This document shows, piece after piece, positions 1-64,000 of a stretch of 64,000 bases of DNA (position 1 is its first letter; the number at the start of each line of letters is the position of its first letter). The position numbers and the translations under genes are program-made. Where the stretch lies: contig NZ_JAMPKY010000012.1 of NCBI RefSeq assembly GCF_039962255.1, positions 62,001-126,000 of the forward strand, read 5' to 3'. Under the pieces are notes generated by a model. That model was not told where the DNA came from. It saw nothing but the letters and a program-made list of their open reading frames with translations, and searched no databases. This stretch comes from Leptolyngbya subtilissima AS-A7 (GTDB lineage Bacteria; Cyanobacteriota; Cyanobacteriia; Phormidesmidales; Phormidesmidaceae).

Positions 1-579
1 CCGGTACTCACCCAGAGCGGGCCACTGCTGATTACCCACTGGGGCCTGAGTGGCCCAGCCGTGCTCAAGCTCTCGGCCTACGGGGCGGTGGGGCTACACG
101 GTCAGCGCTACCGAGCGACGCTGACAGTGAACTGGCTCCCGGCCCTCAAGCAAGACCAAGTGCGGCAAAAGCTAACGAGCCTCAAGCAAGAGCAGGGCAA
201 ACGACAGGTGGCGGCGTTTTCGCCGTTTCCAGAACTATCGCGGCGGCTGTGGCAGTACTTGGTTCAGCACCGGGCCAAGTTGACCACCCAACTAAACTGG
301 GCTGACCTGTCGAAGGGGCAGCTGCAAGCCCTGGTGACGGAGCTAACCCGAGGGCAGTATACGATTGCAGGCAAAGGCGTTTTCAAAGACGAATTTGTCA
401 CCTGTGGCGGCATTCCCCTGCCTGAGGTCAACTTCAAGACCCTAGAGAGCCGCCGCTGCCCAGGGCTATACCTGGCGGGAGAAATTCTCAACGTCGACGG
501 CATCACAGGCGGCTTCAACTTCCAAAACGCCTGGACCACCGGCTGGCTAGCTGGGCAAGCGATGGCAAAAATGGGCTAA
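1..579 (+). CDS. HI0933/YhiN-family FAD-dependent oxidoreductase, C-terminal part (5' end outside window)
   Basis: The reading frame is open from base 1, so this is the last 192 residues of a longer protein. The start resembles the HI0933-like flavoprotein family: GPLLITHWGLSGPAVLKLS, an internal insert domain, then GGIPLPEV and, near the end, the FAD-contacting stretch GLYLAGEILNVDG followed by GGFNFQNAW. Members are about 400 residues long and bind FAD through an N-terminal Rossmann fold that is not visible here; their substrate is mostly unknown. The stop codon is followed at once by a fragment of another gene (582-743). Family assignment is confident, the reaction is not known. Confidence 0.85.
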   Translation, partial: PVLTQSGPLLITHWGLSGPAVLKLSAYGAVGLHGQRYRATLTVNWLPALKQDQVRQKLTSLKQEQGKRQVAAFSPFPELSRRLWQYLVQHRAKLTTQLNWADLSKGQLQALVTELTRGQYTIAGKGVFKDEFVTCGGIPLPEVNFKTLESRRCPGLYLAGEILNVDGITGGFNFQNAWTTGWLAGQAMAKMG

Positions 580-581
580 CC

Positions 582-743
582 ATTGAAGACGACGCTATTC
601 TTTTCCGCTCAACGGTTGGCAACGATGTCACCATTGGCAATAAGGCGGTCGTAGTCGATGTAACCTTGGCCGACGGCACTATAGTTCCACCAGGTAGTAT
701 TGTCACCAATCAAGAGCAAGCCAACGCTCTAGAGAAGAGGTAG
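582..743 (+). pseudogene. Remnant of a hexapeptide-repeat (gamma-carbonic-anhydrase-like) protein, C-terminal end
   Basis: Fifty-three codons are open with no start codon, beginning 3 bases after the preceding stop. The translation shows left-handed beta-helix spacing (FRSTVGNDVTIGNKAVV) followed by DGTIVPPGSIVTNQEQANAL, the typical end of cyanobacterial CcmM-N/gamma-carbonic-anhydrase-like proteins. The N-terminal helix, metal-binding histidines and start are all missing, so it cannot be functional alone. It looks like the tail left after a deletion that fused this locus to the flavoprotein end. The exact parent gene is an inference from the repeat pattern. Confidence 0.6.
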
Positions 744-749
744 TAGACG

Positions 750-795
750 GATCGCTGGGCCTATCAAATCTCGGCAAGATATAGGCCCAGCGATC
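750..795. terminator. Long perfect hairpin after the gene remnant
   Basis: A 15-base arm (750-764) and its exact reverse complement (781-795) enclose a 16-base loop. The arms contain HIP1-like GATCG ends. No clean T-run follows, so it may be a terminator of the upstream gene or an intergenic palindrome. Confidence 0.5.
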
Positions 796-1004
796 GCGCC
801 CCTGTTTCTATCCATCACGCTCTCAAACAGGCTTAGGGAGCGCAAGCCCTCATCGATCAGGCAGAATTACCCCTTTGGGCTAGAGCAGTATTAGGGCTAG
901 CGGAGATAATGATGCTGGAGAGATAACTGTTTGGTGCGATCGCGGCTGCCCCCACAAACCCTCAAAGAGCATTATGGTGTACTCAGACAACCTAAACTTT
1001 CTTG

Positions 1005-1730
1005 ATGAGCAAGACGTTTAAAGCCAAGTTAATGAGTCTAAGCTTTAGCGGGTTGCTACTTCTGACCGCGTGCAATAACCCTCAATTACCCGCTATCGAC
1101 CAATCTGGTACCAATACTCTCAGCGAAACCAGCGAAACTTTGAGCGAAGATGCCAACAACCTGCGCCGGGGCAGCGGAACGCAAATCATCGCGCTAGGCG
1201 ATAGCATCACAGCAGGGTTTGGCATTGGCCCTGAGGCTGCCTACCCAAACTTGCTCAGTCAAACCTTAGACTTACCCGTTGTCAACCAGGGCAGAAGTGG
1301 CGACACCACGGAAGCCGCGCTAAATCGTTTACAGCAAGATGTCATAGAAGCTGATCCTTGGTTAGTCATTGTCGGGCTAGGCGGCAACGACTACCTCAGG
1401 CAAGTTCCACCTGCCAAAACCGAGGCAAACCTGCGGCAAATTGTGACCCGCCTGCAACAAGCAGGAGCCATTGTAGTGATATTAGGTATGGATATCAGCT
1501 CTTTTAGTAGCGGCTACGAAGGGTTGTATCAGCGAGTAGCAGATGATACTCAAGCCCATCTTATTCCTGGGATTTTGGAAGGTCTAAACGATCCGCGTTA
1601 TCTATACGATCAAATTCATCCTAACCAAGCTGGGCAGAGGATTTTAGCAGATCGCATTGCTGAAGGATTGCAGCCACTTTTACAAGACGTGACACTGCCT
1701 CCCAACTTATCCAATCAGCGACAAAATTAA
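1005..1730 (+). CDS. GDSL/SGNH-family esterase lipoprotein (TesA/arylesterase-like)
   Basis: The 241-residue protein starts with a lipoprotein signal (hydrophobic stretch then LTAC, the lipidated Cys at about residue 23). All SGNH blocks are visible: ALGDSIT with the nucleophile Ser near residue 67, GRSGDTT (Gly block), GGND (Asn block) and DQIHPN with catalytic Asp and His near the C terminus. It probably hydrolyses esters or thioesters at the membrane surface, like TesA. I chose ATG 1005; an in-frame TTG lies one codon upstream. It stands alone between two hairpins. Confidence 0.85.
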   Translation: MSKTFKAKLMSLSFSGLLLLTACNNPQLPAIDQSGTNTLSETSETLSEDANNLRRGSGTQIIALGDSITAGFGIGPEAAYPNLLSQTLDLPVVNQGRSGDTTEAALNRLQQDVIEADPWLVIVGLGGNDYLRQVPPAKTEANLRQIVTRLQQAGAIVVILGMDISSFSSGYEGLYQRVADDTQAHLIPGILEGLNDPRYLYDQIHPNQAGQRILADRIAEGLQPLLQDVTLPPNLSNQRQN

Positions 1731-1851
1731 AATGATGGGTGGCAACTGAGTACTCTGGACTTGCTGGATCTTTAACACCGTTTCGGTTCAGAGTCAGTGT
1801 TATCTGCTCTACGTTTTGGCAGATTCTCTCATTAGTAATAAGTTGAACCTT

Positions 1852-1883
1852 AAAGACACCATCCTATTGGATGGGGCGTCTTT
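1852..1883 (+). terminator. Probable terminator hairpin downstream of the GDSL esterase
   Basis: AAAGACACCATCC, a TATT loop and GGATGGGGCGTCTTT form a stem ending in TTT. It lies about 120 bases past the esterase stop and before the next plus-strand gene. Confidence 0.5.
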
Positions 1884-2006
1884 CGGTAGTATTTAGGCTT
1901 GAGTTTTGCTTAAATATGCACCTTAATTGCGATGGCATTGGGCGTACGCTTACGTTTAACTGAAATAGTCATTGCTCTAGCCGCTGTACTCTTAGCGATC
2001 GCCGCC

Positions 2007-2543
2007 ATGAAAACTTTTTCTGAAGCTCTTGCCATTGGCAAAGTAACCACTGCTGAGGCCCTAGATATTTTTGACAGTCTTGAGACCGTTGCTGTCAGTG
2101 ACATGATTGGCTCATGGCGGGGGGCAAGCTTTCTTACCGATCATCCTCTCGATGGTGCTCTCGAAGCCTATCACTGGCACGGCAAACGGTTTGAGACCAC
2201 AGAGCACGTTCACCCACTTGTCTTTAAGACCGCAGATGGCAACACAGCCAGCGTCAATCCAATTTGGATGTTGCCACTAGTTAGCTGGATTGATCGATTG
2301 CCAATTCCAAAGTCAGAGGCGATAGGAAGTATTTTTCAGGCTAGCCTTTTTTTGTTTTCCACTAATCAATCCTGTGCGCGACTTCGCCCAGTCACCTATC
2401 GGGGTAAGGAGACCGCAACGATGATTTATGACAGTCTCCCAATTAACGATATCTTTCGCAAGGTGGATGATCGCACGGTGCTAGGCTTAATGGATTTGAA
2501 GGGTATGGAATGCCCGTTCTTTTTCGTGTTGCAGCGGGAGTAA
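2007..2543 (+). CDS. GXWXG / DUF4334 domain protein
   Basis: The 178-residue product has the features of the GXWXG-DUF4334 family: an N-terminal segment like GKVTTAEALDIFDSL, the motif MIGSWRGASF about residue 34, a HWHGKRF segment, and the DUF4334 end (MIYDSLPINDIFRKVDD ... LMDLKG). Function is unknown; related proteins are small and soluble. I prefer ATG 2007 because the family begins there. An in-frame ATG at 1932 would add 25 mostly hydrophobic residues and make a membrane anchor, so this start is uncertain. No operon partner is evident. Confidence 0.75.
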   Translation: MKTFSEALAIGKVTTAEALDIFDSLETVAVSDMIGSWRGASFLTDHPLDGALEAYHWHGKRFETTEHVHPLVFKTADGNTASVNPIWMLPLVSWIDRLPIPKSEAIGSIFQASLFLFSTNQSCARLRPVTYRGKETATMIYDSLPINDIFRKVDDRTVLGLMDLKGMECPFFFVLQRE

Positions 2544-2690
2544 GCTTAGGCAAGAAAAACAGTTTTATTCATCAAATATGTGAGTATTTCTTGACCTCCC
2601 AAAAACAAGTAATTGCAAAATCCAGTTTATTGAATTAAGCATTCTTTTCCATTTTTTGCTCTTCTATCTTCGTTCTTTTTCTACACCCCT

Positions 2691-3275
2691 CTACCTTCGC
2701 CCTGTGGGATAAAGCCAAAACTCTAAGCCTTTACTGAGCCACGGCATTACGGGATAGGTCAGCAAAGCTGAGACAAAAATCACCGAAATGAGCAGGCCCA
2801 GCAGTGGCGGCAGCCCCCCCAGCAGCGGTCCCAGCAGTCGATTGGCCAGCAAAATTAGCGGGTAAACTGCCAAGACACCCAGCACTACCTGTTTGTAGTA
2901 AGGGGGCGAGGGCAGTGGCGCTGTCATGCCGAGGCGTGCTTTGGGCAGCGTAAACCATAGCTCTAGACCGCTGGGAAGCTGCTGCTGCGATCGCGCCGCA
3001 ATCAGTCCATAGGATTGATCCATCCAGGCGCGGTAGGTGGGCGATATTAGCCAGCGGCGCAGGCGATCGTAGCTCTCGAACTTGATAATCACTACGTACT
3101 CGGGGTGAGTGTGGTCGCGGGGGCGAATAATCTCAACCCCCAAAAAGCCTTCAAACTGCCTAGCATCGTGATTGATGCCCTTCGTCCAAGCTTCGTAGGC
3201 ATCGACCTTGCTGGGTTCAACCACCTCTGAGATCACCAGAGTAACCGGGCCAGACTGCGGCTGTGGCTCTTCCAT
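2691..3275 (-). CDS. Antibiotic biosynthesis monooxygenase (ABM)-like protein with C-terminal membrane helices
   Basis: The 194-residue protein has an ABM dimeric alpha/beta-barrel domain (about residues 10-95: VTLVISEVVEPSKVDAYEAW, GFLGVEIIRP, YVVIIKFESYDRLRRWL). Two transmembrane helices follow (about 128-150 and 158-185). This ABM-plus-membrane layout occurs in uncharacterised bacterial proteins. ABM domains include quinol monooxygenases and heme-degrading enzymes, but no residue here fixes the substrate. The gene is monocistronic and opposite in direction to its upstream neighbour. Confidence 0.75.
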   Translation of the reverse strand: MEEPQPQSGPVTLVISEVVEPSKVDAYEAWTKGINHDARQFEGFLGVEIIRPRDHTHPEYVVIIKFESYDRLRRWLISPTYRAWMDQSYGLIAARSQQQLPSGLELWFTLPKARLGMTAPLPSPPYYKQVVLGVLAVYPLILLANRLLGPLLGGLPPLLGLLISVIFVSALLTYPVMPWLSKGLEFWLYPTGRR

Positions 3276-3411
3276 GGGTCAAGGTAGATAAGTCGAAGAA
3301 ACCTCAAGAATACAGAAAGCCCGAGGTTTCCGCCATGCACCGTCCAACGTGTTAAAGACTAAGACTATTAGTCTGCCAAGCCCGAGGTGACCGGTTGGTG
3401 AGGGTTCAAGC

Positions 3412-3450
3412 TTCAGGGTTTAAGGCCGGTCGTAAACCTTAAATCCTGAA
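3412..3450 (-). terminator. Hairpin downstream of the glycosyl hydrolase gene
   Basis: A 14-bp stem with one G-U pair (3412-3425 with 3437-3450) lies 15 bases past the stop at 3466. Its sequence (TTCAGGGTTTAAGG) resembles the hairpin at 58916-58966, so it may be a dispersed repeat used as a terminator. Confidence 0.5.
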
Positions 3451-3465
3451 CCCTAGACGCTTAGC

Positions 3466-5022
3466 TTACTGGAGCGAACAGAACTTTCTGACGCGATCGA
3501 ACTCAGGGTCTTGCCAGGAGTAAGCAAAGTGGCTCACTGAGGTAATTTCAGGATTCGATCGCCGCAGCGCTTCCATCTGCGTTTCTAAAGCCGGTCGGTT
3601 GTAGGTAGCCTGCCCCCAAATGCCGGCCAATGCTGGAGTCACAGTGGGGGAGGTGCCGCTAGGAATCATCGTCTGCACCCGACGTATCCCATCCAAAATA
3701 CAGCCCGTGTTGCCGCACACCGCGTAGGCCATTGGGTGCCAGGTCATCCAGGTGGGAAAGCGCTCCCAATATTGCAGGCGCGAGTCGTAGCCACCGGTAC
3801 CCACCGTTTGGTTGCCCTCTGGGAAGAACACCGCTCCGGATTGAATGCCACTGCGCTGCACCTGTTCCCCAGCGACCTTCACAAAATCCACGACCCCCTG
3901 CACGGCGTGGGCCACACTCAACTGCCAGAGTTCAGCATTCAGTTGGGGGCGCAAGCTGGCTGGAGTAGGCGGCGCCTGACCCGCTTGCAGCGGCGGGGAT
4001 GGGGTACGGCTCTGCCACAGCGGTTCGGCCTCGTTGGGGTAGAGGTCGCGCACCTCTTGAATATCGCGATCGACCAGGTGACCCCGGCTGATGTAGCGGC
4101 GAATCAGCTCTTGCCCCTGCTGGTTCACCGCCCGGCGAAACAGCGCATCTCGCGAGGCCTGACCATAGATCCAGAGGTCGTCAACGCTGTCGGCCACGGA
4201 GTTGGAGCCAACACCCCGAGGGTATCGCACATAGTCGAATAACACACCGTCAGGCTGTCGCCGCAGTATCGCCCCCAGTAACCGGCTGTAGTCATCCTGG
4301 GCCTGAGTATTGTAGGGGTCAACAAAGACCTCGTCAGGGTTGCTAGAATCCCCGGCTTTGGCGTAGGTATAGGTGGTTTGGCCGCGACCATTGAGGGCTA
4401 GCACCTGCTCGCGATCGCTCCGCAACCCGTAGGAATAACCAAAATTCAGGGCAAACACCCAAGCATCAACTCGCAGCCCTCGCTGGCGACCCGACTCAAT
4501 CGATTCAGCCAGTAGGTCGCGGCGCTCGTAGCCAGGGGATTGCACCACCGAGGGCCACACAGTAGGGTTGTCGCCCTGGGGCAGCAGCACCTGCCCACCA
4601 TAGAAGGCTTCCACATAGACCTCGTTGTAGCCGAGATTTACGATGCGATCGAATAGGGCATCGAGAATGCCGGGCTGCAGGTCGCAGGGGTAAAGGCGCA
4701 CCCACACTGCTTGGCGCTGGGGCCAGGTGCGGCTGCGACACTGGCGCAGGTCCTCCGTGTGCTGACGCACCATGGCCTCGTACTGCTGCTGGGCCGCACT
4801 ATCACCCTCCAGGGCAGCTTTGCGCAAATTTTCTTTAGCTAGAGCAGCCTCTTGGGTGACTTGGCAATAGGCGTTGAGTGCTAGCGCTCGCTCCATACTG
4901 CTACCCGGCAGCAATCCCAAACTAGCCAATCCAGCGGCTAGAGCCAAGCTCGGCACTAGCAGTGGTTTAGCCACCCACTGCAGCGAACTACGGAGCCGAG
5001 CTGTAAAAGAATGACTAACCAT
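3466..5022 (-). CDS. Family 10-like glycosyl hydrolase (GHL10/DUF4015 type), exported
   Basis: The 518-residue protein carries an N-terminal hydrophobic segment (about residues 18-40) that would act as signal or anchor. A coiled stretch follows, then a TIM-barrel-type domain starting at AVWVRLYPCDLQPGILDALF. Segments such as GYNEVYVEAFYGG, RVDAWVFALNFGYSYG, VFVDPYNTQAQ and GVLFDYVRYPRG fit the glycosyl-hydrolase-like 10 family common in cyanobacteria. Acidic residues in FVDPYN and LFDYVRYP are candidate catalytic positions. The substrate is unknown; cell-wall or extracellular polysaccharide is an inference. I chose ATG 5022; an upstream ATG at 5076 would add 18 residues before the signal. Confidence 0.8.
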   Translation of the reverse strand: MVSHSFTARLRSSLQWVAKPLLVPSLALAAGLASLGLLPGSSMERALALNAYCQVTQEAALAKENLRKAALEGDSAAQQQYEAMVRQHTEDLRQCRSRTWPQRQAVWVRLYPCDLQPGILDALFDRIVNLGYNEVYVEAFYGGQVLLPQGDNPTVWPSVVQSPGYERRDLLAESIESGRQRGLRVDAWVFALNFGYSYGLRSDREQVLALNGRGQTTYTYAKAGDSSNPDEVFVDPYNTQAQDDYSRLLGAILRRQPDGVLFDYVRYPRGVGSNSVADSVDDLWIYGQASRDALFRRAVNQQGQELIRRYISRGHLVDRDIQEVRDLYPNEAEPLWQSRTPSPPLQAGQAPPTPASLRPQLNAELWQLSVAHAVQGVVDFVKVAGEQVQRSGIQSGAVFFPEGNQTVGTGGYDSRLQYWERFPTWMTWHPMAYAVCGNTGCILDGIRRVQTMIPSGTSPTVTPALAGIWGQATYNRPALETQMEALRRSNPEITSVSHFAYSWQDPEFDRVRKFCSLQ

Positions 5023-5287
5023 AGGTGCGACGAAAAAGGAGTTGTGCCGAAAGCCAAGGTAGCGTTTAAACCACAAAGTGACCCTAGGGAGTAGTCAGTT
5101 TAGGCCAGTGCTCTCTGAGCACCCAACGCCAGCCACAATATCGAAATTGGCTCAGCTTACCACTAGTTGTGGTAGGCAGCCCAGATGGAGACACTAGATT
5201 AATTGACTTAGCAAAAGAGTCCTGGTCGGACTGCACATTCTCTTTCTGCCCAAAACACCTGTAGCTCCCATGCCCGGGCAGTACCGT

Positions 5288-5656
5288 TTACTTTTCTTCC
5301 CCCGGGAACCGATCCTCCTCTAGGGGAAGCACCATTGAGGGGGAGAAGGTATCAAAATCGAAGTCGGGCAGGTTAGCCAACAGCGCCTGAAGCTTCATCC
5401 GTTGAATGTAGGGCCAGCCGCCGTTGATTTCGATATCTCTTAGCAGCGCATAGAGGTGCTGGCGGTTGTCGGGCAGCGCCTCATAAAAAAGAGTTTCGCA
5501 GATGTCGCGGTGACACCGCTCTAGGAGCCGCAGCAGGGCCAGCAAATCGGTACTGTTGCCCTTGCGACCCAGGGCAGCCTGATCGATGAGGTCAGACAGC
5601 TGGCTCAAATCTTTGGATAGACTGTCGCTGCGATCGCCGGGCGGGTAGTCAGTCAT
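5288..5656 (-). CDS. Conserved cyanobacterial hypothetical protein
   Basis: The 122-residue protein is soluble, mostly helical and acidic at the C terminus (VLPLEEDRFPGEEK). It has no signal, membrane segment or motif that I recognise. A central segment (LLALLRLLERCHRDICETLF) is leucine-rich and helical. I chose ATG 5656; frame-open sequence continues upstream to 5725 but is unlike protein. It lies between the glycosyl hydrolase and psbO with no clear partner. Confidence 0.6.
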   Translation of the reverse strand: MTDYPPGDRSDSLSKDLSQLSDLIDQAALGRKGNSTDLLALLRLLERCHRDICETLFYEALPDNRQHLYALLRDIEINGGWPYIQRMKLQALLANLPDFDFDTFSPSMVLPLEEDRFPGEEK

Positions 5657-6041
5657 GGGTCTAGCTAGAGATTTTGTTAGATAGCTTAACGTTAGCGGTT
5701 GGGTTGTCAAAACCAGCATCAGCACGGGTGAAGCTCTGATTTAGCCTTAACTCTGAAACCCTTAGCCCAACTGGGTTTACCCCAAGATACCAGCACCTCG
5801 ACAGTACCGACCCGATCTTCTAGGAAAGAGTCCCAGAGCCATGTAGAATGCTTACTTGAGGCTTTACTGGCTGAGGGCAGGCCCAGCGTTGTTGCCGGGC
5901 TAGCGAGCAAAATTTAAGTTGTTCGCCATGGTTTCGCGCCAGGGCTATCTGGCCAGCGCCATAGCAGCCCAGAGCTGACGGCTGTCGCATTATTTGAGTA
6001 GTTTGACAGCGCCTTTTACATACTAAATTTTGAGGTAGACC
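5657..6041. other. Intergenic region upstream of psbO
   Basis: About 385 bases without a credible gene. It should hold the psbO promoter and the divergent promoter for the minus-strand gene. An AT-rich stretch at 6015-6030 (tacatactaaattttgaggt) precedes the psbO start and includes the GAGGT ribosome-binding site about 6 bases before ATG 6042. I could not place -35/-10 boxes with certainty. Confidence 0.4.
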
Positions 6042-6866
6042 ATGAGGTATCGCGCCCTCTTAGTTGCGTTCTTGGCCATCTGCCTGAGTGTACTGACAGC
6101 CTGTAGCGAAGCGCCCAGTGCCACCAGTAGTGTGCCGCTAACCTATGACCAAATTCGTAACACTGGCCTGGCCAATAAGTGCCCCCAGCTTTCAGAAATG
6201 ACCCGAGGCAGCATTGCCCTTGACAGTGGCAAAACCTATGAACTCGTAGGCATGTGCATTGAGCCCACCGCCTACTTTGTGAAGGAAGAAGCCTCCAAGC
6301 GCCAAGAGGCGACCTATGTGCCCGGCAAGGTGCTAACTCGCTACACCTCGAGCCTAGACCAGGTACGCGGCGATCTGACTGTAGATTCTGACGGTAGTCT
6401 GCTGTTCTCTGAGACCGGCGGCATGGATTTCCAGGCTATTACCGTTCAGCTTCCCGGTGGTCAGCAAGAGCCTTTCCTGTTTACCGTCAAAGGGCTGACT
6501 GCTAAGTCCCAGCCGGGGCAAAGCGCTCTAAACAGCTCTATCGACTTTGAGGGTGACTATTCAGTGCCCTCCTACCGCACCTCTAACTTCCTCGACCCCA
6601 AAGGCCGCGGTCTAGCCACTGGCTATGACAGCGCCGTAGCGCTACCCGGCAGCGGTGACAGCGAAGAGTATGAGAAGGAAAATGTGAAATCCTTTGACGT
6701 CGGTCAGGGTCATATCTCCCTGCGAGTGTCTAAGATCGACAGCGCCACTGGCGAAATTGGCGGCACCTTTGAAGCAGAGCAGCCCTCTGATACCGACATG
6801 GGCACTGCTGAGCCAGTAGACATCAAGGTTCAGGGCGTTTTCTACGCCCGTCTTGAGGAAGTCTAA
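6042..6866 (+). CDS. psbO: Photosystem II manganese-stabilising protein PsbO
   Basis: The 274-residue protein is the extrinsic 33-kDa subunit that stabilises the oxygen-evolving Mn cluster on the lumenal side of PSII. The mature part starts at LTYDQIRNTGLANKCPQL. The two conserved cysteines are visible (NKCPQL and GMCIEP), as are KVLTRYTSSLDQVRG, DFEGDYSVPSYR, FLDPKGRGLATGYD and EAEQPSDTDMG. The signal peptide ends in LTACSEAP, which reads as a lipobox, so the protein may be lipidated. A strong terminator follows directly. The gene is monocistronic. Confidence 0.97.
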   Translation: MRYRALLVAFLAICLSVLTACSEAPSATSSVPLTYDQIRNTGLANKCPQLSEMTRGSIALDSGKTYELVGMCIEPTAYFVKEEASKRQEATYVPGKVLTRYTSSLDQVRGDLTVDSDGSLLFSETGGMDFQAITVQLPGGQQEPFLFTVKGLTAKSQPGQSALNSSIDFEGDYSVPSYRTSNFLDPKGRGLATGYDSAVALPGSGDSEEYEKENVKSFDVGQGHISLRVSKIDSATGEIGGTFEAEQPSDTDMGTAEPVDIKVQGVFYARLEEV

Positions 6867-6904
6867 GCTTGTCTTAAGCTAAACCCCAACAATTTCAAAG
6901 CTGA

Positions 6905-6932
6905 GGAAGGAGTTATGCTCCTTCCTTTTTTA
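6905..6932 (+). terminator. psbO intrinsic terminator
   Basis: GGAAGGAG, a TTATG loop and CTCCTTCC, followed by a run of seven T residues, 38 bases after the psbO stop. It is a classic rho-independent terminator. Confidence 0.88.
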
Positions 6933-6954
6933 TTGCCCTCTTTTCCACCTATAG

Positions 6955-7668
6955 CTACTCCCCTGCATCCAACAACCCTACCTGCACTAAATTCCTTGCC
7001 TCATCGAGAGTCACCACAACGGCCTGCCCAGAGCCGGGTACCACCCCAGTCAGCGCCGTGATGTTGACCTGATGGGTAACCATCACAATGACGCCCCGGT
7101 CGGGCTGGCGGCGCAGATAGTCGCGAATTTGGGCAGTTTGCTCGGCGGCAGGGCTGCGATCGCTAAAGAATGAGTTTAACGGCTCGAACGGTTCCACTGG
7201 CCCTAGATCCATCAGCGTGGCGGTGTCGAGCGATCGGCACCACTGGCTAGACAAAACCTGCACCACAGCAATGTCTCGCTGTCGAAACGCTGCCCCAATG
7301 CGCCGCGCCTGGTCTTGCCCCTCAGTAGATAAATTGCGCTGGGTCGTACAGTCATCCAGACGAAAATTAGCCGGGTCACCTGTGCCTGGGGCTAGGGCGT
7401 GGCGCAGCAGCACTGCATAGAGTTGCCCATCAGCCTGCTGGAGGTGCTGCCAAACAGTGGCGGGCTCAGGACGAGGCGTTTCTAGTTCTACAGCAAGATT
7501 TTGAGGTGCCGTTAGGGCAGGTACTTTCAGGGCCGGGTTTATTGGTTCAACGCCCCTCGTTGGGCCTAAAGAGCATCCTTCTATAGCAAGTGCGAGCAAC
7601 CCGACACTGCACCAAAATAGCCTAGGGTGCGACGGTTGCAGCGGTTGATGCGTTGGGCGTCTGACCAT
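6955..7668 (-). CDS. Histidine phosphatase (phosphoglycerate-mutase-like) lipoprotein
   Basis: The 237-residue protein has an N-terminal signal ending in IEGC, a probable lipobox. The histidine phosphatase core follows: VLLRHALAPG (the RH catalytic motif), LSTEGQDQARRIGAAF, VLSSQWCRSLDTA and the second catalytic His in VMVTHQVNITALTG. It probably removes phosphate from a small molecule outside the cytoplasmic membrane; the substrate cannot be read from sequence. I chose ATG 7668; a TTG three codons upstream is also in frame. It converges on psbO and diverges from the next gene. Confidence 0.85.
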   Translation of the reverse strand: MVRRPTHQPLQPSHPRLFWCSVGLLALAIEGCSLGPTRGVEPINPALKVPALTAPQNLAVELETPRPEPATVWQHLQQADGQLYAVLLRHALAPGTGDPANFRLDDCTTQRNLSTEGQDQARRIGAAFRQRDIAVVQVLSSQWCRSLDTATLMDLGPVEPFEPLNSFFSDRSPAAEQTAQIRDYLRRQPDRGVIVMVTHQVNITALTGVVPGSGQAVVVTLDEARNLVQVGLLDAGE

Positions 7669-7792
7669 AGCAACCAAGACTGATCTAGATCACACCTTCA
7701 CCTTACTAACGTCACCCTTGCTAAGGGAGGCTATCACCATGGGCATCGGTAATTAGAGGGATATTACTTATGTCGCATGAAATCCCCCCGTT

Positions 7793-8287
7793 ATGGCTTC
7801 TTCCCCCACTTATTCTGCCCAAACCGAACTCCTCACCGGGGGCGATCGCGTCCAGACCAGCCTGCGTCGTTTAGCTACTGCTGCCGCCGCTGTGGTCGGG
7901 CTCTCAGCCATGGCCGGTGGCGCATCGGGTAGCACCCCCGGCATCCCCAACGGCACCTATCTCTACGGTGAGTCGCCAGTGGCTGATACGGTGGGGGCCA
8001 TCTACTTTGTATTTGAAGCTCAGGAAGGCCGACTGAATGGAGCCATCTATCAGCCCTCGTCGTCCTTTGACTGCGTGCGCGGCACAGTAGGCAACGGTGC
8101 CCTTGACCTGGTAATCACCGATGCCTACGACCAGAGCGAATCAAGCTATTCGGTAGCGATGGTAGCCGATGCTAATATCGCCAGCAGCAGCGGCGGGGCC
8201 GGGGTAACTGAGCTAGAGGGCCTGCATGCGATCGCCACCCTCTCGGAGCTAGACCAGCAACTGCTGGCCACCTGCACCAACCGCTAG
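7793..8287 (+). CDS. Conserved cyanobacterial hypothetical protein, possibly exported
   Basis: The 164-residue protein has a hydrophobic segment at about residues 28-48 (LRRLATAAAAVVGLSAMAGG) and then a small domain with NGTYLYGESPVADTVGAIYF and two cysteines (FDCVRG and LATCTNR) that could form a disulfide. I recognise the type as a recurrent cyanobacterial hypothetical but know no function. The hydrophobic segment starts unusually far in for a signal peptide, so the start or the export route is unsure. HIP1 sites lie inside the gene. Confidence 0.6.
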   Translation: MASSPTYSAQTELLTGGDRVQTSLRRLATAAAAVVGLSAMAGGASGSTPGIPNGTYLYGESPVADTVGAIYFVFEAQEGRLNGAIYQPSSSFDCVRGTVGNGALDLVITDAYDQSESSYSVAMVADANIASSSGGAGVTELEGLHAIATLSELDQQLLATCTNR

Positions 8288-8397
8288 GCTAAGAGCTAGC
8301 TTGTAGAATCAGTTTAGGGCTAGCAAGTGGGCACAAACCCTACCAGTCCTCTGCGCTCAAGAGCATCATTCATTGATGCCGACATGGGGTTAAACCA

Positions 8398-9008
8398 ATG
8401 GTTCAGGCGTTATCTCAGCCGTACATGACCTTGCAGGAGTTTTTGGCCTGGTTGCCAGAAACCGGGCGCTACGAGCTGCACGATGGAATGGTAGTTGAAA
8501 TGCAGCCGACGGGGGCACATGAGCAAGTAGTAGGTTTATTGAACCGCAAGTTTAATGTTCTCCTAGAGCAGGAAAACCTCAACTATTTCATACCCAACAC
8601 AGTATTGAGCAGCCCTTGGGCTATGAGAGTAGCTATAAGCCAGACGTGCTATTGGTAGATACCGCCGCGCTGGCCCAAGAGCCTCTGTGGAAGCGGGAAT
8701 CGGTGCTTACCCTGGCCAGTTCGATCAAGCTCTTAGTGGAAGTTGTCTCAACCAACTGGCCCGATGATTACGCCCGTAAGTTTGAAGATTATGAAGCCAT
8801 GGGCATTGGTGAATACTAGATTGTGGACTACCTGGGCCTAGGCGGTCGCCGCTACATTGGCAATCCTAAGCAACCGACCATTACTATTTGCCGCTGGGCT
8901 AATGGCGCCTACGAAACTCAGCTTTTTCGCCAGAAAGACAATATTGTCCCGCCAGGAGTGCCGAATTTGCGGCTAACGGCCAACGAGATCTTCGAAGCGG
9001 GCCAGTAA
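8398..9008 (+). pseudogene. Uma2-family (DUF820) endonuclease-like gene, broken by a frameshift and a nonsense codon
   Basis: The N-terminal part (8398 to about 8610) reads MTLQEFLAWLPETGRYELHD, the Uma2 start. The rest continues in another frame: GYESSYKPDVLLVD with the PD...D core, KLLVEVVSTNWPDDYARKFEDY with the E-x-V motif. Near 8817 a TAG replaces the expected Trp codon of EYWIVDYLGLGG, and the frame then runs to the usual C terminus. So there is one frameshift around 8600-8615 and one in-frame stop. Uma2 proteins have a PD-(D/E)xK fold and are greatly expanded in cyanobacteria; their role is uncertain. Confidence 0.85.
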
Positions 9009-9033
9009 ATCATTCAGCAGAACTCTAAAACAT

Positions 9034-9065
9034 AAAGGGCGGCGAGGAAATCCTCGCCGCCCTTT
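9034..9065 (-). terminator. rbc operon terminator (bidirectional)
   Basis: A perfect 14-bp stem (9034-9047 with 9052-9065) with a 4-base loop, followed on the minus strand by TTTATGTTTT. It lies 33 bases beyond the rbcS stop and also faces the end of the Uma2 pseudogene. Confidence 0.88.
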
Positions 9066-9097
9066 GTCTTGTTGTCTAACCCTTTACAGGTAAGACC

Positions 9098-9445
9098 TTA
9101 GTAGCGGTAGCCGCTGCTGGTAGCACCGGGCTTGTGCACGATGAAGCTAGCGATCTGGCACTGCTTGACGTTGTCAAAGCCCACCACGCGGATGTAGCAG
9201 TTGGAGTACTCAGAACGGCAGGCCTGCACTTCGCTCAACACTTCTTGGGTAGAATTGGCATTGAACAGGGGCAGTTTCCACATGGTCCAGTAATACTCCT
9301 CGGGGTTCGAGGCTTCGTTGAACTCAATAGCGGGGAAATAGCCCTGCTTCAGGATGTAGGCAATTTGCCGCTCGATTTGGGCATCGGTGAGCGGGGGCAG
9401 GTAAGACATCGTTTCAAAACGACGCTCTTTGGGCAGAGTTTTCAT
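9098..9445 (-). CDS. rbcS: Rubisco small subunit
   Basis: The 115-residue form IB small subunit caps the L8 core of Rubisco. Typical segments are [43 protein letters not shown] and [14 protein letters not shown]. It is the last gene of rbcL-rbcX-rbcS and is followed by a strong terminator. The gap to rbcX is 81 bases, and the start is preceded by a GAGGA-type ribosome-binding site. No carboxysomal genes follow it here; ccm genes must be elsewhere. Confidence 0.97.
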
Positions 9446-9526
9446 AGGTCCTCGTTAGGTTGACTAGGGTGCGATCGGCTGACGCCGTGAACTAAATGAA
9501 TGAGCAACAGAGTTGAACTCAATCGC

Positions 9527-9955
9527 CTACTCAGGGGAGGGGTCGCTGTCAGCCGTGGATTCTTGCGGGACATCAGTGTCCTCAACAAATTCTGAATCTA
9601 CGGCGTGTTCGGCATCTCCGAGCTGGGTAATGCGCTCTAAATGCTGGCGGCGGTGTTCCATATTGGCCTGCTGAATACTGGTGACTACCATCTCGGGCAA
9701 AAACTCGCAGATACCCTCTGCAATGTGCTGCCGCACGGTCATCACCCGAATCGCCAGGTCTGCGCTTTCTTCCAGCAGGGCGCTCAGGTAGGCTTCACCA
9801 TCCTGGAGCGCTTCCTTAGTCGAAAACGCGTTGAGCCAATAGGCACGGGAGGGGTTGGTTTCCTTGAGCTGATCCAGCACCGTTTTCACGGCCTGAAAAG
9901 TCAGATAGCTAGTGAGCACCTTAGCGGTGTCTTTAGCTGATTGCTTAAGGTCCAT
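9527..9955 (-). CDS. rbcX: Rubisco assembly chaperone RbcX
   Basis: The 142-residue protein is the four-helix chaperone that clamps the C-terminal tail of RbcL during L8 assembly. The core matches: SAKDTAKVLTSYLTFQAVK, LKETNPSRAYWLNAFS, QDGEAYLSALLEES and VMTVRQHIAEGICEFLPEMV. About 30 residues at the C terminus are acidic and low in complexity (EDTDVPQESTADSDPSPE), a tail that is variable in this family. I chose ATG 9955, which starts MDLKQSAKDTA; upstream in-frame sequence to 10144 is intergenic. It sits 189 bases downstream of rbcL. Confidence 0.95.
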   Translation of the reverse strand: MDLKQSAKDTAKVLTSYLTFQAVKTVLDQLKETNPSRAYWLNAFSTKEALQDGEAYLSALLEESADLAIRVMTVRQHIAEGICEFLPEMVVTSIQQANMEHRRQHLERITQLGDAEHAVDSEFVEDTDVPQESTADSDPSPE

Positions 9956-10144
9956 CGGTGTCTCTCGAACGATTGACGTAGACCCCACCATGGGGGCGGT
10001 TGGTAGCCCTGATCTAAGCCCGAATGGTTTGAAGATTCGGTAACTTGTGCAGCATTCCAAAAAATTTTGAGACCCTGCAAATCGGTGAACTGCCAACGCG
10101 CCCTGAGCCGTCGCCCAGCGGGTACCGCAGTACCCAACTGTCAT

Positions 10145-11575
10145 CTAGATGGTGTCAACGGTGTCGAACTCGAACTTGATTTCCTTCCACAATTCGCAGG
10201 CGGCAGCCAGTTCGGGCGACCACTTGCAGGCTTCGCGGATGATGTCGCCACCTTCGCGGGCCAGGTCACGGCCTTCGTTACGGGCCTGAACGCAAGCTTC
10301 TAGAGCTACGCGGTTAGCGGTAGCACCCGGCGCGTTACCCCAGGGGTGGCCCAGAGTACCACCACCAAACTGCAGCACGGAGTCGTCGCCGAAGATTTCC
10401 ACCAGCGCGGGCATGTGCCACACGTGGATACCACCGGAGGCCACAGCCATGACGCCGCCCATGGAAGCCCAGTCTTGGGTGAAGTAGATACCGCGAGACT
10501 TGTCTTGCTCGATGTAGTTTTCGCGCAGCAGGTCAACGAAGCCCAGAGTACCGGCACGATCGCCCTCTAGCTTACCCACAACGGTACCGGTGTGAATGTG
10601 GTCACCACCGGACATCCGCAGGCACTTAGCTAGCACACGGAAGTGAATACCGTGGTTCTTCTGACGGTCGATTACAGCGTGCATGGCGCGGTGAATGTGC
10701 AGCAGCACACCGTTGTCGCGGCACCAGTGAGCCAGGCTGGTGTTGGCGGTAAAGCCACCGGTCAAGAAGTCGTGCATGATGATGGGCATGTCGAGTTCTT
10801 TGGCGTACTCGGCCCGCTTGATCATCTCTTCGCAGGTGGCGGCGGTGACGTTCAGGTAGTGACCCTTGATCTCACCGGTTTCAGCTTGGGACTTGTGAAT
10901 GGCATCGGCCACAAACAAGAAGCGATCGCGCCAGCGCTGGAAGGGCTGGGAGTTGATGTTCTCGTCATCCTTGGTGAAGTCGAGACCACCGCGCAGGCAC
11001 TCATACACGGCGCGGCCGTAGTTCTTCGCCGACAGACCGAGCTTGGGCTTGATGGTGCAGCCCAGCAGGGGACGACCGTACTTGTTGAGGCGATCGCGCT
11101 CTACCTGAATACCGTGGGGAGGACCTTGGAAGGTCTTCAGATAGGCCACGGGAATGCGCAGGTCTTCGAGACGCAGGGCGCGCAGGGCTTTAAAGCCAAA
11201 CACGTTACCGACTAGGGAGGTCAGTAGGTTGGTAACCGAGCCTTCCTCAAACAGGTCGAGGGGGTAAGCCACATAGCAGATGTACTGGTTGTCTTCACCG
11301 GGCACGGGCTCGATGTCGTAGCAACGACCCTTGTACCGATCCATGTCGGTCAGTAGGTCGGTCCACACCGTAGTCCAGGTACCGGTGGAAGATTCAGCGG
11401 CCACAGCAGCAGCGCACTCTTCGGGCGGTACGCCGGGCTGGGGAGTCATCCGGAACGCCGCCAGGATGTCGGTATCCTTAGGCGTGTAATCCGGGGTGTA
11501 GTAGGTCAGTTTGTAGTCCTTAACCCCGGCGCTGTATCCAGCTTTTGATTGAGTCGTCGTCTGAGAGTAAGACAT
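10145..11575 (-). CDS. rbcL: Rubisco large subunit, form IB
   Basis: The 476-residue enzyme fixes CO2 onto ribulose-1,5-bisphosphate. The catalytic segments are intact: [31 protein letters not shown] with the carbamylated Lys, [12 protein letters not shown], and [19 protein letters not shown]. The C-terminal tail ends KFEFDTV, the part bound by RbcX. The N-terminal sequence ([20 protein letters not shown]) places it in the cyanobacterial/plant form IB group. A ribosome-binding site (GGGAGACATG) precedes the start. It is the first gene of the operon, with a long leader upstream. Confidence 0.98.
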
Positions 11576-12066
11576 GTCTCCCTTCCTGTGAATCTAAGAA
11601 ATCCCTCAAGCGAACCCCTGCAGCCTAGCCACACACAAACAAGCTTCCTCAGTTAAGGAAGCCTCTGCTCAGCCCAAGCCCCGGTCAGTCCACGCTAATT
11701 TGAGACGAGTAGAAATACTAAAGCACCCTCAAAACCAGCCCTCAAAACGGCTAACCCTGCAAATGCTTTTAGTATTTTTAATTACCGTATGGTTAGCATA
11801 CTATCAGCGATTGGATAAGTTTAATTTTGGAAGATCTGTATACATTCATAACTAAAAACTATGAATCCAGATGAACCTAGGTGTGGGTTTCTCAAGTTCT
11901 TTGAAGCAAGCCGTGTTCTAGGCCCCGACAGTGCTGGCAGGTAAAATCTCCCCAAAGACTCCGCTCTCTGAAATTGTCGATATACTGTAACGCTTGAGGT
12001 GCCCAAACCCTTGATAGTCATCCATTAGGGGCTATTGCACGCCACCGCAAACCGTGGGGAGAGATT
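11576..12066. promoter_or_regulatory. rbcL leader and promoter region
   Basis: About 490 bases without a credible gene. Close to rbcL there is a small hairpin (GCTTCCT at 11643-11649 with AGGAAGC at 11656-11662) inside the presumed leader. Further out is an AT-rich stretch (about 11765-11800) with a dyad at 11787-11801. Beyond it the sequence leads to the divergent propeller gene. Long rbc leaders are usual in cyanobacteria; I cannot fix the transcription start. Confidence 0.6.
11787..11801. promoter_or_regulatory. T-N11-A dyad upstream of rbcL, candidate LysR-type (RbcR/CcmR-like) site
   Basis: GTATG-GTTAG-CATAC is an exact inverted repeat of 5-base arms and fits the LysR-family pattern T-N11-A. 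It lies about 212 bases before the rbcL start within an AT-rich stretch. LysR-type regulators control Rubisco genes in many autotrophs. Binding here is an inference from the dyad and its position. Confidence 0.4.
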
Positions 12067-13107
12067 ATGTTAAGCCTGCTGGTTCTATCGTCGCTAACGC
12101 TGTCACCGGGAAGTTTTCATCAGCCATCCCTTACCCTTGGGGAAACCGCTCCGCGTCTATCACCCTTCGCTCTCGACGCCCATCGTTCCCCGGCCCCTGC
12201 GATCGCCCAAGCTCCCCTCACCAGCGATTATCGCGTTACCGCCCTACAGCCCGACTTTACTGGCGACCTCTGGGTCGGCTCCTGGGCAGGGCTATCTCGC
12301 ATCAACCCCGAAACCGGGCAAGTACTGCAACGCGTCAGAATGCCTAGCCGCACCCTAGAATCTCTAGCCCAAGATCGGGTCGGGCGGATTTGGGTAGGCA
12401 CCTATGACGGCCTAGTACGGGTCGACCCACGCACTAACGTCATTACCACTCAAAACTTCACCCTGCCCTCTAACCGGGTGCTGTCGATGTTGGTAGACAG
12501 CCGCGGCTTTCTCTGGGCCGGTACCGATCGCGGCCTAGTTATGATCAGCCCCGATCGCGGCCTGCTCATGACCACCGTGCAGCGCCTGCCGGGGGTGAGC
12601 GCCAACGCCCTCGCCCTCGACGGCAACAACAACCTTTGGGTTGGCACCCTCAGCGGCCTGGTACAGATCAATACGGCCAATGCCTTCCCCGTTCGCGAAG
12701 TCAGCGACCTGCCCGGCGGCGCGGTGCAGTCGCTCACCCTCGGCCCCGAGGGAAATCTCTGGGTTGGCACAGCCAGCAGTCTTTTGGTCGTAGACCCGGT
12801 GCGGTCTGAGCTGGTGCGATCGGTGGGGACAATGCGCGACAAAAACGTGCAAACGGTCGAGTTTGACCAGGCCGGAAATGTTTGGGTGGGCACCACCACA
12901 GGTCTGTTTAAGATCAAGCCCGACAGCGGCGAACTGCTGGGTCAGGTGCCATCTCTGCCCTCCGGGCGCATTCTGTCACTGTCACCCAACACAGGCAACA
13001 AGATCTGGGTGGGCACCAGCGAAGGACTAGGCTGGGTCAGCCTAACCACGGGCGACGGCAACCCTCACTGGGGCTTGGTGAGCCCTACCGTCGTTCAAAC
13101 CCGCTAA
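12067..13107 (+). CDS. Stand-alone seven-repeat Reg_prop beta-propeller protein, exported
   Basis: The 346-residue protein has a signal-like N terminus and then seven repeats of the two-component-regulator propeller type, each with a core like LWVGSWAGLSRINPETG: RIWVGTYDGLVRVDP, FLWAGTDRGLVMISP, NLWVGTLSGLVQINT, NLWVGTASSLLVVDP, NVWVGTTTGLFKIKP, KIWVGTSEGLGWVSL. These repeats normally form the sensor of hybrid histidine kinases, but no membrane, kinase or GGDEF domain is attached here. It is probably a periplasmic or surface ligand-binding propeller. The ligand is unknown. Confidence 0.8.
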   Translation: MLSLLVLSSLTLSPGSFHQPSLTLGETAPRLSPFALDAHRSPAPAIAQAPLTSDYRVTALQPDFTGDLWVGSWAGLSRINPETGQVLQRVRMPSRTLESLAQDRVGRIWVGTYDGLVRVDPRTNVITTQNFTLPSNRVLSMLVDSRGFLWAGTDRGLVMISPDRGLLMTTVQRLPGVSANALALDGNNNLWVGTLSGLVQINTANAFPVREVSDLPGGAVQSLTLGPEGNLWVGTASSLLVVDPVRSELVRSVGTMRDKNVQTVEFDQAGNVWVGTTTGLFKIKPDSGELLGQVPSLPSGRILSLSPNTGNKIWVGTSEGLGWVSLTTGDGNPHWGLVSPTVVQTR

Positions 13108-13355
13108 AGATTCTAGAAGGTCCTAATATTTGCGGAGTAGCGTCAGGCGGTGCTTAACCGCTGCCAAACCCTGTGCCTCGCTGCACTATGATGAACCGCT
13201 CGCCTAACCCAAAGCTTTCTGACCAAGGCAATGTGCCCGAAGGATGCGCCGTGGCTAACTAAGCGTTCCATGGATTACGGCTCAAGCGTAGGTTAGGGAA
13301 ATCTTGTCAGCTTCGACTGGGCCTGACGAAACGCTACATGCAGCAATCAATATAG

Positions 13356-14003
13356 TTACGTAACCGCGTAAACCCGTACGGGGAAGGTGCCGAAGTTCTG
13401 GACCTTAACGGGCACGGCGTGTAGCTTGAATTTTGACTCGGGAAGACTTTCGAGGTTGCACATGTGCTCAACGATGGGAATATCTGCACCCAACAAGATT
13501 GAATGCACAGGGCGATGGCCATCGCTAGTGTCGTCAATATTGAGCGAGTCAATGCCCACCAATCGAGCACCAGCGGTTTTGAGCCACTCTGCCGTCGCTG
13601 CGGTTAGAAAGGGATGCCCCTTAAAGTATTGGGCTGTACGCCAGTGCTGAGACCACCCGGTATGTACAAGTACAGCTTTGCCCTGAACCGCTGCCCCTGC
13701 AAACAACTCTGGGCCGATCGCCCGTTGCGCTGGGTCAGCCCGAAACAGTAGCCCATCGACATCGGCGATGGATTCTAAAGGCAGTTCTGATAAATCTTTG
13801 CCCTCGGCATAGCGATGAAAGGGCGAATCGATGTACGTACCGGTGTTGGCCGCCATTTCGATTTTGCCAATGTGGAAAGTGGTGCCTTTGGCGTAGTGGG
13901 CCTGCGAGGCTTCTCGGCTGAGAAAATCGCAAATGATGGGGCCAGGAATACCTTCGTAGGTAATCATGCCGTGCTCTACGGTGTGGCTCAGATCGATCAG
14001 CAT
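13356..14003 (-). CDS. Cyclase-family (kynurenine formamidase-like) metal-dependent hydrolase
   Basis: The 215-residue protein belongs to the cyclase/KynB-like family. It starts LIDLSHTVEHGMITYEGIPG and has the metal-binding region AANTGTYIDSPFHRYAEGKD, where the family has HxGTHxDxPxH; here the first His and the second His are replaced (N-TGTYIDSPFH). It also shows VLVHTGWSQHW and GIDSLNIDD. The changed metal-site residues mean kynurenine formamidase activity should not be assumed. The gene lies alone between hairpin-poor spacers. Confidence 0.8.
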   Translation of the reverse strand: MLIDLSHTVEHGMITYEGIPGPIICDFLSREASQAHYAKGTTFHIGKIEMAANTGTYIDSPFHRYAEGKDLSELPLESIADVDGLLFRADPAQRAIGPELFAGAAVQGKAVLVHTGWSQHWRTAQYFKGHPFLTAATAEWLKTAGARLVGIDSLNIDDTSDGHRPVHSILLGADIPIVEHMCNLESLPESKFKLHAVPVKVQNFGTFPVRVYAVT

Positions 14004-14086
14004 TCTCTTTTCTCTAGCAATAGCTATAGCAGAATGCTAAACCGAGGAAGCCTTTGCCCAGCAGCTTCTAGGCCCCAAAATTAACC

Positions 14087-14623
14087 TTAAAGGCGAGTTT
14101 CCAGGTATTGCCCAATCATAATCTGTTCTCCAGCACGGGAAATGACCGTTTGGCGGGTGCGATAGCGCTGGCCAATCAGCCGTAGTTCCTCTTCAAAAGA
14201 GGAGTCGTTGTACTGGGTTTTGAGCACCAGGGTGCGGCTGTCGGTGAAGTGGTATTGGGCGGTGACAGGTTTAGAGGTAGCAAAGCCGCGATCGCGGTAC
14301 AACGTCGTCCCCCGCACCCCAAAAATGGTACTGCCAGCCACGGGCTTTTTGCCAGTGCCCACGTACTCGCTTTCCCAAGTGACGGTGGTGCCGCAGATTA
14401 GTGGCTTTTGAGGATCCAACTGGTGCAAGGTAGCAAGTTCCAAAAGCTGATCAGCCCCAGCTTCTAGAAACTCGATAGTAATCTGGCTCACTACTTCCTG
14501 AGTTTCGCCGCTTTTGAGGGTGTAGTAGCGACGCTCCGAGCGCCAGTCTCCGGCAGTGTCTTGAAAAAAGGCTTGCACCAAAGGTTCGGCCAAAATGCGG
14601 GCAACATCAGTGGAGAGGGGCAT
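14087..14623 (-). CDS. Phycobiliprotein chromophore lyase, CpcS/CpeS family
   Basis: The 178-residue protein has the lipocalin-like CpcS/CpeS fold: FFQDTAGDWRSERRYYTLKSG at the start, TTVTWESEY, the loop GSTIFGVRGTTLYRDRGF, AQYHFTDSRTLVLKTQYND and a final strand EEELRLIGQRYRTRQTVI. Such lyases attach phycocyanobilin or related bilins to Cys of phycobiliproteins. I chose ATG 14623, which matches family length; 12 more in-frame residues lie upstream. A second lyase is divergent at 14916. Which subfamily (CpcS, CpcU or CpcV) it is cannot be told safely. Confidence 0.85.
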   Translation of the reverse strand: MPLSTDVARILAEPLVQAFFQDTAGDWRSERRYYTLKSGETQEVVSQITIEFLEAGADQLLELATLHQLDPQKPLICGTTVTWESEYVGTGKKPVAGSTIFGVRGTTLYRDRGFATSKPVTAQYHFTDSRTLVLKTQYNDSSFEEELRLIGQRYRTRQTVISRAGEQIMIGQYLETRL

Positions 14624-14915
14624 AGTCAGCCATCCAAAGAGAGGGACATGGAGCAGCAAAAGTCAATCCGAAAAAGTAAGATTGTTAAACTTCTTAACTT
14701 TAGTACCTATCATAATAGGCTGGCAGGCGTCCGACAATGACCCAAGCGGGTGATTTAGCCAAACTTGTCGCCTATCCTACGCAGTCTCACGGGAGATTCT
14801 GTAAGCATTAATACTTAAGGCTGGAATGCGTTGAAGGCAGGGTCTTAGGCGGTTGATGAGAGCCTCCGCAAACCCTGGTACCGTAGGAGGTAATGCACTC
14901 CTTTGGGCTAACAGA
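14624..14915. other. Divergent promoter region between two bilin lyase genes
   Basis: About 290 bases between divergently transcribed lyases. A short hairpin AGGAG...CTCCT lies at about 14885-14903, just before the plus-strand start at 14916, and could affect translation of that gene. An AT-rich stretch at 14690-14725 (TTAACTTTAGTACCTATCATAATAGG) probably holds a promoter. Confidence 0.4.
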
Positions 14916-15473
14916 ATGGATTTAGCCGACATCACCTACTTTTTCAACTGCTGCATTGGCCAATGGTCGATTGAGCGCACCTACCACTACATTGCCCAGC
15001 AAGATGTGGAGCGATCGCACACCGACTTTCGCGTCGATGCCATCACCCCCGAGCTGCGGCGCAAAGTGCTAGCCGACAACGGCTACAACCAGATAGATAA
15101 TATCGACCAGCTGCCCGGCTTTCAGCTCGCCTTCCACACCGTGTCTGACAAAGGCGAAGAAGTCTCTCAGGAGCTGCGAGCCCTATTTGTGCCCAAGCAG
15201 CAAGAGGGGACCATGCTATCGGGAGATTATTTGCGCGATCGCGCCTACGAAGAAGACCGCCCGATCATCTCCACCTTCACCTACAACCAGAGCAACCACG
15301 AACTGCTCATGACCACCCCCTACACCCGCGTGGTCTCCGTCGACTCCATTCTGCTAGTCAACCCCAACATGCGCATTCGCCGCATTCTCAACTACCACCG
15401 CCCCGCAGAGGGAGATGCGTTGGATAGCCTAGCGCTGGTTGGGTTTGGCGTGGAGCAGAAGGTGGAAGGGTAG
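14916..15473 (+). CDS. Phycobiliprotein lyase-like protein of the CpcS/CpeS fold
   Basis: The 185-residue protein begins MDLADITYFFNCCIGQWSIE, and FFNCCIGQWSIERTYHYI matches the first strand and helix of the CpeS/CpcS lipocalin family (FFxxSxGxWxSxRTxH). Later segments GFQLAFHTVSDKGEE, TISTFTYN-like strands and NPNMRIRRILNYHR fit the family end (SPNLRMRTSV). The middle differs from classical CpcS, so it may act as a partner or a specialised lyase. I chose ATG 14916; the frame is open upstream but without family similarity. Confidence 0.75.
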   Translation: MDLADITYFFNCCIGQWSIERTYHYIAQQDVERSHTDFRVDAITPELRRKVLADNGYNQIDNIDQLPGFQLAFHTVSDKGEEVSQELRALFVPKQQEGTMLSGDYLRDRAYEEDRPIISTFTYNQSNHELLMTTPYTRVVSVDSILLVNPNMRIRRILNYHRPAEGDALDSLALVGFGVEQKVEG

Positions 15474-15869
15474 GCGGGTAGATGGGTGGATGGGTAGATG
15501 GGTATTGAGGAAGGTGAGGGGGTAAGAGGGTGAATGTTGCTCACAGGTTGATTGGCAGAACAGAGGTTAAAACCGATGATCGGTTAGTCCTTTCCGTGGG
15601 GTGAAGGGCGGCGGAACGCCTTTCTCGATGGGGGTCTGGGGCCAGCGAAATGGCCCCAGCAGTAGATGTGGCTTTGACCCAAATTGTGCACCGCACGCCT
15701 TCTCAGCCATAATATCGAGTCTCGTGATGCATTGCTTCGCGAATGCACCCTACTAGCTCCACTCTTTGGCCGAAGTTTCAAAAAATCAAATTTGGCAGAT
15801 CTGAGCAGCCTATGAAATAATGAAAGACTGTGTATTATTTCTGCCCGCCCTATTTTCAGGTAAACAGTC
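15474..15869. repeat. Intergenic region with tandem octamers, hairpins and a palindromic repeat
   Basis: About 395 bases without a gene. Right at the preceding stop there are octamer repeats of the type GGGTAGAT/GGGTGGAT (15476-15505). A perfect 9-bp hairpin lies at 15636-15659 (CTGGGGCCA/TGGCCCCAG). A TGCATT...AATGCA palindrome of the type gatgcattgcttcgcgaatgc lies about 15727-15753. The end of the region must contain the promoter of rpmG. Confidence 0.6.
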
Positions 15870-16058
15870 ATGGCTAAAGGCGTCCGCCTCGTCATAACCC
15901 TAGAGTGCACCGAATGCCGGACCAACCCCGACAAGCGCTCTAACGGTGTATCGCGCTACACCACCCAAAAAAACCGTCGTAACACGACCAACCGCATCGA
16001 ACTCAAGAAGTTCTGCACCCACTGCAACAAGCACGCTATCCACAAAGAAATCAAGTAA
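15870..16058 (+). CDS. rpmG: 50S ribosomal protein L33
   Basis: The 62-residue zinc-binding L33 shows [17 protein letters not shown] with CxxC, and [13 protein letters not shown] with the second CxxC. These are the four zinc ligands of the C+ form. The order rpmG-rpsR with an RNase II/R gene next is well conserved in cyanobacteria. The gap to rpsR is 9 bases, so they are co-transcribed. Confidence 0.96.
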
Positions 16059-16067
16059 TTAGTACCC

Positions 16068-16283
16068 ATGGCCTATTTTCGTCGTCGAGTATCTCCAATC
16101 AAGCCCGAAGACCCGATCGACTACAAAGATGTCGATCTGCTTCGTAAGTTCATCACCGAGCGCGGCAAAATTTTGCCCCGCCGCATCACTGGCTTGACCG
16201 CTAAACAACAGCGGGCACTCACCACAGCCATCAAGCGGGCGCGGATTATCGCCCTGCTGCCCTATGTGAATGGGGAAGGCTAG
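16068..16283 (+). CDS. rpsR: 30S ribosomal protein S18
   Basis: The 71-residue protein matches S18: [38 protein letters not shown], and [21 protein letters not shown]18 binds 16S rRNA in the platform with S6. It is 9 bases after rpmG and 35 bases before the RNase R-like gene. Confidence 0.97.
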
Positions 16284-16318
16284 GCTAGGCTAGGGATGGC
16301 GATCGCTAGGGTGTTGGC

Positions 16319-18361
16319 TTGGTTGACAAAGGAACGTTAGTCGAATTTAAGCACCAGGGGCAGCCCCGTCTAGGGGTTGTCGATCGCCCCGAGGGCAAAA
16401 AGAACTGGGTAGTGATCGACGAGCGCGGTCAAGCCCACACCCTTCATCCCCGCGACCTCACCTATGAGGTCAGCGGTAACACCTATAAACCCACTGACAT
16501 TGGTCCCTTCGCGACCGAGGCTGGATCATATATTGATCCCTCCAGCCTAGAAATTGCCTGGGAGTTCTTAATTGAATCTGGAGAATCTGCTGACCCAGCC
16601 ACCTTGGCAGAGCTGCTGTTTTCTGACCAGAGCCCCACCTTTTGCTACGCAGCCCACCGACTGCTAGTAGAGGACAAGATTTTCTTTAAGCAAAAGGGCG
16701 ATCGCTACGAACCTCGCCCTGCTGCCCAAGTTGATGAGCTACGGCTACAGCTCGAACGCGAGGCCCAGCGCCAGCACGAGTGGGAATCGTTTATCACCAA
16801 GGCCCGTCAGGCCATGGCGGGAGAGACCGTCGGGTGGGAAAAGAGCGATCGGCCCCGTCTCGAAATCCTCGAGCGCCTGGCGCTGTTTGGCGACGAGTCG
16901 AGTCAGCGCACCCAGGCCGTAGAAATTCTTAATGCTCTGGGTACTAACCCGACAGCGGCGGGTGCATTTGATACCCTAGTGTCACTGGGATTGTGGAGCG
17001 TCCACGAAAACCTGGCTCTCAGGCGCAGCCAAATTCCTGGTCACTTCTCTGAGGAAACCCTTACCATGGCGCAGCAGCGTCTCCAGTCTCCGCCGCCTGA
17101 CCCCGATGCCCACCGCGTAGACCTCACCCACCTCAAGGCCTACACCGTAGATGACGCCAGCACCCAAGAAATTGACGACGGCTTGAGCTTAGAGACTCTA
17201 GGCGATGGCACCCAGCGTATCTGGATTCATATTGCCGACCCGACCCGCTGGCTTATGCCCGGAGACGATCTGGATTTAGAAGCTCGCCGCCGCTGCACCA
17301 CCGTTTATTTGCCCACCGGCATGATTCCCATGTTCCCGATGGAGCTGGCGACCGGGGCTATGAGTCTCATTCAGGGCCAAACCTGTTGTGCCCTCAGCTT
17401 TGGCATCACCCTGACAGCCGATGGCGATATTCAGGATTATCAAATTCACCCCACGCTAATTCGTCCTACCTATCGGCTGACCTACGACGACGTTGACGAA
17501 ATGTTGGAGCTGGGCATTACCGCTGAGCCCGAGCTGCAAGGGTTAGCCCACTGGGCCAAGGTGCGAGGCCGGTGGCGGCTCACCCAAGGGGCGATCAGCA
17601 TCAACATGCCCGAGTCGAGCATCAAGGTGTCTGAGGCCGAAGATGACATTGTTATCGAGGTCTTCAACGACTCCACGGCCCGGCAGATGGTGGCCGAAAT
17701 GATGATTTTAGCGGGAGAAGTAGCCGCTCGCTATGGGCAAACCCACGCCCTGGCAATTCCCTTTCGCAGCCAGCCCCAGCCCGAGCTGCCCTCGGATGAA
17801 GAACTCATCCAGCTGCCCACGGGTTGGGTGCGTGACTCGGCTATTCGCCGCTGCATGACCCGCAGTGAAGTGGGTATTACCCCCAGCCGCCATGCCACCC
17901 TAGGGCTAGACAGCTATAGTCAGGTCACTTCCCCCATTCGGCGCTACCTCGACTTGGTAACCCACTTTCAACTCAAAGCTCACCTACGGGGCGAGCCGCT
18001 GCCCTTTTCCTCCACAGAAGTGACCGAGTTGGCCATTGGAGCCAGTTCTGCGGCTTACGAAGCCACCCTAGTCGAGCGCCAAACCAAGCGCTACTGGTCC
18101 TTAGAATACCTGCGCCGTCACCAAGACCGGGTGTGGGAAGTGATGCTGCTGCGCTGGCTGCGAGAAGACGAAGGACTAGGGCTGATTATGGTAGAAGATT
18201 TGGGCCTAGAGTTGGCCATGCGCTTCAACCGGGCTGTAGCTCTAGGGGAGCAGTTTCAGGTGCGGGTTAGCCATGCCAGCCCTCGCCAGGACGTGATTCG
18301 CTTTGAAGAAGTTGCCCCCGAGAGTGAAGAAGCACCCGCTTCAGCAATGACGGCGAGCTGA
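16319..18361 (+). CDS. RNase II/R-family 3'-5' exoribonuclease
   Basis: The 680-residue protein has an N-terminal SH3-like/RNA-binding part (VDKGTLVEFKHQGQPRLGVV) and the RNB catalytic domain: AYTVDDASTQEIDDGLSLE and HIADPTRWLMPGDDLD carry the Mg-binding acidic residues. It also has YLPTGMIPMFP, RQMVAEMMILAGEVAARY and SQVTSPIRRYLDLVTH. It degrades single-stranded RNA processively. The start is TTG 16319, chosen because family members begin with a similar xDKGTLVEF. It closes the rpmG-rpsR-rnr block. Confidence 0.9.
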   Translation: MVDKGTLVEFKHQGQPRLGVVDRPEGKKNWVVIDERGQAHTLHPRDLTYEVSGNTYKPTDIGPFATEAGSYIDPSSLEIAWEFLIESGESADPATLAELLFSDQSPTFCYAAHRLLVEDKIFFKQKGDRYEPRPAAQVDELRLQLEREAQRQHEWESFITKARQAMAGETVGWEKSDRPRLEILERLALFGDESSQRTQAVEILNALGTNPTAAGAFDTLVSLGLWSVHENLALRRSQIPGHFSEETLTMAQQRLQSPPPDPDAHRVDLTHLKAYTVDDASTQEIDDGLSLETLGDGTQRIWIHIADPTRWLMPGDDLDLEARRRCTTVYLPTGMIPMFPMELATGAMSLIQGQTCCALSFGITLTADGDIQDYQIHPTLIRPTYRLTYDDVDEMLELGITAEPELQGLAHWAKVRGRWRLTQGAISINMPESSIKVSEAEDDIVIEVFNDSTARQMVAEMMILAGEVAARYGQTHALAIPFRSQPQPELPSDEELIQLPTGWVRDSAIRRCMTRSEVGITPSRHATLGLDSYSQVTSPIRRYLDLVTHFQLKAHLRGEPLPFSSTEVTELAIGASSAAYEATLVERQTKRYWSLEYLRRHQDRVWEVMLLRWLREDEGLGLIMVEDLGLELAMRFNRAVALGEQFQVRVSHASPRQDVIRFEEVAPESEEAPASAMTAS

Positions 18362-18514
18362 GGGCTCCTTCAGAGCAGCTAGGTATGAATTGTTCGCCAA
18401 CTCACTCAATTTGAAACGTGCAAATTGCCTAGGGTTACTGCTGGGCATTGCCCCATGCTTGCCACTGATGCTTTGGCCATGCTCAGGGTTACCTCATTAC
18501 CACTAGGAAATCGC

Positions 18515-19969
18515 TTATTCAGGCAATGATGGGGCGATCGCCTCATCTGCCCTATCACCGAGTAGTCGCAGTTGTGATGCTTCTCGACGGTAGACAAAGG
18601 TCACCAAAGCAGCTACCCCACACAACACCGCCAACAACCCCAGTGTTGGGGCCAACCCTAGGGTCTGCTGTAGAACCGGCAACCCAAAGGTCCCCAACAC
18701 AGCGCCAGCTTTGGCTAAGGCAGCCGCCAACCCAGCCCCACTAGCTCGAATCGCAGCCGGAAACACCGCTCCCGAAAGTAGAAAGGTGGTGGCGTTGGGA
18801 CCTGCATTCATCAACAGGTTAAACAGCAGAAAGCCGCCAAAAATTAACCCAAGAGCCGCACGGCTCTCGGGTGGCAGCCCGGTCGAGGCTGCCAGCAGCC
18901 CCAGGCCTAGGGCCATACCCAAGAAGCCAACGATTTGCAGCACAATCGGCCCCAGCCGCTTAACTAGCAGCACCGCCAGCAGAAAGCCAAGGATTAAAAA
19001 GATATCGACCAGCGCCGAGCCTTTGGCCGAGGCTAGGGTCTGCGTCACCAGGTTAGACGATTCGCCAAAGACTAAAACACCCAAAATAACCGGGGTAAAA
19101 ATGCCCACCCCATAGGTAGCAATATCTTGCAAAAACCAGGGCACCGAAGCCAGCAGCGTTTGGCGACGGTAGGTGGGCGCAAACAGATCTCGATAGCGGA
19201 GCTGGAGTTGGCCATCTGGTGAACTGCGATCGGGCTCTAGGATAACGGTCTCCCCCAGTAGCTCAGAGGCCATATTAGATGCTCCTTCATAGTCCTCTTG
19301 GGCCAGTAGGTAAGCAGGGCTTTCTAAGGAAACCGCTAGGCGCGCTAAGGCCACTCCCAGCGCTAAAATTACCCCCACCCCTAGCATCCAGCGCCAGGCG
19401 TAGTGAATAGCCATCTGCTCGTCACCTGGATAGCCCACAGAAAATTCATACAGGGTGGCGATGCCCACTAGCGCCCCTAGCAGCGCCCCCACCGCCTGAA
19501 AGGAGAAGGCTCCAATCACTAGCTGATCGCGGTGGCGCGTAGGTACGTTTTCGACAATGTAGGCCACGCTGATAGGATAGTCGGCTCCGATCGCCACCCC
19601 AACCAATACCCGAAAGACCAGTAGCGAAGACAGGTTCCAGGCCAGGGCGGTGCCAGCGGTAGCTACTACAAACAAAATGACGTCGGCAATCAGCATGGGC
19701 TGGCGGCCCAATTTATCGGTGAGCGGCCCGAGAAACAATGAGCCCAGCAGCGAACCGGCCACTGCTGCCGCCGCCACGGCCCCAACTGCTGCTGGCCCTA
19801 GATCAAGGTCACGCTGCAAAAATGGCAGAGCAACCCCAATGATAAAAAAGTCAAACCCGTCTAGGGCGATCAGGCTGGCGGCCAGCAGCCACAGCCGCAC
19901 CATCGGGCGCGTGATGGCAGATTGGTCGAGACGCTGCTGAAAGGCAACCGGCAGGGTAGTTGGGGACAT
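18515..19969 (-). CDS. Major facilitator superfamily transporter
   Basis: The 484-residue protein has about 12 predicted membrane helices. The MFS loop 2-3 motif is present (GPLTDKLGRQPMLIADV), as is the sugar-porter-like helix 4 region RVLVGVAIGADYPISVAYIVEN. The central loop carries ESPAYLLAQEDYEGA, the PESPR-like signature of sugar/phosphate porters in altered form. The substrate (sugar, aromatic acid or phosphate) cannot be told. It is flanked by convergent and divergent spacers and has no operon partner. Confidence 0.85.
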   Translation of the reverse strand: MSPTTLPVAFQQRLDQSAITRPMVRLWLLAASLIALDGFDFFIIGVALPFLQRDLDLGPAAVGAVAAAAVAGSLLGSLFLGPLTDKLGRQPMLIADVILFVVATAGTALAWNLSSLLVFRVLVGVAIGADYPISVAYIVENVPTRHRDQLVIGAFSFQAVGALLGALVGIATLYEFSVGYPGDEQMAIHYAWRWMLGVGVILALGVALARLAVSLESPAYLLAQEDYEGASNMASELLGETVILEPDRSSPDGQLQLRYRDLFAPTYRRQTLLASVPWFLQDIATYGVGIFTPVILGVLVFGESSNLVTQTLASAKGSALVDIFLILGFLLAVLLVKRLGPIVLQIVGFLGMALGLGLLAASTGLPPESRAALGLIFGGFLLFNLLMNAGPNATTFLLSGAVFPAAIRASGAGLAAALAKAGAVLGTFGLPVLQQTLGLAPTLGLLAVLCGVAALVTFVYRREASQLRLLGDRADEAIAPSLPE

Positions 19970-20307
19970 GACGCGATGCGAAGGTCTGAATTCACCCTAG
20001 CAATCCTAAGTGATCAACAAGCTGCTGCCACAATGTGAGGAAGCGGTCGAGGCTCAATATTCCAGAGATTTACCCCTGCTACCCCAGCAAAACTGCATAT
20101 TGGAGCGGACCGGATCGCGATCGCAGCCATCTACAAGCGGCGATCGCCTAGCCCAGGTACCCTCTATGACGAACGAGCACTTGGGCAACGCCTCGCATTG
20201 GCATTGCCTGTTTGCCAAGGCAACAACTCCGCTCAACCTCTCATGAACAGGAGTTAAGCGGAGTTGTTCGCAAAGCTAAACTTAGCCCTTGTCTTTACCC
20301 CAAATCT
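19970..20307. other. Intergenic region between MFS transporter and grxD
   Basis: About 338 bases. The 3' part is the grxD terminator hairpin (20222-20268). The rest should hold the promoter of the MFS gene. I see no gene: open frames on both strands look like chance. Confidence 0.4.
20222..20268 (-). terminator. bolA-grxD terminator
   Basis: AACAACTCCGCT (20222-20233) pairs with AGCGGAGTTGTT (20257-20268), with further pairing inside (AACCT with AGG..TT). It lies about 40 bases past the grxD stop on the minus strand. Confidence 0.7.
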
Positions 20308-20631
20308 TCAAGAAGCTAGGGCGATCTCAACCATCTCCTGGAGCTTGCCGTTTTGGTACAGCTCAATGAGAATGTCGGAACCACCGACAAACTCGCCATT
20401 GATGTACACCTGGGGAATGGTAGGCCAGTTGGAATATTCCTTGATGCCCTGACGAATATCTGGGTCAGCCAGCACATCGACCGTTTCAAAAGGGGCACCC
20501 AGCACGTTGAGAATTTGCACAACGTTGTTGGAGAAACCACACTGGGGCATGAGCTTGTTGCCCTTCATAAACACCACGATGGTGTTGTTTTGAACCAGCT
20601 GATCGAGCCTTTCTTTAGTTGCCGAATCCAT
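20308..20631 (-). CDS. grxD: Monothiol glutaredoxin, Grx4/GrxD type
   Basis: The 107-residue protein has the single-cysteine active site CGFS ([14 protein letters not shown]) after VVFMKGN, plus [18 protein letters not shown] for glutathione binding. Monothiol glutaredoxins of this type carry a [2Fe-2S] cluster bridged by glutathione and act in iron-sulfur transfer and iron sensing, often as a complex with BolA. The bolA gene lies directly upstream in the same operon. I chose ATG 20631 from family length. Confidence 0.94.
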
Positions 20632-20687
20632 AGCGTCAATACCCTTGCAGAACGGAGTAAACAATTGAGGCAAATCGATGCCCAGGC

Positions 20688-20942
20688 TCAGGCGCTTTGA
20701 GCGGCCCAATCTTCTGGGGTATATGTCTTTAAAGCTAGCGCATGGATAGCCTCGGAGGACATGGCCTCGCGCACCGCTCCATAAACCAGCTGATGCTGCT
20801 GCACCAAGCTGCGCCCCGCAAACTGCGACGAAACCACAACCACCTGGTAATGATCGCCGCCGCCGGTCAAATCTTGCACCTGCACATCGGCATCGGGAAG
20901 GCCAGACTTGATCATGGCGCTAACCTGATCGGGAGTAATCAT
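20688..20942 (-). CDS. BolA-family protein
   Basis: The 84-residue protein matches Bol[21 protein letters not shown] with the conserved His, [21 protein letters not shown] and [10 protein letters not shown]. BolA proteins bind monothiol glutaredoxins through a shared [2Fe-2S] cluster. It is 56 bases upstream of grxD on the same strand, so the two are very likely co-transcribed and form a complex. Confidence 0.93.
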
Positions 20943-21079
20943 GAACAGTTTCCTTGTGGGATGGGTAGCTGGGATTACTCGAATCCCCTAGGACCATATT
21001 GCCAGGAGCAACCCTCGATCGCTAACCCGGGGCATTGAATCTAGCTATAGGCAACCGCGAAAACCGCCGCTGCGATCGT

Positions 21080-21703
21080 CTACTCGGTCGGTTCGGCTGG
21101 CTCGGTCGGCTCGGCTGCTTCACCCGGCTCGGTTGGCTCAACTGGGGTAGTAGCTGCCCGGCCGTTGTAGGGTTCATCGACAAAGCCCAGTTCAAACAGC
21201 TGTTGATAGGCTCGCTGGCCCAGATCGCGAGTGGGCTGCTGGCTGCGCAGAATTTCCATCAGCAGGGGCACTGCCTCACTGGCCTGATTTTGCGATCGAT
21301 AAACCAACGCCAGCTGGTAGGTAGCCTGGTCGCGCAGCTGAGCGGTTTCAAGCGCTTTTTCTCGGTTGCTGCGGTTGATCTGCGTGTCGACACCGACAAA
21401 CATTTGCGCCAGCTCTTGGTAGAAGGTCGAGATCTGGTTGAAACTATCTCTCGCCGCCTTGAGCTTCTCTTCAGCCAGAGGGTAGTTTTGGTCAGCGATC
21501 GCAGCATTGGCCTCGGTCATCAGCTGCTGCCCCGAAGCAATGCTGAGAGCGCTGCTGGCCTGGTTCAGAGGCCGCGCTGGGTCAGAGCCGCCAGCCTCCT
21601 GGGCCAGGGCCACCCCAGATCCCCCTGCAACCAGGGCAATAGATAGGGCAGCGGCGGCACAACCGCCCCAAGACTGACGCAGAAAACGGGTGAAAACGAC
21701 CAT
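21080..21703 (-). CDS. Exported helical-repeat protein with Pro-Thr-Glu tail, function unknown
   Basis: The 207-residue protein starts MVVFTRFLRQSWGG with a signal peptide ending in VALAQ. The central part is helical and TPR-like (ANAAIADQNYPLAEEKLKAA, LRDQATYQLALVYRSQNQAS, VPLLMEILRSQQ). The C terminus is a PTEP/AEPTE repeat, encoded by GGCTCGGT-like DNA repeats. It probably acts in the periplasm as a scaffold; I do not recognise a specific family. I chose ATG 21703; an upstream frame adds 19 hydrophobic residues. Confidence 0.65.
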   Translation of the reverse strand: MVVFTRFLRQSWGGCAAAALSIALVAGGSGVALAQEAGGSDPARPLNQASSALSIASGQQLMTEANAAIADQNYPLAEEKLKAARDSFNQISTFYQELAQMFVGVDTQINRSNREKALETAQLRDQATYQLALVYRSQNQASEAVPLLMEILRSQQPTRDLGQRAYQQLFELGFVDEPYNGRAATTPVEPTEPGEAAEPTEPAEPTE

Positions 21704-21901
21704 AGAGTAAAACGCAGTGAGGGACAATGAGCAGGACGAGACAACTAAACAGAAAAACACTGGGGTATCTTATCATCTCGGTATGGCGCAGTACCGACTT
21801 TTGGCTCAGCCAGACACCTACCCAGGGCTAGAAATTAGCGCCACAGCCAGGTCACAGACTGCTCTAGCGACCAAAAGTTCCTGTTGGAGCCCATCAGATC
21901 G

Positions 21902-24010
21902 ATGACCGGATTTTCCTCAGATGCTCGTTTGCCCCATGGTGGCCCCCGCAGCGATTTTCGAGGAGAGATCCTGCAGCGCGGCGGCGAAGAGCTGCTGCTC
22001 GAAAAAGTACCCACCCGTTTTATTACCCGTCTCACGGCAGCCACAGCGTTAGAACCGCTGCAACAGCGTCTGCACCCTCTGGCTGTGCGTGCGGTGGCTG
22101 GAGGGCAACTGGTGGAGTGGCAGATGGCTGAAAACAGATTGGAAGTAGCTCTAACCACGGCCCGCCAAAACCCGACGGTCCGTTTTGCCAGCCATGTATA
22201 TCGCTTGGTCGATAGCCCTCAAACCTGGGTCTATCTAACCGACCAGCTAACGGTGCAGTTTGCCCCTGACACGACTACGGCCACGATTGACGCCATTTTG
22301 GGTAGCTTGGGCATCGCCATCGAAAACCCTCTGGAGGGCATGCCCAACGCCTTTGTGGTGCAGGTTACCTCAGCGGCGACCGAAAATCCAATCAAAATTG
22401 CTAACCGACTGATAGCGCTAGAGATGGTGCTGGCAGCAGAGCCAAACCTGTCTATAGAAACCGGCAGCCTCTACCGCCCCACAGACGATCGCTACCCTCA
22501 GCAGTGGCACCTGTTTCACAACGGTGGCCCGAGCCTGGCGGCAGGGTCACACATCTCAGCGGAGGCGGCTTGGGATATTACCCGGGGGTCCAGATCGGTG
22601 GTGATCGCCGTCAGCGATGACGGGTTTGACCTCAACCATCCCGATCTTCAGGGGGTTGGCAAGCTGGTAGCACCGCTAGATCTGCAAGATAAAGACGCTC
22701 TGCCCCTGCCCGCTAAGCAGAATGAAAACCACGGCACCGCCGTCGCCGGACTGGCTATTGGCGAAGAAAATGCCACCGGCATCGTTGGGGTGGCCCCTGG
22801 CTGCGCCTTTTTGCCCATTCGCACCACCGGCTTTATCGACGATGGAGCGATCGAGCAGCTGTTCAATGAGGCGGCGCGTCGGGGGGCCGCCGTAATCGTC
22901 TGTAGCTGGTCACCGGCATCGAACTACTTTCCCCTCACCCTGCGGCAGACCCATGCGCTGACTCGAGCTGCCACCACCGGGCGCAACGGCAAGGGCTGCG
23001 TTATTGTCTTTTCGGCGGGCAATGCTAACCGCCCCGTCAGCGGCACCATTAACGAGACCCAGTGGCCTAAAAATGCTCTCAGCGGCCCCACGCGGTGGCT
23101 GAGCGGGTTTGCCATTCACCCTGACGTGATTGCGGTGTCTGCCTCGACCAGCCTGGGCACCAAGGCTGCCTACAGCAACTGGGGCGAACATATCGCCGTG
23201 ACAGCCCCCAGCAACAACGCGCCACCCAACATGACCCTACCCCAAGTGGGCAATGTGCAAACTGGGCCACCGCTGACTCAGTACCAGCCGGGGCGGGGCA
23301 TGGTGACGAGCGATCGCACCCAGGCCGCCGGCTACTCCGGTGAAGACTACACCAACACCTTTGGCGGCACCTCTAGCTCTTGCCCAGTGGTGGCGGGAGT
23401 AGCGGGGCTGATGCTCTCGGTTAACCCCAGTCTGACAGCACGGCAGGTGCGCGAAATCTTGCAGGCCACCGCCGACAAAATTGTCGATCGCACCCCCGAC
23501 CCCCAGCTCGGCCTTCAACACGGCACCTACAACGCCAATGGCCACTCTCAGTGGTTTGGCTACGGCAAAGTCAATGCAGCAGCAGCGGTGCGCGAGGCCC
23601 AGCGGCGGGCTTTGCCGGGGCGGCAAGTGGGTCGGATCGTGCAGCAGCAAAACCAGACTGCGCGGGGCATACCTGACAACCAGCCAGGTGGAGTGGAGAG
23701 CAGCGTGGCCGTAGCCGTCACTGGAACGGTAGCCGATGTGCAGGTCGAGGTCAGCCTTGACCACCCATTTTTGGGAGATATCAGCCTAACGCTGGTTTCT
23801 CCTAACGGCACTACGGCTCTTATTCAAGGCCGCACTTTGGGCCGCCAAACGGAACTGCGCACTACCTACACGCTGCAAACAACGCCAGTGCTAATGCGGC
23901 TCCTGGGCCAGCCAGCTCAAGGAACCTGGCGGTTGCGGGCAGTGGATAACGCCCCTGGCGCTACAGGCCAGCTCTTGAGTTGGGGGCTGACGTTGGGAGT
24001 AAGTGGATAA
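21902..24010 (+). CDS. Subtilisin-like (S8) serine protease with C-terminal P domain
   Basis: The 702-residue protein has an N-terminal part of about 200 residues, then the S8 domain with Asp in VIAVSDDGFDLNHPDL (about residue 237), His in ENHGTAVAGLA (about 277) and Ser in FGGTSSSCPVVAGVAGLML (about 492). Near residues 596-702 a proprotein-convertase P domain follows (VEVSLDHPFLGDISLTLVSP, GTWRLRAVDNAPG). There is no clear signal peptide from ATG 21902; an in-frame TTG at 21884 does not help. Substrate and location are unknown. The gene is divergent from the previous one. Confidence 0.88.
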   Translation: MTGFSSDARLPHGGPRSDFRGEILQRGGEELLLEKVPTRFITRLTAATALEPLQQRLHPLAVRAVAGGQLVEWQMAENRLEVALTTARQNPTVRFASHVYRLVDSPQTWVYLTDQLTVQFAPDTTTATIDAILGSLGIAIENPLEGMPNAFVVQVTSAATENPIKIANRLIALEMVLAAEPNLSIETGSLYRPTDDRYPQQWHLFHNGGPSLAAGSHISAEAAWDITRGSRSVVIAVSDDGFDLNHPDLQGVGKLVAPLDLQDKDALPLPAKQNENHGTAVAGLAIGEENATGIVGVAPGCAFLPIRTTGFIDDGAIEQLFNEAARRGAAVIVCSWSPASNYFPLTLRQTHALTRAATTGRNGKGCVIVFSAGNANRPVSGTINETQWPKNALSGPTRWLSGFAIHPDVIAVSASTSLGTKAAYSNWGEHIAVTAPSNNAPPNMTLPQVGNVQTGPPLTQYQPGRGMVTSDRTQAAGYSGEDYTNTFGGTSSSCPVVAGVAGLMLSVNPSLTARQVREILQATADKIVDRTPDPQLGLQHGTYNANGHSQWFGYGKVNAAAAVREAQRRALPGRQVGRIVQQQNQTARGIPDNQPGGVESSVAVAVTGTVADVQVEVSLDHPFLGDISLTLVSPNGTTALIQGRTLGRQTELRTTYTLQTTPVLMRLLGQPAQGTWRLRAVDNAPGATGQLLSWGLTLGVSG

Positions 24011-24088
24011 GGGAGGTGAGCGTCAGATCCCTAAAGGTCGCCGCTACGAACAGAGTTCAGACCGGCTTTGCAGAGCAATTGCTGCCAT

Positions 24089-24940
24089 TTAATGCTTAGC
24101 CAACACATAATTCTGCAAAAACTGGCGCAGCCGCTGCTCAAACTCTTCACCAGCCCAGTCAGGCAGGTCGTTGTGGTCGGCATTGGGCACCAGCCAAAGG
24201 GATTTTGGCCCGCCCGTAGCCTGGTAGAGCATCTCGCTCATGACAGCCGGTACTGAGGCGTCTGCCAAGCCATGAAGGTATAGGGTGGGAGCCTTTAGAT
24301 GGTTGACCTTAGTGATTGACTCAAACCGCTGGGTGAGCAGCTGACGCACCGGAAACCAACGATTGTACTGCGAGAGGGTCGCCATATCGGCCATGGAGGT
24401 GAATGACGCCTCGACCACCAGGCCTGCAAGATGGGGCACCTGGGTAGCCAACTCAATGCCGATCGCCCCGCCGAGAGAATGGCCATAAATCACCAGGTGT
24501 TGAGGCATGACGCCTTGCTCAACCTGCAAAAACCGCCAGGCAGCCAGAGCGTCTTCGTAAAGCCGCTGCTCAGTGGGGAAGGGGCCAGAACTCTGGCCGT
24601 AGCCACGGTAGTCAATGGTCAGCACAGAGGCACCTAGCGATCGCAGCTGCAGCGCCTTGCCCAAATTGCTGGAGACATTGCCAGCATTGCCGTGGAGATA
24701 CAAGATGGTGAGGTCATTGCCCGAGTTCGCCGGCAGCCACCAGCCGTGCAGCTGTCCAGCCCCATCCGTTGGAATCCAAACATCTTCGTAGACTACGCCA
24801 AACGCATCCGGAGTCACGCCCATAGCCGGGCAAGGCAAATACATCAGCCGCCGCTGGGCAAACCACAGCCAGCTGCACAGCGAAACATAGATGACCCCTG
24901 CAATGCCCAGAACGCCGAAGAGAAATTTGACAATGGGCAT
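24089..24940 (-). CDS. Membrane-anchored alpha/beta hydrolase
   Basis: The 283-residue protein has one N-terminal membrane helix (IVKFLFGVLGIAGVIYVSLC) and an alpha/beta-hydrolase domain of the BEM46/YqiA-like type. Visible are the oxyanion segment YLHGNAGNVSSN, IDYRGYGQSSG, the nucleophile elbow VIYGHSLGGAIG, the acid in LHGLADASVPAVM and the His in VPNADHNDLPDW. It is probably an esterase or lipase-like enzyme facing one side of the membrane; its substrate is not known. I chose ATG 24940; an upstream start would add 20 non-family residues. Confidence 0.87.
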   Translation of the reverse strand: MPIVKFLFGVLGIAGVIYVSLCSWLWFAQRRLMYLPCPAMGVTPDAFGVVYEDVWIPTDGAGQLHGWWLPANSGNDLTILYLHGNAGNVSSNLGKALQLRSLGASVLTIDYRGYGQSSGPFPTEQRLYEDALAAWRFLQVEQGVMPQHLVIYGHSLGGAIGIELATQVPHLAGLVVEASFTSMADMATLSQYNRWFPVRQLLTQRFESITKVNHLKAPTLYLHGLADASVPAVMSEMLYQATGGPKSLWLVPNADHNDLPDWAGEEFEQRLRQFLQNYVLAKH

Positions 24941-25186
24941 GGAATAAAGGAAGGAAGTAGGTGAGTAAGCGGGTGGGTGTTGAGAACCAGTGACGGTCAA
25001 CAGAACTTTGCCCCTTGCTTGCTGCCTATTATGGGGTATTTGCCCCGCTTCCCTATACTCCCCTGTGACGATTTTTCAGCAGCTGACAGGATTAGGCCAG
25101 GCTTTCTGAAGACACGGCTGTCAAAAGCCTCCAGTTAGGGAATTCTACTCAACTCAACGCTGCGTCCAGTTCGTTTAAACAGTTGA

Positions 25187-26629
25187 CTACGGCACCCGCT
25201 GGTGCCACTCTGTGGCCTGCTCGTAGGCGTAGCCCACCTCAAACAGCAGATCTTCGCGTAGGGCATTGCCGATCAGTTGCAGCCCAATGGGTAGCCCCTG
25301 GTCGTCGAAACCGCAGGGCAGGCTGAGCCCCGGCAGGCCCGCCAGGTTCACCGGAATCGTCATCAGGTCAGACAGATACATACTGAGGGGATCGTCTACC
25401 TTTTCGCCCGCTTTGAAAGCAGTGGTGGGGGCCGTAGGGCATACCAGCACATCGACCTGACCAAAGGCGGCCTCAAAGTCTTGCTTAATTAGGGTGCGCA
25501 CCTTTTGGGCCTTAAGGTAGTAGGCGTCGTAGTAGCCCGCCGACAGGGCATAGGTGCCGATCATGATGCGCCGCTTCACCTCGGGGCCAAAGCCCTCGGC
25601 GCGGGTTTTGGTGTACATCGACATCAGGCTGTCGTTGTTGTTGCGAACGCCATACTTAACCCCGTCGTAGCGGGCTAGGTTCGAGGATGCTTCCGAAGGA
25701 GCGATGATGTAGTAGGTGGGCAACCCGTAGGGGAAGCGAGGGCAGGAAATCTCTTGAATTTCAGCCCCAAGCTCCTTGAGCTGCTGAATGGCCTTCTCGG
25801 TAGCCGTTCTAACGGCGGGGTCAATGCCCTCAGCGGCAAAGGTTTCGGTAATGATGCCGACCTTGCGACCCTTGAGGTCAGTTTTAAGATACTGGGTGTA
25901 GTCGGGAACCTTCACATCCAGACTAGTGGAGTCTTTGGGATCGTGGCCCGCAATCCCCTGAAGCAGCAGTGCAGCATCTTCCACCGTGCGGGATAGGGGG
26001 CCAATTTGGTCGAGTGACGAGGCGTAGGCCACCAGGCCAAACCGCGAAACCAGCCCATAGGTAGGCTTTAGCCCAACCACGCCACAAAACGAGGCGGGCT
26101 GACGAATAGAGCCCCCGGTATCGGACCCCAGGGCTACCGCACATTCCCCAGCGGCCACAGCGGCGGCAGAGCCACCTGAGGAACCGCCCGGCACCCGAGT
26201 CACATCCCAGGGATTGCCGGTGATCTGGTAGGCGGAGTTTTCGGTGGAGCTGCCCATGGCAAACTCGTCAAGGTTGGTTTTGCCCAGGGCGATCGCCCCT
26301 GCATCCCGCAATTTTCCCGTCACCGTTGACTCGTAGGGCGGCACAAAGTTTTCGAGAATCTTCGACCCGCAAGTGGTGCGTACCCCCTGGGTACAGAGAT
26401 TGTCCTTCAAAGCAATGGGGATGCCGGTTAGCAGGCCAATGTCTTCCCCGGCGGCAATGCGGTCATCTACCTGGGCCGCCTGGGCCAGGGCTTGGTCGCC
26501 AGTCACGGTCAGGTAGCTGCGAATTGTGGGTTCCAGGGCTGCAATTTGGTCGAGGTAGCTCTGGGTAATCTCCACCGCAGAGCGTTCTTTGCTGACCAAC
26601 TGTTGATGCAGAGCGCGGATGACAGACAT
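25187..26629 (-). CDS. gatA: Asp-tRNA(Asn)/Glu-tRNA(Gln) amidotransferase subunit A
   Basis: The 480-residue protein is the amidase subunit of GatCAB, which converts Glu-tRNA(Gln) to Gln-tRNA(Gln). The Ser-cisSer-Lys triad is in place: [13 protein letters not shown] (Lys), [14 protein letters not shown] (cis-Ser) and [17 protein letters not shown] (nucleophile Ser). [15 protein letters not shown] and [19 protein letters not shown] are also typical. ATG 26629 has the good ribosome-binding site AAGGAG; a frame-open stretch to 26677 is not used. gatB and gatC are not in the window. Confidence 0.97.
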
Positions 26630-27057
26630 GGGACTCCTTAAAACTGATCCGGGGCGACTAAGGGTAACGGACACCAAGGTATCAGTATAGGAAGGATGGG
26701 GCGCGAAACGCAGTTTTTAGTTGAGCAAGGTTGGTGAAGGCTCTAAAGCCTATGGTTGACCCAATTGAACGAGACGGGACTGTCTTGGCAAAGGATGTTA
26801 ATCGCTACACGCCCACATTCGATACCCCATCGATTGCGGGCGTGTAGATTTCGAGCGGGATAAAGTTGGCTAACGGTAAGGGCGATCGCGCCTAGCAACT
26901 GCCATTTATCCAGACCGTGCGGGTGGACAACCTAGCCTTTGCTATCGCACAGTTCAGCAGGGTGCATGTTTGAGCAAGTGCCATAAACACAAAAGTCCCG
27001 GAATCACATGGATTCCGGGACTTCGATTTAATAGGGAAGGTAAACCCTCGCGGCGTA
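26630..27057. other. Intergenic region with two hairpins between gatA and the Bax-inhibitor-1 gene
   Basis: About 430 bases without a gene. It holds a 10-bp inverted repeat (26805-26814 CTACACGCCC with 26838-26847 GGGCGTGTAG) and the terminator at 26993-27023. The gatA promoter should lie near 26630-26700. Confidence 0.45.
26993..27023 (-). terminator. Terminator of the Bax-inhibitor-1 family gene
   Basis: A perfect 13-bp stem (26993-27005 with 27011-27023) with a 5-base loop, followed on the minus strand by TTTGTGTTT. It lies 34 bases past the stop of the gene at 27058. Confidence 0.8.
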
Positions 27058-27783
27058 CTAGTCGCGGTTGATGGCGATCAGCAGACGCAGAATGAAGACA
27101 AACAGGTTGATGTAGGTGAGGTACATCGACAGCGCGGCCGACAGGTACTGCTCATCTTTGTAGGTGCGGGGCAGAATGAAGAAATCGACAACCGAAGCAC
27201 CGCAGAACACCAGCACACCAAAGGCAGAGATGGCGATGTCGAGAAACTGGGGAATGGGGCCGCCAAACATGGCGAAGATGAACTGACCCACCACTGCAAT
27301 GAGGACGGCGACTACACCAATGCCAATGGTGCGGGTCAGAGCAAAACCATCTTCTTCGGAGAGGTTAGACCCAATTTGGCGAGCCGCAATGAAGACAACG
27401 CCGCAGGACAGCGCCGCAAACCCAATGCCAGTGACACCAACTCCAGACGTACCCAGGGCAACGGCCAGCAGGCCGCTGAGGGTGTAGCCCGTAAGCAAAC
27501 TATAGGTGGCGAGCAGGGGTAGGGCAGTGCTGTTGTTGCCCTTAGAGGCGACATTCATCGCCACAAAGAAAAGCACGAGTTGGGCAACGAACGCTACCCA
27601 AAAGGTGGGCATAAAGATGGCCGGGTTGGTGGCCATCACGCTCAGGCCACCAAAGGAGCCTAAAGCGGTTAGAATCAGCCCGCCGCCCACATAGGGCAGG
27701 GCATTCTTAATCACGTTGGGGCCAATCAGGGTTTGCCCTTTGGCTTTACTAATCGCTTCACGAAAATTGCTGGTGTTACTCAA
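27058..27783 (-). CDS. Bax inhibitor-1 / YccA-family membrane protein
   Basis: The 241-residue protein has about seven membrane helices, as is usual for the Bax-inhibitor-1 superfamily. Signs are PTFWVAFVAQLVLFF, ALPLLATYSLLTGYTLSGLL, SEEDGFALTRTIGIG, and the final region SVVDFFILPRTYKDEQYLSAALSMYLTYINLFVFILRLL split by loops. In other organisms these proteins form calcium leak channels; that is family knowledge, not shown here. The start is TTG 27783 (LSNTSNFREA), with GAGGATAGGG upstream as ribosome-binding site; upstream in-frame residues lack similarity. Confidence 0.88.
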   Translation of the reverse strand: MSNTSNFREAISKAKGQTLIGPNVIKNALPYVGGGLILTALGSFGGLSVMATNPAIFMPTFWVAFVAQLVLFFVAMNVASKGNNSTALPLLATYSLLTGYTLSGLLAVALGTSGVGVTGIGFAALSCGVVFIAARQIGSNLSEEDGFALTRTIGIGVVAVLIAVVGQFIFAMFGGPIPQFLDIAISAFGVLVFCGASVVDFFILPRTYKDEQYLSAALSMYLTYINLFVFILRLLIAINRD

Positions 27784-28099
27784 AGCCCTATCCTCTACGA
27801 CGAAATAGATTTGGCAAAATAGATTTAGGTGCCCGGTTAGGGCGATGGCCCCCTGGGCCGGTCTTTGACCATCGCACAAGCTGAATCAGACTTCAGAGCT
27901 AGCTTAGCCGCTAAGTTTGGGCAAACCGGTTTTCCTTATCTAAATCTTAGTCAACTTTACTGAATTGGGTGAGCAGCCCTGGGGTGTGGATATCTACCCG
28001 TCAATTGACCGCCGGTTAGCTAAGAGTCACAGACTTCTCTAGATTAAGAACAGGGGCGACTACCATCGGACTGGAGGCTGCGAGTCAAGGAGTAGTGGG
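27784..28099. other. Intergenic region with a dispersed repeat
   Basis: About 316 bases, divergent promoters for the membrane protein (minus) and the PEGA-like protein (plus). At 27849-27875 there is GGGCCGGTCTTTGACCATCGC, closely similar to 39206-39230. I see no gene. Confidence 0.4.
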
Positions 28100-28654
28100 A
28101 TGGTGGTTGAGGCGGATGAAAGTAAGTCTCTTAAAGGACTGGGGTCAAAGACCGCTCCGAGGAAATCAACCCAGCACTGGTGGCGGCTTCTTTGGGGGGT
28201 AGCGGCGGCGATCGCCCTACCCTGCGCGCCGCTCGCCCAGGCCCAAGAGGGCACTACCGCTGAGTCAGACCGCATTATTCGCTCGAACCGACGAGTGATC
28301 ATTCGGCAGTCGCCAAACATTTTTCGCCCATCGATCATTATTCTGCCCTACCCCCGCCCTGAGCCAGAGAGCGAGCAGGTCAGGATCGAGTTTGATGCCC
28401 GCGGTGACGACTGGGGCGCAGTTTACTTAAACAACCGTCTGGTCTATCGCCCCCACAATTTTGATCGCCAAGAAACCCTCTACCTGCCCCCTGGCGGCTA
28501 TCGCCTTGAGATCACTGGCGTGGTGCGGTCTGAGGTTTGGGCCAGCGGCTACCTCGACCTGGGTCGCGACAGCTCGCGGCTGGTGGTGATTCGCTTCTCT
28601 AAGACTGAGGGCATTACGGTGTCAGGCAGCCCCTACGTGTGGATTCCGGACTAA
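28100..28654 (+). CDS. Exported hypothetical protein with PEGA-like C-terminal part
   Basis: The 184-residue protein has a signal segment (about residues 26-49, WWRLLWGVAAAIALPCAP, cleavage near LAQAQ). After an Arg-rich stretch (RIIRSNRRVIIRQSPNIF) there is a domain reading RGDDWGAVYLNNRLVYRP, LYLPPGGYRLEITGV and SSRLVVIRFSK, which looks like a PEGA or related beta domain. It may bind a cell-wall partner; I do not know a function. A short repeat-rich spacer follows before pgi, which is convergent. Confidence 0.6.
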   Translation: MVVEADESKSLKGLGSKTAPRKSTQHWWRLLWGVAAAIALPCAPLAQAQEGTTAESDRIIRSNRRVIIRQSPNIFRPSIIILPYPRPEPESEQVRIEFDARGDDWGAVYLNNRLVYRPHNFDRQETLYLPPGGYRLEITGVVRSEVWASGYLDLGRDSSRLVVIRFSKTEGITVSGSPYVWIPD

Positions 28655-28677
28655 AGCAGTGGCAGGTTTAGGGATGG

Positions 28678-28834
28678 GTGGGGAGAGAGGAAGTTTTGAG
28701 TGCTTAGTTTTGAGTTTTGAGTTCTGTTTGTATACCAGAAACTCAAAACTCAACCTTCACTATTCAAAACTCTCACCCACCCATCTACCCATCCACCCAT
28801 CTACCCATCCACCCATCTACCCATCTACCCCCTC
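28678..28834. repeat. Repeat spacer: palindrome and tandem octamers between convergent genes
   Basis: GAGTTTTGAGTT (28712-28723) and AACTCAAAACTC (28740-28751) form a 12-bp perfect hairpin. Then follows the tandem series CCCATCTACCCATCCA repeated several times (28778-28832). The same octamer type, in inverse orientation, lies at 15476-15505. Confidence 0.7.
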
Positions 28835-30424
28835 TCACCGCAGGGCCACAATCTTGATCGCATCGGGATGTCCGGGGTTGCCGTGAATGACCAGACTGCG
28901 CTGGTTAGCGTGGAGGTGGCGGGCGATCGCATAGATCGTCTCCACCTGGTCAGGGGCTCCCGCTGCGGCAGCCAGTTCACTTAGGGTTAACGGCCCTGAG
29001 CTTTGAGCCAGGGCATTGACCACGGCCTGCTGTAGATCGAGCACTCCGGCGGCAGCCAGCTTGCCCGCCTCAACTCCCGGCTGGTGGTAGGCGTTGATAT
29101 TTACCAGCGAGGCATAAAAGCCCACCGCCCGCTCGTACAGCGCGATCATAGCCCCTACCGTGTGGGCATTGACTTCAGGGATTGTAAGGGTGATGGACTG
29201 GCGCTGGTTTTCGTAGAGGGCTTTGCGGGTGCCTTGCAAAAAGCCAAAGAGAAAATCGCCGCTGGTGGCACCGGGCTCCATCTCCACCGAATCGCCAGAT
29301 CGGTCTTTCAATACTTCAATGAAAGTGACGAAGAAGCTGGCCACCCCTTCGCGCAGTTGCTGCACGTAGGCATGCTGGTCGGTAGAGCCTTTGTTGCCAT
29401 AGACGGCAATGCCTTGGTAGACCAGGTTGCCATCCAGGTCTTTTTCCTTGCCCAATGACTCCATCACCAGCTGTTGCAGGTAACGGCTAAATAGCAGCAG
29501 GCTGTCCTTGTAAGGCAGCACCACCATGTCTTTTTCACCCTTGCCGTTGCCCGCGTAATACCAGGCTAAAGCGATTAGGGCAGCGGGGTTGCGGCGCAGA
29601 TCGGGCACGCGGGTAGCCGCATCCATCTCGCGTGCGCCACCGAGAATGGAGCGAATGCTAATGTTCTGCAGAGCGGCAGGTAGCAGCCCCACCGCCGATA
29701 GCTCAGAGGTGCGGCCCCCCACCCAGTCACGCATGGGGAAAGTAGCCAGCCAGCCCTCGCTGAGGGCCTGGTTTTCGAGCTTGCTGCCCCGCCCGGTAAT
29801 GGCGACGGCCTGCTTGGGAAAGTTTAGCCCCCGCTGCTCAAATCGGGTGCGCACTTCGACCATACCGTTGCGGGTTTCGGCGGTGCCCCCCGACTTAGAG
29901 GTAACGATCACCAGGGTGGTGGACAACTTGTCTTCCAGTCGGGCAAGAATGCGATCGATGCCCTCGGGATCAGTATTGTCAATAAAGTGAATCGCCAGGG
30001 GTGGAAAATCTGGCCCTAGGGCCTGGGCTACAAACTGCGGCCCCAAAGCCGAGCCACCAATGCCAATGGAGAGGACCTCGGTGAAACGTTCTTGACCAGG
30101 GGGGTAGATGCCGCCGGTACGCACCTGACTGGCGAACTGCTCAATGCTGGTCAACGTATCGAGAATATCTTGCTTGAGTTCGGGGGTAGGGGCTAGGTCG
30201 GCATCGCGCAGCCAGTAGTGGCCCACCATGCGGTCTTCGTCGGGGTTGGCGATCGCCCCAGCTTCCAGCGCAGCCATATCGGCAAAGGCTTTCGCAAAGC
30301 GGGGTTGCATGTCAGCGACAAAGGCATCATCAAAACCCATGCGGCTGACATCTAGGTAAAAGCCCAGACCTTCGTGGTAGTAGAGCCAGTCTTTATAGCG
30401 TTGCCAAAGGGCGGCTGCATCCAT
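28835..30424 (-). CDS. pgi: Glucose-6-phosphate isomerase
   Basis: The 529-residue enzyme interconverts glucose-6-phosphate and fructose-6-phosphate for glycolysis, glycogen use and the oxidative pentose phosphate route. Signature segments are present: [78 protein letters not shown] and [27 protein letters not shown] (read as shorter pieces). It faces the octamer-repeat spacer at its end and a cNMP-binding protein upstream. No operon partner is evident. Confidence 0.96.
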
Positions 30425-30570
30425 CCTGTCACTCCTCGGTCTAAACCGTATTCACTAACGTCCTGAGGTGCAGTTTAGGATAGGACGGCCACCGCTACAA
30501 AAAGGGTGGCTAAACATACAGCTTAGTCTTGGCAAGGCACCATGAAGGCGATCGCCCTATCCATCAGCTT

Positions 30571-30942
30571 CTAAGCCGCCGCTTTGGCCGCCCGCAGACG
30601 GCTTGAGAGGCTACGAATCACCTCTAGGGCAAACAGCGGCGTCTCTTGTACTAAAAACTTAAAGTGAGCCTTGTCTACTAGAGCCAGACGACAGTCGGTC
30701 TTAGCCACCGCCGTAGAGGCCCGCACATGGGGAATTTGCACCAGCGCCCCTTCACCAAATACGTCGCCAGTAAAAATGGTTTCGAACACACGGCCATTGA
30801 CCCAAAGATCAACCTCTCCCTGAATGACGCCGTACATACAATCTCCTGAGGAACCCACCTCAAAGATCGTATCCCCAGCCCCAAAGTCTTGATGGCTAGG
30901 GGTCGTCATCAACAGTTCAACAACCTGAATCGGTTTTAGCAT
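30571..30942 (-). CDS. Small cyclic-nucleotide-binding-domain protein
   Basis: The 123-residue protein is a single cNMP-binding domain: DFGAGDTIFEVGSSGDCMYGV, QGEVDLWVNGRVFETI, GDVFGEGALVQIPHVRASTA, and VDKAHFKFLVQETPLFALEV. The phosphate-binding cassette GEGALVQIPHVRAS has Arg in the place that contacts the cyclic phosphate. It has no DNA-binding domain, so it is probably a regulatory or adaptor protein responding to cAMP or cGMP. No partner can be read from context. Confidence 0.85.
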   Translation of the reverse strand: MLKPIQVVELLMTTPSHQDFGAGDTIFEVGSSGDCMYGVIQGEVDLWVNGRVFETIFTGDVFGEGALVQIPHVRASTAVAKTDCRLALVDKAHFKFLVQETPLFALEVIRSLSSRLRAAKAAA

Positions 30943-31197
30943 AGGTTAGCTTTGCTCCCGGGTGTTGTCCCCAAATCAGCGCCCCTGCTCTCGCTCTGGA
31001 TGGGTTCTACCAGGGCACAGCGGTTCTCTCATGGGCTGCCGCAATTCTATAGCCAGATCGTCTTGGATGGGTTAGCCGCACTTTAAGTCTCTTTTTTGCT
31101 GCTCAGCACTCCGGCTATAAGTCAAGCCTTGGAAACGCTGATATTGTTTTAGTCGGATACTGTATGGTCTTGATTGAAAGATAAGGACTATAGAGAC

Positions 31198-31626
31198 ATG
31201 GCTAATAGACAGACTCGAGGTCGAGCGGTGAATTCCGCAGGTGGATTCGCGAGAGACTTTAAGGAGTTTCTCATGCGCGGCAATGTCATTGACCTAGCTG
31301 TCGCTGTGATCATTGGCGCAGCTTTCAATGCTGTGGTCACCTCGTTTATCGAAGACATCATCACCCCTGTTCTGCTGAATCCGGCGCTACGGGCGGCAGG
31401 GGTAGAGGATATTGCCAACCTCTCTGCTAACGGCATCAAATACGGTTTGTTTCTCGCCGCTGTCATCAACTTTGTGGTGATATCGTTTGTGATCTTCTTG
31501 ATGATCCGCGCCTTTGAGAAATTAAAGCGGAAAGATGACGCTGAGGCAGCAGCAGAACCCACCATCGAAGAAAAGCTCAACGACACCTTGACTCGGCTCG
31601 CCACTTATCTCGAAAGCCGCCCCTAA
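31198..31626 (+). CDS. mscL: Large-conductance mechanosensitive channel
   Basis: The 142-residue channel opens on membrane tension and releases solutes in hypo-osmotic shock. It shows the N-terminal helix FARDFKEFLMRGNVIDLAVAV, the pore-lining TM1 IIGAAFNAVVTSFIEDIITPV, a periplasmic loop and TM2 FLAAVINFVVISFVIFLMIRA, then the C-terminal helical bundle. I chose ATG 31198 (MANRQTRGRA); a TTG at 31174 is in frame but adds eight unrelated residues. The gene stands alone. Confidence 0.94.
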   Translation: MANRQTRGRAVNSAGGFARDFKEFLMRGNVIDLAVAVIIGAAFNAVVTSFIEDIITPVLLNPALRAAGVEDIANLSANGIKYGLFLAAVINFVVISFVIFLMIRAFEKLKRKDDAEAAAEPTIEEKLNDTLTRLATYLESRP

Positions 31627-31729
31627 CGGTAGAGCGCGCCCCCAAAAAATCGGATTTCTCAGGGCAGAGGCAGTATTCAGTCAGAGCCGCTATAGTAAGG
31701 GCTAACTACCAGCATCTGCCCTGATTGCC

Positions 31730-31936
31730 ATGCCATCCCAACGCCAAAAGCAGCTCATCGAGTTTCTTCAGACCGAACTAGCGGTGTCCTCTGAGGCGAT
31801 CGCCATGGGATTGCGCAAGGCAGGGCAAGCCACAAACTTACTGCCCATGGCACTGTGGCAATACGGCTTGGTCAGCACCGATCAGCTCAGCCAAATCTTT
31901 GACTGGCTTGAGGAAGTTGGCCCTGCTGCTCCATAG
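31730..31936 (+). CDS. DUF2949-type small protein
   Basis: The 68-residue protein matches the small DUF2949 family of cyanobacteria: IEFLQTELAVSSEAIAMGLR, LPMALWQYGLVSTDQLSQIFDWL. It is soluble and helical. Its function is unknown. It lies between mscL and ssb. Confidence 0.7.
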   Translation: MPSQRQKQLIEFLQTELAVSSEAIAMGLRKAGQATNLLPMALWQYGLVSTDQLSQIFDWLEEVGPAAP

Positions 31937-31972
31937 GCCTTGGGTATCTAACTAGAAATAGGAGTTAATCTC

Positions 31973-32332
31973 CTAAAATTCATCGTCGCTGTAGGTCATG
32001 GACGACTCGTTATCTCGGCGAGAGCCCAGCAAGTCTAAGCGATCTACTCGCACAACCGGCTTCGAACGTGCCGTGCCGCTAGAGCGATCCTGCCAATGGT
32101 CTAGCTTCAGTGCACCGCTTATACCAATCAAACTGCCCTTGCGCACGTAGTTGGCCGCCACCTCGGCGTTTTTACCCCATAGTTCGAGGTTGAACCAGTC
32201 AGGCTTATCGTCTCGGCTCGACCGTCGCCGCACCGCTAGGGTCAAGTTGCACACCACCGTACCCGACTCAAAATATTTCACCTCTGGGTCAGTGCCCACA
32301 CGGCCTACCAGAGTTACCACATTAATCGTCAT
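31973..32332 (-). CDS. ssb: Single-stranded DNA-binding protein
   Basis: The 119-residue protein is an OB-fold SSB: VVTLVGRVGTDPEVKYFESG, LTLAVRRRSSRDDKPDWFNL, ELWGKNAEVAANYVRKGSLI, GALKLDHWQDR. The C-terminal acidic tip DDEF resembles the SSB interaction tail DDxxF. The linker is short, as in several cyanobacterial SSBs. It is monocistronic and divergent from mreB. Confidence 0.93.
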   Translation of the reverse strand: MTINVVTLVGRVGTDPEVKYFESGTVVCNLTLAVRRRSSRDDKPDWFNLELWGKNAEVAANYVRKGSLIGISGALKLDHWQDRSSGTARSKPVVRVDRLDLLGSRRDNESSMTYSDDEF

Positions 32333-33692
<1,360 letters not shown>

Positions 33693-33725
33693 GGCATCTC
33701 CAGAGTCATCATCTACCCAGAACCT

Positions 33726-34550
33726 ATGTTTGCTCTACGCCGCTGGTGGACACGTAATGCCCTCAAAGCGGGAATGGTTACCCTGGCCATTTCCTCCGCT
33801 TGGCTAATTCGGGCCAATGATGGTGCCGTTATTTACGAAACCTATCACTGGTTAACCCGGCCTCTACAGCCGGGCATGAGCCGAGAGCAGCAGTTCGAAA
33901 ATAGCTATATCCTTGAGCTTCAGCAACGCATTGTGGAGCTAGAGAACCAAAATCGGTCTCTACAAACCCTGAATGACTATGAAGCCACCAATCCCCTGGA
34001 TGGGGTGCGGGCAACGGTAATCGGACGCGGAGCCGACCACTGGTGGCAGCACGTTGTTCTCAACCGGGGCAGCCGTAACGATGTGGCAACTGGGCATATA
34101 GTGACCGGCCCAGGCGGGTTGATTGGCCGGGTAGTAGCGGTTTCTCCCAGCACTTCACGAGTATTGTTAATTAGTGACCCCACCAGCCGAGTGGGGGCCA
34201 AGGTCAGCCGCAGCCGGGCCATGGGGGTGGTGAGAGGGCAATCTAACAACCGAGTGGTCATGGAGTTTTTCGAAAAACTCCCCGACGTTAAAGCCGGTGA
34301 CGTAATTGTTACTTCCTCCTACAGCCGCCTGTTTCCCCAAGACATTCCCATCGGACGCATCGAATCCATCGATCTAACCAAGAGCCCGGCTCCAGAAGCA
34401 GTCATTCAAGTATCGTCGCCCCTATCGATCCTAGAGTGGGCTATTATCCATCCCTTTGAACCGCAGGAAACGGTGGATTTACCCGTGCTGCCGGGGGCAA
34501 CGCCTGAAAATGGTCTTGTCCCCGAAAGCGGCGATGGAGCTCAGCCATGA
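33726..34550 (+). CDS. mreC: Rod-shape-determining protein MreC
   Basis: The 274-residue protein has one N-terminal membrane helix (about residues 14-28), a coiled coil (YILELQQRIVELENQNRSLQ) and the MreC beta domain: ATVIGRGADHWWQHVVLNRG, GPGGLIGRVVAVSPSTSRVLL, GVVRGQSNNRVVMEFF and DVIVTSSYSRLFPQDIPIGR. It links MreB to the cell-wall machinery. The stop overlaps the mreD start as ATGA. Confidence 0.94.
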   Translation: MFALRRWWTRNALKAGMVTLAISSAWLIRANDGAVIYETYHWLTRPLQPGMSREQQFENSYILELQQRIVELENQNRSLQTLNDYEATNPLDGVRATVIGRGADHWWQHVVLNRGSRNDVATGHIVTGPGGLIGRVVAVSPSTSRVLLISDPTSRVGAKVSRSRAMGVVRGQSNNRVVMEFFEKLPDVKAGDVIVTSSYSRLFPQDIPIGRIESIDLTKSPAPEAVIQVSSPLSILEWAIIHPFEPQETVDLPVLPGATPENGLVPESGDGAQP

Positions 34551-35119
34551 CCCTAGGGGTAAGAGCATCGTCGTTGCCCCTATGGCGTCAGCCTTGGGTG
34601 ATCAATAGCCTAGTCACGGCAGCGTCGGTGCTGGTCTGCCTGCTGCTACTGCCCAGTCGCATACCGGGGATGGAACTGCTGGGGGTAGCCCCTCACTGGT
34701 TGCTAGTTTGGGTAGTGGCCTGGAGCATTAAGCGCACCCAGTGGGAGGCCGCTATAGCCGGCCTGGTGCTGGGCCTATTGCAGGATGCGATGACCTCCCC
34801 TAACCCAACCCACACCCTTAGCTTGATTGTGGTTGGCGTATTAACGGCAAGGCTACAAAAGCAGCGCTACCTCCAGGAAGACATTGTCTCGGTAGCGCTG
34901 ATTGTATTCGCAATGGCGGTCATTGCAGAAACAGTGCTGGCGCTGCAAATTAGTTTTGATCAGCTTTTATCGGCCAATTCGCTTTACCCACCCCTGGGCA
35001 GAATCTGGATATATCACCAGCGGGTAGCGCTGAGCTCCGCTATTTTGAGTAGTCTATGGGCTCCAGCGCTTTACTATCCCCTCAACCACTGGTGGGAGCG
35101 CTATGTCGCTGAGCCTTAG
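34547..35119 (+). CDS. mreD: Rod-shape-determining protein MreD
   Basis: The 190-residue membrane protein has about five hydrophobic helices (VNSLVTAASVLVCLLLLPSR-like, LLVWVVAWSIK, AAIAGLVLGLLQDAMT). It is assigned MreD because it follows mreC with a 4-base ATGA overlap and has the family layout; the family is poorly conserved in sequence. Translational coupling with mreC is likely. Confidence 0.88.
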   Translation: MTLGVRASSLPLWRQPWVINSLVTAASVLVCLLLLPSRIPGMELLGVAPHWLLVWVVAWSIKRTQWEAAIAGLVLGLLQDAMTSPNPTHTLSLIVVGVLTARLQKQRYLQEDIVSVALIVFAMAVIAETVLALQISFDQLLSANSLYPPLGRIWIYHQRVALSSAILSSLWAPALYYPLNHWWERYVAEP

Positions 35120-35270
35120 AGGATGGATGGGCAGTAGGCGATCGCAGCTGCTGAGCACCCCATCTTTTCAAATAGCTGCCTTAATCAATCCCGAACCGTC
35201 CAGGCCGCTAAGGCAGCCTAGACGATTCGTATGATTAGGTATTTAGGACAGGTTCCTGGATGAAAATTGC

Positions 35271-36005
35271 CTAGGCACACCCGCCTAAGGTGACTCGCTG
35301 CTGAAGTTTTTGGCAGGCTGTCCACAAATCGGGCAGTAGATGGGTAGGACGAAACCCCTGGAGATAGCTGCTGCTGCGAATGCCGCAGGTAACGGCAACT
35401 GTTTCTATGCCAAGGGTCTGGCCAGCCATGATGTCGGCTTCGGTATCACCAACCATCCAGCTTTGACGGAGGTCATAGCCCTGGCGTTGCTGGGTGGCGA
35501 TCGCCGCCCCCAGCCGCTCCACCTTATGATTCGCCTGGTTGCTGTAGGCGGCGTCTAACTGGGGCATGCCGTAGAGATCGCTAACGGCCCAGCGGAGATC
35601 GTGCTGGTCTAGAAAGTCCATCACCTGATCGGGGGGACGGAGGGTGACCAGCACCACTCGCACCCCGCACTGGCGCAGTAAATCGAGTGCTTCTCTAGCT
35701 TGGGGCTGCACCCGATCGCGATCGAGCAAAGCTGCATGGTTAACGATGCGACTGACCTGCGCCAGAAAGGCATCGATAGTTGCACCTTCTAGCCCAGACC
35801 AATGGGCGATCTGCCGGTCGGGAACCCGGTTTTGCTTAAAGGTCCAAAACTGTGACTTTGACAGATAGCGAATGGTGACTGGGTAACCCTCTGCTTGGGC
35901 AGTCGCCTGCACCCAATCTAGCCCTTGGCGATACGTGGCGTAGTAACGCTCAGACACATCGGCGATGGGGCCGTCAAAATCGCAAAAAAGAGTGATCGCA
36001 GACAT
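35271..36005 (-). CDS. HAD-superfamily hydrolase
   Basis: The 244-residue protein is a HAD hydrolase: LFCDFDGPIADVSERYY (motif I, the Asp nucleophile in DFDG), VRVVLVTLRPPDQV (motif II Thr), and WMVGDTEADIMAGQTLG (motif IV, the acidic metal ligands). It is close to the phosphoglycolate-phosphatase-like/SEHAD types, with a helical cap near residues 15-90. The substrate is not known. The gene lies after mreD but on the opposite strand. Confidence 0.85.
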   Translation of the reverse strand: MSAITLFCDFDGPIADVSERYYATYRQGLDWVQATAQAEGYPVTIRYLSKSQFWTFKQNRVPDRQIAHWSGLEGATIDAFLAQVSRIVNHAALLDRDRVQPQAREALDLLRQCGVRVVLVTLRPPDQVMDFLDQHDLRWAVSDLYGMPQLDAAYSNQANHKVERLGAAIATQQRQGYDLRQSWMVGDTEADIMAGQTLGIETVAVTCGIRSSSYLQGFRPTHLLPDLWTACQKLQQRVTLGGCA

Positions 36006-36479
36006 AGACTTCAGAGACTCCTCACCGCTGGCGGCGAACTCGCATTAAGCAAAATCCGACATCAGTTTTATTAATAATTTCTTTACAAAAATCAAAGTAC
36101 GTTTACTTTAGCAACCTAAATGCAAAATGACCACTGCACGAACTCGAGATTGTAGCCTTCTCATTCATAGAGGGTCTCATGGAACCTTCACACGGCTTCA
36201 GATAGAGGATTCATGCTGAGAGTAGAGACACCAGCTTCAAAAAGCCCACAGCTATAAATAGGAAATTTTTGCATTTTTGAAACGATTTAGCCGTTTTTGT
36301 GGTTTTTATCGAGCCTATTGCGATAACGGGGCAAGTAAGGGGCGTATTTGGGGTTCCCAACTGATTAGCTGCGATCGCGCCGAAGTGACCAAGTCGGTGC
36401 TGATTATTGCCCAGGTATCGCTGATGTTGCTAGCGATCGCCTCGACTTCGGTCATAGGCGTTACTTGTCCGTAGGTTTG
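36006..36479. other. AT-rich intergenic region
   Basis: About 475 bases without a credible gene. It contains a dyad at about 36094-36109 (AAAGTACGTTTACTTT), stretches of A and T (36055-36125), and a TATAAAT at 36254. A short open frame at 36277-36474 (65 codons with a TTG start) has a hydrophobic end but no similarity that I can see and is not called as a gene. Confidence 0.45.
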
Positions 36480-36932
36480 TTACCCAGAAGCGTCCCGTTC
36501 TACAACCAAGGTGACAGGCCCGTCGTTGTGAATTTCGACTTGCATCATCGCGCCAAATTGGCCGGTCTCTACCCGCAGCTCGCTGGTTCTAAGCAGCGCC
36601 ACAAAGTCGTTGTACAGCGCTTCTGCCTGGGCGGGTGGGGCGGCTCCATCGAAGGAAGGTCGGCGCCCCTTGCGGCAGTCGCCGTAGAGGGTGAACTGGC
36701 TCACCACCAAAATTTCGCCCTGAATATCTTGAACTGAGAAATCCCAGCGCTCGCTGTCCGGTGACGGAAACAGCCGTAAATCGAGACACTTGCGCGCCAT
36801 CCAGGTCAGTTCGGCAACGGTGTCGGTAGGCGCAATGCCCACCAGCAGGTTGAGCCCTGCACCAATTTTCCCCACGATCTGCCCATCTACGGTGACGCTA
36901 GAGGCCGTCACCCGCTGCACTACGACTCGCAC
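36480..36932 (-). CDS. dtd: D-aminoacyl-tRNA deacylase
   Basis: The 150-residue enzyme removes D-amino acids from mischarged tRNAs. Family motifs are clear: [46 protein letters not shown] (catalytic/adenine-binding region) and the Gly-cisPro motif NDGPVTLV. I chose GTG 36932 because most family members start at this RVVxQRV point; an ATG at 36962 adds ten residues. It overlaps the end of the HIT gene by 13 bases and is likely co-transcribed with it. Confidence 0.93.
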
Positions 36933-37420
36933 GACGCCTGGGGCGAAAATTTCTGCTGCCACACGGTGCGAATGCGATCAGCGGCCTCAGTCATCTCTGC
37001 CTCGCTGGGGGGCTTACCCAGGGTACGAAACACCTGCAGCTCTAGGCCCTTAAGCCCCAGTTCCTCAGGGTGGCAACCGTCTGGGTAGCGGGGTTGCAGC
37101 ACAAAGTGAACGTGGTACGGCGGCTGATCAACCCAGAGGCTAACGTAAACTCGCTCAGCCTCCATAGCCAGGGCGATCGCCTCTGACATCTGCTGCAAAA
37201 ACGGCCCCATCGAGGCCGACTCGGCCATCGACAGCTCCCACAGGTTTTCGCGGTGGGTGCGAGTTTTAACCACCACCGACCCCAAGCCGTAGGGGCCAAC
37301 GCAATGGTCAGCGACCCACCAGGGGTTCTCTGCAATGGTGCCACCGGGCACCAGCTGTGCGCCCGCCAATATCTGACAGGCGAGACAGTCGATATGCAGT
37401 TGCGCTCCTTTGTCGGTCAT
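36920..37420 (-). CDS. HIT-like hydrolase (diadenosine-tetraphosphatase type)
   Basis: The 166-residue protein has the HIT motif as [11 protein letters not shown], where HxHx supplies the metal/phosphate-binding His residues. A CLAC motif near the start may bind zinc. The HIT fold hydrolyses dinucleotides or nucleoside phosphates. The substrate cannot be told. It lies between the Rieske gene and dtd, in a run of four minus-strand genes. Confidence 0.75.
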
Positions 37421-37515
37421 AGCCTAAGCCTCCTGCTGACGGGGAACGAGGCAACGTAGAAAAGAGGGTACAGGTCCAAAGATTGAGTCAGACCCTAAAC
37501 CCTAAACCAGACGCC

Positions 37516-37944
37516 CTAGACCTTGACCAGCACCTGATCGCCCTCAACCTTTGCCTCAAAGGTCTCTAGCGGCTCCCGCGCAGGGCCAGAGTCAACGGTG
37601 CCGTCTGAGTTGAAGTTACTAGCGTGGCAGGGGCAGGCAAACAGCTTTTGTTCACTATTCCAAGCCACGGTACAGCCAGCGTGGGTGCAGACCGCACTCA
37701 CGGCGATTAGAGCATCGGAAGCGTTGGGGTCGCGGATGACCGCTAGATTCTTGCCCTGAAAATTCTCATTGGCAAGGCTGCCCTGGGCATCTAGATCAGC
37801 TACGGAGCCGAGGGGGACAAACTCACCATCGGCTCCCGACCCTGCTTCAGAGGTGGAGTCAGACTGGCAGGCTGCGATCGCCACCGGCAACGAGCTAGCC
37901 AGCAGCCCAAGCGCCAGCAGATTGTTAAACTCTCGACGCTTCAT
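37516..37944 (-). CDS. Rieske [2Fe-2S] lipoprotein
   Basis: The 142-residue protein has both Rieske boxes: CTHAGC and CPCHAS, the four ligands of a [2Fe-2S] cluster. The N terminus KRREFNNLLALGLLASSL is twin-arginine-like and ends with IAAC, a probable lipobox, so it would be folded first and exported by Tat, then lipidated. It is much shorter than PetC and lacks its transmembrane organisation, so it is not the cytochrome b6f subunit. It may be an electron-transfer partner at the membrane. It follows a CobW gene by 15 bases. Confidence 0.85.
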   Translation of the reverse strand: MKRREFNNLLALGLLASSLPVAIAACQSDSTSEAGSGADGEFVPLGSVADLDAQGSLANENFQGKNLAVIRDPNASDALIAVSAVCTHAGCTVAWNSEQKLFACPCHASNFNSDGTVDSGPAREPLETFEAKVEGDQVLVKV

Positions 37945-37959
37945 AGACTCTGTTTTCCT

Positions 37960-39111
37960 CTATTTACCAAACCCCTGACCTCGCTTTGGCGAGGGAATGC
38001 CCAGGCAGGCGTTGAGCTGTTCGCGCAGGGTGTCGTGGTCTAGCCCCTGGCCAATCAGCACCAGCTGGTTCTTGGGTTCGCCCTTCCACTGGTCATCGTC
38101 GAGCGAAAAGCGCTTGCCGCTGAGGTGAAAGATGTGGCGCTTAGGGCTTTCGTCAAACCAGAGAATGCCCTTGGCGCGAAACACCGACTCGGGCAGCAGG
38201 TTATCGAGAAAATGCTGAAACTTGCGAATGGCAAAGGGGCGATCGCTAGCAAACGACAGCGACGTAAACCCATCGATGGCTAAGTGGTCAGAGTGGTGAC
38301 CGTGGGCATGACCGTGATCGTCGTGGTCGTGCTCACAGTGGCCATGGTCGTGGTCACAATTGGCGTGGTCATGGGTCTCGTGGTCGTGGTGGTCGTGCCC
38401 GTGATGGTCGTGGTCGTGCTCGGCCTCAGCGCTGTCGCTGCCAAAATATTTATCCGACTCAAACAGCCCCACGCTGAGAATCAGCGGCAGGGGCACCTGC
38501 GACTTGGTGGTGCGGAGGATTCTAGCGCCCTCTTTGACGTCGCGAATCTTGACTTCTAACAGATCAAGATCGGCGTCATCGACCAGGTCGGCCTTGTTGA
38601 GCAGAATAATGTCGCCGTAGGCAATCTGGTTATGGGCGGCCTGACTGTTGAAGAGGTCCAGGCTGTAGTTTTCGGCATCGACTACGGTGACGATGGAGTC
38701 GAGTCGGGTCATGTCGCGCAGCTCGGTGCCCAAAAATGTCAGCGCAATGGGTAAGGGGTCAGCTAACCCGGTCGTTTCAACCACCAAATAGTCAATTTTG
38801 TCCTGGCGCTCCAGCACTTTGTATACCGCTTCCATCAGGTCGTTGTTGATGGTGCAGCAGATGCAGCCATTGCTGAGTTCGACCATGGTGTCGTCGCTGT
38901 TTTCGGTGGCGATCAGCAGGTCGTTGTCGATGCCAATTTCGCCAAACTCGTTCACCAGTACAGCGGTTTTGAGCCCTTCTTGGTTGGCCAAGATGTGGTT
39001 GAGCAGGGTGGTTTTGCCGCTGCCCAAAAAGCCGGTAATGATCGTAACGGGCAGACCGTGTTTGATGTCATCCATGGCCTGGGGCTGGATGGGAGGCGCA
39101 GCGGTAGACAT
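37960..39111 (-). CDS. CobW-family GTPase with a His-rich metal-binding loop
   Basis: The 383-residue protein is a CobW/COG0523 GTPase, the class of metal (often zinc) insertases. Visible are the Walker A FLGSGKTTLLNHIL, the metal site GCICCTINNDL with CxCC, the GTP-specificity NKADLVD, and the C-terminal CobW domain (about residues 280-375). Between them, at about residues 229-274, lies a stretch extremely rich in His and Asp, encoded as GTGGTC-rich DNA, probably for metal binding. No Zur box is apparent upstream by eye. It probably transfers a metal, likely zinc, to an apo-protein. Confidence 0.92.
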   Translation of the reverse strand: MSTAAPPIQPQAMDDIKHGLPVTIITGFLGSGKTTLLNHILANQEGLKTAVLVNEFGEIGIDNDLLIATENSDDTMVELSNGCICCTINNDLMEAVYKVLERQDKIDYLVVETTGLADPLPIALTFLGTELRDMTRLDSIVTVVDAENYSLDLFNSQAAHNQIAYGDIILLNKADLVDDADLDLLEVKIRDVKEGARILRTTKSQVPLPLILSVGLFESDKYFGSDSAEAEHDHDHHGHDHHDHETHDHANCDHDHGHCEHDHDDHGHAHGHHSDHLAIDGFTSLSFASDRPFAIRKFQHFLDNLLPESVFRAKGILWFDESPKRHIFHLSGKRFSLDDDQWKGEPKNQLVLIGQGLDHDTLREQLNACLGIPSPKRGQGFGK

Positions 39112-39277
39112 GGGTGCTCTCTGAACGCAAGGACATTTTCCATACTAGCGATGAATCTGGAGTCGTGGCGGTCAGGGTTGGGATTGTTTAGGTAAGGAAG
39201 TATGGCCCCGGCCAGTCTTTGACCGTCGCGCCGCCCAAACCAGTACAATTGCATTGATTCGTTCTTAGCAACGACCT

Positions 39278-39865
39278 ATGACCCTCGCCCCCGACGCCCT
39301 ACCCCGCTGCAGCTGGGTGCACCACAACGACCCAATTGAAATCGCCTATCACGATACTGAGTGGGGGGTGCCACTACACTGCGATCGCAAGCATTTCGAG
39401 TTCATCATTCTCGATGGCTTTCAGGCCGGGCTGAGCTGGATCACGATTTTGCGCAAGCGTGAGAACTTTCGCGCCGCCTTTGATGGCTTTGACCCTGCGA
39501 TCGTCGCTGCCTACGACGAGAACAAACACCAAGAGCTTTTACAAAACACGGGCATTGTGCGCAACCGGCTCAAAATTGCCGCCGCTACCCTCAACGCCCA
39601 GGCGTTTCTCAAGGTGCAAGAAACTTTCGGCAGCTTCGATCGCTACATTTGGCAATTTGTCGAAGGCGAAACCGTGCAGAATGCTTGGCCGACCCTAGCT
39701 GATGCCCCGACTCGCACCACCGCCTCGGACGCCATGAGCAAAGACCTCAAACAGCGCGGCTTTAAGTTCGTTGGCACCACCATTTGCTACGCCTACATGC
39801 AGGCAGCAGGCATGGTCAACGACCACACCACAGACTGCTTTCGCCATCAGGAATTGGCCTCATGA
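39278..39865 (+). CDS. tag: DNA-3-methyladenine glycosylase I
   Basis: The 195-residue enzyme excises 3-methyladenine from alkylated DNA. The zinc ligands match Tag: Cys in LPRCSWV, His in IAYHDTEWGVPLH, and the C-terminal pair in NDHTTDCFRH. The adenine-recognising GLSWITILRKRENFRAAFDG is intact. It is divergent from the CobW gene and stands alone. Confidence 0.94.
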   Translation: MTLAPDALPRCSWVHHNDPIEIAYHDTEWGVPLHCDRKHFEFIILDGFQAGLSWITILRKRENFRAAFDGFDPAIVAAYDENKHQELLQNTGIVRNRLKIAAATLNAQAFLKVQETFGSFDRYIWQFVEGETVQNAWPTLADAPTRTTASDAMSKDLKQRGFKFVGTTICYAYMQAAGMVNDHTTDCFRHQELAS

Positions 39866-39956
39866 CTCAGCCAACCTCCGCTGGAAGCGTAGTAAAGAAC
39901 GAAGCTGTAAATAGTCGGTTACAGTACCTAGCTCTGCCAATGTTGAGACAGTCAGC

Positions 39957-40535
39957 TTACGCATCCTGCGCGTTGACAATACCGTCGTATTCATCTGAAT
40001 AAACGTATTTTCCGGTCTCACACCCTTCAACAAAAGCAGCAAACCACAAGTCAAAATTATCAGCTTTAACTTCTCGTGTTGCCTCATCATGCCAAAAGTC
40101 AATAATTTGGCCAACACAGCCTCCCTTGGCAGGATTTAGATCCAAACAATCGTGATTGCCTGAACCATCATGTGTTATCGGAATCCATTTAGCGTTCCAC
40201 CAATCGTCTTTAACTGGTCCACGAGGATCGCTTTTATAATCATTGAAATCGCCGCTATCGAGCAGGTCCTTCCAAACTTTCCACTCATCCTGAATGCGTT
40301 CTAACGAAAGAAACTCTCGTGCGTCAATAAAACCATCTGCGTAGTCGACTTGCCCATTATGAATGCGATAAGCGGCTTTAAAATCATCAGGAAATTGAAT
40401 CGATAAAAACGCTTCGGTTTGGATAATTTGTTCTTCTGTTGCGCCAGATTGCAATGTTTCCAAAAGTGCGGGCGCGTTGATAGTGAGCCACGCCTCAAGC
40501 CGATTCCATAAATCTTGCATAACGTTCGCATCCAT
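39957..40535 (-). CDS. SMI1/KNR4-family protein
   Basis: The 192-residue protein matches the SMI1/KNR4 (SUKH) fold: GATEEQIIQTEAFLSIQFPD and FPDDFKAAYRIHNGQ, then WIPITHDGSGNHDCLDLNP and GQIIDFWHDE. SUKH proteins are often immunity proteins to contact-dependent toxins, but there is no toxin gene beside it here. The DNA is visibly less GC-rich than its neighbours, which suggests recent arrival. Gap regions on both sides are poor in signals. Confidence 0.85.
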   Translation of the reverse strand: MDANVMQDLWNRLEAWLTINAPALLETLQSGATEEQIIQTEAFLSIQFPDDFKAAYRIHNGQVDYADGFIDAREFLSLERIQDEWKVWKDLLDSGDFNDYKSDPRGPVKDDWWNAKWIPITHDGSGNHDCLDLNPAKGGCVGQIIDFWHDEATREVKADNFDLWFAAFVEGCETGKYVYSDEYDGIVNAQDA

Positions 40536-40904
40536 ACGCTTGGCTTAGTGATCAAAGTTTGCTTCACTGTTGACACCTAGCTCCGGCTTAAACGATGGAG
40601 GATCGCGATCCCTAACACCCGAGAAAGTGCGTCACATGCTTTAGGCAGCCTCGCTGGGATAGACCGCACCATCAAAATTCTTTATTCCCTAGGCTACGCC
40701 GACCCTAACGACTGAAGCGATCTCATTCCCGTATCCAACAGTGAAGTTGTTGGCCCAGGTAAATCTGAGGAGCATACACATTCCCATCCGTGGATGGTCA
40801 TTTTGACCAAAACCGTACTCATCGAGTAAGCGACTAAAACGATCGAGTCTCTGCTGCTGTCTCCTAACCCTAGGCGATCGCAGCGGGACTCGCTGTGTTT
40901 AGCT
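40536..40904. other. Intergenic region, gene-poor
   Basis: About 370 bases that separate the SMI1-like gene from the adenylate-kinase/thioredoxin gene. Frames are short and broken. No hairpin or motif stands out apart from HIP1-like GATCGC. Confidence 0.35.
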
Positions 40905-41795
40905 TCAAGCCAACAGGCGAGTTACCGCCGCATTGTATTCCTGATAAGACTTGATTCCTGTTAGGGTCTCCAGCCGCTCGCCATCTCTAAAGAACATCAC
41001 CGCCGGTATGCCCTTGAGCTCAAATCGCTTGGTGATCTGCCGATTAGCATCAAAGTCGATCTTTCTCACCGTGACCGAATCACTGTAGGCCTCGGCTAGT
41101 TTATCGATCGATGGCGTCACCTGTTTGCAAGAGCCACACCAAGACGCCATACAATCGACCACCAGCAAGGGTTCACTGGCCAACAGCGCATCGAGTTCAG
41201 CCTCGTCGCGAATTAGTTTGGCGGCACCCGTGTCTTCTTCGCCCAGCTGGGTCAGAGCGTTGGCTACCTCCGCAGACGACAGGTTGGCATTAATGGTGGC
41301 GAGCTGCGATCGCTGCTGATAGTACTCAATCAGCGGCTCTAACGACTGCTGATAGGTCTCTAACCGGTCTCGGATGGTGGAAATTGGCGGCTTTTCGCTG
41401 CTTTCGTTTAAGAGTCGGATGATCAAAAACTCAGTTGTCGCTTTGAGATAAGCCGCCGTCGCTGGTGGCTGCCCTACCGCTGCCCACCACTCATCAAACG
41501 CCTGGACCTGAGCCAGCGATCGCGGGAATCCCTCCAAAACCCAGCCTTTGAGCATAGTATCGGGCTGCTCAAACCGCTTGCGGATCAGCTTCATGGCCAG
41601 AGCATCGGGAATCAGCTCGCCCGCATCTACGTAGGGACGAGCCTCTACACCAATCGCAGTCTCTGCGGCGATCGCCCCGCGAACCAGTTCCCCCATAGCC
41701 ACATGGGGAACTTGCCAGCGTTCAGCTAGCGCAGCCGCTTGCGCCTTTAGCCCTACGCCAGGAAGGCCCAGTAGGATAAATTGCTTAGTTTTCAT
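40905..41795 (-). CDS. Adenylate-kinase-like domain fused to a C-terminal thioredoxin domain
   Basis: The 296-residue protein has two parts. Residues 1-185 resemble adenylate kinase: GLPGVGLKAQ in the P-loop place (canonical GxPGxGKGTQ), VPHVAMGELVRG, GWVLEGFPRSLAQVQ and a shortened region without a full LID domain. Residues about 190-296 are a thioredoxin: LLVVDCMASWCGSCKQ with WCGSC replacing WCGPC, FDANRQITKRFELKGIPAVM with cis-Pro. The usual P-loop Lys is shifted one place, so kinase activity is doubtful. The fusion suggests redox control of, or redox sensing by, the nucleotide domain. Confidence 0.85.
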   Translation of the reverse strand: MKTKQFILLGLPGVGLKAQAAALAERWQVPHVAMGELVRGAIAAETAIGVEARPYVDAGELIPDALAMKLIRKRFEQPDTMLKGWVLEGFPRSLAQVQAFDEWWAAVGQPPATAAYLKATTEFLIIRLLNESSEKPPISTIRDRLETYQQSLEPLIEYYQQRSQLATINANLSSAEVANALTQLGEEDTGAAKLIRDEAELDALLASEPLLVVDCMASWCGSCKQVTPSIDKLAEAYSDSVTVRKIDFDANRQITKRFELKGIPAVMFFRDGERLETLTGIKSYQEYNAAVTRLLA

Positions 41796-41969
41796 AGAAT
41801 GGCAATATCCTTCTTCCGCTGTTCATCCCTACATTCATCATCTATGTCAAAGGGCTAAAACCTGAGTTTTTTAACCTCATTTAACGGCAGGCCAAGAATA
41901 ACCATTGGGCTAATTTAGGCTTCGAGTAACAGTGATGAGTACACCCTTGATCTGATTCGCCCCGTCTCC

Positions 41970-42794
41970 ATGCCGTCATCTCCACCTCGCATTTACTGCC
42001 TCCCCGCTACCGACGCTCCAGTGGTAGCGGTATTTCGACGTGGACCTAGTCAGTGGGCTCACGTCGGTCGCTGGGATTTGGCTCAGAACTGCTACGAGCC
42101 AGGGGGCTGGTTACGGGGCCGCATTTTTCCCCGGCGCTCAGACATTTCCCCCGATGGGCGCTGGCTGTGCTACTTTGCTCACAACCCCAAAGCTCGCTGG
42201 GAATATGGAGACGCCTATGTCGCCGTATCCAAGCTGCCCTGGCTGACGGCCCTCCATGCCTTCGCCACCTGCGGCACCTGGACTCGGGGTTACTACTTCA
42301 CGACGGGTGGCAGCCGCGAAGACTCAAAAGCTACCACTCTGCCTATTCCCTATGATCTCACGTTCATTCCGGTTGAGCAGTTCGCTAACGAACGGCGGCG
42401 GGGCTGGCTAGAAGCCCGCAATTCACCACCTCGTAGTGTCGGTGGCCCCTGGGATGAAAACCGCAATGCTCGCTTGCAAAAACCACAGCCGGGAGGCCCC
42501 TACTTGCTGCGGCTAGAAAGCCTGGGCCGGGCCGGCGGCGAATTTGGGGTTGGCCAGGCGATAGACGGCCTGCGAGTAGTCTATGCCCTTGAATCGGAGC
42601 AAGACATCAAGATTCTAAATGATGTGCAATGGGCTGACTGGACTGCCCAAGGACAACTGCCGGTAGCTACTCGCAGTGGCAAACTGCAAGTTCGCGAGTT
42701 GCAGAAGCATTCCTTTAAGGTCGCTTTTGAGGCCGATCTATCTGCATTGCAGCCAGAGCCGATGGAGGCTCCTGATTGGGCTCAGCGATGGTAA
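41970..42794 (+). CDS. Uncharacterised protein, possibly WD/propeller-like
   Basis: The 274-residue protein has no family that I recognise. It is soluble, rich in Trp and Pro, and lacks signal or membrane helices. Segments such as SQWAHVGRWDLAQ, ISPDGRWLCYFAHNP and AYVAVSKLPWLTALHAF read like a stretch of beta-propeller blades. The end, QPEPMEAPDWAQRW, has a WAQRW motif repeated from DW-type pairs. It is flanked by opposite-strand genes, and its start is ATG 41970. Confidence 0.5.
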   Translation: MPSSPPRIYCLPATDAPVVAVFRRGPSQWAHVGRWDLAQNCYEPGGWLRGRIFPRRSDISPDGRWLCYFAHNPKARWEYGDAYVAVSKLPWLTALHAFATCGTWTRGYYFTTGGSREDSKATTLPIPYDLTFIPVEQFANERRRGWLEARNSPPRSVGGPWDENRNARLQKPQPGGPYLLRLESLGRAGGEFGVGQAIDGLRVVYALESEQDIKILNDVQWADWTAQGQLPVATRSGKLQVRELQKHSFKVAFEADLSALQPEPMEAPDWAQRW

Positions 42795-42899
42795 TAGAAA
42801 AAACAGGTGAGCCACAAACTGCCCAAACTAGGCGATAGATAGCCTACAACCAACAGTTTTCTCCTAAAAGTCTTCCCCTAACCGGCAAGCGTTGGGTTT

Positions 42900-43202
42900 C
42901 TAGTCGTCCCCGCCCTTCTTCTTGCCTTGCCCATTAGACGAATTCTCTTTTCTATCTTCATCAACGACTGGCAGGGTTGTAGCAGAGTTGACCTGAGGCG
43001 AATCGGGCAGTGGAGAGAGTTGGGTTGGAGAAACTGGAGCCGTTGTAGCCGAGCTAGGTGGAGATGCAGGTGGGGCTTGCAAAGAACGCTGCACCACGAT
43101 TGGAATAGCAGTAGTACCAACTAAAGCGACGGTACCAACCAACCCTTTAAGCAGCAGTGACTTCAAGTTGTTCGTTTCGGGGGCAGAGTCAGAGTTACTC
43201 AT
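42900..43202 (-). CDS. Small single-helix membrane protein with Pro/Ser-rich tail
   Basis: The 100-residue protein has one hydrophobic segment (about residues 18-36, GLVGTVALVGTTAIPIVVQ) and then a Pro/Ser/Thr-rich, probably disordered part ending in KENSSNGQGKKKGGDD. I see no family. Its layout, a short cytoplasmic N terminus and a membrane anchor with an exported or cytoplasmic tail, is all that can be read. The frame is plausible but evidence for a true gene is limited. Confidence 0.45.
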   Translation of the reverse strand: MSNSDSAPETNNLKSLLLKGLVGTVALVGTTAIPIVVQRSLQAPPASPPSSATTAPVSPTQLSPLPDSPQVNSATTLPVVDEDRKENSSNGQGKKKGGDD

Positions 43203-43446
43203 AAATTTAGTAATCGTTCGTTTTAAAGACTCTTTAGGGCGATGTGTCTTGTCAGTAGAATACCCTGCATCGCTTGATTGGTTGACTCTCTGTGGTCACT
43301 TTTGGTTCCGTCTGCTCAGTTCTATGAAGGCGCGATCGCGCAAGACTTTGCCAACGTAAATTTTTGAAGAATATACAGAAAAAACCTTAGCCCGTGGCCA
43401 AGTAGCTAGATCACACAACTCATGCGAAATGGGTCAACGGTAAGCT

Positions 43447-43764
43447 CTATTCAGACGCCTTACCGTCTCGTCGGCCTAGCTCGTATACGCCGCAGCCGAT
43501 CGCAGACAGCACCCCCAAACTGACGGCCCAACTGCCGCCCAGCGACAGCGTCAGACCGTAGTGCGCTAAACCACCCACTGCCAAAAAGGGCAGGACGCCC
43601 AGCAGCGATGCCGCGGGCGAGTCCGCGCCTAGCCAGCCCTCAAAAGTTGAAATTACTCGGTCGGCTAAGGGCGAAAAGCCCCAGTACAGCGCGATCGCCC
43701 ACAGAGCAGTGCCAGCAATAGTGGCGGTATCGAAATCAACGGGCAAGGACGACAAAGCAGTCAC
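43447..43764 (-). CDS. Small membrane protein of unknown function
   Basis: The 105-residue protein has three hydrophobic segments: ATIAGTALWAIALYWGF, AASLLGVLPFLAVGGLAHYG and SWAVSLGVLSAIGCGVYELG. I do not recognise a family. It lies 52 bases downstream of ycf66 on the same strand and may share its transcript, with no evidence for a related job. Confidence 0.55.
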   Translation of the reverse strand: MTALSSLPVDFDTATIAGTALWAIALYWGFSPLADRVISTFEGWLGADSPAASLLGVLPFLAVGGLAHYGLTLSLGGSWAVSLGVLSAIGCGVYELGRRDGKASE

Positions 43765-43816
43765 CGGAGCGAGGCCAGAGCATTAGCCGAAGTGAAGTCA
43801 AAGGCTTTCACCGCAC

Positions 43817-44602
43817 CTAGAGCGGGTCGCGATCGGGGCGGTAATCGGGCCGAGGTGGCTGTGGACCGGGATCAATGCGGTAGCGATCGTTGTATTCACC
43901 GCGGTTTTTGGGGGGGCGACGACGACGCACGCGATCGTCGGTAGGACGAGGATTATTGTCGTAGTAGGGCTGACCGTCAGGGCCATCCATGGGGCGATCG
44001 CCCATGAAGCGGCCGTCTACGGGGCGATCGCTAGGCCGATCCATACGACCGTCCACGGGGCGATCGCCAGGCCGATCCACGGGGATATCTTCGCGACGCA
44101 TGGGGCGACCATCGCCGTAGACGTCGGGGGTGTAGGGAGGCCGTCCGGTCGGTTCACCGCGCCCCTCAAGCATAGGCCGAGGACGATTGTAGGGATCGGC
44201 GGGGCCATAGTCGCGGCGGTCTAGCTCAGCGCGGAGGTTGGCACGGTTGTCAGGAGCATAAGCCGGCGGGCGACTACCTCGGGGCGGGCGGTAGCCGCCA
44301 CCGCCACCAAAATCGCCGCCGTCGCCCGGAAAGCCCACTTTAGCGAGCGGCGTTCTGGAATTGATGTTCTGAATCATCAGCGACACCACCATGCCCACCA
44401 ACAGCATTTGCTGAAAGGAGGAGATGACGTCCATGCCTAGGTTGCCGAGCAGGAACACCCCTGACAGCAAAAACAGAATGGCATAGACCTTGTCAGAGTC
44501 GCGCTCATAGCCGGGCTTTAGCCGATCTAAGAAGAACAGCGCCACGCCGCAAATCACCATAAAGATGCCCAGCAGCAGGGGGACGGGGGTACCAAAATTC
44601 AC
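43817..44602 (-). CDS. ycf66: Ycf66-family protein with a long disordered tail
   Basis: The 261-residue protein starts with two membrane helices typical of Ycf66 (FGTPVPLLLGIFMVICGVAL and AILFLLSGVFLLGNLGMDVI), then MVVSLMIQNINSRTP. The second half (about residues 100-261) is Gly/Arg/Pro/Asp-rich and disordered, with repeats DRPGDRPVDGRMDRPSDRPV. The DNA under the repeats contains several HIP1 octamers (43990-44080). Ycf66 is found in cyanobacteria and some plastids; function unknown. It lies downstream of psbX. Confidence 0.88.
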   Translation of the reverse strand: MNFGTPVPLLLGIFMVICGVALFFLDRLKPGYERDSDKVYAILFLLSGVFLLGNLGMDVISSFQQMLLVGMVVSLMIQNINSRTPLAKVGFPGDGGDFGGGGGYRPPRGSRPPAYAPDNRANLRAELDRRDYGPADPYNRPRPMLEGRGEPTGRPPYTPDVYGDGRPMRREDIPVDRPGDRPVDGRMDRPSDRPVDGRFMGDRPMDGPDGQPYYDNNPRPTDDRVRRRRPPKNRGEYNDRYRIDPGPQPPRPDYRPDRDPL

Positions 44603-44670
44603 GGCAAATTCCTCTTAGGCGATCGCCTCTGCCAACCGAACACGTTAATTCTAGCCGACTTAGCGAAAAA

Positions 44671-44697
44671 ATCGGGAACGCCGCAAGGGTTCCCGAT
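44671..44697 (-). terminator. psbX terminator
   Basis: ATCGGGAAC and GTTCCCGAT pair around a 9-base loop; on the minus strand the stem is followed by TTTTTT. It lies about 58 bases past the psbX stop and before ycf66, so most transcripts of psbX should end here. Confidence 0.8.
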
Positions 44698-44754
44698 CGC
44701 AAGACTGCTAGGTTGTGCCCTCTGACCTATGCCAGCGGGCACAGCTCTTTGAGA

Positions 44755-44874
44755 CTACTGGCGTTGAATCTTGTCGCGCTGGCTAACAAAAAACAGGAAA
44801 GCGCTAGCCGGTACAACAATAATCACGGCTCCAGCCAGAATGCTCAGCAAAAAGTTAGTTAAAGACGGTGTCAT
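44755..44874 (-). CDS. psbX: Photosystem II subunit PsbX
   Basis: A 39-residue single-helix protein begins [20 protein letters not shown] and ends SQRDKIQRQ. This matches PsbX (SLxNFLxSxxxGAVIVVIP...SQKDKIQR). PsbX is a small membrane subunit near the QB site of PSII. ATG 44874 is the start and TAG at 44755-44757 the stop. The gene is too short for many gene finders. A terminator separates it from ycf66. Confidence 0.92.
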
Positions 44875-45088
44875 ATGCCTTTGTCCTGAATAATGATTTA
44901 GACAAATTGTTACCAATCATTATTGATCAAGTTCTGCCCCCTGCCCATAGCGTGGGAGGGGCGATCGCAAGTATTTATCTCAACTGAGCAAGATTAGCCC
45001 AGCCAAGGGCATCCCAGCGCCAAAAATAAGGCTGAGTAAAGCTTTAGAATTGTACATAACTGCAACGGCGATTTTTTGGAGGGCAACC

Positions 45089-45373
45089 GTGGCCGCTACA
45101 CAAGTGCTGACTATTGGCGTGGGCCTGCTGCTAGGGCTGATGACCCTGCTGTTTATCTTTCGCATTGTGCTGACCTGGTATCCCCAGGCCGACCTGTCTA
45201 AGCTGCCCTTTTCGCTCATCGCTTGGCCAACGGAACCCTTGCTGGTGCCCATGCGCAAGCTCGTCCCCCCAATTGGTGGCGTGGACATTGCTCCAGTCGT
45301 TTGGGTGGGCATCGTCACCCTGCTGCGGGAAATTCTAGTCGGCCAGCAGGGCCTATTGCGGATGCTGGGCTAG
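45089..45373 (+). CDS. YggT-family membrane protein
   Basis: The 94-residue protein has two helical hydrophobic regions: TIGVGLLLGLMTLLFIFRIV and IAPVVWVGIVTLLREILVG, with the YggT loop LTWYPQADLSKLP and WPTEPLLVPMRKLVPPIGGVD. YggT proteins affect cell division, nucleoid partition and thylakoid biogenesis in cyanobacteria and plastids (family knowledge). I chose GTG 45089, with GGAGGG upstream as ribosome-binding site; the frame upstream is not family-like. Confidence 0.88.
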   Translation: MAATQVLTIGVGLLLGLMTLLFIFRIVLTWYPQADLSKLPFSLIAWPTEPLLVPMRKLVPPIGGVDIAPVVWVGIVTLLREILVGQQGLLRMLG

Positions 45374-45381
45374 GCAAAGAG

Positions 45382-45419
45382 ATGCTGTGTTGGTAACTTG
45401 GACGTTGCCAACACAGCAT
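45382..45419. terminator. Bidirectional terminator between yggT and accC
   Basis: ATGCTGTGTTGG (45382-45393) and CCAACACAGCAT (45408-45419) form a perfect 12-bp stem between two convergent genes, directly before the accC stop. Confidence 0.8.
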
Positions 45420-45430
45420 TTACGGTTTGA

Positions 45431-46780
45431 CTACTTGATTGCCATCATCTCGGCGACAAAGTTGGTGTAGACATCGCCGCTGAGGAAGTTGGCGTTCTCC
45501 AGCACTTTTTGATGAAAGCCGATGGTGGTGGGCAGGCCGGTGATGGCGCACTCTCGCAGGGCGCGGCGCATGCGGCGAATGGCGGTGGGGCGGTCTGGCC
45601 CCCAAACAATCAGCTTGCCCACCAGCGAATCGTAGTAGGGCGGAATTTCATAGTCGGTATACACGTGGGAATCCATGCGCACACCCATGCCGCCGGGGGC
45701 GAGGTAGCCGCTAATGCGACCAGGGTTGGGGCGAAAATTGTGGTCGGGGTCTTCGGCATTAATGCGGCATTCAATCGCATGGCCGCGAATTTGAATCTCT
45801 GACTGGGTAAAGGGCAGCTTTTCGCCCTGGGCAATGGTGAGCTGGGCTGCAATCAGGTCAATGCCGGTAATCATCTCAGTGACGGGATGCTCAACCTGAA
45901 TGCGGGTATTCATTTCCATAAAGTAGAAGTTGCCCTGGCTATCGACCAGGAACTCCACAGTGCCAGCCCCCACGTAGTTGATCGACTGGGCCGCCAGTAC
46001 CGCCGCTGCCCCCATTTTTTCGCGCTGGTCTGCCGTGAGGCGAGGGCTGGGGGCTTCTTCAAGCAGCTTTTGGTGCCGCCGCTGAATTGAGCAGTCGCGT
46101 TCGCCCAGGTGCACCACGTTGCCGTAGCTATCGGCCAGGATCTGAAACTCGATGTGCCGGGGGCGATCGATAAACTTTTCCATATATACGCCAGAGTTGC
46201 CAAAGGCGGCCTGGGCCTCACCCTGGGCAGCCATAAAGGCCTTGACCAGCTCGGACTCGTTGTTGACCAGGCGCATGCCGCGCCCGCCGCCCCCAGCAGT
46301 GGCTTTAATCATCACCGGGTAACCAATTTCGCTGGCGACAGCGTAGGCTTCGGCTTCGTCGGTTAGCAGACCGCCGCTGCCCGGCACCGTGGGCACACCC
46401 ACCTTTTGCATAGTGTCTTTGGCGGTCGATTTATCGCCCATTCGGCGAATGGAGTCGGGGGAGGGGCCAACAAAGACAATTTGGTGGTCGGCGCAGATTT
46501 CGGCAAAGCGGGCATTTTCGGCTAGAAAGCCGTAGCCGGGGTGAATGGCGCTGGCGTTGCGGGTCAGGGCCGCGGCAATAATGTTGGGAATGTTGAGGTA
46601 GCTTTTTTGGCTGGGGGCCTCGCCAATGCACACTGCTTCATCGGCCAGCTGCACATGGAGAGCGTGGCGATCGACAGTAGAGTGAACCGCAACGGTGGCT
46701 ATGTCCATTTCTTCGCAGGTGCGGAGGATGCGCAGCGCGATTTCTCCCCGGTTGGCAATTAAAATCTTGGAAAAGCGCAT
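45431..46780 (-). CDS. accC: Biotin carboxylase, acetyl-CoA carboxylase subunit
   Basis: The 449-residue enzyme carboxylates biotin on AccB in fatty-acid synthesis. It has the biotin carboxylase N-terminal domain ([20 protein letters not shown]), ATP-grasp domain with the glycine loop [53 protein letters not shown], and [22 protein letters not shown] with the active-site E and R. It ends in the C-terminal domain [13 protein letters not shown]. accB and the carboxyltransferase genes are not in the window. The gene is monocistronic here. Confidence 0.97.
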
Positions 46781-47040
46781 GTACGTAGGGCAAATAGCAA
46801 CAGACCATTGAGTTGTGGCGTAGCAGCCCAGCTAAGCAACCCCAGCCCACTGCCGCAACCGACCATCATCAGCATCATACGATGACGACGGTCGCTGATT
46901 CTATCACGGGGCTAGCGCAACAAATATTGCTGAAAATGTGCTCTTACAAGGGGGCCATTATGGTTTACTCTTATATATCTGAGCTGGTGCTGGGGCCAAC
47001 ATTTCCTCAGTTGCGCCCAACTAGCACCGTTCATACACCA

Positions 47041-47122
47041 GCGGATGTGGTGGAATCGGTAGACACGCACGCTTGAGGGGCGTGTGGCTTACGCTGTGCG
47101 AGTTCGAGTCTCGCCATCCGCA
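47041..47122 (+). tRNA. trnL-GAG: tRNA-Leu (anticodon GAG)
   Basis: GCGGATG (47041-47047) pairs with CATCCGC near 47115-47121. The D arm is GTG...CAC, the anticodon stem CACGC/GCGTG surrounds loop TTGAGGG with anticodon GAG, there is a long variable arm (TGGCTTACGCTGTGC) as in class II Leu tRNAs, and the T arm is GAGTTCGAGTCTC. The CCA end is not encoded. It reads CUC and CUU codons. Confidence 0.95.
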
Positions 47123-47144
47123 TCAAATCCCTATGGATTGATTC

Positions 47145-47182
47145 AACAATGCCGGGTTGTAGTGCTACAGCCCGGCATTGTT
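47145..47182. terminator. Terminator hairpin after tRNA-Leu
   Basis: An 18-base arm (47145-47162) pairs with 47165-47182 around a 2-base tip, followed by GTTGG. It lies 23 bases after the tRNA and also faces the end of the minus-strand DUF554 gene, so it may act in both directions. Confidence 0.75.
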
Positions 47183-47208
47183 GTTGGAGCCGATTTATTG
47201 AACGACTG

Positions 47209-47946
47209 CTATAGACGCTGGGCTAGGGCGATCGCCACGGGACACAGCAGCAGCGCGGGCAAAAATGACGCCACTCTCACCTGGCCAATTTCGAGCAGAT
47301 TTAGCCCGATGCCCAAAATCATCAGCCCGCCGGTACCCGTGAGCAACAAAACCTGAGGACTCGTGGTTGGGTCGGTGAGAATAGTCCCCAACAGGCTGGC
47401 TAGCACCGACAACGCCCCCTGCACCCCCAGCACGCTGAGGGCAGAAAAGCCGACGCCAACACCATAGGTGCCAGTCAGGGCAATCGCCGCCAGCCCATCC
47501 ATCGTAGACTTCAGCGTGAGCAGAGCATTGTCGCCCGACAGGCCGTTGTTGAGGCTGCCGACAATGGCCATAGGGCCAATGCAAAACAACAGGCTAGCCG
47601 CCACAAATCCTTCGGTAAAGCGGCCACCGCCTCGCACCCTAGCCTTGAGCCAATCGCCCAACACCGTGAGGCGTTTCTCAATCTGCCACCATTCGCCCAG
47701 CATCCCTCCCGCCGCCATTACCAGCAGCGCCAAGATGATGCCATCGATGGGGCCAGCGTCGATGGCAGACAGGTTACTGGCCATGGAGACCCCAATGACC
47801 AGGGTCATCAGCCCCACTGCCTGGGTGATAATTTGCTGCATTGACTTAGGCAGGCGGCTGCGCAGCATGAGTCCCAGTGTTGTGCCCAGCAAAATGGTGG
47901 CGACGTTAATCCAGGTGCCGCTGGTTTTGGCCCACAGGCTGAGCAT
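47209..47946 (-). CDS. DUF554-family membrane protein
   Basis: The 245-residue protein has six or seven membrane helices and typical DUF554 sequence: GTWINVATILLGTTLGLML, CIGPMAIVGSLNNGLSGDNALLTLKS, GVGVGFSALSVLGVQGALSV, GTGGLMILGIGLNLLEIGQVRV. It may transport a small solute, but nothing proves it. I chose ATG 47946 with GAGGAA ribosome-binding site just upstream. Confidence 0.87.
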   Translation of the reverse strand: MLSLWAKTSGTWINVATILLGTTLGLMLRSRLPKSMQQIITQAVGLMTLVIGVSMASNLSAIDAGPIDGIILALLVMAAGGMLGEWWQIEKRLTVLGDWLKARVRGGGRFTEGFVAASLLFCIGPMAIVGSLNNGLSGDNALLTLKSTMDGLAAIALTGTYGVGVGFSALSVLGVQGALSVLASLLGTILTDPTTSPQVLLLTGTGGLMILGIGLNLLEIGQVRVASFLPALLLCPVAIALAQRL

Positions 47947-48045
47947 AGTAAATTCCTCACGGGAGATGGTTGGGCAGATAGTAGGTGCGCGGCGCTTAGG
48001 TTCCGCGTTATTCTCCAATCAGACCATTTATTCTGGGAGAGTGCC

Positions 48046-49011
48046 ATGGTGGTGCCAGTCAGTTTGATGCGCGCCCAGTCTTACCAAAGGGCCGAACTGG
48101 AGCGATCGCTCACTCAGCTACTCGCGCCCCTGGGAGGTATGGCGGCCTTTGTTAAGCCAGGCGATCGCGTGCTGCTCAAGCCCAACCTGCTGACTAGCGC
48201 CCGCCCTACTAAAGAATGCACTACCCGGCCTGAGCTAATTTACGCCGTGGCCCAGCAGGTCATGGCCGCTGGTGGCTTGCCTTTTTTGGGTGACAGCCCC
48301 GCCTTCGGCAGCGCCCGGGGTGTAGCCAAGGCCAACGGTTTGCTGCCCCTGGCCCAAGAACTCGGGCTACCGATCGTGGAGCTACATGGCGAGCGCTACC
48401 CTACCGACAATCCCGAGTTTGACCATCTGCGCCTCTCCAAAGAAGTGATGGAGGCCGATGTGGTGATCAACCTGCCCAAGGTCAAGTCCCACGTGCAGCT
48501 CACCCTAACCCTAGGGGTCAAAAACTTGTTTGGCTGCGTACCTGGCAAGATGAAGGCCTGGTGGCACATGGAAGCGGGCAAAGATGTGCAGCGCTTTGGC
48601 ACCATGCTGGTAGAAACAGCGCGGCTGATCGATCCTGAGCTGACCATTGTGGACGGCATCGTGGGCCATGAGGGCAACGGACCCAGCGGCGGGGAACCTA
48701 GAGATTTAGGCGTACTGGGGGCCTCGGCCAACGTATTTGCCCTCGATCGCGCCATGGTCGCCCTGCTGGGGGTTGATCCGCTGACGGTGCCCACGGTAGC
48801 TCAGTCGATGCGGCTGGGAGTTTGCCCCGATTGGGAGGAAATAGCCTTTCCGCTGCTTACCCCCGAAGATCTTGGGGTGACCGACTGGCAGCTACCCGCC
48901 GAACTCATGCCCATTGACTTCGGCATGCCTCGGGTGGTGCAGTCCACCTTTAAGCACCTCTACATTCGCTTCATCAAAGAGCCGGTGACCGCCTACGCTG
49001 GGCGTCTCTAA
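48046..49011 (+). CDS. DUF362-domain protein
   Basis: The 321-residue protein carries the DUF362 domain: PGDRVLLKPNLLTSARPTKE, VAQQVMAAGGLPFLGDSPAF, EADVVINLPKVKSHVQLTLTLGVKNLFGCV and PSGGEPRDLGVLGASANVFALD. Many DUF362 proteins have a C-terminal ferredoxin-like domain with CxxC clusters, but none is visible here. The function is unknown. It is divergent from the DUF554 gene and terminates at a strong hairpin. Confidence 0.88.
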   Translation: MVVPVSLMRAQSYQRAELERSLTQLLAPLGGMAAFVKPGDRVLLKPNLLTSARPTKECTTRPELIYAVAQQVMAAGGLPFLGDSPAFGSARGVAKANGLLPLAQELGLPIVELHGERYPTDNPEFDHLRLSKEVMEADVVINLPKVKSHVQLTLTLGVKNLFGCVPGKMKAWWHMEAGKDVQRFGTMLVETARLIDPELTIVDGIVGHEGNGPSGGEPRDLGVLGASANVFALDRAMVALLGVDPLTVPTVAQSMRLGVCPDWEEIAFPLLTPEDLGVTDWQLPAELMPIDFGMPRVVQSTFKHLYIRFIKEPVTAYAGRL

Positions 49012-49034
49012 GCCGGACGGATTTGAAACCAGAG

Positions 49035-49063
49035 CGGGAGGGTGCAGGATATGCGCCCTCCCG
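49035..49063. terminator. Terminator between DUF362 gene and the processing protease
   Basis: CGGGAGGGTGC (49035-49045) pairs with GCGCCCTCCCG (49053-49063) with one G-U pair. It sits between two convergent stops. Confidence 0.75.
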
Positions 49064-49085
49064 TTCTGAACAGTTGGTTTGGCCG

Positions 49086-50423
49086 TTACTCAGCCGGGTT
49101 GATGAGGCCTAAACGGCTAGCGCCAGTGGTCGGTCGGGTCTGGCTGGCGAGAATGGTTTGCTCTAGCACCTCGGCAGCACGGAGGTATTGGGTGTCGGCA
49201 TCGGTGCCGAGCAGGGCGGGGTTGCTAAACAGCTCGCGGCGCTGGCGATCGCTCAAGCCCACCTCCACATCGGGGGTGATGCCCCGGCTGCTGATGTCGG
49301 TGCCATCGGGGGTGTAGTAGTGGGCTACGGTCACGGTCAGGCCAGAGCCATCGGTGAGCCCGTGGAGCGACTGCACTAGGGCTTTGCCGTAGGTGGTGTT
49401 GCCCACCACCGTGGCCCGGTCGTTGTCGCGTAGAGCCCCGGTCAAAATTTCGCTGGAGCTGGCCGAACGGCTATCAACCAGCACGGTCAGCGGCAGGTCG
49501 GTGAGGGCGGTGCGGTTGGCCGAAATCGCTTCGTCATTGCCCAGGCGATCGAGGGTGCGGACAATTTGTCCATGCTGCAGCCACATGCGGCTGATGTCAA
49601 CGCTGGCCATCAGCAGTCCGCCAGGGTTGCCGCGCAGGTCAAGCACAAATCCTTCGACCCCAGCCTCGGTCAGGTTGCCAATCGCGTCGGCCATCTGCGC
49701 AGGGGCGTTAGCGTTGAACTCAATTAGTCGAATGTAGCCAATGGGGCGACCGCCCACCGTCTTTTGGGAGTATTCAACGGTAGGCAGATCCATGCGGGCG
49801 CGGGTCATGATTACGGTGCGGGGAGCGCCGCCGTCCCGAGAAACGGTAAGGGTTACCTGTGAGCCCTCGTTGCCCCGCAGCTGTTGCAGCACGCCCTCGG
49901 CGGTAAGCCGTTCGGTGCTTTGGCCGTCGACTAGCAGAATGCGATCGCCCGCAACAATCCCAGACAGCTCGGCTGGCGAACCTGGGGCCACGCTCGTCAC
50001 TGCCACCGCCCCAGTCTGGCTATTGCGCTCTAGCCGCACGCCAATTCCCGAGGCTTCGCCAGAGGTCTGCTCGGTGAGGTCAGCGTATTCCGTCGGCGAG
50101 AGAAATCGGGTGTAGGGGTCATCGAGCTGCTGCAGGGCGGCCCGCAATGCCCCATAGGCCGCCTCTTTAGAGGTGTATTCCCGCCCGAGCAGATCTTGGC
50201 GCAGAGCTTGCCAATCAACTTGGTTAAAGCTGTCGTCTACGTACTCACGATTGATAATTTGCCAGGCTTCATCAATAACAACCTTAGGGCTGTCTTCGAA
50301 CTCAGTGAGCGGTGTAGCGGCCAAGGCGGCCTCAGCGGCCACAGCAGCTACCAGGGGAATAAAGGCTAGGAGGGAAGGTTGCGCTAGAGACAGTAGTAGC
50401 CGGGGAAAGGAGGAAATTGACAT
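49086..50423 (-). CDS. Carboxyl-terminal processing protease (S41)
   Basis: The 445-residue protease has a signal peptide (cleavage near ALAATP), a PDZ domain (about residues 110-190; GEASGIGVRLERNSQTGAVAVTSV) and the S41 domain. The catalytic Ser is in VDSRSASSSEILTGALRDNDR and the Lys in VGNTTYGKALVQ. Cyanobacterial enzymes of this family include CtpA, which removes the D1 precursor C-terminal extension, and the related CtpB and CtpC. Which paralogue this is cannot be decided from sequence alone. Confidence 0.9.
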   Translation of the reverse strand: MSISSFPRLLLSLAQPSLLAFIPLVAAVAAEAALAATPLTEFEDSPKVVIDEAWQIINREYVDDSFNQVDWQALRQDLLGREYTSKEAAYGALRAALQQLDDPYTRFLSPTEYADLTEQTSGEASGIGVRLERNSQTGAVAVTSVAPGSPAELSGIVAGDRILLVDGQSTERLTAEGVLQQLRGNEGSQVTLTVSRDGGAPRTVIMTRARMDLPTVEYSQKTVGGRPIGYIRLIEFNANAPAQMADAIGNLTEAGVEGFVLDLRGNPGGLLMASVDISRMWLQHGQIVRTLDRLGNDEAISANRTALTDLPLTVLVDSRSASSSEILTGALRDNDRATVVGNTTYGKALVQSLHGLTDGSGLTVTVAHYYTPDGTDISSRGITPDVEVGLSDRQRRELFSNPALLGTDADTQYLRAAEVLEQTILASQTRPTTGASRLGLINPAE

Positions 50424-50641
50424 CGTGTTAATACCAGCCTGGACACGGAGGGAAGACGAGTCGGGGCCACAAACATCCGGCCAATCTTGAGCTTATTGTG
50501 ACCGATGGTTTATCTCTTTGGCCAGATGCAGAAGCTACTTTGTGGAGATTTTAGGCTTTTCTTTAGTTCTGCTGGGTAAATGGGGCCGCTTTTCAAATTG
50601 GCCCCCTGATTACCTTGAGCTGGCGCTTGCTCATTAAACAT

Positions 50642-50675
50642 TGGTCTACCCACCCCCTAGCGAGTTGGTAGACCA
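50642..50675 (-). terminator. hemC terminator
   Basis: TGGTCTACC (50642-50650) pairs with GGTAGACCA (50667-50675), about 40 bases past the hemC stop. Another hairpin (GGGGCC/GGCCCC) lies at 50583-50606. Confidence 0.6.
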
Positions 50676-50715
50676 GACTGGCAGGCTTTAGCCATGAGAT
50701 GCGATCGCAGCTTAC

Positions 50716-51693
50716 CTAAGCACGGCTGGTGGCGTTGATCTCATCCAAAATGGTCTGCGCTCCCTCGGCTCGCAGATGCCGGGCTAGCTGTTCGCCCAAC
50801 GCTTCGGCTTCAGCCACTGGCCCCTGCACAACGTTCTTAATCACCCGCTGGCCGTCGAGGCTGGCTACCAGACCGGTGAGGGTCAGGGTGTCGCCCGCCA
50901 GTTCCGTATTCACGCCAATGGGTACCTGACAGCCACCCTCTAGCTCGCGCAAAAAGGCACGTTCAGCCAGACAGCGGGCGGTGGTGGGTTCGTGGGAAAG
51001 CACGCTCAGCAGCTTGAGAATTTCCTCGTCACCAGTGCGGCACTCGATGCCCAGGGCACCCTGCCCCACGGCGTGGAGAGAGATCTCGGCGGGAAGAATT
51101 TCGTGGATGCGATCGCTCATATCCATGCGCTGAAGGCCCGCCGCCGCCAGAATAATGCCGTCGTAGCCGCCCTCGTCAAGCTTGCGCAGGCGAGTGTTGA
51201 GGTTGCCGCGAATGTCTTTGAAGGTGAGGTGGGGATAGTGGTGACGCAGCTGGGCCAGCCGCCGCAGGGAGGAGGTGCCAATTACCGCGCCCTCGGGCAG
51301 GGTAGCCAGGGTCTTGTCCTTGTTTTTCTCGTGGACGACCAGGGCATCGGCTGGGTCTTCGCGGTGGGTGATGCAGCCCAGCATCAGCCCCTCGGGCAGA
51401 CGGGTGGGCAAGTCTTTGAGGGAGTGCACGGCAAAGTCGCTGTCGCCCCGCAGCATGGTGTCTTCCAGCTCTTGGGTAAACAGGCCCTTGTCGCCAATTT
51501 TGGAGAGCGACACGTCGAGTACTTTGTCGCCTTGGGTCTCCATGGTGACAATTTCAAAGGCGAGATTGGGGAAGTGCCGCTGCAACTCATCCCGCACCCA
51601 GTGGGTTTGAATCAGCGCCAGCTGGCTCTTGCGAGACACGATGCGAACGGTGCGCCGGGAAGTCGAAACGGTGGGGGATGCGGTGGATTGCAT
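50716..51693 (-). CDS. hemC: Hydroxymethylbilane synthase (porphobilinogen deaminase)
   Basis: The 325-residue enzyme joins four porphobilinogens to the linear tetrapyrrole used for heme, chlorophyll and bilins. It shows [43 protein letters not shown]-type pieces, [30 protein letters not shown] and the cofactor-attachment Cys in [11 protein letters not shown] chose ATG 51693; TTG 51705 is also in frame. A terminator hairpin follows. Confidence 0.96.
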
Positions 51694-51991
51694 AGTCTGA
51701 AACAAGCTTGCAAAGGGTTAGTAACGGCGCTACGACAACCGCCATTTACGTCAGGATCCTGGGGAGATCGGCCTAGGCAGTTGTGGGCCAAACAGCCATC
51801 CCGATCAACGGACGAGGCAACCGGTCTTCAGCCGTTTGGGCAGCGCTATGGGTAGGGCGGTTAAATCACTGCCGAATCTTCAGGTTACAGGATGCGGCTC
51901 CCTCTAGGGTGAGCCTTCCAGAGATGTTACGGGGTTGTCACATTAGGGGGTTAGCGGCGTTTATGATGGGTGAGCAGCTTGGGAAAAACCG

Positions 51992-53248
51992 TTGCCTCGC
52001 CAGTTTTTTGCACCCCGTTTTTTACCGACAAATAGGCCGCTCACTCGCCTATTGGGCAGTCTTTCTGTGGCGATCGCCCTTACCCTCAGCACCACTCCCC
52101 TGGCACTGGCCCAGGCGCTGCGCCCGGAAGTTCGATTTCCCTTTTTGGCCGACCCGCTGCAAGACAACCCCCTCGACCCGCTGCTGCCGCCGAGGCCGAC
52201 AGTGTCTCGCCCCCTCAGCCCGCTAGAGCTTTACGCTCTGGAGCAAGAACTTGACCAGCTGGCCCTAGAGGCGATCGCCCTAGATGAAGCGGGGGAATTA
52301 GAGGCGGCCCGCCTTGTCTGGCGGCGGGAAATTCGCCTGCGCCGCCTGGTAGGCATTGACGCCGAGCTCGCCGCCATTGGGCGGGTAGGCCAGGTGCTGC
52401 GCGATCGCAACGCCACCCCCGATCTACAGCTTTACGCCCTGCGCCTCGACGAGATTCGCGCCGACCTCACGCTGCCAGATGACGCCGATCGCCTAGAGGG
52501 CATGGCCACCACCTACGAAGTGCTAGGGGATGTCGATGCCGCTGCCGAAATCCGCCGCGATCTAGCCGATGCCGCCCTGGTCGGAGGCGATGGCGCTGAG
52601 CACCGCCGCCAGCTCGATGCCCTGGCGGTGCTGCGGGCCGACTGGTTTTACTTTCCGGAGGCGGCCCAGGTTTATGGCGAGCTGGTGGCGCTAGCCCAAA
52701 CCGGCGGCAATCGCGACGACGAAATTCGCTACCTCGGGCTCCAGGCCGAGAATCTGGAGGAGGCTCAGGATTTTGCTGGGGCGATCGCCTTACAGCAGCG
52801 CCTGCTCACCCTCTACCAAAGCGACGAAAGCCTGTGGCCGCAAATTGCTGCCCTACAGCACCGGGTTGCCAACAACTACCGCACCCTGGGCGATCTCGAC
52901 ACCGCCTCCCGCCAGTACCAAATTGCCTACACCAATGCGATCGAGCAACAGCAGCTCGAGGTGGCCGCGATCGCCATCAACGATTTAGCCGAAATCTACA
53001 AGACCCTCGGCCGCTGGGCCGATGTGGGCTACCTCTACGAACAGCTCCTGCTGGTAGAGCAGCAGGCCCACAGCGCCTACGGCATGATGGCGGCCTACGA
53101 CCAGCTGGGCCAGGTGCACGAGCAGTTAGGGGCCACTCCGTCAGCCCTGGCCGCTTACCGAGAAGGGCTGGTGCTGGCGCGAGTGCTCGGCTCCCAACAA
53201 ACTTACTTTGAAGAACAGATTGCCCGTCTCCTAGAGGAAGCATCCTAA
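51992..53248 (+). CDS. Exported TPR-like repeat protein
   Basis: The 418-residue protein has a signal peptide (about residues 18-40, LTRLLGSLSVAIALTLSTTP then LALAQ) and many helical tetratricopeptide-like repeats, such as ATTYEVLGDVDAAAEIRRDL, QAENLEEAQDFAGAIALQQRLL, RVANNYRTLGDLDTASRQYQ and INDLAEIYKTLGRWADVGYL. It probably mediates protein-protein contacts in the periplasm. The start is TTG; no better start is near. It heads a run of plus-strand genes, its stop TAA overlapping the next ATG by one base. Confidence 0.8.
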   Translation: MPRQFFAPRFLPTNRPLTRLLGSLSVAIALTLSTTPLALAQALRPEVRFPFLADPLQDNPLDPLLPPRPTVSRPLSPLELYALEQELDQLALEAIALDEAGELEAARLVWRREIRLRRLVGIDAELAAIGRVGQVLRDRNATPDLQLYALRLDEIRADLTLPDDADRLEGMATTYEVLGDVDAAAEIRRDLADAALVGGDGAEHRRQLDALAVLRADWFYFPEAAQVYGELVALAQTGGNRDDEIRYLGLQAENLEEAQDFAGAIALQQRLLTLYQSDESLWPQIAALQHRVANNYRTLGDLDTASRQYQIAYTNAIEQQQLEVAAIAINDLAEIYKTLGRWADVGYLYEQLLLVEQQAHSAYGMMAAYDQLGQVHEQLGATPSALAAYREGLVLARVLGSQQTYFEEQIARLLEEAS

Positions 53249-53556
53249 TGGTGATTGAATGGCTCACCTTCGCGGTCGATCCCGAAAACCGTGAAACCTT
53301 TGTTCGCCTCGACAACGATATCTGGACAGCTGCCTTGAGCCAGTATCCTGGCTTTATCTCCAAGGAAGTGTGGATTTCACCCGATTTGCTCGACCAGGTG
53401 GTGTATGTCGTGCGCTGGCAAACTCGCGAGCAGTGGAAGGCCATTCCTCAAGCCGATTTAGATGCGATCGAACAGCAGTTTGACGCTGCCGTAAATTTCT
53501 CCTACCGCATGATCGATGCCCGCGAATACCAGGTGCGGCGCTACCCTTCCCCCTAA
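53248..53556 (+). CDS. TIGR03792-family protein
   Basis: The 102-residue protein is a dimeric alpha/beta-barrel-type protein (IEWLTFAVDPENRETFVRLD, GFISKEVWISPDLLDQVVYV and WKAIPQADLDAIEQQFD) of the TIGR03792 type known from cyanobacteria. Its function is unknown. The overlap with the TPR gene (TAATG) shows they are co-translated. Confidence 0.8.
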   Translation: MVIEWLTFAVDPENRETFVRLDNDIWTAALSQYPGFISKEVWISPDLLDQVVYVVRWQTREQWKAIPQADLDAIEQQFDAAVNFSYRMIDAREYQVRRYPSP

Positions 53557-53577
53557 CCGGCAAACTCATCTCACCCC

Positions 53578-54237
53578 ATGCTGGACCCAATTCAGGCGCT
53601 AGTAAAACGCGTTCGCCAAGAGCTACTGCCAAACCTGCACCTAGAGAGTATCGACCCTTGCGATCCGGTCGTAGTGCATCGGCTGCCAGTGCCCTGGAAC
53701 TGCCTGGGGGCCGGGAACTATGCGGCCGTGTTTGTGCACCCTGACTATCCCGATCAGGTCGTCAAGGTCTATGCTCCCGGCCGACCGGGGATTGAGGCGG
53801 AGGTGGAAGTCTATCGCCGTTTGGGCGAGCATCCTGCCTTTTCGCAGTGCTACTTCAGTGAAACTCCCTTTTTGATTTTGAGGCGTCTGCCTGGGGTAAA
53901 CCTATACGACTCACTGCACCGGGGCATTGACATTCCGCCCCAGGTAATTCGAGATATTGATGCTGCCTTGGCCTACGCCCGCCAGCGGGGGCTGTTTCCC
54001 CACGATGTCCACGGGCGCAATGTGATGCAGAACGAGGGGCGCGGGGTGGTAGTTGATGTGTCTGATTTTTTAAATACAGCGCCCGATCGCGCCTGGCAGG
54101 ACGTCAAACGGGCCTACTGGTGGATCTATCGTCCTTTTTTTCGCCCCTTGGGCCTGCGAATGCCCTACGTTATGTTGGACTGGGTGCGGGTTGGGTATCG
54201 CCTATTTCGCCGTCTGGTGGGCGTTGGCCTGCGCTAG
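53578..54237 (+). CDS. Small protein-kinase-like protein
   Basis: The 219-residue protein has the compressed pieces of a eukaryotic-type kinase: glycine-rich loop CLGAGNYAAVFVHPD, VVKVYAP (ATP-anchoring Lys), FPHDVHGRNVMQ in the place of HxDxxxxN (here HDVHGRN) and VVDVSDFLNT in the place of DFG. It is shorter than a full kinase domain, lacking most of the C-lobe. It may be an atypical kinase or a substrate-binding relic. It is 21 bases after the TIGR03792 gene, so part of the same operon. Confidence 0.75.
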   Translation: MLDPIQALVKRVRQELLPNLHLESIDPCDPVVVHRLPVPWNCLGAGNYAAVFVHPDYPDQVVKVYAPGRPGIEAEVEVYRRLGEHPAFSQCYFSETPFLILRRLPGVNLYDSLHRGIDIPPQVIRDIDAALAYARQRGLFPHDVHGRNVMQNEGRGVVVDVSDFLNTAPDRAWQDVKRAYWWIYRPFFRPLGLRMPYVMLDWVRVGYRLFRRLVGVGLR

Positions 54238-54280
54238 CATACGGCCATAGTTGTTGACGGTATGCGCTGCCCCCGTTGCT

Positions 54281-54634
54281 ATGCTCTCGTGCCCCCGCTG
54301 CCAAGCCCCCATCGAACTCACCACGATTCAGTGCCCCCGTTGCCAGCTGACCCTCAAGGCCCACGGGCACCCCGGCATGCCGCTGCACCGCACCGAGGGG
54401 GATGAGCCCCTCTGCGCCACCTGCCGCTACGACGCCGACGACACCTGCAACTTTCCCCAGCGCCCCCAGGCCACAACCTGCACCCTGTACCGCTCAGTCA
54501 AGCCTGCTGAAGACCTGGCGCTGCCCGGCCCTGCGCTCGGTCAGCGCCTGAATTTTTGGCTGCGCAACCATCCGGGACTGATGGCCCTGGGGGGGCTACT
54601 GTTGCTGAGCCTGGTGCTGGTGCTGGTGCGCTAG
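54281..54634 (+). CDS. Zinc-ribbon protein with C-terminal membrane helix
   Basis: The 117-residue protein has several CxxC motifs (SCPRCQAPI, QCPRCQL, LCATCRYD and a further Cys pair) fitting one or two zinc ribbons, then a membrane helix at the end (LMALGGLLLLSLVLVLV). I chose ATG 54281. Its role is unknown. It is transcribed after the kinase-like gene. Its stop overlaps that of the convergent alpha-E gene within the CTAG at 54631-54634. Confidence 0.65.
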   Translation: MLSCPRCQAPIELTTIQCPRCQLTLKAHGHPGMPLHRTEGDEPLCATCRYDADDTCNFPQRPQATTCTLYRSVKPAEDLALPGPALGQRLNFWLRNHPGLMALGGLLLLSLVLVLVR

Positions 54635-55587
54635 GGCAGTGAGGCTGGCTCTAGGGCGAAAAAGTCAGAGAATACTTGCCCGCCGACAGTGTTGAGCCGG
54701 GTTTGCAGATCGTCGAGAAATTCGTGTAGGCCCCGCTGGGTAATTTCGTCGATGGTGAGGTAGTCAAGCTCTGAGCGCAGGCGGCCAAGGGCGCGATCGC
54801 TACCGGTTCGCCAGGTGCCCATCGAGGTGCCGGAGATCTGATGGAGCGATCGCTCCGCTTCAATCAGACAAAACTGAATTGAGCGGGGAAATTCCCGATT
54901 GAGAATCAAAAACTCCGTCACTCCGCGTGGGGTGATTCGGTACTGGCACTTGCGGTACATTTCGTAGGCGCTGGCCGACTTCAGCAGGGCAATCCACTGC
55001 AAATCGTCGAGGGGCGAGCCCACGTCAGTCACCGAGGGCAGCAAAATGAAGTACTTCACGTCGAGAATGCGGGCGGTTTTATCGGCCCGCTCCAGCAGTC
55101 GCCCTAGTTGACCAAAGTGCCAGCCCTCGTTGTGGGCCATGGTGGCATCCATCACCCCGGCAAATAGATGGCTAGCCATCTTCACTTCCGGGAAAAAGTT
55201 GTGCAGCTCCGACAGCAGCCCGACGTTGGCAGCCTCATTCACCATTAGATAGAACGAGTTCACCTGCTCCCACATTTCTGAGGAAATGACCTCCCGCACC
55301 GATCGCGCATTCTCCCGCGCCGACCTGAGGCAGGAGATGATCGAATTGGGGTACTCGCGATCAAAAGTGAGAAATTTCAGAATATTCTCCGCCGAAGCCT
55401 CTCCATAGCGGGCCTTGAACAGCCCCTGATCGCCAGTAGTTCTGACCAGGGGCTCCCACTGTTGCTCCATGCCGGGAGGGGCATCCAGCAGTAGATTCAA
55501 GTTGACATCCACAAAGCGGGCCACGTTTTCGGCCCGCTCCACATAGCGGTTTAGCCAGTAGATCGAATCGGCGACGCGGCTCAGCAT
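54631..55587 (-). CDS. Alpha-E domain protein
   Basis: The 318-residue protein is an alpha-helical alpha-E (DUF403) domain: LSRVADSIYWLNRYVERAEN, LKFLTFDREYPNSIISCLRS, GWHFGQLGRLLERADKTARI and LNREFPRSIQFCLIEAERSL. In many bacteria such genes stand beside a circularly permuted ATP-grasp gene and a transglutaminase-like gene, a set suggested to build or modify peptides. The ATP-grasp partner is the next gene upstream. Function is unproven. Confidence 0.9.
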   Translation of the reverse strand: MLSRVADSIYWLNRYVERAENVARFVDVNLNLLLDAPPGMEQQWEPLVRTTGDQGLFKARYGEASAENILKFLTFDREYPNSIISCLRSARENARSVREVISSEMWEQVNSFYLMVNEAANVGLLSELHNFFPEVKMASHLFAGVMDATMAHNEGWHFGQLGRLLERADKTARILDVKYFILLPSVTDVGSPLDDLQWIALLKSASAYEMYRKCQYRITPRGVTEFLILNREFPRSIQFCLIEAERSLHQISGTSMGTWRTGSDRALGRLRSELDYLTIDEITQRGLHEFLDDLQTRLNTVGGQVFSDFFALEPASLP

Positions 55588-55696
55588 GGGGGTGAGGAAG
55601 TAGAGGGGTGAGGGGGTAGGGGGGTGAGGGAGTTAGGGAGGGATGGCTAGGTGGATGATTTTAGGAGTGACAAAACTCTTCTAAACAATCAATTGC
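55588..55696. repeat. Purine/pyrimidine-rich spacer between ATP-grasp and alpha-E genes
   Basis: About 109 bases, mostly G-rich on the plus strand (gtgagggggtaggggggtgaggg...). On the transcribed strand it is a polypyrimidine tract. It contains GGTGGAT-like pieces similar to the octamer repeats at 15476 and 28778. Confidence 0.5.
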
Positions 55697-57178
55697 TTAC
55701 ACTCCCACTCCTTCAAGGTGAATGGGCAATTTGGCGTTGGGATCGACGGATTTCACGACCCAGGTGTCTTTGCTGCCGCCGCCCTGGGAAGAATTCACCA
55801 CCAAAGAGCCGCGCTTGAGGGCGACGCGGGTGAGACCACCGGGGTTCACGTAGATATCTTGGCCGTAGAGAATGTAGGGCCGAAGATCGACATGGCAGCC
55901 CTCGAAGGTGTCTTCGATCAGGGTGGGTACCCGCGACAGGCAGAGGGTGGGCTGGGCGATGTAGCCGCGGGGGTTAGCGCGAATGCGATCGCCAAACTCA
56001 ACCCTTTGCTCCTCGGTGGCATGGGGGCCGACCAGCATGCCGTAGCCGCCGGAGGCGTTAGTCGCCTTCACCACCAGCTGATCTAAGTTATCGAGCACGT
56101 GGGCCTGCTGAGTGGCGTCTTCGCACAGGTAGGTGGGCACGTTGGGGATCAGCTGGTCTTCGTCGAGGTAGTAGCGAATCATCTGCGGCACGTAGGCATA
56201 GACCAGCTTGTCGTCGGCGACGCCGGTGCCGAGGGCGTTCGCTAGGGCCACCCGCCCAGACCGATACACCTCCATCAGCCCCGGCACCCCCAGCAGCGAA
56301 TCAGGCCGAAAGGCTAGGGGATCGATAAAGTCATCATCGATGCGGCGATACACCACATCGACTCGCTCTAGCCCTTTGGTGGTGCGCATTTTCAGGTAGC
56401 CGTCCGACACCACCAGGTCACGCCCTTCCACCAGTTCGACCCCCATCTGCTGGGCCAAAAACGAATGCTCAAAGTAGGCCGAGTTGTACATGCCGGGGGA
56501 AAGCACCGCCACCCGAGGGTTCATCAGCGTCTCAGGCACCAGGTTTAGCAGCGTTTCGAGCAGCTGGCTGGCGTAGTCATCCACCGCCGCGATATCCATT
56601 GCCGCAAACAGGTGGGGAAAGGTGTTCTTCATCACCCGCCGGTTTTCGAGTACGTAGGAGATGCCCGAGGGGCAGCGCATGTTGTCTTCGAGCACATACC
56701 AGGTGCCCTCTTTGTCGCGCACCAAGTCGGTGCCGGTGATGTGGCACCAGATGTTGTTGGGTGGGTTGAGGCCTATGCAGGGCTTGAGAAATCCAGGGGC
56801 CGACTCCACCACATGGCGCGGAATCACGCCATCGTTCAAAATCTTCTGATCGTTGTAAACGTCGTGGATAAAGCAGTTGATCGCATAAATGCGCTGCTTG
56901 AGGCCCTTTTCAATCCATTCCCAATCGTGCCCTGGCACAATGCGCGGAATCACATCGAAGGGAAAAATGCGCTCGGTGCCCTGATTGTCGCTGTAGACAT
57001 TAAAGGTGACACCCAGCTTAAACAAGGCGTTTTGCACCGCTTTTTGCCGCTGCTGTAGCTCTACCAACGACATGGCGTTGACCCGCCGCACCAACAGCTC
57101 GGCTTCGGGGCGAGGCTGGCCCTGGCTTAAAAACAGTTCGTCAAAAAAGTCGCCGGGGTCATAGGCGTCAAATAGCAC
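55697..57178 (-). CDS. Circularly permuted type-2 ATP-grasp protein
   Basis: The 493-residue protein has the CP_ATPgrasp_2 signature: GTERIFPFDVIPRIVPGHDW, GLKQRIYAINCFIHDVYNDQ, HITGTDLVRDKEGTWYVLED, NMRCPSGISYVLENRRVMK and the C-terminal VKATNASGGYGMLVGPHATE plus RYIAQPTL-like. ATP-grasp enzymes link a carboxylate to an amine. The family usually pairs with alpha-E and transglutaminase-like proteins; only alpha-E is next to it here. Its substrate is unknown. Confidence 0.9.
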   Translation of the reverse strand: MLFDAYDPGDFFDELFLSQGQPRPEAELLVRRVNAMSLVELQQRQKAVQNALFKLGVTFNVYSDNQGTERIFPFDVIPRIVPGHDWEWIEKGLKQRIYAINCFIHDVYNDQKILNDGVIPRHVVESAPGFLKPCIGLNPPNNIWCHITGTDLVRDKEGTWYVLEDNMRCPSGISYVLENRRVMKNTFPHLFAAMDIAAVDDYASQLLETLLNLVPETLMNPRVAVLSPGMYNSAYFEHSFLAQQMGVELVEGRDLVVSDGYLKMRTTKGLERVDVVYRRIDDDFIDPLAFRPDSLLGVPGLMEVYRSGRVALANALGTGVADDKLVYAYVPQMIRYYLDEDQLIPNVPTYLCEDATQQAHVLDNLDQLVVKATNASGGYGMLVGPHATEEQRVEFGDRIRANPRGYIAQPTLCLSRVPTLIEDTFEGCHVDLRPYILYGQDIYVNPGGLTRVALKRGSLVVNSSQGGGSKDTWVVKSVDPNAKLPIHLEGVGV

Positions 57179-57551
57179 CAGGGGTCTCCTAAAAATCCAG
57201 GGTTAGGGGTCATCTCTATGGTGCCTGGGTCGCTAGCCAGCACAGCAATAGGAATGGGGCAGGGCTTTTCTCAGGGGTAGAGAAAAGCACAGTAGCTCTA
57301 ACCAATACTGGGGTAAGGGCGCGACAAGCTGTAGCGCTCAATACGGTTTTGCGGAAACACCCTGGCAGAGCCACCAAACCCAGCCCAGCGATCGCGGGCT
57401 AGGTCAGGCAACTGTATAAGACAATCGCCAGCTGAACCCGCATTTAGGCTCGGCTGGCGATCGCTAACCAGCTCAGAATTTTCCCATGCCCGTATCGACG
57501 ACGGGAAACTTCAGGTTCTCAAAGGCCTGAATTATCTCAACCCTAGAAAAT
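57179..57551. other. Intergenic region upstream of the ATP-grasp gene
   Basis: About 373 bases. There is a hairpin at 57264-57288 (GCTTTTCTC/GAGAAAAGC) which may terminate the transaldolase transcript, although it lies some 270 bases past the stop at 57552. The rest should hold the ATP-grasp promoter. No gene is seen. Confidence 0.4.
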
Positions 57552-58739
57552 TTAGACCTGAGCAATCTCAAAGGCAGGCCCCAGTCCGGCAACAATCTCC
57601 GAGGAGGAAAGCCTACCGTCGTGGTCGAGGTCAAGGGCATCGAAGGCGGCATCGGTGCCAAGCCATTCTTCCCGAGTAATAAAGCCGTCACCGTCTAGGT
57701 CATAGGCTTTGAATAGGTCAAACTGGTCATCCCGAGCGGTGGTGGTCGTGCCGTTGCTCTCGGTGAGCTGAGTCAGACGGGTAGCAAGCAAGCCCTCTAG
57801 GGCTTCGAGGGCCTTACTAAACCCTGTAATGCCTTCGTCGAGCTTTTCGGTGGCCATGCGATCGCTCTCATGCATCGACCGGAAAGTTGCTTCATCGATG
57901 GAGATCTGCTCAATATCCAGCGACGCGGCCTTGGCGGGGTCGAGCTTGCGGGGCAGGTCGGCCTGAGTCTCGTCGAGATTAGCCAACAGCTGGGGTGAGA
58001 TGGTCAGCAGATCGCAGCCCGCCAACTCGGTAATTTCGCCTACGTTGCGGAAGCTGGCCCCCATCACCTCAGTTTTGTAGCCAAACTTCTTGTAGTAGTT
58101 GTAGATCTCGGTCACCGACAGCACACCGGGGTCTTCGGGAGCGGAGTACTCTTCGCGACCGGTATCTTTTTTGTACCAGTCAAGGATGCGACCCACAAAG
58201 GGAGAAATCAGGGTAGTGCCAGCTTCGGCACAGGCGATCGCCTGGTGAATGCCAAACAGCAGGGTGAGGTTGCAGTGAATGCCCTCTTTCTCAAGAATCT
58301 CAGCGGCTTTAATGCCCTCCCAGGTAGAGGCAATTTTGATTAGCACCCGCTCGGGGGTAATGCCCAGCTTGTCGTACTGGGCGATAATATCGCGGGCGGT
58401 GGACACGGTGGCTTCGGTGTCGTAGGAGAGGCGAGCATCGACCTCGGTAGAAACCCGGCCAGGGATAATGCCCAAAATCTTGTGGCCAAAGGCGACCGCC
58501 AGACGATTAAAGGCCAGGTTAGCCACGTCTTTATCCGATGCGCCCTCTCCGGCATCGGCCTTGGCCTTGAGCAGGGTGTCATCAACAATGGCCTGGTACT
58601 GGGGCATCTGCGCCGCCGCCGTAATCAATGAAGGGTTGGTGGTGGCGTCGCGGGGGGTAAATTTCTCAATGGCTTGAATGTCTCCGGTGTCGGCGACAAC
58701 AACGGTCATTTGCCGAAGCTGCTCTAAGAGGCTGGCCAT
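57552..58739 (-). CDS. tal: Transaldolase with C-terminal EF-hand pair
   Basis: The 395-residue enzyme is a class-1 transaldolase of the pentose phosphate pathway. The catalytic Lys lies in [26 protein letters not shown] at the start and [10 protein letters not shown] and [13 protein letters not shown] are typical. Beyond the usual end of about 330 residues, two EF-hand loops follow: [12 protein letters not shown] (about 348-359) and [12 protein letters not shown] (about 366-377), each with the Asp and Glu for calcium. The EF pair suggests calcium-dependent regulation or stability. Related cyanobacterial transaldolases are also long. Confidence 0.95.
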
Positions 58740-58915
58740 GGGTTTCTCCTCAAATTTGGGGGCAAAAGGGGACTTCTGGTGTTGACTTCATTGTAAACAG
58801 GGGATTCTGAGCCAGGCATTAACCCTTAGTTAAAGCTACAGGGCAGTTACAAAACATTGTGTGCCCCCTAAACGAGCCCCCATTACTAACGGTTTCTTAA
58901 GGGTTCGGGATTCAA

Positions 58916-58966
58916 GGTATAGGGTTCAAGGCGGCGTCTTAAACCCTGTACCTTGAACCCTATACC
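58916..58966. repeat. Perfect 16-bp inverted repeat in the divergent spacer between tal and ictB
   Basis: GGTATAGGGTTCAAGG (58916-58931) and CCTTGAACCCTATACC (58951-58966) around a 19-base loop. It resembles the hairpin at 3412-3450 and the CCCTAAACCCTAAACC sequence at 37493. It lies between two divergent starts, so it is not a terminator. Confidence 0.65.
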
Positions 58967-59022
58967 CGGTTTTCACTGCCAAGAGAAATTAACCGATTGC
59001 TTCAACTCGGTCAAAGCTTGGC

Positions 59023-60465
59023 ATGATGGGAGGGATTTTATCGGCGATCGCCCCTCTTCAATCAATGCTGACTGACTTTTGGCAACAGCTCACCCTCTCT
59101 GGTTTTGCCCTAGAACAGTGGCGCGATGCCAGCCTGATCCATCGGCTGCTGGCTCCGCTGCGGCGGTGGCGGCAGGGCAGCTGGCTGCTGCGCTGGGGTG
59201 ACTGGATTGGCCTGGCCATTGTGGTGGTGCTGTTTGCCCTGGCTCCCTACGTCTCGACCACGCTGATTGGGGTGCTGCTGCTGGCGGCGGCAGCCCTGTG
59301 GGCCTTGCTCACCCTCACCGATGAAGCCGGGGTGGGCCTATCGCCGGTTCACCTGACGGTGGCGGTCTACTGGGGAGTGATGGTGCTGGCCACGGCTCTT
59401 TCGCCTGTGCGCGGGGCGGCTGTCAGCGGGCTGATCAAGCTGACGCTGAATATCTTGCTGTTTTTGCTGATTGCGCGGGTAGCGCGACGGCCTCGGGCCA
59501 GGGGCCTGCTGATTTTGGCCTACATTTTGACTACCTTACCGGTGGCGATATACGGCCTGCGGCAATATTTCTTTGGGGCAACCGCCCTAGCCACCTGGGT
59601 AGACAGCAAATCGGCGGTGGCTGATGTGACGCGGGTGTACAGCTTTTTGGGCAACCCTAATTTGCTGGCGGGCTACCTTATTCCGGGGGTGATGCTGAGC
59701 GCGGCGGCTGTGTTTGCCTGGCCCCGCTGGGCACCAAAGGGTCTAGCCCTGCTGGCCACCTTGATCAACACTCTATGCCTGATTTTGACCTTGAGCCGCG
59801 GCGGCTGGATTGGCTTTTTGATCGCAGGCTTTGTACTGATGACGCTGCTGGTGCAGTACTGGAGTGTTTGGTTTTCGCCATTTTGGAAGCGCTGGGCGCT
59901 GCCGCTGTTGCTGGGTGGAGCGGCGGCAGTAGTCATAGCAGGGGTAATCGCGGTCGATTCGCTGCGGGCGCGGGTATTGAGTATCTTTGTGGGCCGGGCC
60001 GACAGCAGCAACAATTTTCGCATGAATGTCTGGGCCGCCGTCATTGACATGGTTCGCGCTCGCCCTATTTTGGGCATCGGTCCCGGCAATGATGCCTTCA
60101 ACGCGGTTTATCCCCTCTTTCAACGGCCTCGCTATACCGCTCTGAGCGCCTACTCAGTCTTTTTAGAAGTGCTAGTGGAGGGAGGAATTATCGGGTTGAC
60201 GGCGTTTCTGTGGCTGCTGCTGCTAATTTTTCACCAGGCCTGGGTACAACTCCAGCGACTGCGAGCCACGCAAGATCAGCAGGGCTACTGGCTGATGGGG
60301 GCGATCGCCTCGATTAGCGGCATCCTCGGCCAGGGCATTGCCGACACCGTGATGTATCGGCCTCAAATCAGTACGCTGTGGTGGATGGCGATCGCCTTGG
60401 TGGCCAGCTACTATCCGGCGCAGCAGGCATGGAGCGGGCGATCGTTTAAGGTGCGCCAGGAGTAG
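59023..60465 (+). CDS. ictB: IctB-family membrane protein (O-antigen-ligase-like fold)
   Basis: The 480-residue protein has about ten membrane helices and the Wzy/WaaL-type domain: FLGNPNLLAGYLIPGVML, LTLSRGGWIGFLIAGFVLM, SNNFRMNVWAAVIDMVRARP and GIGPGNDAFNAVYPLFQRPR. It is the cyanobacterial IctB family, first described as inorganic-carbon accumulation protein, though its fold is that of a polysaccharide polymerase/ligase and a transport role is disputed. It is divergent from tal, with a hairpin in the spacer. ATG 59026 is equally possible as the start. Confidence 0.9.
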   Translation: MMGGILSAIAPLQSMLTDFWQQLTLSGFALEQWRDASLIHRLLAPLRRWRQGSWLLRWGDWIGLAIVVVLFALAPYVSTTLIGVLLLAAAALWALLTLTDEAGVGLSPVHLTVAVYWGVMVLATALSPVRGAAVSGLIKLTLNILLFLLIARVARRPRARGLLILAYILTTLPVAIYGLRQYFFGATALATWVDSKSAVADVTRVYSFLGNPNLLAGYLIPGVMLSAAAVFAWPRWAPKGLALLATLINTLCLILTLSRGGWIGFLIAGFVLMTLLVQYWSVWFSPFWKRWALPLLLGGAAAVVIAGVIAVDSLRARVLSIFVGRADSSNNFRMNVWAAVIDMVRARPILGIGPGNDAFNAVYPLFQRPRYTALSAYSVFLEVLVEGGIIGLTAFLWLLLLIFHQAWVQLQRLRATQDQQGYWLMGAIASISGILGQGIADTVMYRPQISTLWWMAIALVASYYPAQQAWSGRSFKVRQE

Positions 60466-60555
60466 CCAGTTGATTGGAACAGCTTGCTGGCCAGGCCCAC
60501 GAACCTAGCAATCTATAACCAAAGATAGATTCGTCTTTTGAGTTGTCAAAGTACG

Positions 60556-60882
60556 TTAGTAGCTGTCTTCCATGCCTTCGGTGCCGTCCCAAGTGGGGTG
60601 GGGCAAAAGCTTGACTTTGCCTTTTTGAGGCAGCTCTTGGCCAACGGATAGAGTTCCCCCATTGAGCGCCAAGTGAGCTTTTAAGCGCCTTTTGGCCTCC
60701 GCCATGGAGCTTACTCGGAAATTGAGAATGTAGAGGTAGGGTGAGGGACTCTGATCTAAGTCAGTAGCGCTTTCCCAAATGCGCAGCCGAATGCCGTCGG
60801 CATCGGGCACGATCTTGTAGAACAGCAGATGATCGACGTCGGGGGCATAGCGGCTGAGGTTAGCGGAAAGCGGAGTTTGCAT
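60556..60882 (-). CDS. Conserved cyanobacterial hypothetical protein
   Basis: The 108-residue protein is soluble: HLLFYKIVPDADGIRLRIWE, SPYLYILNFRVSSMAEAKRR, LKAHLALNGG. It has an alpha/beta look but no motif that I recognise. It is convergent to ictB and has an upstream spacer on the minus strand. Confidence 0.6.
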   Translation of the reverse strand: MQTPLSANLSRYAPDVDHLLFYKIVPDADGIRLRIWESATDLDQSPSPYLYILNFRVSSMAEAKRRLKAHLALNGGTLSVGQELPQKGKVKLLPHPTWDGTEGMEDSY

Positions 60883-61216
60883 GTCCTAAAGACCAGAATC
60901 AAACGACCAGAAGAACGATTAGCCGGCAGCAGCACCTTCACCTTCTTTGAGAGTACCCATAGCCAGGGTCACAATCTAAGGGGTCTTTATGAATTCCTTA
61001 CAGTCATTTCGTGGAATTCCCGGAACAATCGGCATCCGGATAAATATTACAACCTGTAAGAAATTGGCCTTGGTTTTGGCCAGGTTCTGATTAGACTACC
61101 CTAACGCTTATAGAGCAAAGCGTTGGGGATCATTGATTTAAGTATCGAACAAGTTGCGGTTGCCCGTCGACCTTTTTGCTCTGATCTGCGTAAAAATGCC
61201 TAAGATTTTATGTTTC
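60883..61216. other. Intergenic region with a small dyad
   Basis: About 334 bases. A 7-bp inverted repeat GAATTCC...GGAATTC lies at 60991-61019. On the minus strand near 60920-60975 there is a short frame ending MGTLKEGEGAAAG, too short to call. The 5' part must hold the promoter of the gene at 60556. Nothing else is seen. Confidence 0.4.
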
Positions 61217-61795
61217 CTAAAGATTAAGCGAAGTTGTTCTGCGCTCCATTTCGCCGCGCAGGGCCTTGATGGTGTCGACTAAGCCAGCCTCAAACAAGTT
61301 ATAAAACATTGACTTGAAAGGACCGACATCTGCTTCGGCCCGCACCTGTTGCGAGAGTAGCCGCACCGGCTCAGTGCCCGGGGCTAGGGTGGCGGTGTCG
61401 ATGCGCCAGTGGCCATACATATACTCCAAGTTGCCCTTGAGCAGTCGAAAGCTAATTTGCTGACCGTCCAGTTCCAGGTTTTCGGTCAGCACCGTCGATT
61501 CCATAGTGGTGAGCAGAATGCGACGGCGATCGAGCTGCTCGACTACGGTGCGATCGCCGTCAATCTCGACCACGCGGCTTTTTACCACCGTTGGCAAAAA
61601 TTGGTAGAAGTTGTCATAGTCGGTCAGCACGTTCCAAGCCGTAGCGTGGGATGCCGGGGTAGCGGCCATAATTCCATACTGGCCTTTGCCACCCTTCACC
61701 AACACATCGCGTTTGGCTAAGGTCGCCCAATCAGCCGGGGTTAGTTTGCCCAGATAGGCCTCAGCGGGCTGAACCTGACGAGATAAACGCGACAT
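61217..61795 (-). CDS. SRPBCC-family (cyclase/dehydrase) protein
   Basis: The 192-residue protein has a START/SRPBCC lipid-binding fold: MAATPASHATAWNVLTDYDN, FYQFLPTVVKSRVVEIDGDR, YMYGHWRIDTATLAPG and VRAEADVGPFKSMFYNLFEAG. Cyanobacterial members may bind lipids, pigments or other hydrophobic compounds; the ligand is unknown. I chose ATG 61795. It is divergent from the HugZ-like gene. Confidence 0.82.
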   Translation of the reverse strand: MSRLSRQVQPAEAYLGKLTPADWATLAKRDVLVKGGKGQYGIMAATPASHATAWNVLTDYDNFYQFLPTVVKSRVVEIDGDRTVVEQLDRRRILLTTMESTVLTENLELDGQQISFRLLKGNLEYMYGHWRIDTATLAPGTEPVRLLSQQVRAEADVGPFKSMFYNLFEAGLVDTIKALRGEMERRTTSLNL

Positions 61796-61891
61796 AATAT
61801 CCAGAGTGCCAAAACTCAATTACTGTAGCGCTAAGCCGCAGTGGCGGCACAGCCCTGCTCTGTTGTTTTTATAGCTTACTGCCATTCGCCA

Positions 61892-62404
61892 ATGCCTAGT
61901 TTTGCAGCGGTTTTAGCGGCTTACCAAGACTTGCCCAGCCGGGTATACAGCCTGATGCTGAGCACCGTTAACAGCGATGGTCAGCCCCACGCCAGCTATG
62001 CGCCCTATGTCATGGACGCGGACTACCAGATCTACATCTTTACCAGCGGGCTGTCGGCCCACACCGCAAACCTGCAAAGCAGTGGTTTAGCGAGCGTCTT
62101 ATTGATTGAAGACGAAGCAGTCGCCTCCCAAGTGTTTGCCCGACAGCGGATTGCCTACGACTGCCAGGCTAGCCTGCTGCCCCGGGGTACCGCTGATTGG
62201 GAGGCGGTGGCCGATCGCTTTGAGCAGCGCTTTGGGGAGATTATCCCCATGCTGCGATCGCTCGACGACTTTCAAATCTTTTGTCTCAGCCCCCAGGCCG
62301 GACGATTTGTGATGGGGTTTGGCGCTGCCTACGCCGTTGACCCTCAAAACCTGAGTCAGCTGATTGGCCCACCTCAAACGGGCCCCGACAACGCCACCGC
62401 TTAA
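61892..62404 (+). CDS. HugZ/pyridoxamine-oxidase-fold protein
   Basis: The 170-residue protein has a split-barrel flavin/heme-binding fold: VYSLMLSTVNSDGQPHASYA, QIYIFTSGLSAHTANLQSSG, ASVLLIEDEAVASQVFARQR and IFCLSPQAGRFVMGFGAAYA. This is the pattern of HugZ-like heme oxygenases, which degrade heme and bind it at a C-terminal loop with His. Actual heme use is an inference. I chose ATG 61892. Confidence 0.85.
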   Translation: MPSFAAVLAAYQDLPSRVYSLMLSTVNSDGQPHASYAPYVMDADYQIYIFTSGLSAHTANLQSSGLASVLLIEDEAVASQVFARQRIAYDCQASLLPRGTADWEAVADRFEQRFGEIIPMLRSLDDFQIFCLSPQAGRFVMGFGAAYAVDPQNLSQLIGPPQTGPDNATA

Positions 62405-62411
62405 TGACTAT

Positions 62412-63290
62412 CTAGCCATTCACTAGAATGCCGATGCCGGCTAGGGCCACCACCGCCCCCACCACTGCCCGCAGGCTGACTCGATCGCCCAGAACCGCCG
62501 CTAAGGGCAGCACAAACAGCGGACTGGTAGAGGTCAGCGCCTGGGCGACACCAGTAGCAGTGTACTTCAGCGCCATCTGCTGAAGGTAAATGGCCAGGTA
62601 GGTACCAAAGCCAGCCGCCAGGGCCACCCCGGCCAATAACTTGGGCGATCGCAGGGGCCTGAGCTGCTCCACTACTAGCCCCTGCCAGCGCAAAATTCCC
62701 ACAATGATAATGAAGCCGCCCCCCAGCCGCAGCAGCGAGCTCCACATGGGGGCAACCTCGGTGTCGGCCAGCACGGCCCGCGACATCACTGCTCCGGTGG
62801 CCTGCCCCAGGGCTGCCAGCACCCCATACAGCACGCCCCGATAGTCGGCTCGGCCAGGGGCCGCCCCCGGCGCTCGCTCAGCGATCACCCACACCACCCC
62901 AGCCAGGGTGAGCCCTATGCCTAGCCAGGCCCGTCCGCTGAGAGTCTCCTGCAAGAACACCAGGGCCAGCAGGGCCGCCAGGGGGGGAGCCAGAGTTTCG
63001 AGCAGCAGCGCCCGCCGAGGACCAAGGTGGTTGATGGCAGCAAAGTACGCTGTATCACCCAAACCAATACCAATCACACCGCTGAGAGCCAAAATGCTTA
63101 CGGCTTGGCGATCTAGGCCCGCCGCACTCTGGCCTATTAGCACCAGGGTTAGGGAGAGCAGCACCAGGGCGATCGCTCCCTTGGCCAGGTTGAGCACCAG
63201 CGGCGACAGCGACTTGCCCAGCCGCCCAAAAACCACCGTGGCCACCGCCCACAAAAAGGCGGCCATCAGGGCCGCTAGTTCACCTCGCAT
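62412..63290 (-). CDS. DMT-superfamily EamA transporter
   Basis: The 292-residue protein has ten membrane helices in two EamA repeats: the first with FLWAVATVVFGRLGKSLSPL, the second with GVLAALGQATGAVMSRAVLA and ALTSTSPLFVLPLAAVLGDR. EamA proteins export amino acids, nucleotide sugars or other metabolites. The substrate is unknown. It converges with the HugZ-like gene, with 7 bases between stops. Confidence 0.9.
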   Translation of the reverse strand: MRGELAALMAAFLWAVATVVFGRLGKSLSPLVLNLAKGAIALVLLSLTLVLIGQSAAGLDRQAVSILALSGVIGIGLGDTAYFAAINHLGPRRALLLETLAPPLAALLALVFLQETLSGRAWLGIGLTLAGVVWVIAERAPGAAPGRADYRGVLYGVLAALGQATGAVMSRAVLADTEVAPMWSSLLRLGGGFIIIVGILRWQGLVVEQLRPLRSPKLLAGVALAAGFGTYLAIYLQQMALKYTATGVAQALTSTSPLFVLPLAAVLGDRVSLRAVVGAVVALAGIGILVNG

Positions 63291-63453
63291 AACTGGGAAA
63301 GCCCTGCTTTACAACGTTTGAATTTTGCGTAATGCCACCATAGCGGAATGCAACAGAATCTTTACACTTCTGCCTCAGGAATGTGCTGATCGAGGAGGCA
63401 ATCGTCGTAGAGAGAACCAAGACAGACTGACCAATCCTAGGAAAATTTGAGTT

Positions 63454-64000
63454 ATGCGTGTCTGGGCTCTAGCATCATGCAGCGGGCTACTGGCTTTGGC
63501 GGCCTGTAGCGCCGAACAATCCAGCTCTCCTAACCCGAGCGCGGCTCCCCCTGATGGGGACGCCGCCGAAATCAAGGCTCAACCAGGGCTCACAGCCACG
63601 GCTTCTAGCCCCATGGCCCGCCCCGAAGTGCGCCCTCGCCAGGTCATCCAAGGCAGCTATCGCCTCAACCCAGCGGGCACAGCCTCTAGCACAGCTAGGA
63701 GCAATGGCGAAACTATCCCCCAAGCGGCAGCCCTGCGCGATCGGCTACAGCGCCTGCGAGGCCAACAGGGTGCTCGTCTATCGCCATCGACCTCGCTGGT
63801 GAACGCTCCCCAGCCCGCAGCTTTGGCCCGGCCGAATCTCTCTCAGCCCAAGGCAGAGGTTGCGGAAAACCCAGCTTTTAACGTTACCCAGGGCAACACC
63901 TTCAGCACCCAGGGGATCGCCCCTCTGCCCACGCCCTCCCAGCCTACGCCCATTGCCCCCGAGGCAAACTCTTCCGCCGTCAATGCTCCCGGCTTTAGCA
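63454..64000 (+). CDS. Lipoprotein, N-terminal part (continues beyond window), low complexity
   Basis: From ATG 63454 the frame runs open to the window end, at least 182 residues. The N terminus is a lipoprotein signal (RVWALASCSGLLALAACSAE, lipobox LAAC). After it the sequence is rich in Pro, Ser, Ala and Gln (SSSPNPSAAPPDG, TASSTARSNGETIPQ, LQRLRGQQGARLSPSTS), without a domain that I recognise. It probably anchors a longer cell-envelope protein whose domain lies beyond the edge. Confidence 0.75.
   Translation, partial: MRVWALASCSGLLALAACSAEQSSSPNPSAAPPDGDAAEIKAQPGLTATASSPMARPEVRPRQVIQGSYRLNPAGTASSTARSNGETIPQAAALRDRLQRLRGQQGARLSPSTSLVNAPQPAALARPNLSQPKAEVAENPAFNVTQGNTFSTQGIAPLPTPSQPTPIAPEANSSAVNAPGFS

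Follow-up and report, generated by a model that had tools for sequence, protein, structure and literature searches.

Permanent linkage of a nucleotide-binding module to a redox-control module has a precedent in cyanobacteria in the CBS-CP12 fusion proteins; that of Microcystis, according to a review, binds AMP and inhibits the activation of PRK by thioredoxins (PMC9406205, citing Hackenberg 2018). Adenylate kinase is likewise found with a redox-responsive element in Chlamydomonas, whose ADK3 has a CP12-like tail (PMC9406205), and a thioredoxin permanently joined to its partner is known from NTRC, a reductase-thioredoxin fusion (PMC9025218). The plant CBSX proteins have been proposed as modulators of thioredoxin, but had no effect in that paper's own assays (PMC7921703).

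The protein considered here, an adenylate kinase (ADK)-like domain fused to a thioredoxin (Trx), is encoded in the window, i.e., the whole 64,000-nucleotide stretch of DNA that was analysed, and resembles each of the fusion systems in part. Compared with CBS-CP12, both of its domains are different and neither CBS nor CP12 is present; where the tail of ADK3 is a CP12-like cysteine pair, the cyanobacterial fusion has a thioredoxin; and while the partner in NTRC is an NADPH reductase, the partner here derives from a nucleotide kinase. We rate the ADK-Trx fusion as belonging with these nucleotide-module/redox-module proteins, its own architecture being apparently undescribed. No description of such a fusion in cyanobacteria was found in the open-access literature searched, which is weak evidence of absence, and PMC9025218, which surveys the thioredoxin systems of cyanobacteria, does not mention adenylate kinase by term count.

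The fusion gene is complete (40905-41795, minus strand), with an ATG start; upstream, around 41808-41815, lies a ribosome site of the AAGGA type, rich in purines. The promoter scan returned no sigma-70-like site in 40536-42050. Its single product of 296 amino acids consists of an ADK domain (residues 1-185; 41241-41795, minus strand) followed by a thioredoxin domain (residues 197-296; 40908-41207, minus strand), which Pfam matched as PF00406 (residues 8-163, 113.6 bits, 1.1e-32, cut-off 26.8) and PF00085 (residues 201-287, 76.8 bits, 1.4e-21), respectively. The ORF, its strand, its motifs and the presence of both domains in one polypeptide are thus as the earlier note had read them. The Pfam scan yielded ADK/AAA and thioredoxin-like families, along with sub-threshold noise, and no CBS or CP12 domain. 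The NCBIfam ADK equivalogs also matched, those listed all falling under their cut-offs, the best being PRK02496 with 163 bits against a required 262. AlphaFold2, given a 23-sequence alignment, modelled two confident, well-formed domains (mean pLDDT 85.5), and the pTM of 0.65 fixes no arrangement of these relative to each other. When the model was submitted to Foldseek, the top solved-structure matches were all adenylate kinases.

Across genera, no conserved neighbours of the fusion were found; those at the window locus are shared only among close Nodosilinea relatives, and operon context there was uninformative. A divergent upstream ORF (41970-42794, plus strand, 274 amino acids) belongs to a cluster (c22) present in a few close relatives, and is otherwise not conserved beside the fusion.

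The domain-architecture search for ADK plus thioredoxin in cyanobacteria, suggested by the earlier note, was positive: a profile search recovered the fusion from 39 of 65 genomes in the Leptolyngbyaceae family to which the window belongs (that of Nodosilinea and its kin) and from two genomes of another family, with zero matches in the remaining genomes of a 390-genome sample of the class. The full-length form occurs in about 40 of 145 related genomes, its carriers being Nodosilinea, Leptolyngbya, Phormidium tenue, Tildeniella, Halomicronema, Adonisia and Phormidesmis-like strains, and the nearest relatives of the window's fusion are those of Nodosilinea, which makes that genus the probable source of the window. 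Viral contigs contained no relatives, and a viral origin was rejected. In one orthologue (L021; G059:C184:3030-3914) an in-frame TAG interrupts the gene close to the LID of the ADK domain, reflecting either a pseudogene or a MAG error.

The note had recognized that its reading would fail if the orthologues were all simple thioredoxins, or if the fusion came from an error between two genes, and the existence of about 39 fused orthologues excludes both. The presence of unfused adk and trx neighbours in related genomes might favour a sequencing or assembly error that joined two genes; against this, the same fusion occurs in one continuous frame in about 40 independent assemblies, and four genomes hold both the fusion and a separate unfused pair. 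Among 12 close orthologues, dN/dS (Nei-Gojobori) was about 0.12 in the ADK half and about 0.06 in the Trx half; purifying selection acts on both. Together, the occurrence in about 40 genomes and these ratios exclude an artefact, to which we give practically no credence.

The roles of individual residues in E. coli ADK are well established, and we compared 38 fusion ADK domains with 29 canonical cyanobacterial ADKs using E. coli numbering. The P-loop, GAPGAGKGTQ in E. coli, has degenerated to GLPGVGLKAQ in the fusion (residues 10-19; 41739-41768, minus strand). The Walker A lysine, K13, is present in 100% of the canonical proteins and in 0/38 fusions, its position being Leu in the window protein (L16), as the note had observed; every one of the 38 orthologues has Val, Leu, Gly or Ala there. 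Elsewhere in the P-loop, retention was 3% for G14 and 5% for T15, while G12 has become D, E, K or R in nine of the 38 fusions, whose P-loops are far decayed. Catalytic residues of the LID and core have fared similarly (R123, 5%; R156, 0%; D158, 11%; D159, 0%), and the ATP/LID residues as a set are kept significantly worse than other conserved columns (p=1e-4). Retained residues include R119 (100%), Q92 (97%), G85 (95%), R88 (89%), R167 (82%) and R36 (66%). The AMP-side motif EGFPR (residues 88-92; 41520-41534, minus strand; E. coli D84-R88) is largely intact, with F86 and P87 at 100% and D84, which changes to E, at 50%. Nevertheless, the AMP-site columns as a set show no higher retention than the remainder of the fold (70.7% vs 65.8%, p=0.97). 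T31 survives in 3% of fusions, having been replaced by Met in 32/38, and D33 is mostly lost.

Two further peculiarities had been remarked upon in the note. The LID proved to be short by comparison with E. coli, but of ordinary length for a cyanobacterial ADK; in this region the fusion aligns gap-free with the housekeeping ADK of the window's genome, whose LID is equally long, and LID length was rejected as a meaningful feature. What is missing from the LID is instead the RGRxDD signature of short-LID ADKs, at whose position the fusion carries a remnant, RLLNESSEKPP (residues 127-137; 41385-41417, minus strand). The second peculiarity, a lysine one place after the K13 position, is real in the window protein but is not a conserved substitute: of the 38 orthologues, 13 have K at this position, the others including eight with R, six with E, four with A, three with N and one with D, and the shifted lysine was likewise discarded as meaningful. 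An active adenylate kinase with its P-loop rearranged by this one-place move could appeal to the lysine in the window protein and those 13 orthologues, but would have to accommodate E, D, A or N at the same position elsewhere, the additional loss of R123, R156, D158 and D159, and a canonical housekeeping ADK in the same genome; we consider it very improbable. In sum, relative to short-LID adenylate kinases (PF00406, PRK02496), the fusion has the whole fold, GFPR, R88, R119, R167 and the short LID in common, is without the P-loop lysine, T15, T31, R123, R156, D158 and D159, and adds a C-terminal thioredoxin. Judged by these residues, the ADK half is a predicted pseudoenzyme, catalytically dead, and the note's non-catalytic reading of the kinase part is strongly supported by the loss of catalytic residues across about 39 orthologues. 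Chlamydomonas ADK3, for its part, is catalytically active.

The thioredoxin half is of a different character. Equivalents of D26, W31, C32, C35, P40, P76 (the cis-Pro), G84 and G92 are invariant in 39/39 fusions, all of which therefore have the WCxxC, buried Asp and cis-Pro of the thioredoxin fold. The active site (residues 220-223; 41127-41138, minus strand) has both cysteines in 39/39 and reads CGSC in most, position 34 being Ser in 31, Pro in 7 and Ala in 1. With its active site intact, this half looks active. Like the cyanobacterial stand-alone thioredoxins of the VVDC(T)A(T/S)WCGPCK subfamily, which the unfused cluster described below encodes, it has an extra cysteine before the active site (C215, invariant in both), the CxxC and the cis-Pro. 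It differs from them in being fused, in the change of P34 to Ser in most orthologues, and in three fusion-specific substitutions, T to M216 (34/39), S to G262 (all) and L to F248 (38), which suggest an altered client surface.

A source for both halves was found in an unfused gene cluster. Four genomes (G035, G043, G052 and G059) carry the fusion together with this cluster (L045-L048), in which adk, a [2Fe-2S] ferredoxin gene, trx, a Zn-ribbon protein gene and a CBS-CP12 gene lie on the same strand. The cluster's adk has an intact P-loop, its CBS-CP12 domains score 97.6 bits (CP12) and 92.4 bits (CBS), and another CBS protein, which bears a CP12 tail, is also encoded, in complete form in G035 and G043. 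Among the ADKs, the clade of fusions grouped with those of the unfused cluster with support of 98/90, and of 99/98 in a second tree with extra taxa; in the Trx tree the fusion was nested among cluster-type thioredoxins (97/86), where the exact clade of fusion plus cluster Trx was not recovered and was not clearly rejected (AU p=0.088). By these trees, both halves of the fusion share ancestry with the unfused adk-trx pair, pointing to fusion of an operon pair whose kinase half became a pseudoenzyme. As the order of domains in the fusion is that of the genes in the cluster, the simplest account would be a deletion between duplicated neighbours.

Leptolyngbyaceae and Nostocales alike conserve the gene order adk-trx-CBS-CP12. 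With the Zn-ribbon gene between trx and CBS-CP12, it also occurs on the Nodularia plasmid pUHCC0039a, and in the chromosomes of Nodularia-like genomes and of one other genus in that family; clusters of the Nodularia type adjoin a recombinase-like gene and a multi-CBS protein. The Nodularia plasmid ADK fell outside the group in the best tree, a joint clade not being rejected (p=0.48). Cluster loci comprise L045-L048, L194, L228:8998-11765 and L230-L235, and the Nodularia plasmid copy lies among IS elements. Possibly, the adk-(ferredoxin)-trx-Zn ribbon-CBS-CP12 cluster is a mobile energy/redox module. In a distant cyanobacterium (L117:1173-2193), a second ADK paralogue near the fusion/cluster ADK group precedes, on its own strand, a CP12-like gene with 61% identity (tblastn) to the CP12 part of CBS-CP12. 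Plasmid 19 of Legionella adelaidensis (L229:8998-10030) has an E. coli-type adk with a thioredoxin-family gene (CAPC) directly after it; this pair, which is unrelated in sequence beyond the family level, was set aside as a relative, and its adjacency is probably independent.

Our overall reading, held with about even confidence, is that the fusion is a thioredoxin whose dead ADK half, derived like the thioredoxin from the adk-trx cluster, serves in adenylate-responsive regulation or targeting. The thioredoxin half would continue to exchange dithiols with its client proteins. The ADK half, having lost phosphate transfer, would act as a regulatory or targeting domain; it would bind an adenylate by means of R88, R119 and R167, the arginines kept on the AMP side, and so couple thioredoxin action to energy state. 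The setting may be redox control of the Calvin cycle, shared with the parent cluster's AMP-binding CBS-CP12 proteins.

Nearly as likely as such adenylate-dependent gating or targeting is that nucleotide binding has been lost, and that the ADK half is a pure, ligand-free docking or scaffold domain that brings the thioredoxin to one particular partner, such as another ADK, a Calvin-cycle complex or an oligomer. The average retention of the AMP site, the replacement of T31 by Met with the loss of D33, and the far-decayed P-loops with an altered G12 all speak for docking; conversely, a ligand-free scaffold would not need R119, R88, R167, Q92 and G85, which are kept at 82-100%, though these may be structural. 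The same AMP-site averages and losses weigh against the sensing of nucleotide and redox state by one polypeptide, which the note had put forward as a possibility. We give rather less than even odds to a more specific proposal, in which the dead ADK is a built-in AMP/ADP sensor gating or targeting the thioredoxin, the protein having evolved by fusion of two genes from an ADK-thioredoxin-CBS-CP12 module that links energy charge with redox control of the Calvin cycle.

We also weighed whether the thioredoxin might be the sole working part, and the ADK half a decaying passenger. The ADK half has evolved faster since the fusion (stem branch 0.86 vs 0.37 for Trx), its dN/dS is roughly double the Trx value, and it has suffered internal deletions in some orthologues (L033, L041 and L042). 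Yet its dN/dS still denotes strong constraint, many of its columns are invariant among fusions across 55% identity, and the ADK domain is missing from none of the full-length orthologues, leaving a passenger improbable.

The parent cluster combines an adenylate-interconverting enzyme, a thioredoxin and CP12 proteins of the AMP-binding type; of these, the fusion has retained the enzyme, in dead form, and the thioredoxin. Three CP12-domain matches were found in the window's genome. An obligate partnership between the fusion and CBS-CP12 was rejected, as full-length matches of the CBS-CP12 type occurred in 21/39 fusion-bearing and 11/26 fusion-lacking genomes. If our reading is true, the fusion would be, as far as we have found, the first bacterial thioredoxin with a regulatory domain derived from a nucleotide kinase, and would clearly exemplify the fusion of two operon genes in which one half loses catalysis; the conserved cyanobacterial cluster of adk, trx and CBS-CP12, to which it draws attention, makes it directly testable whether adenylate levels are linked to the control of carbon fixation by thioredoxin.
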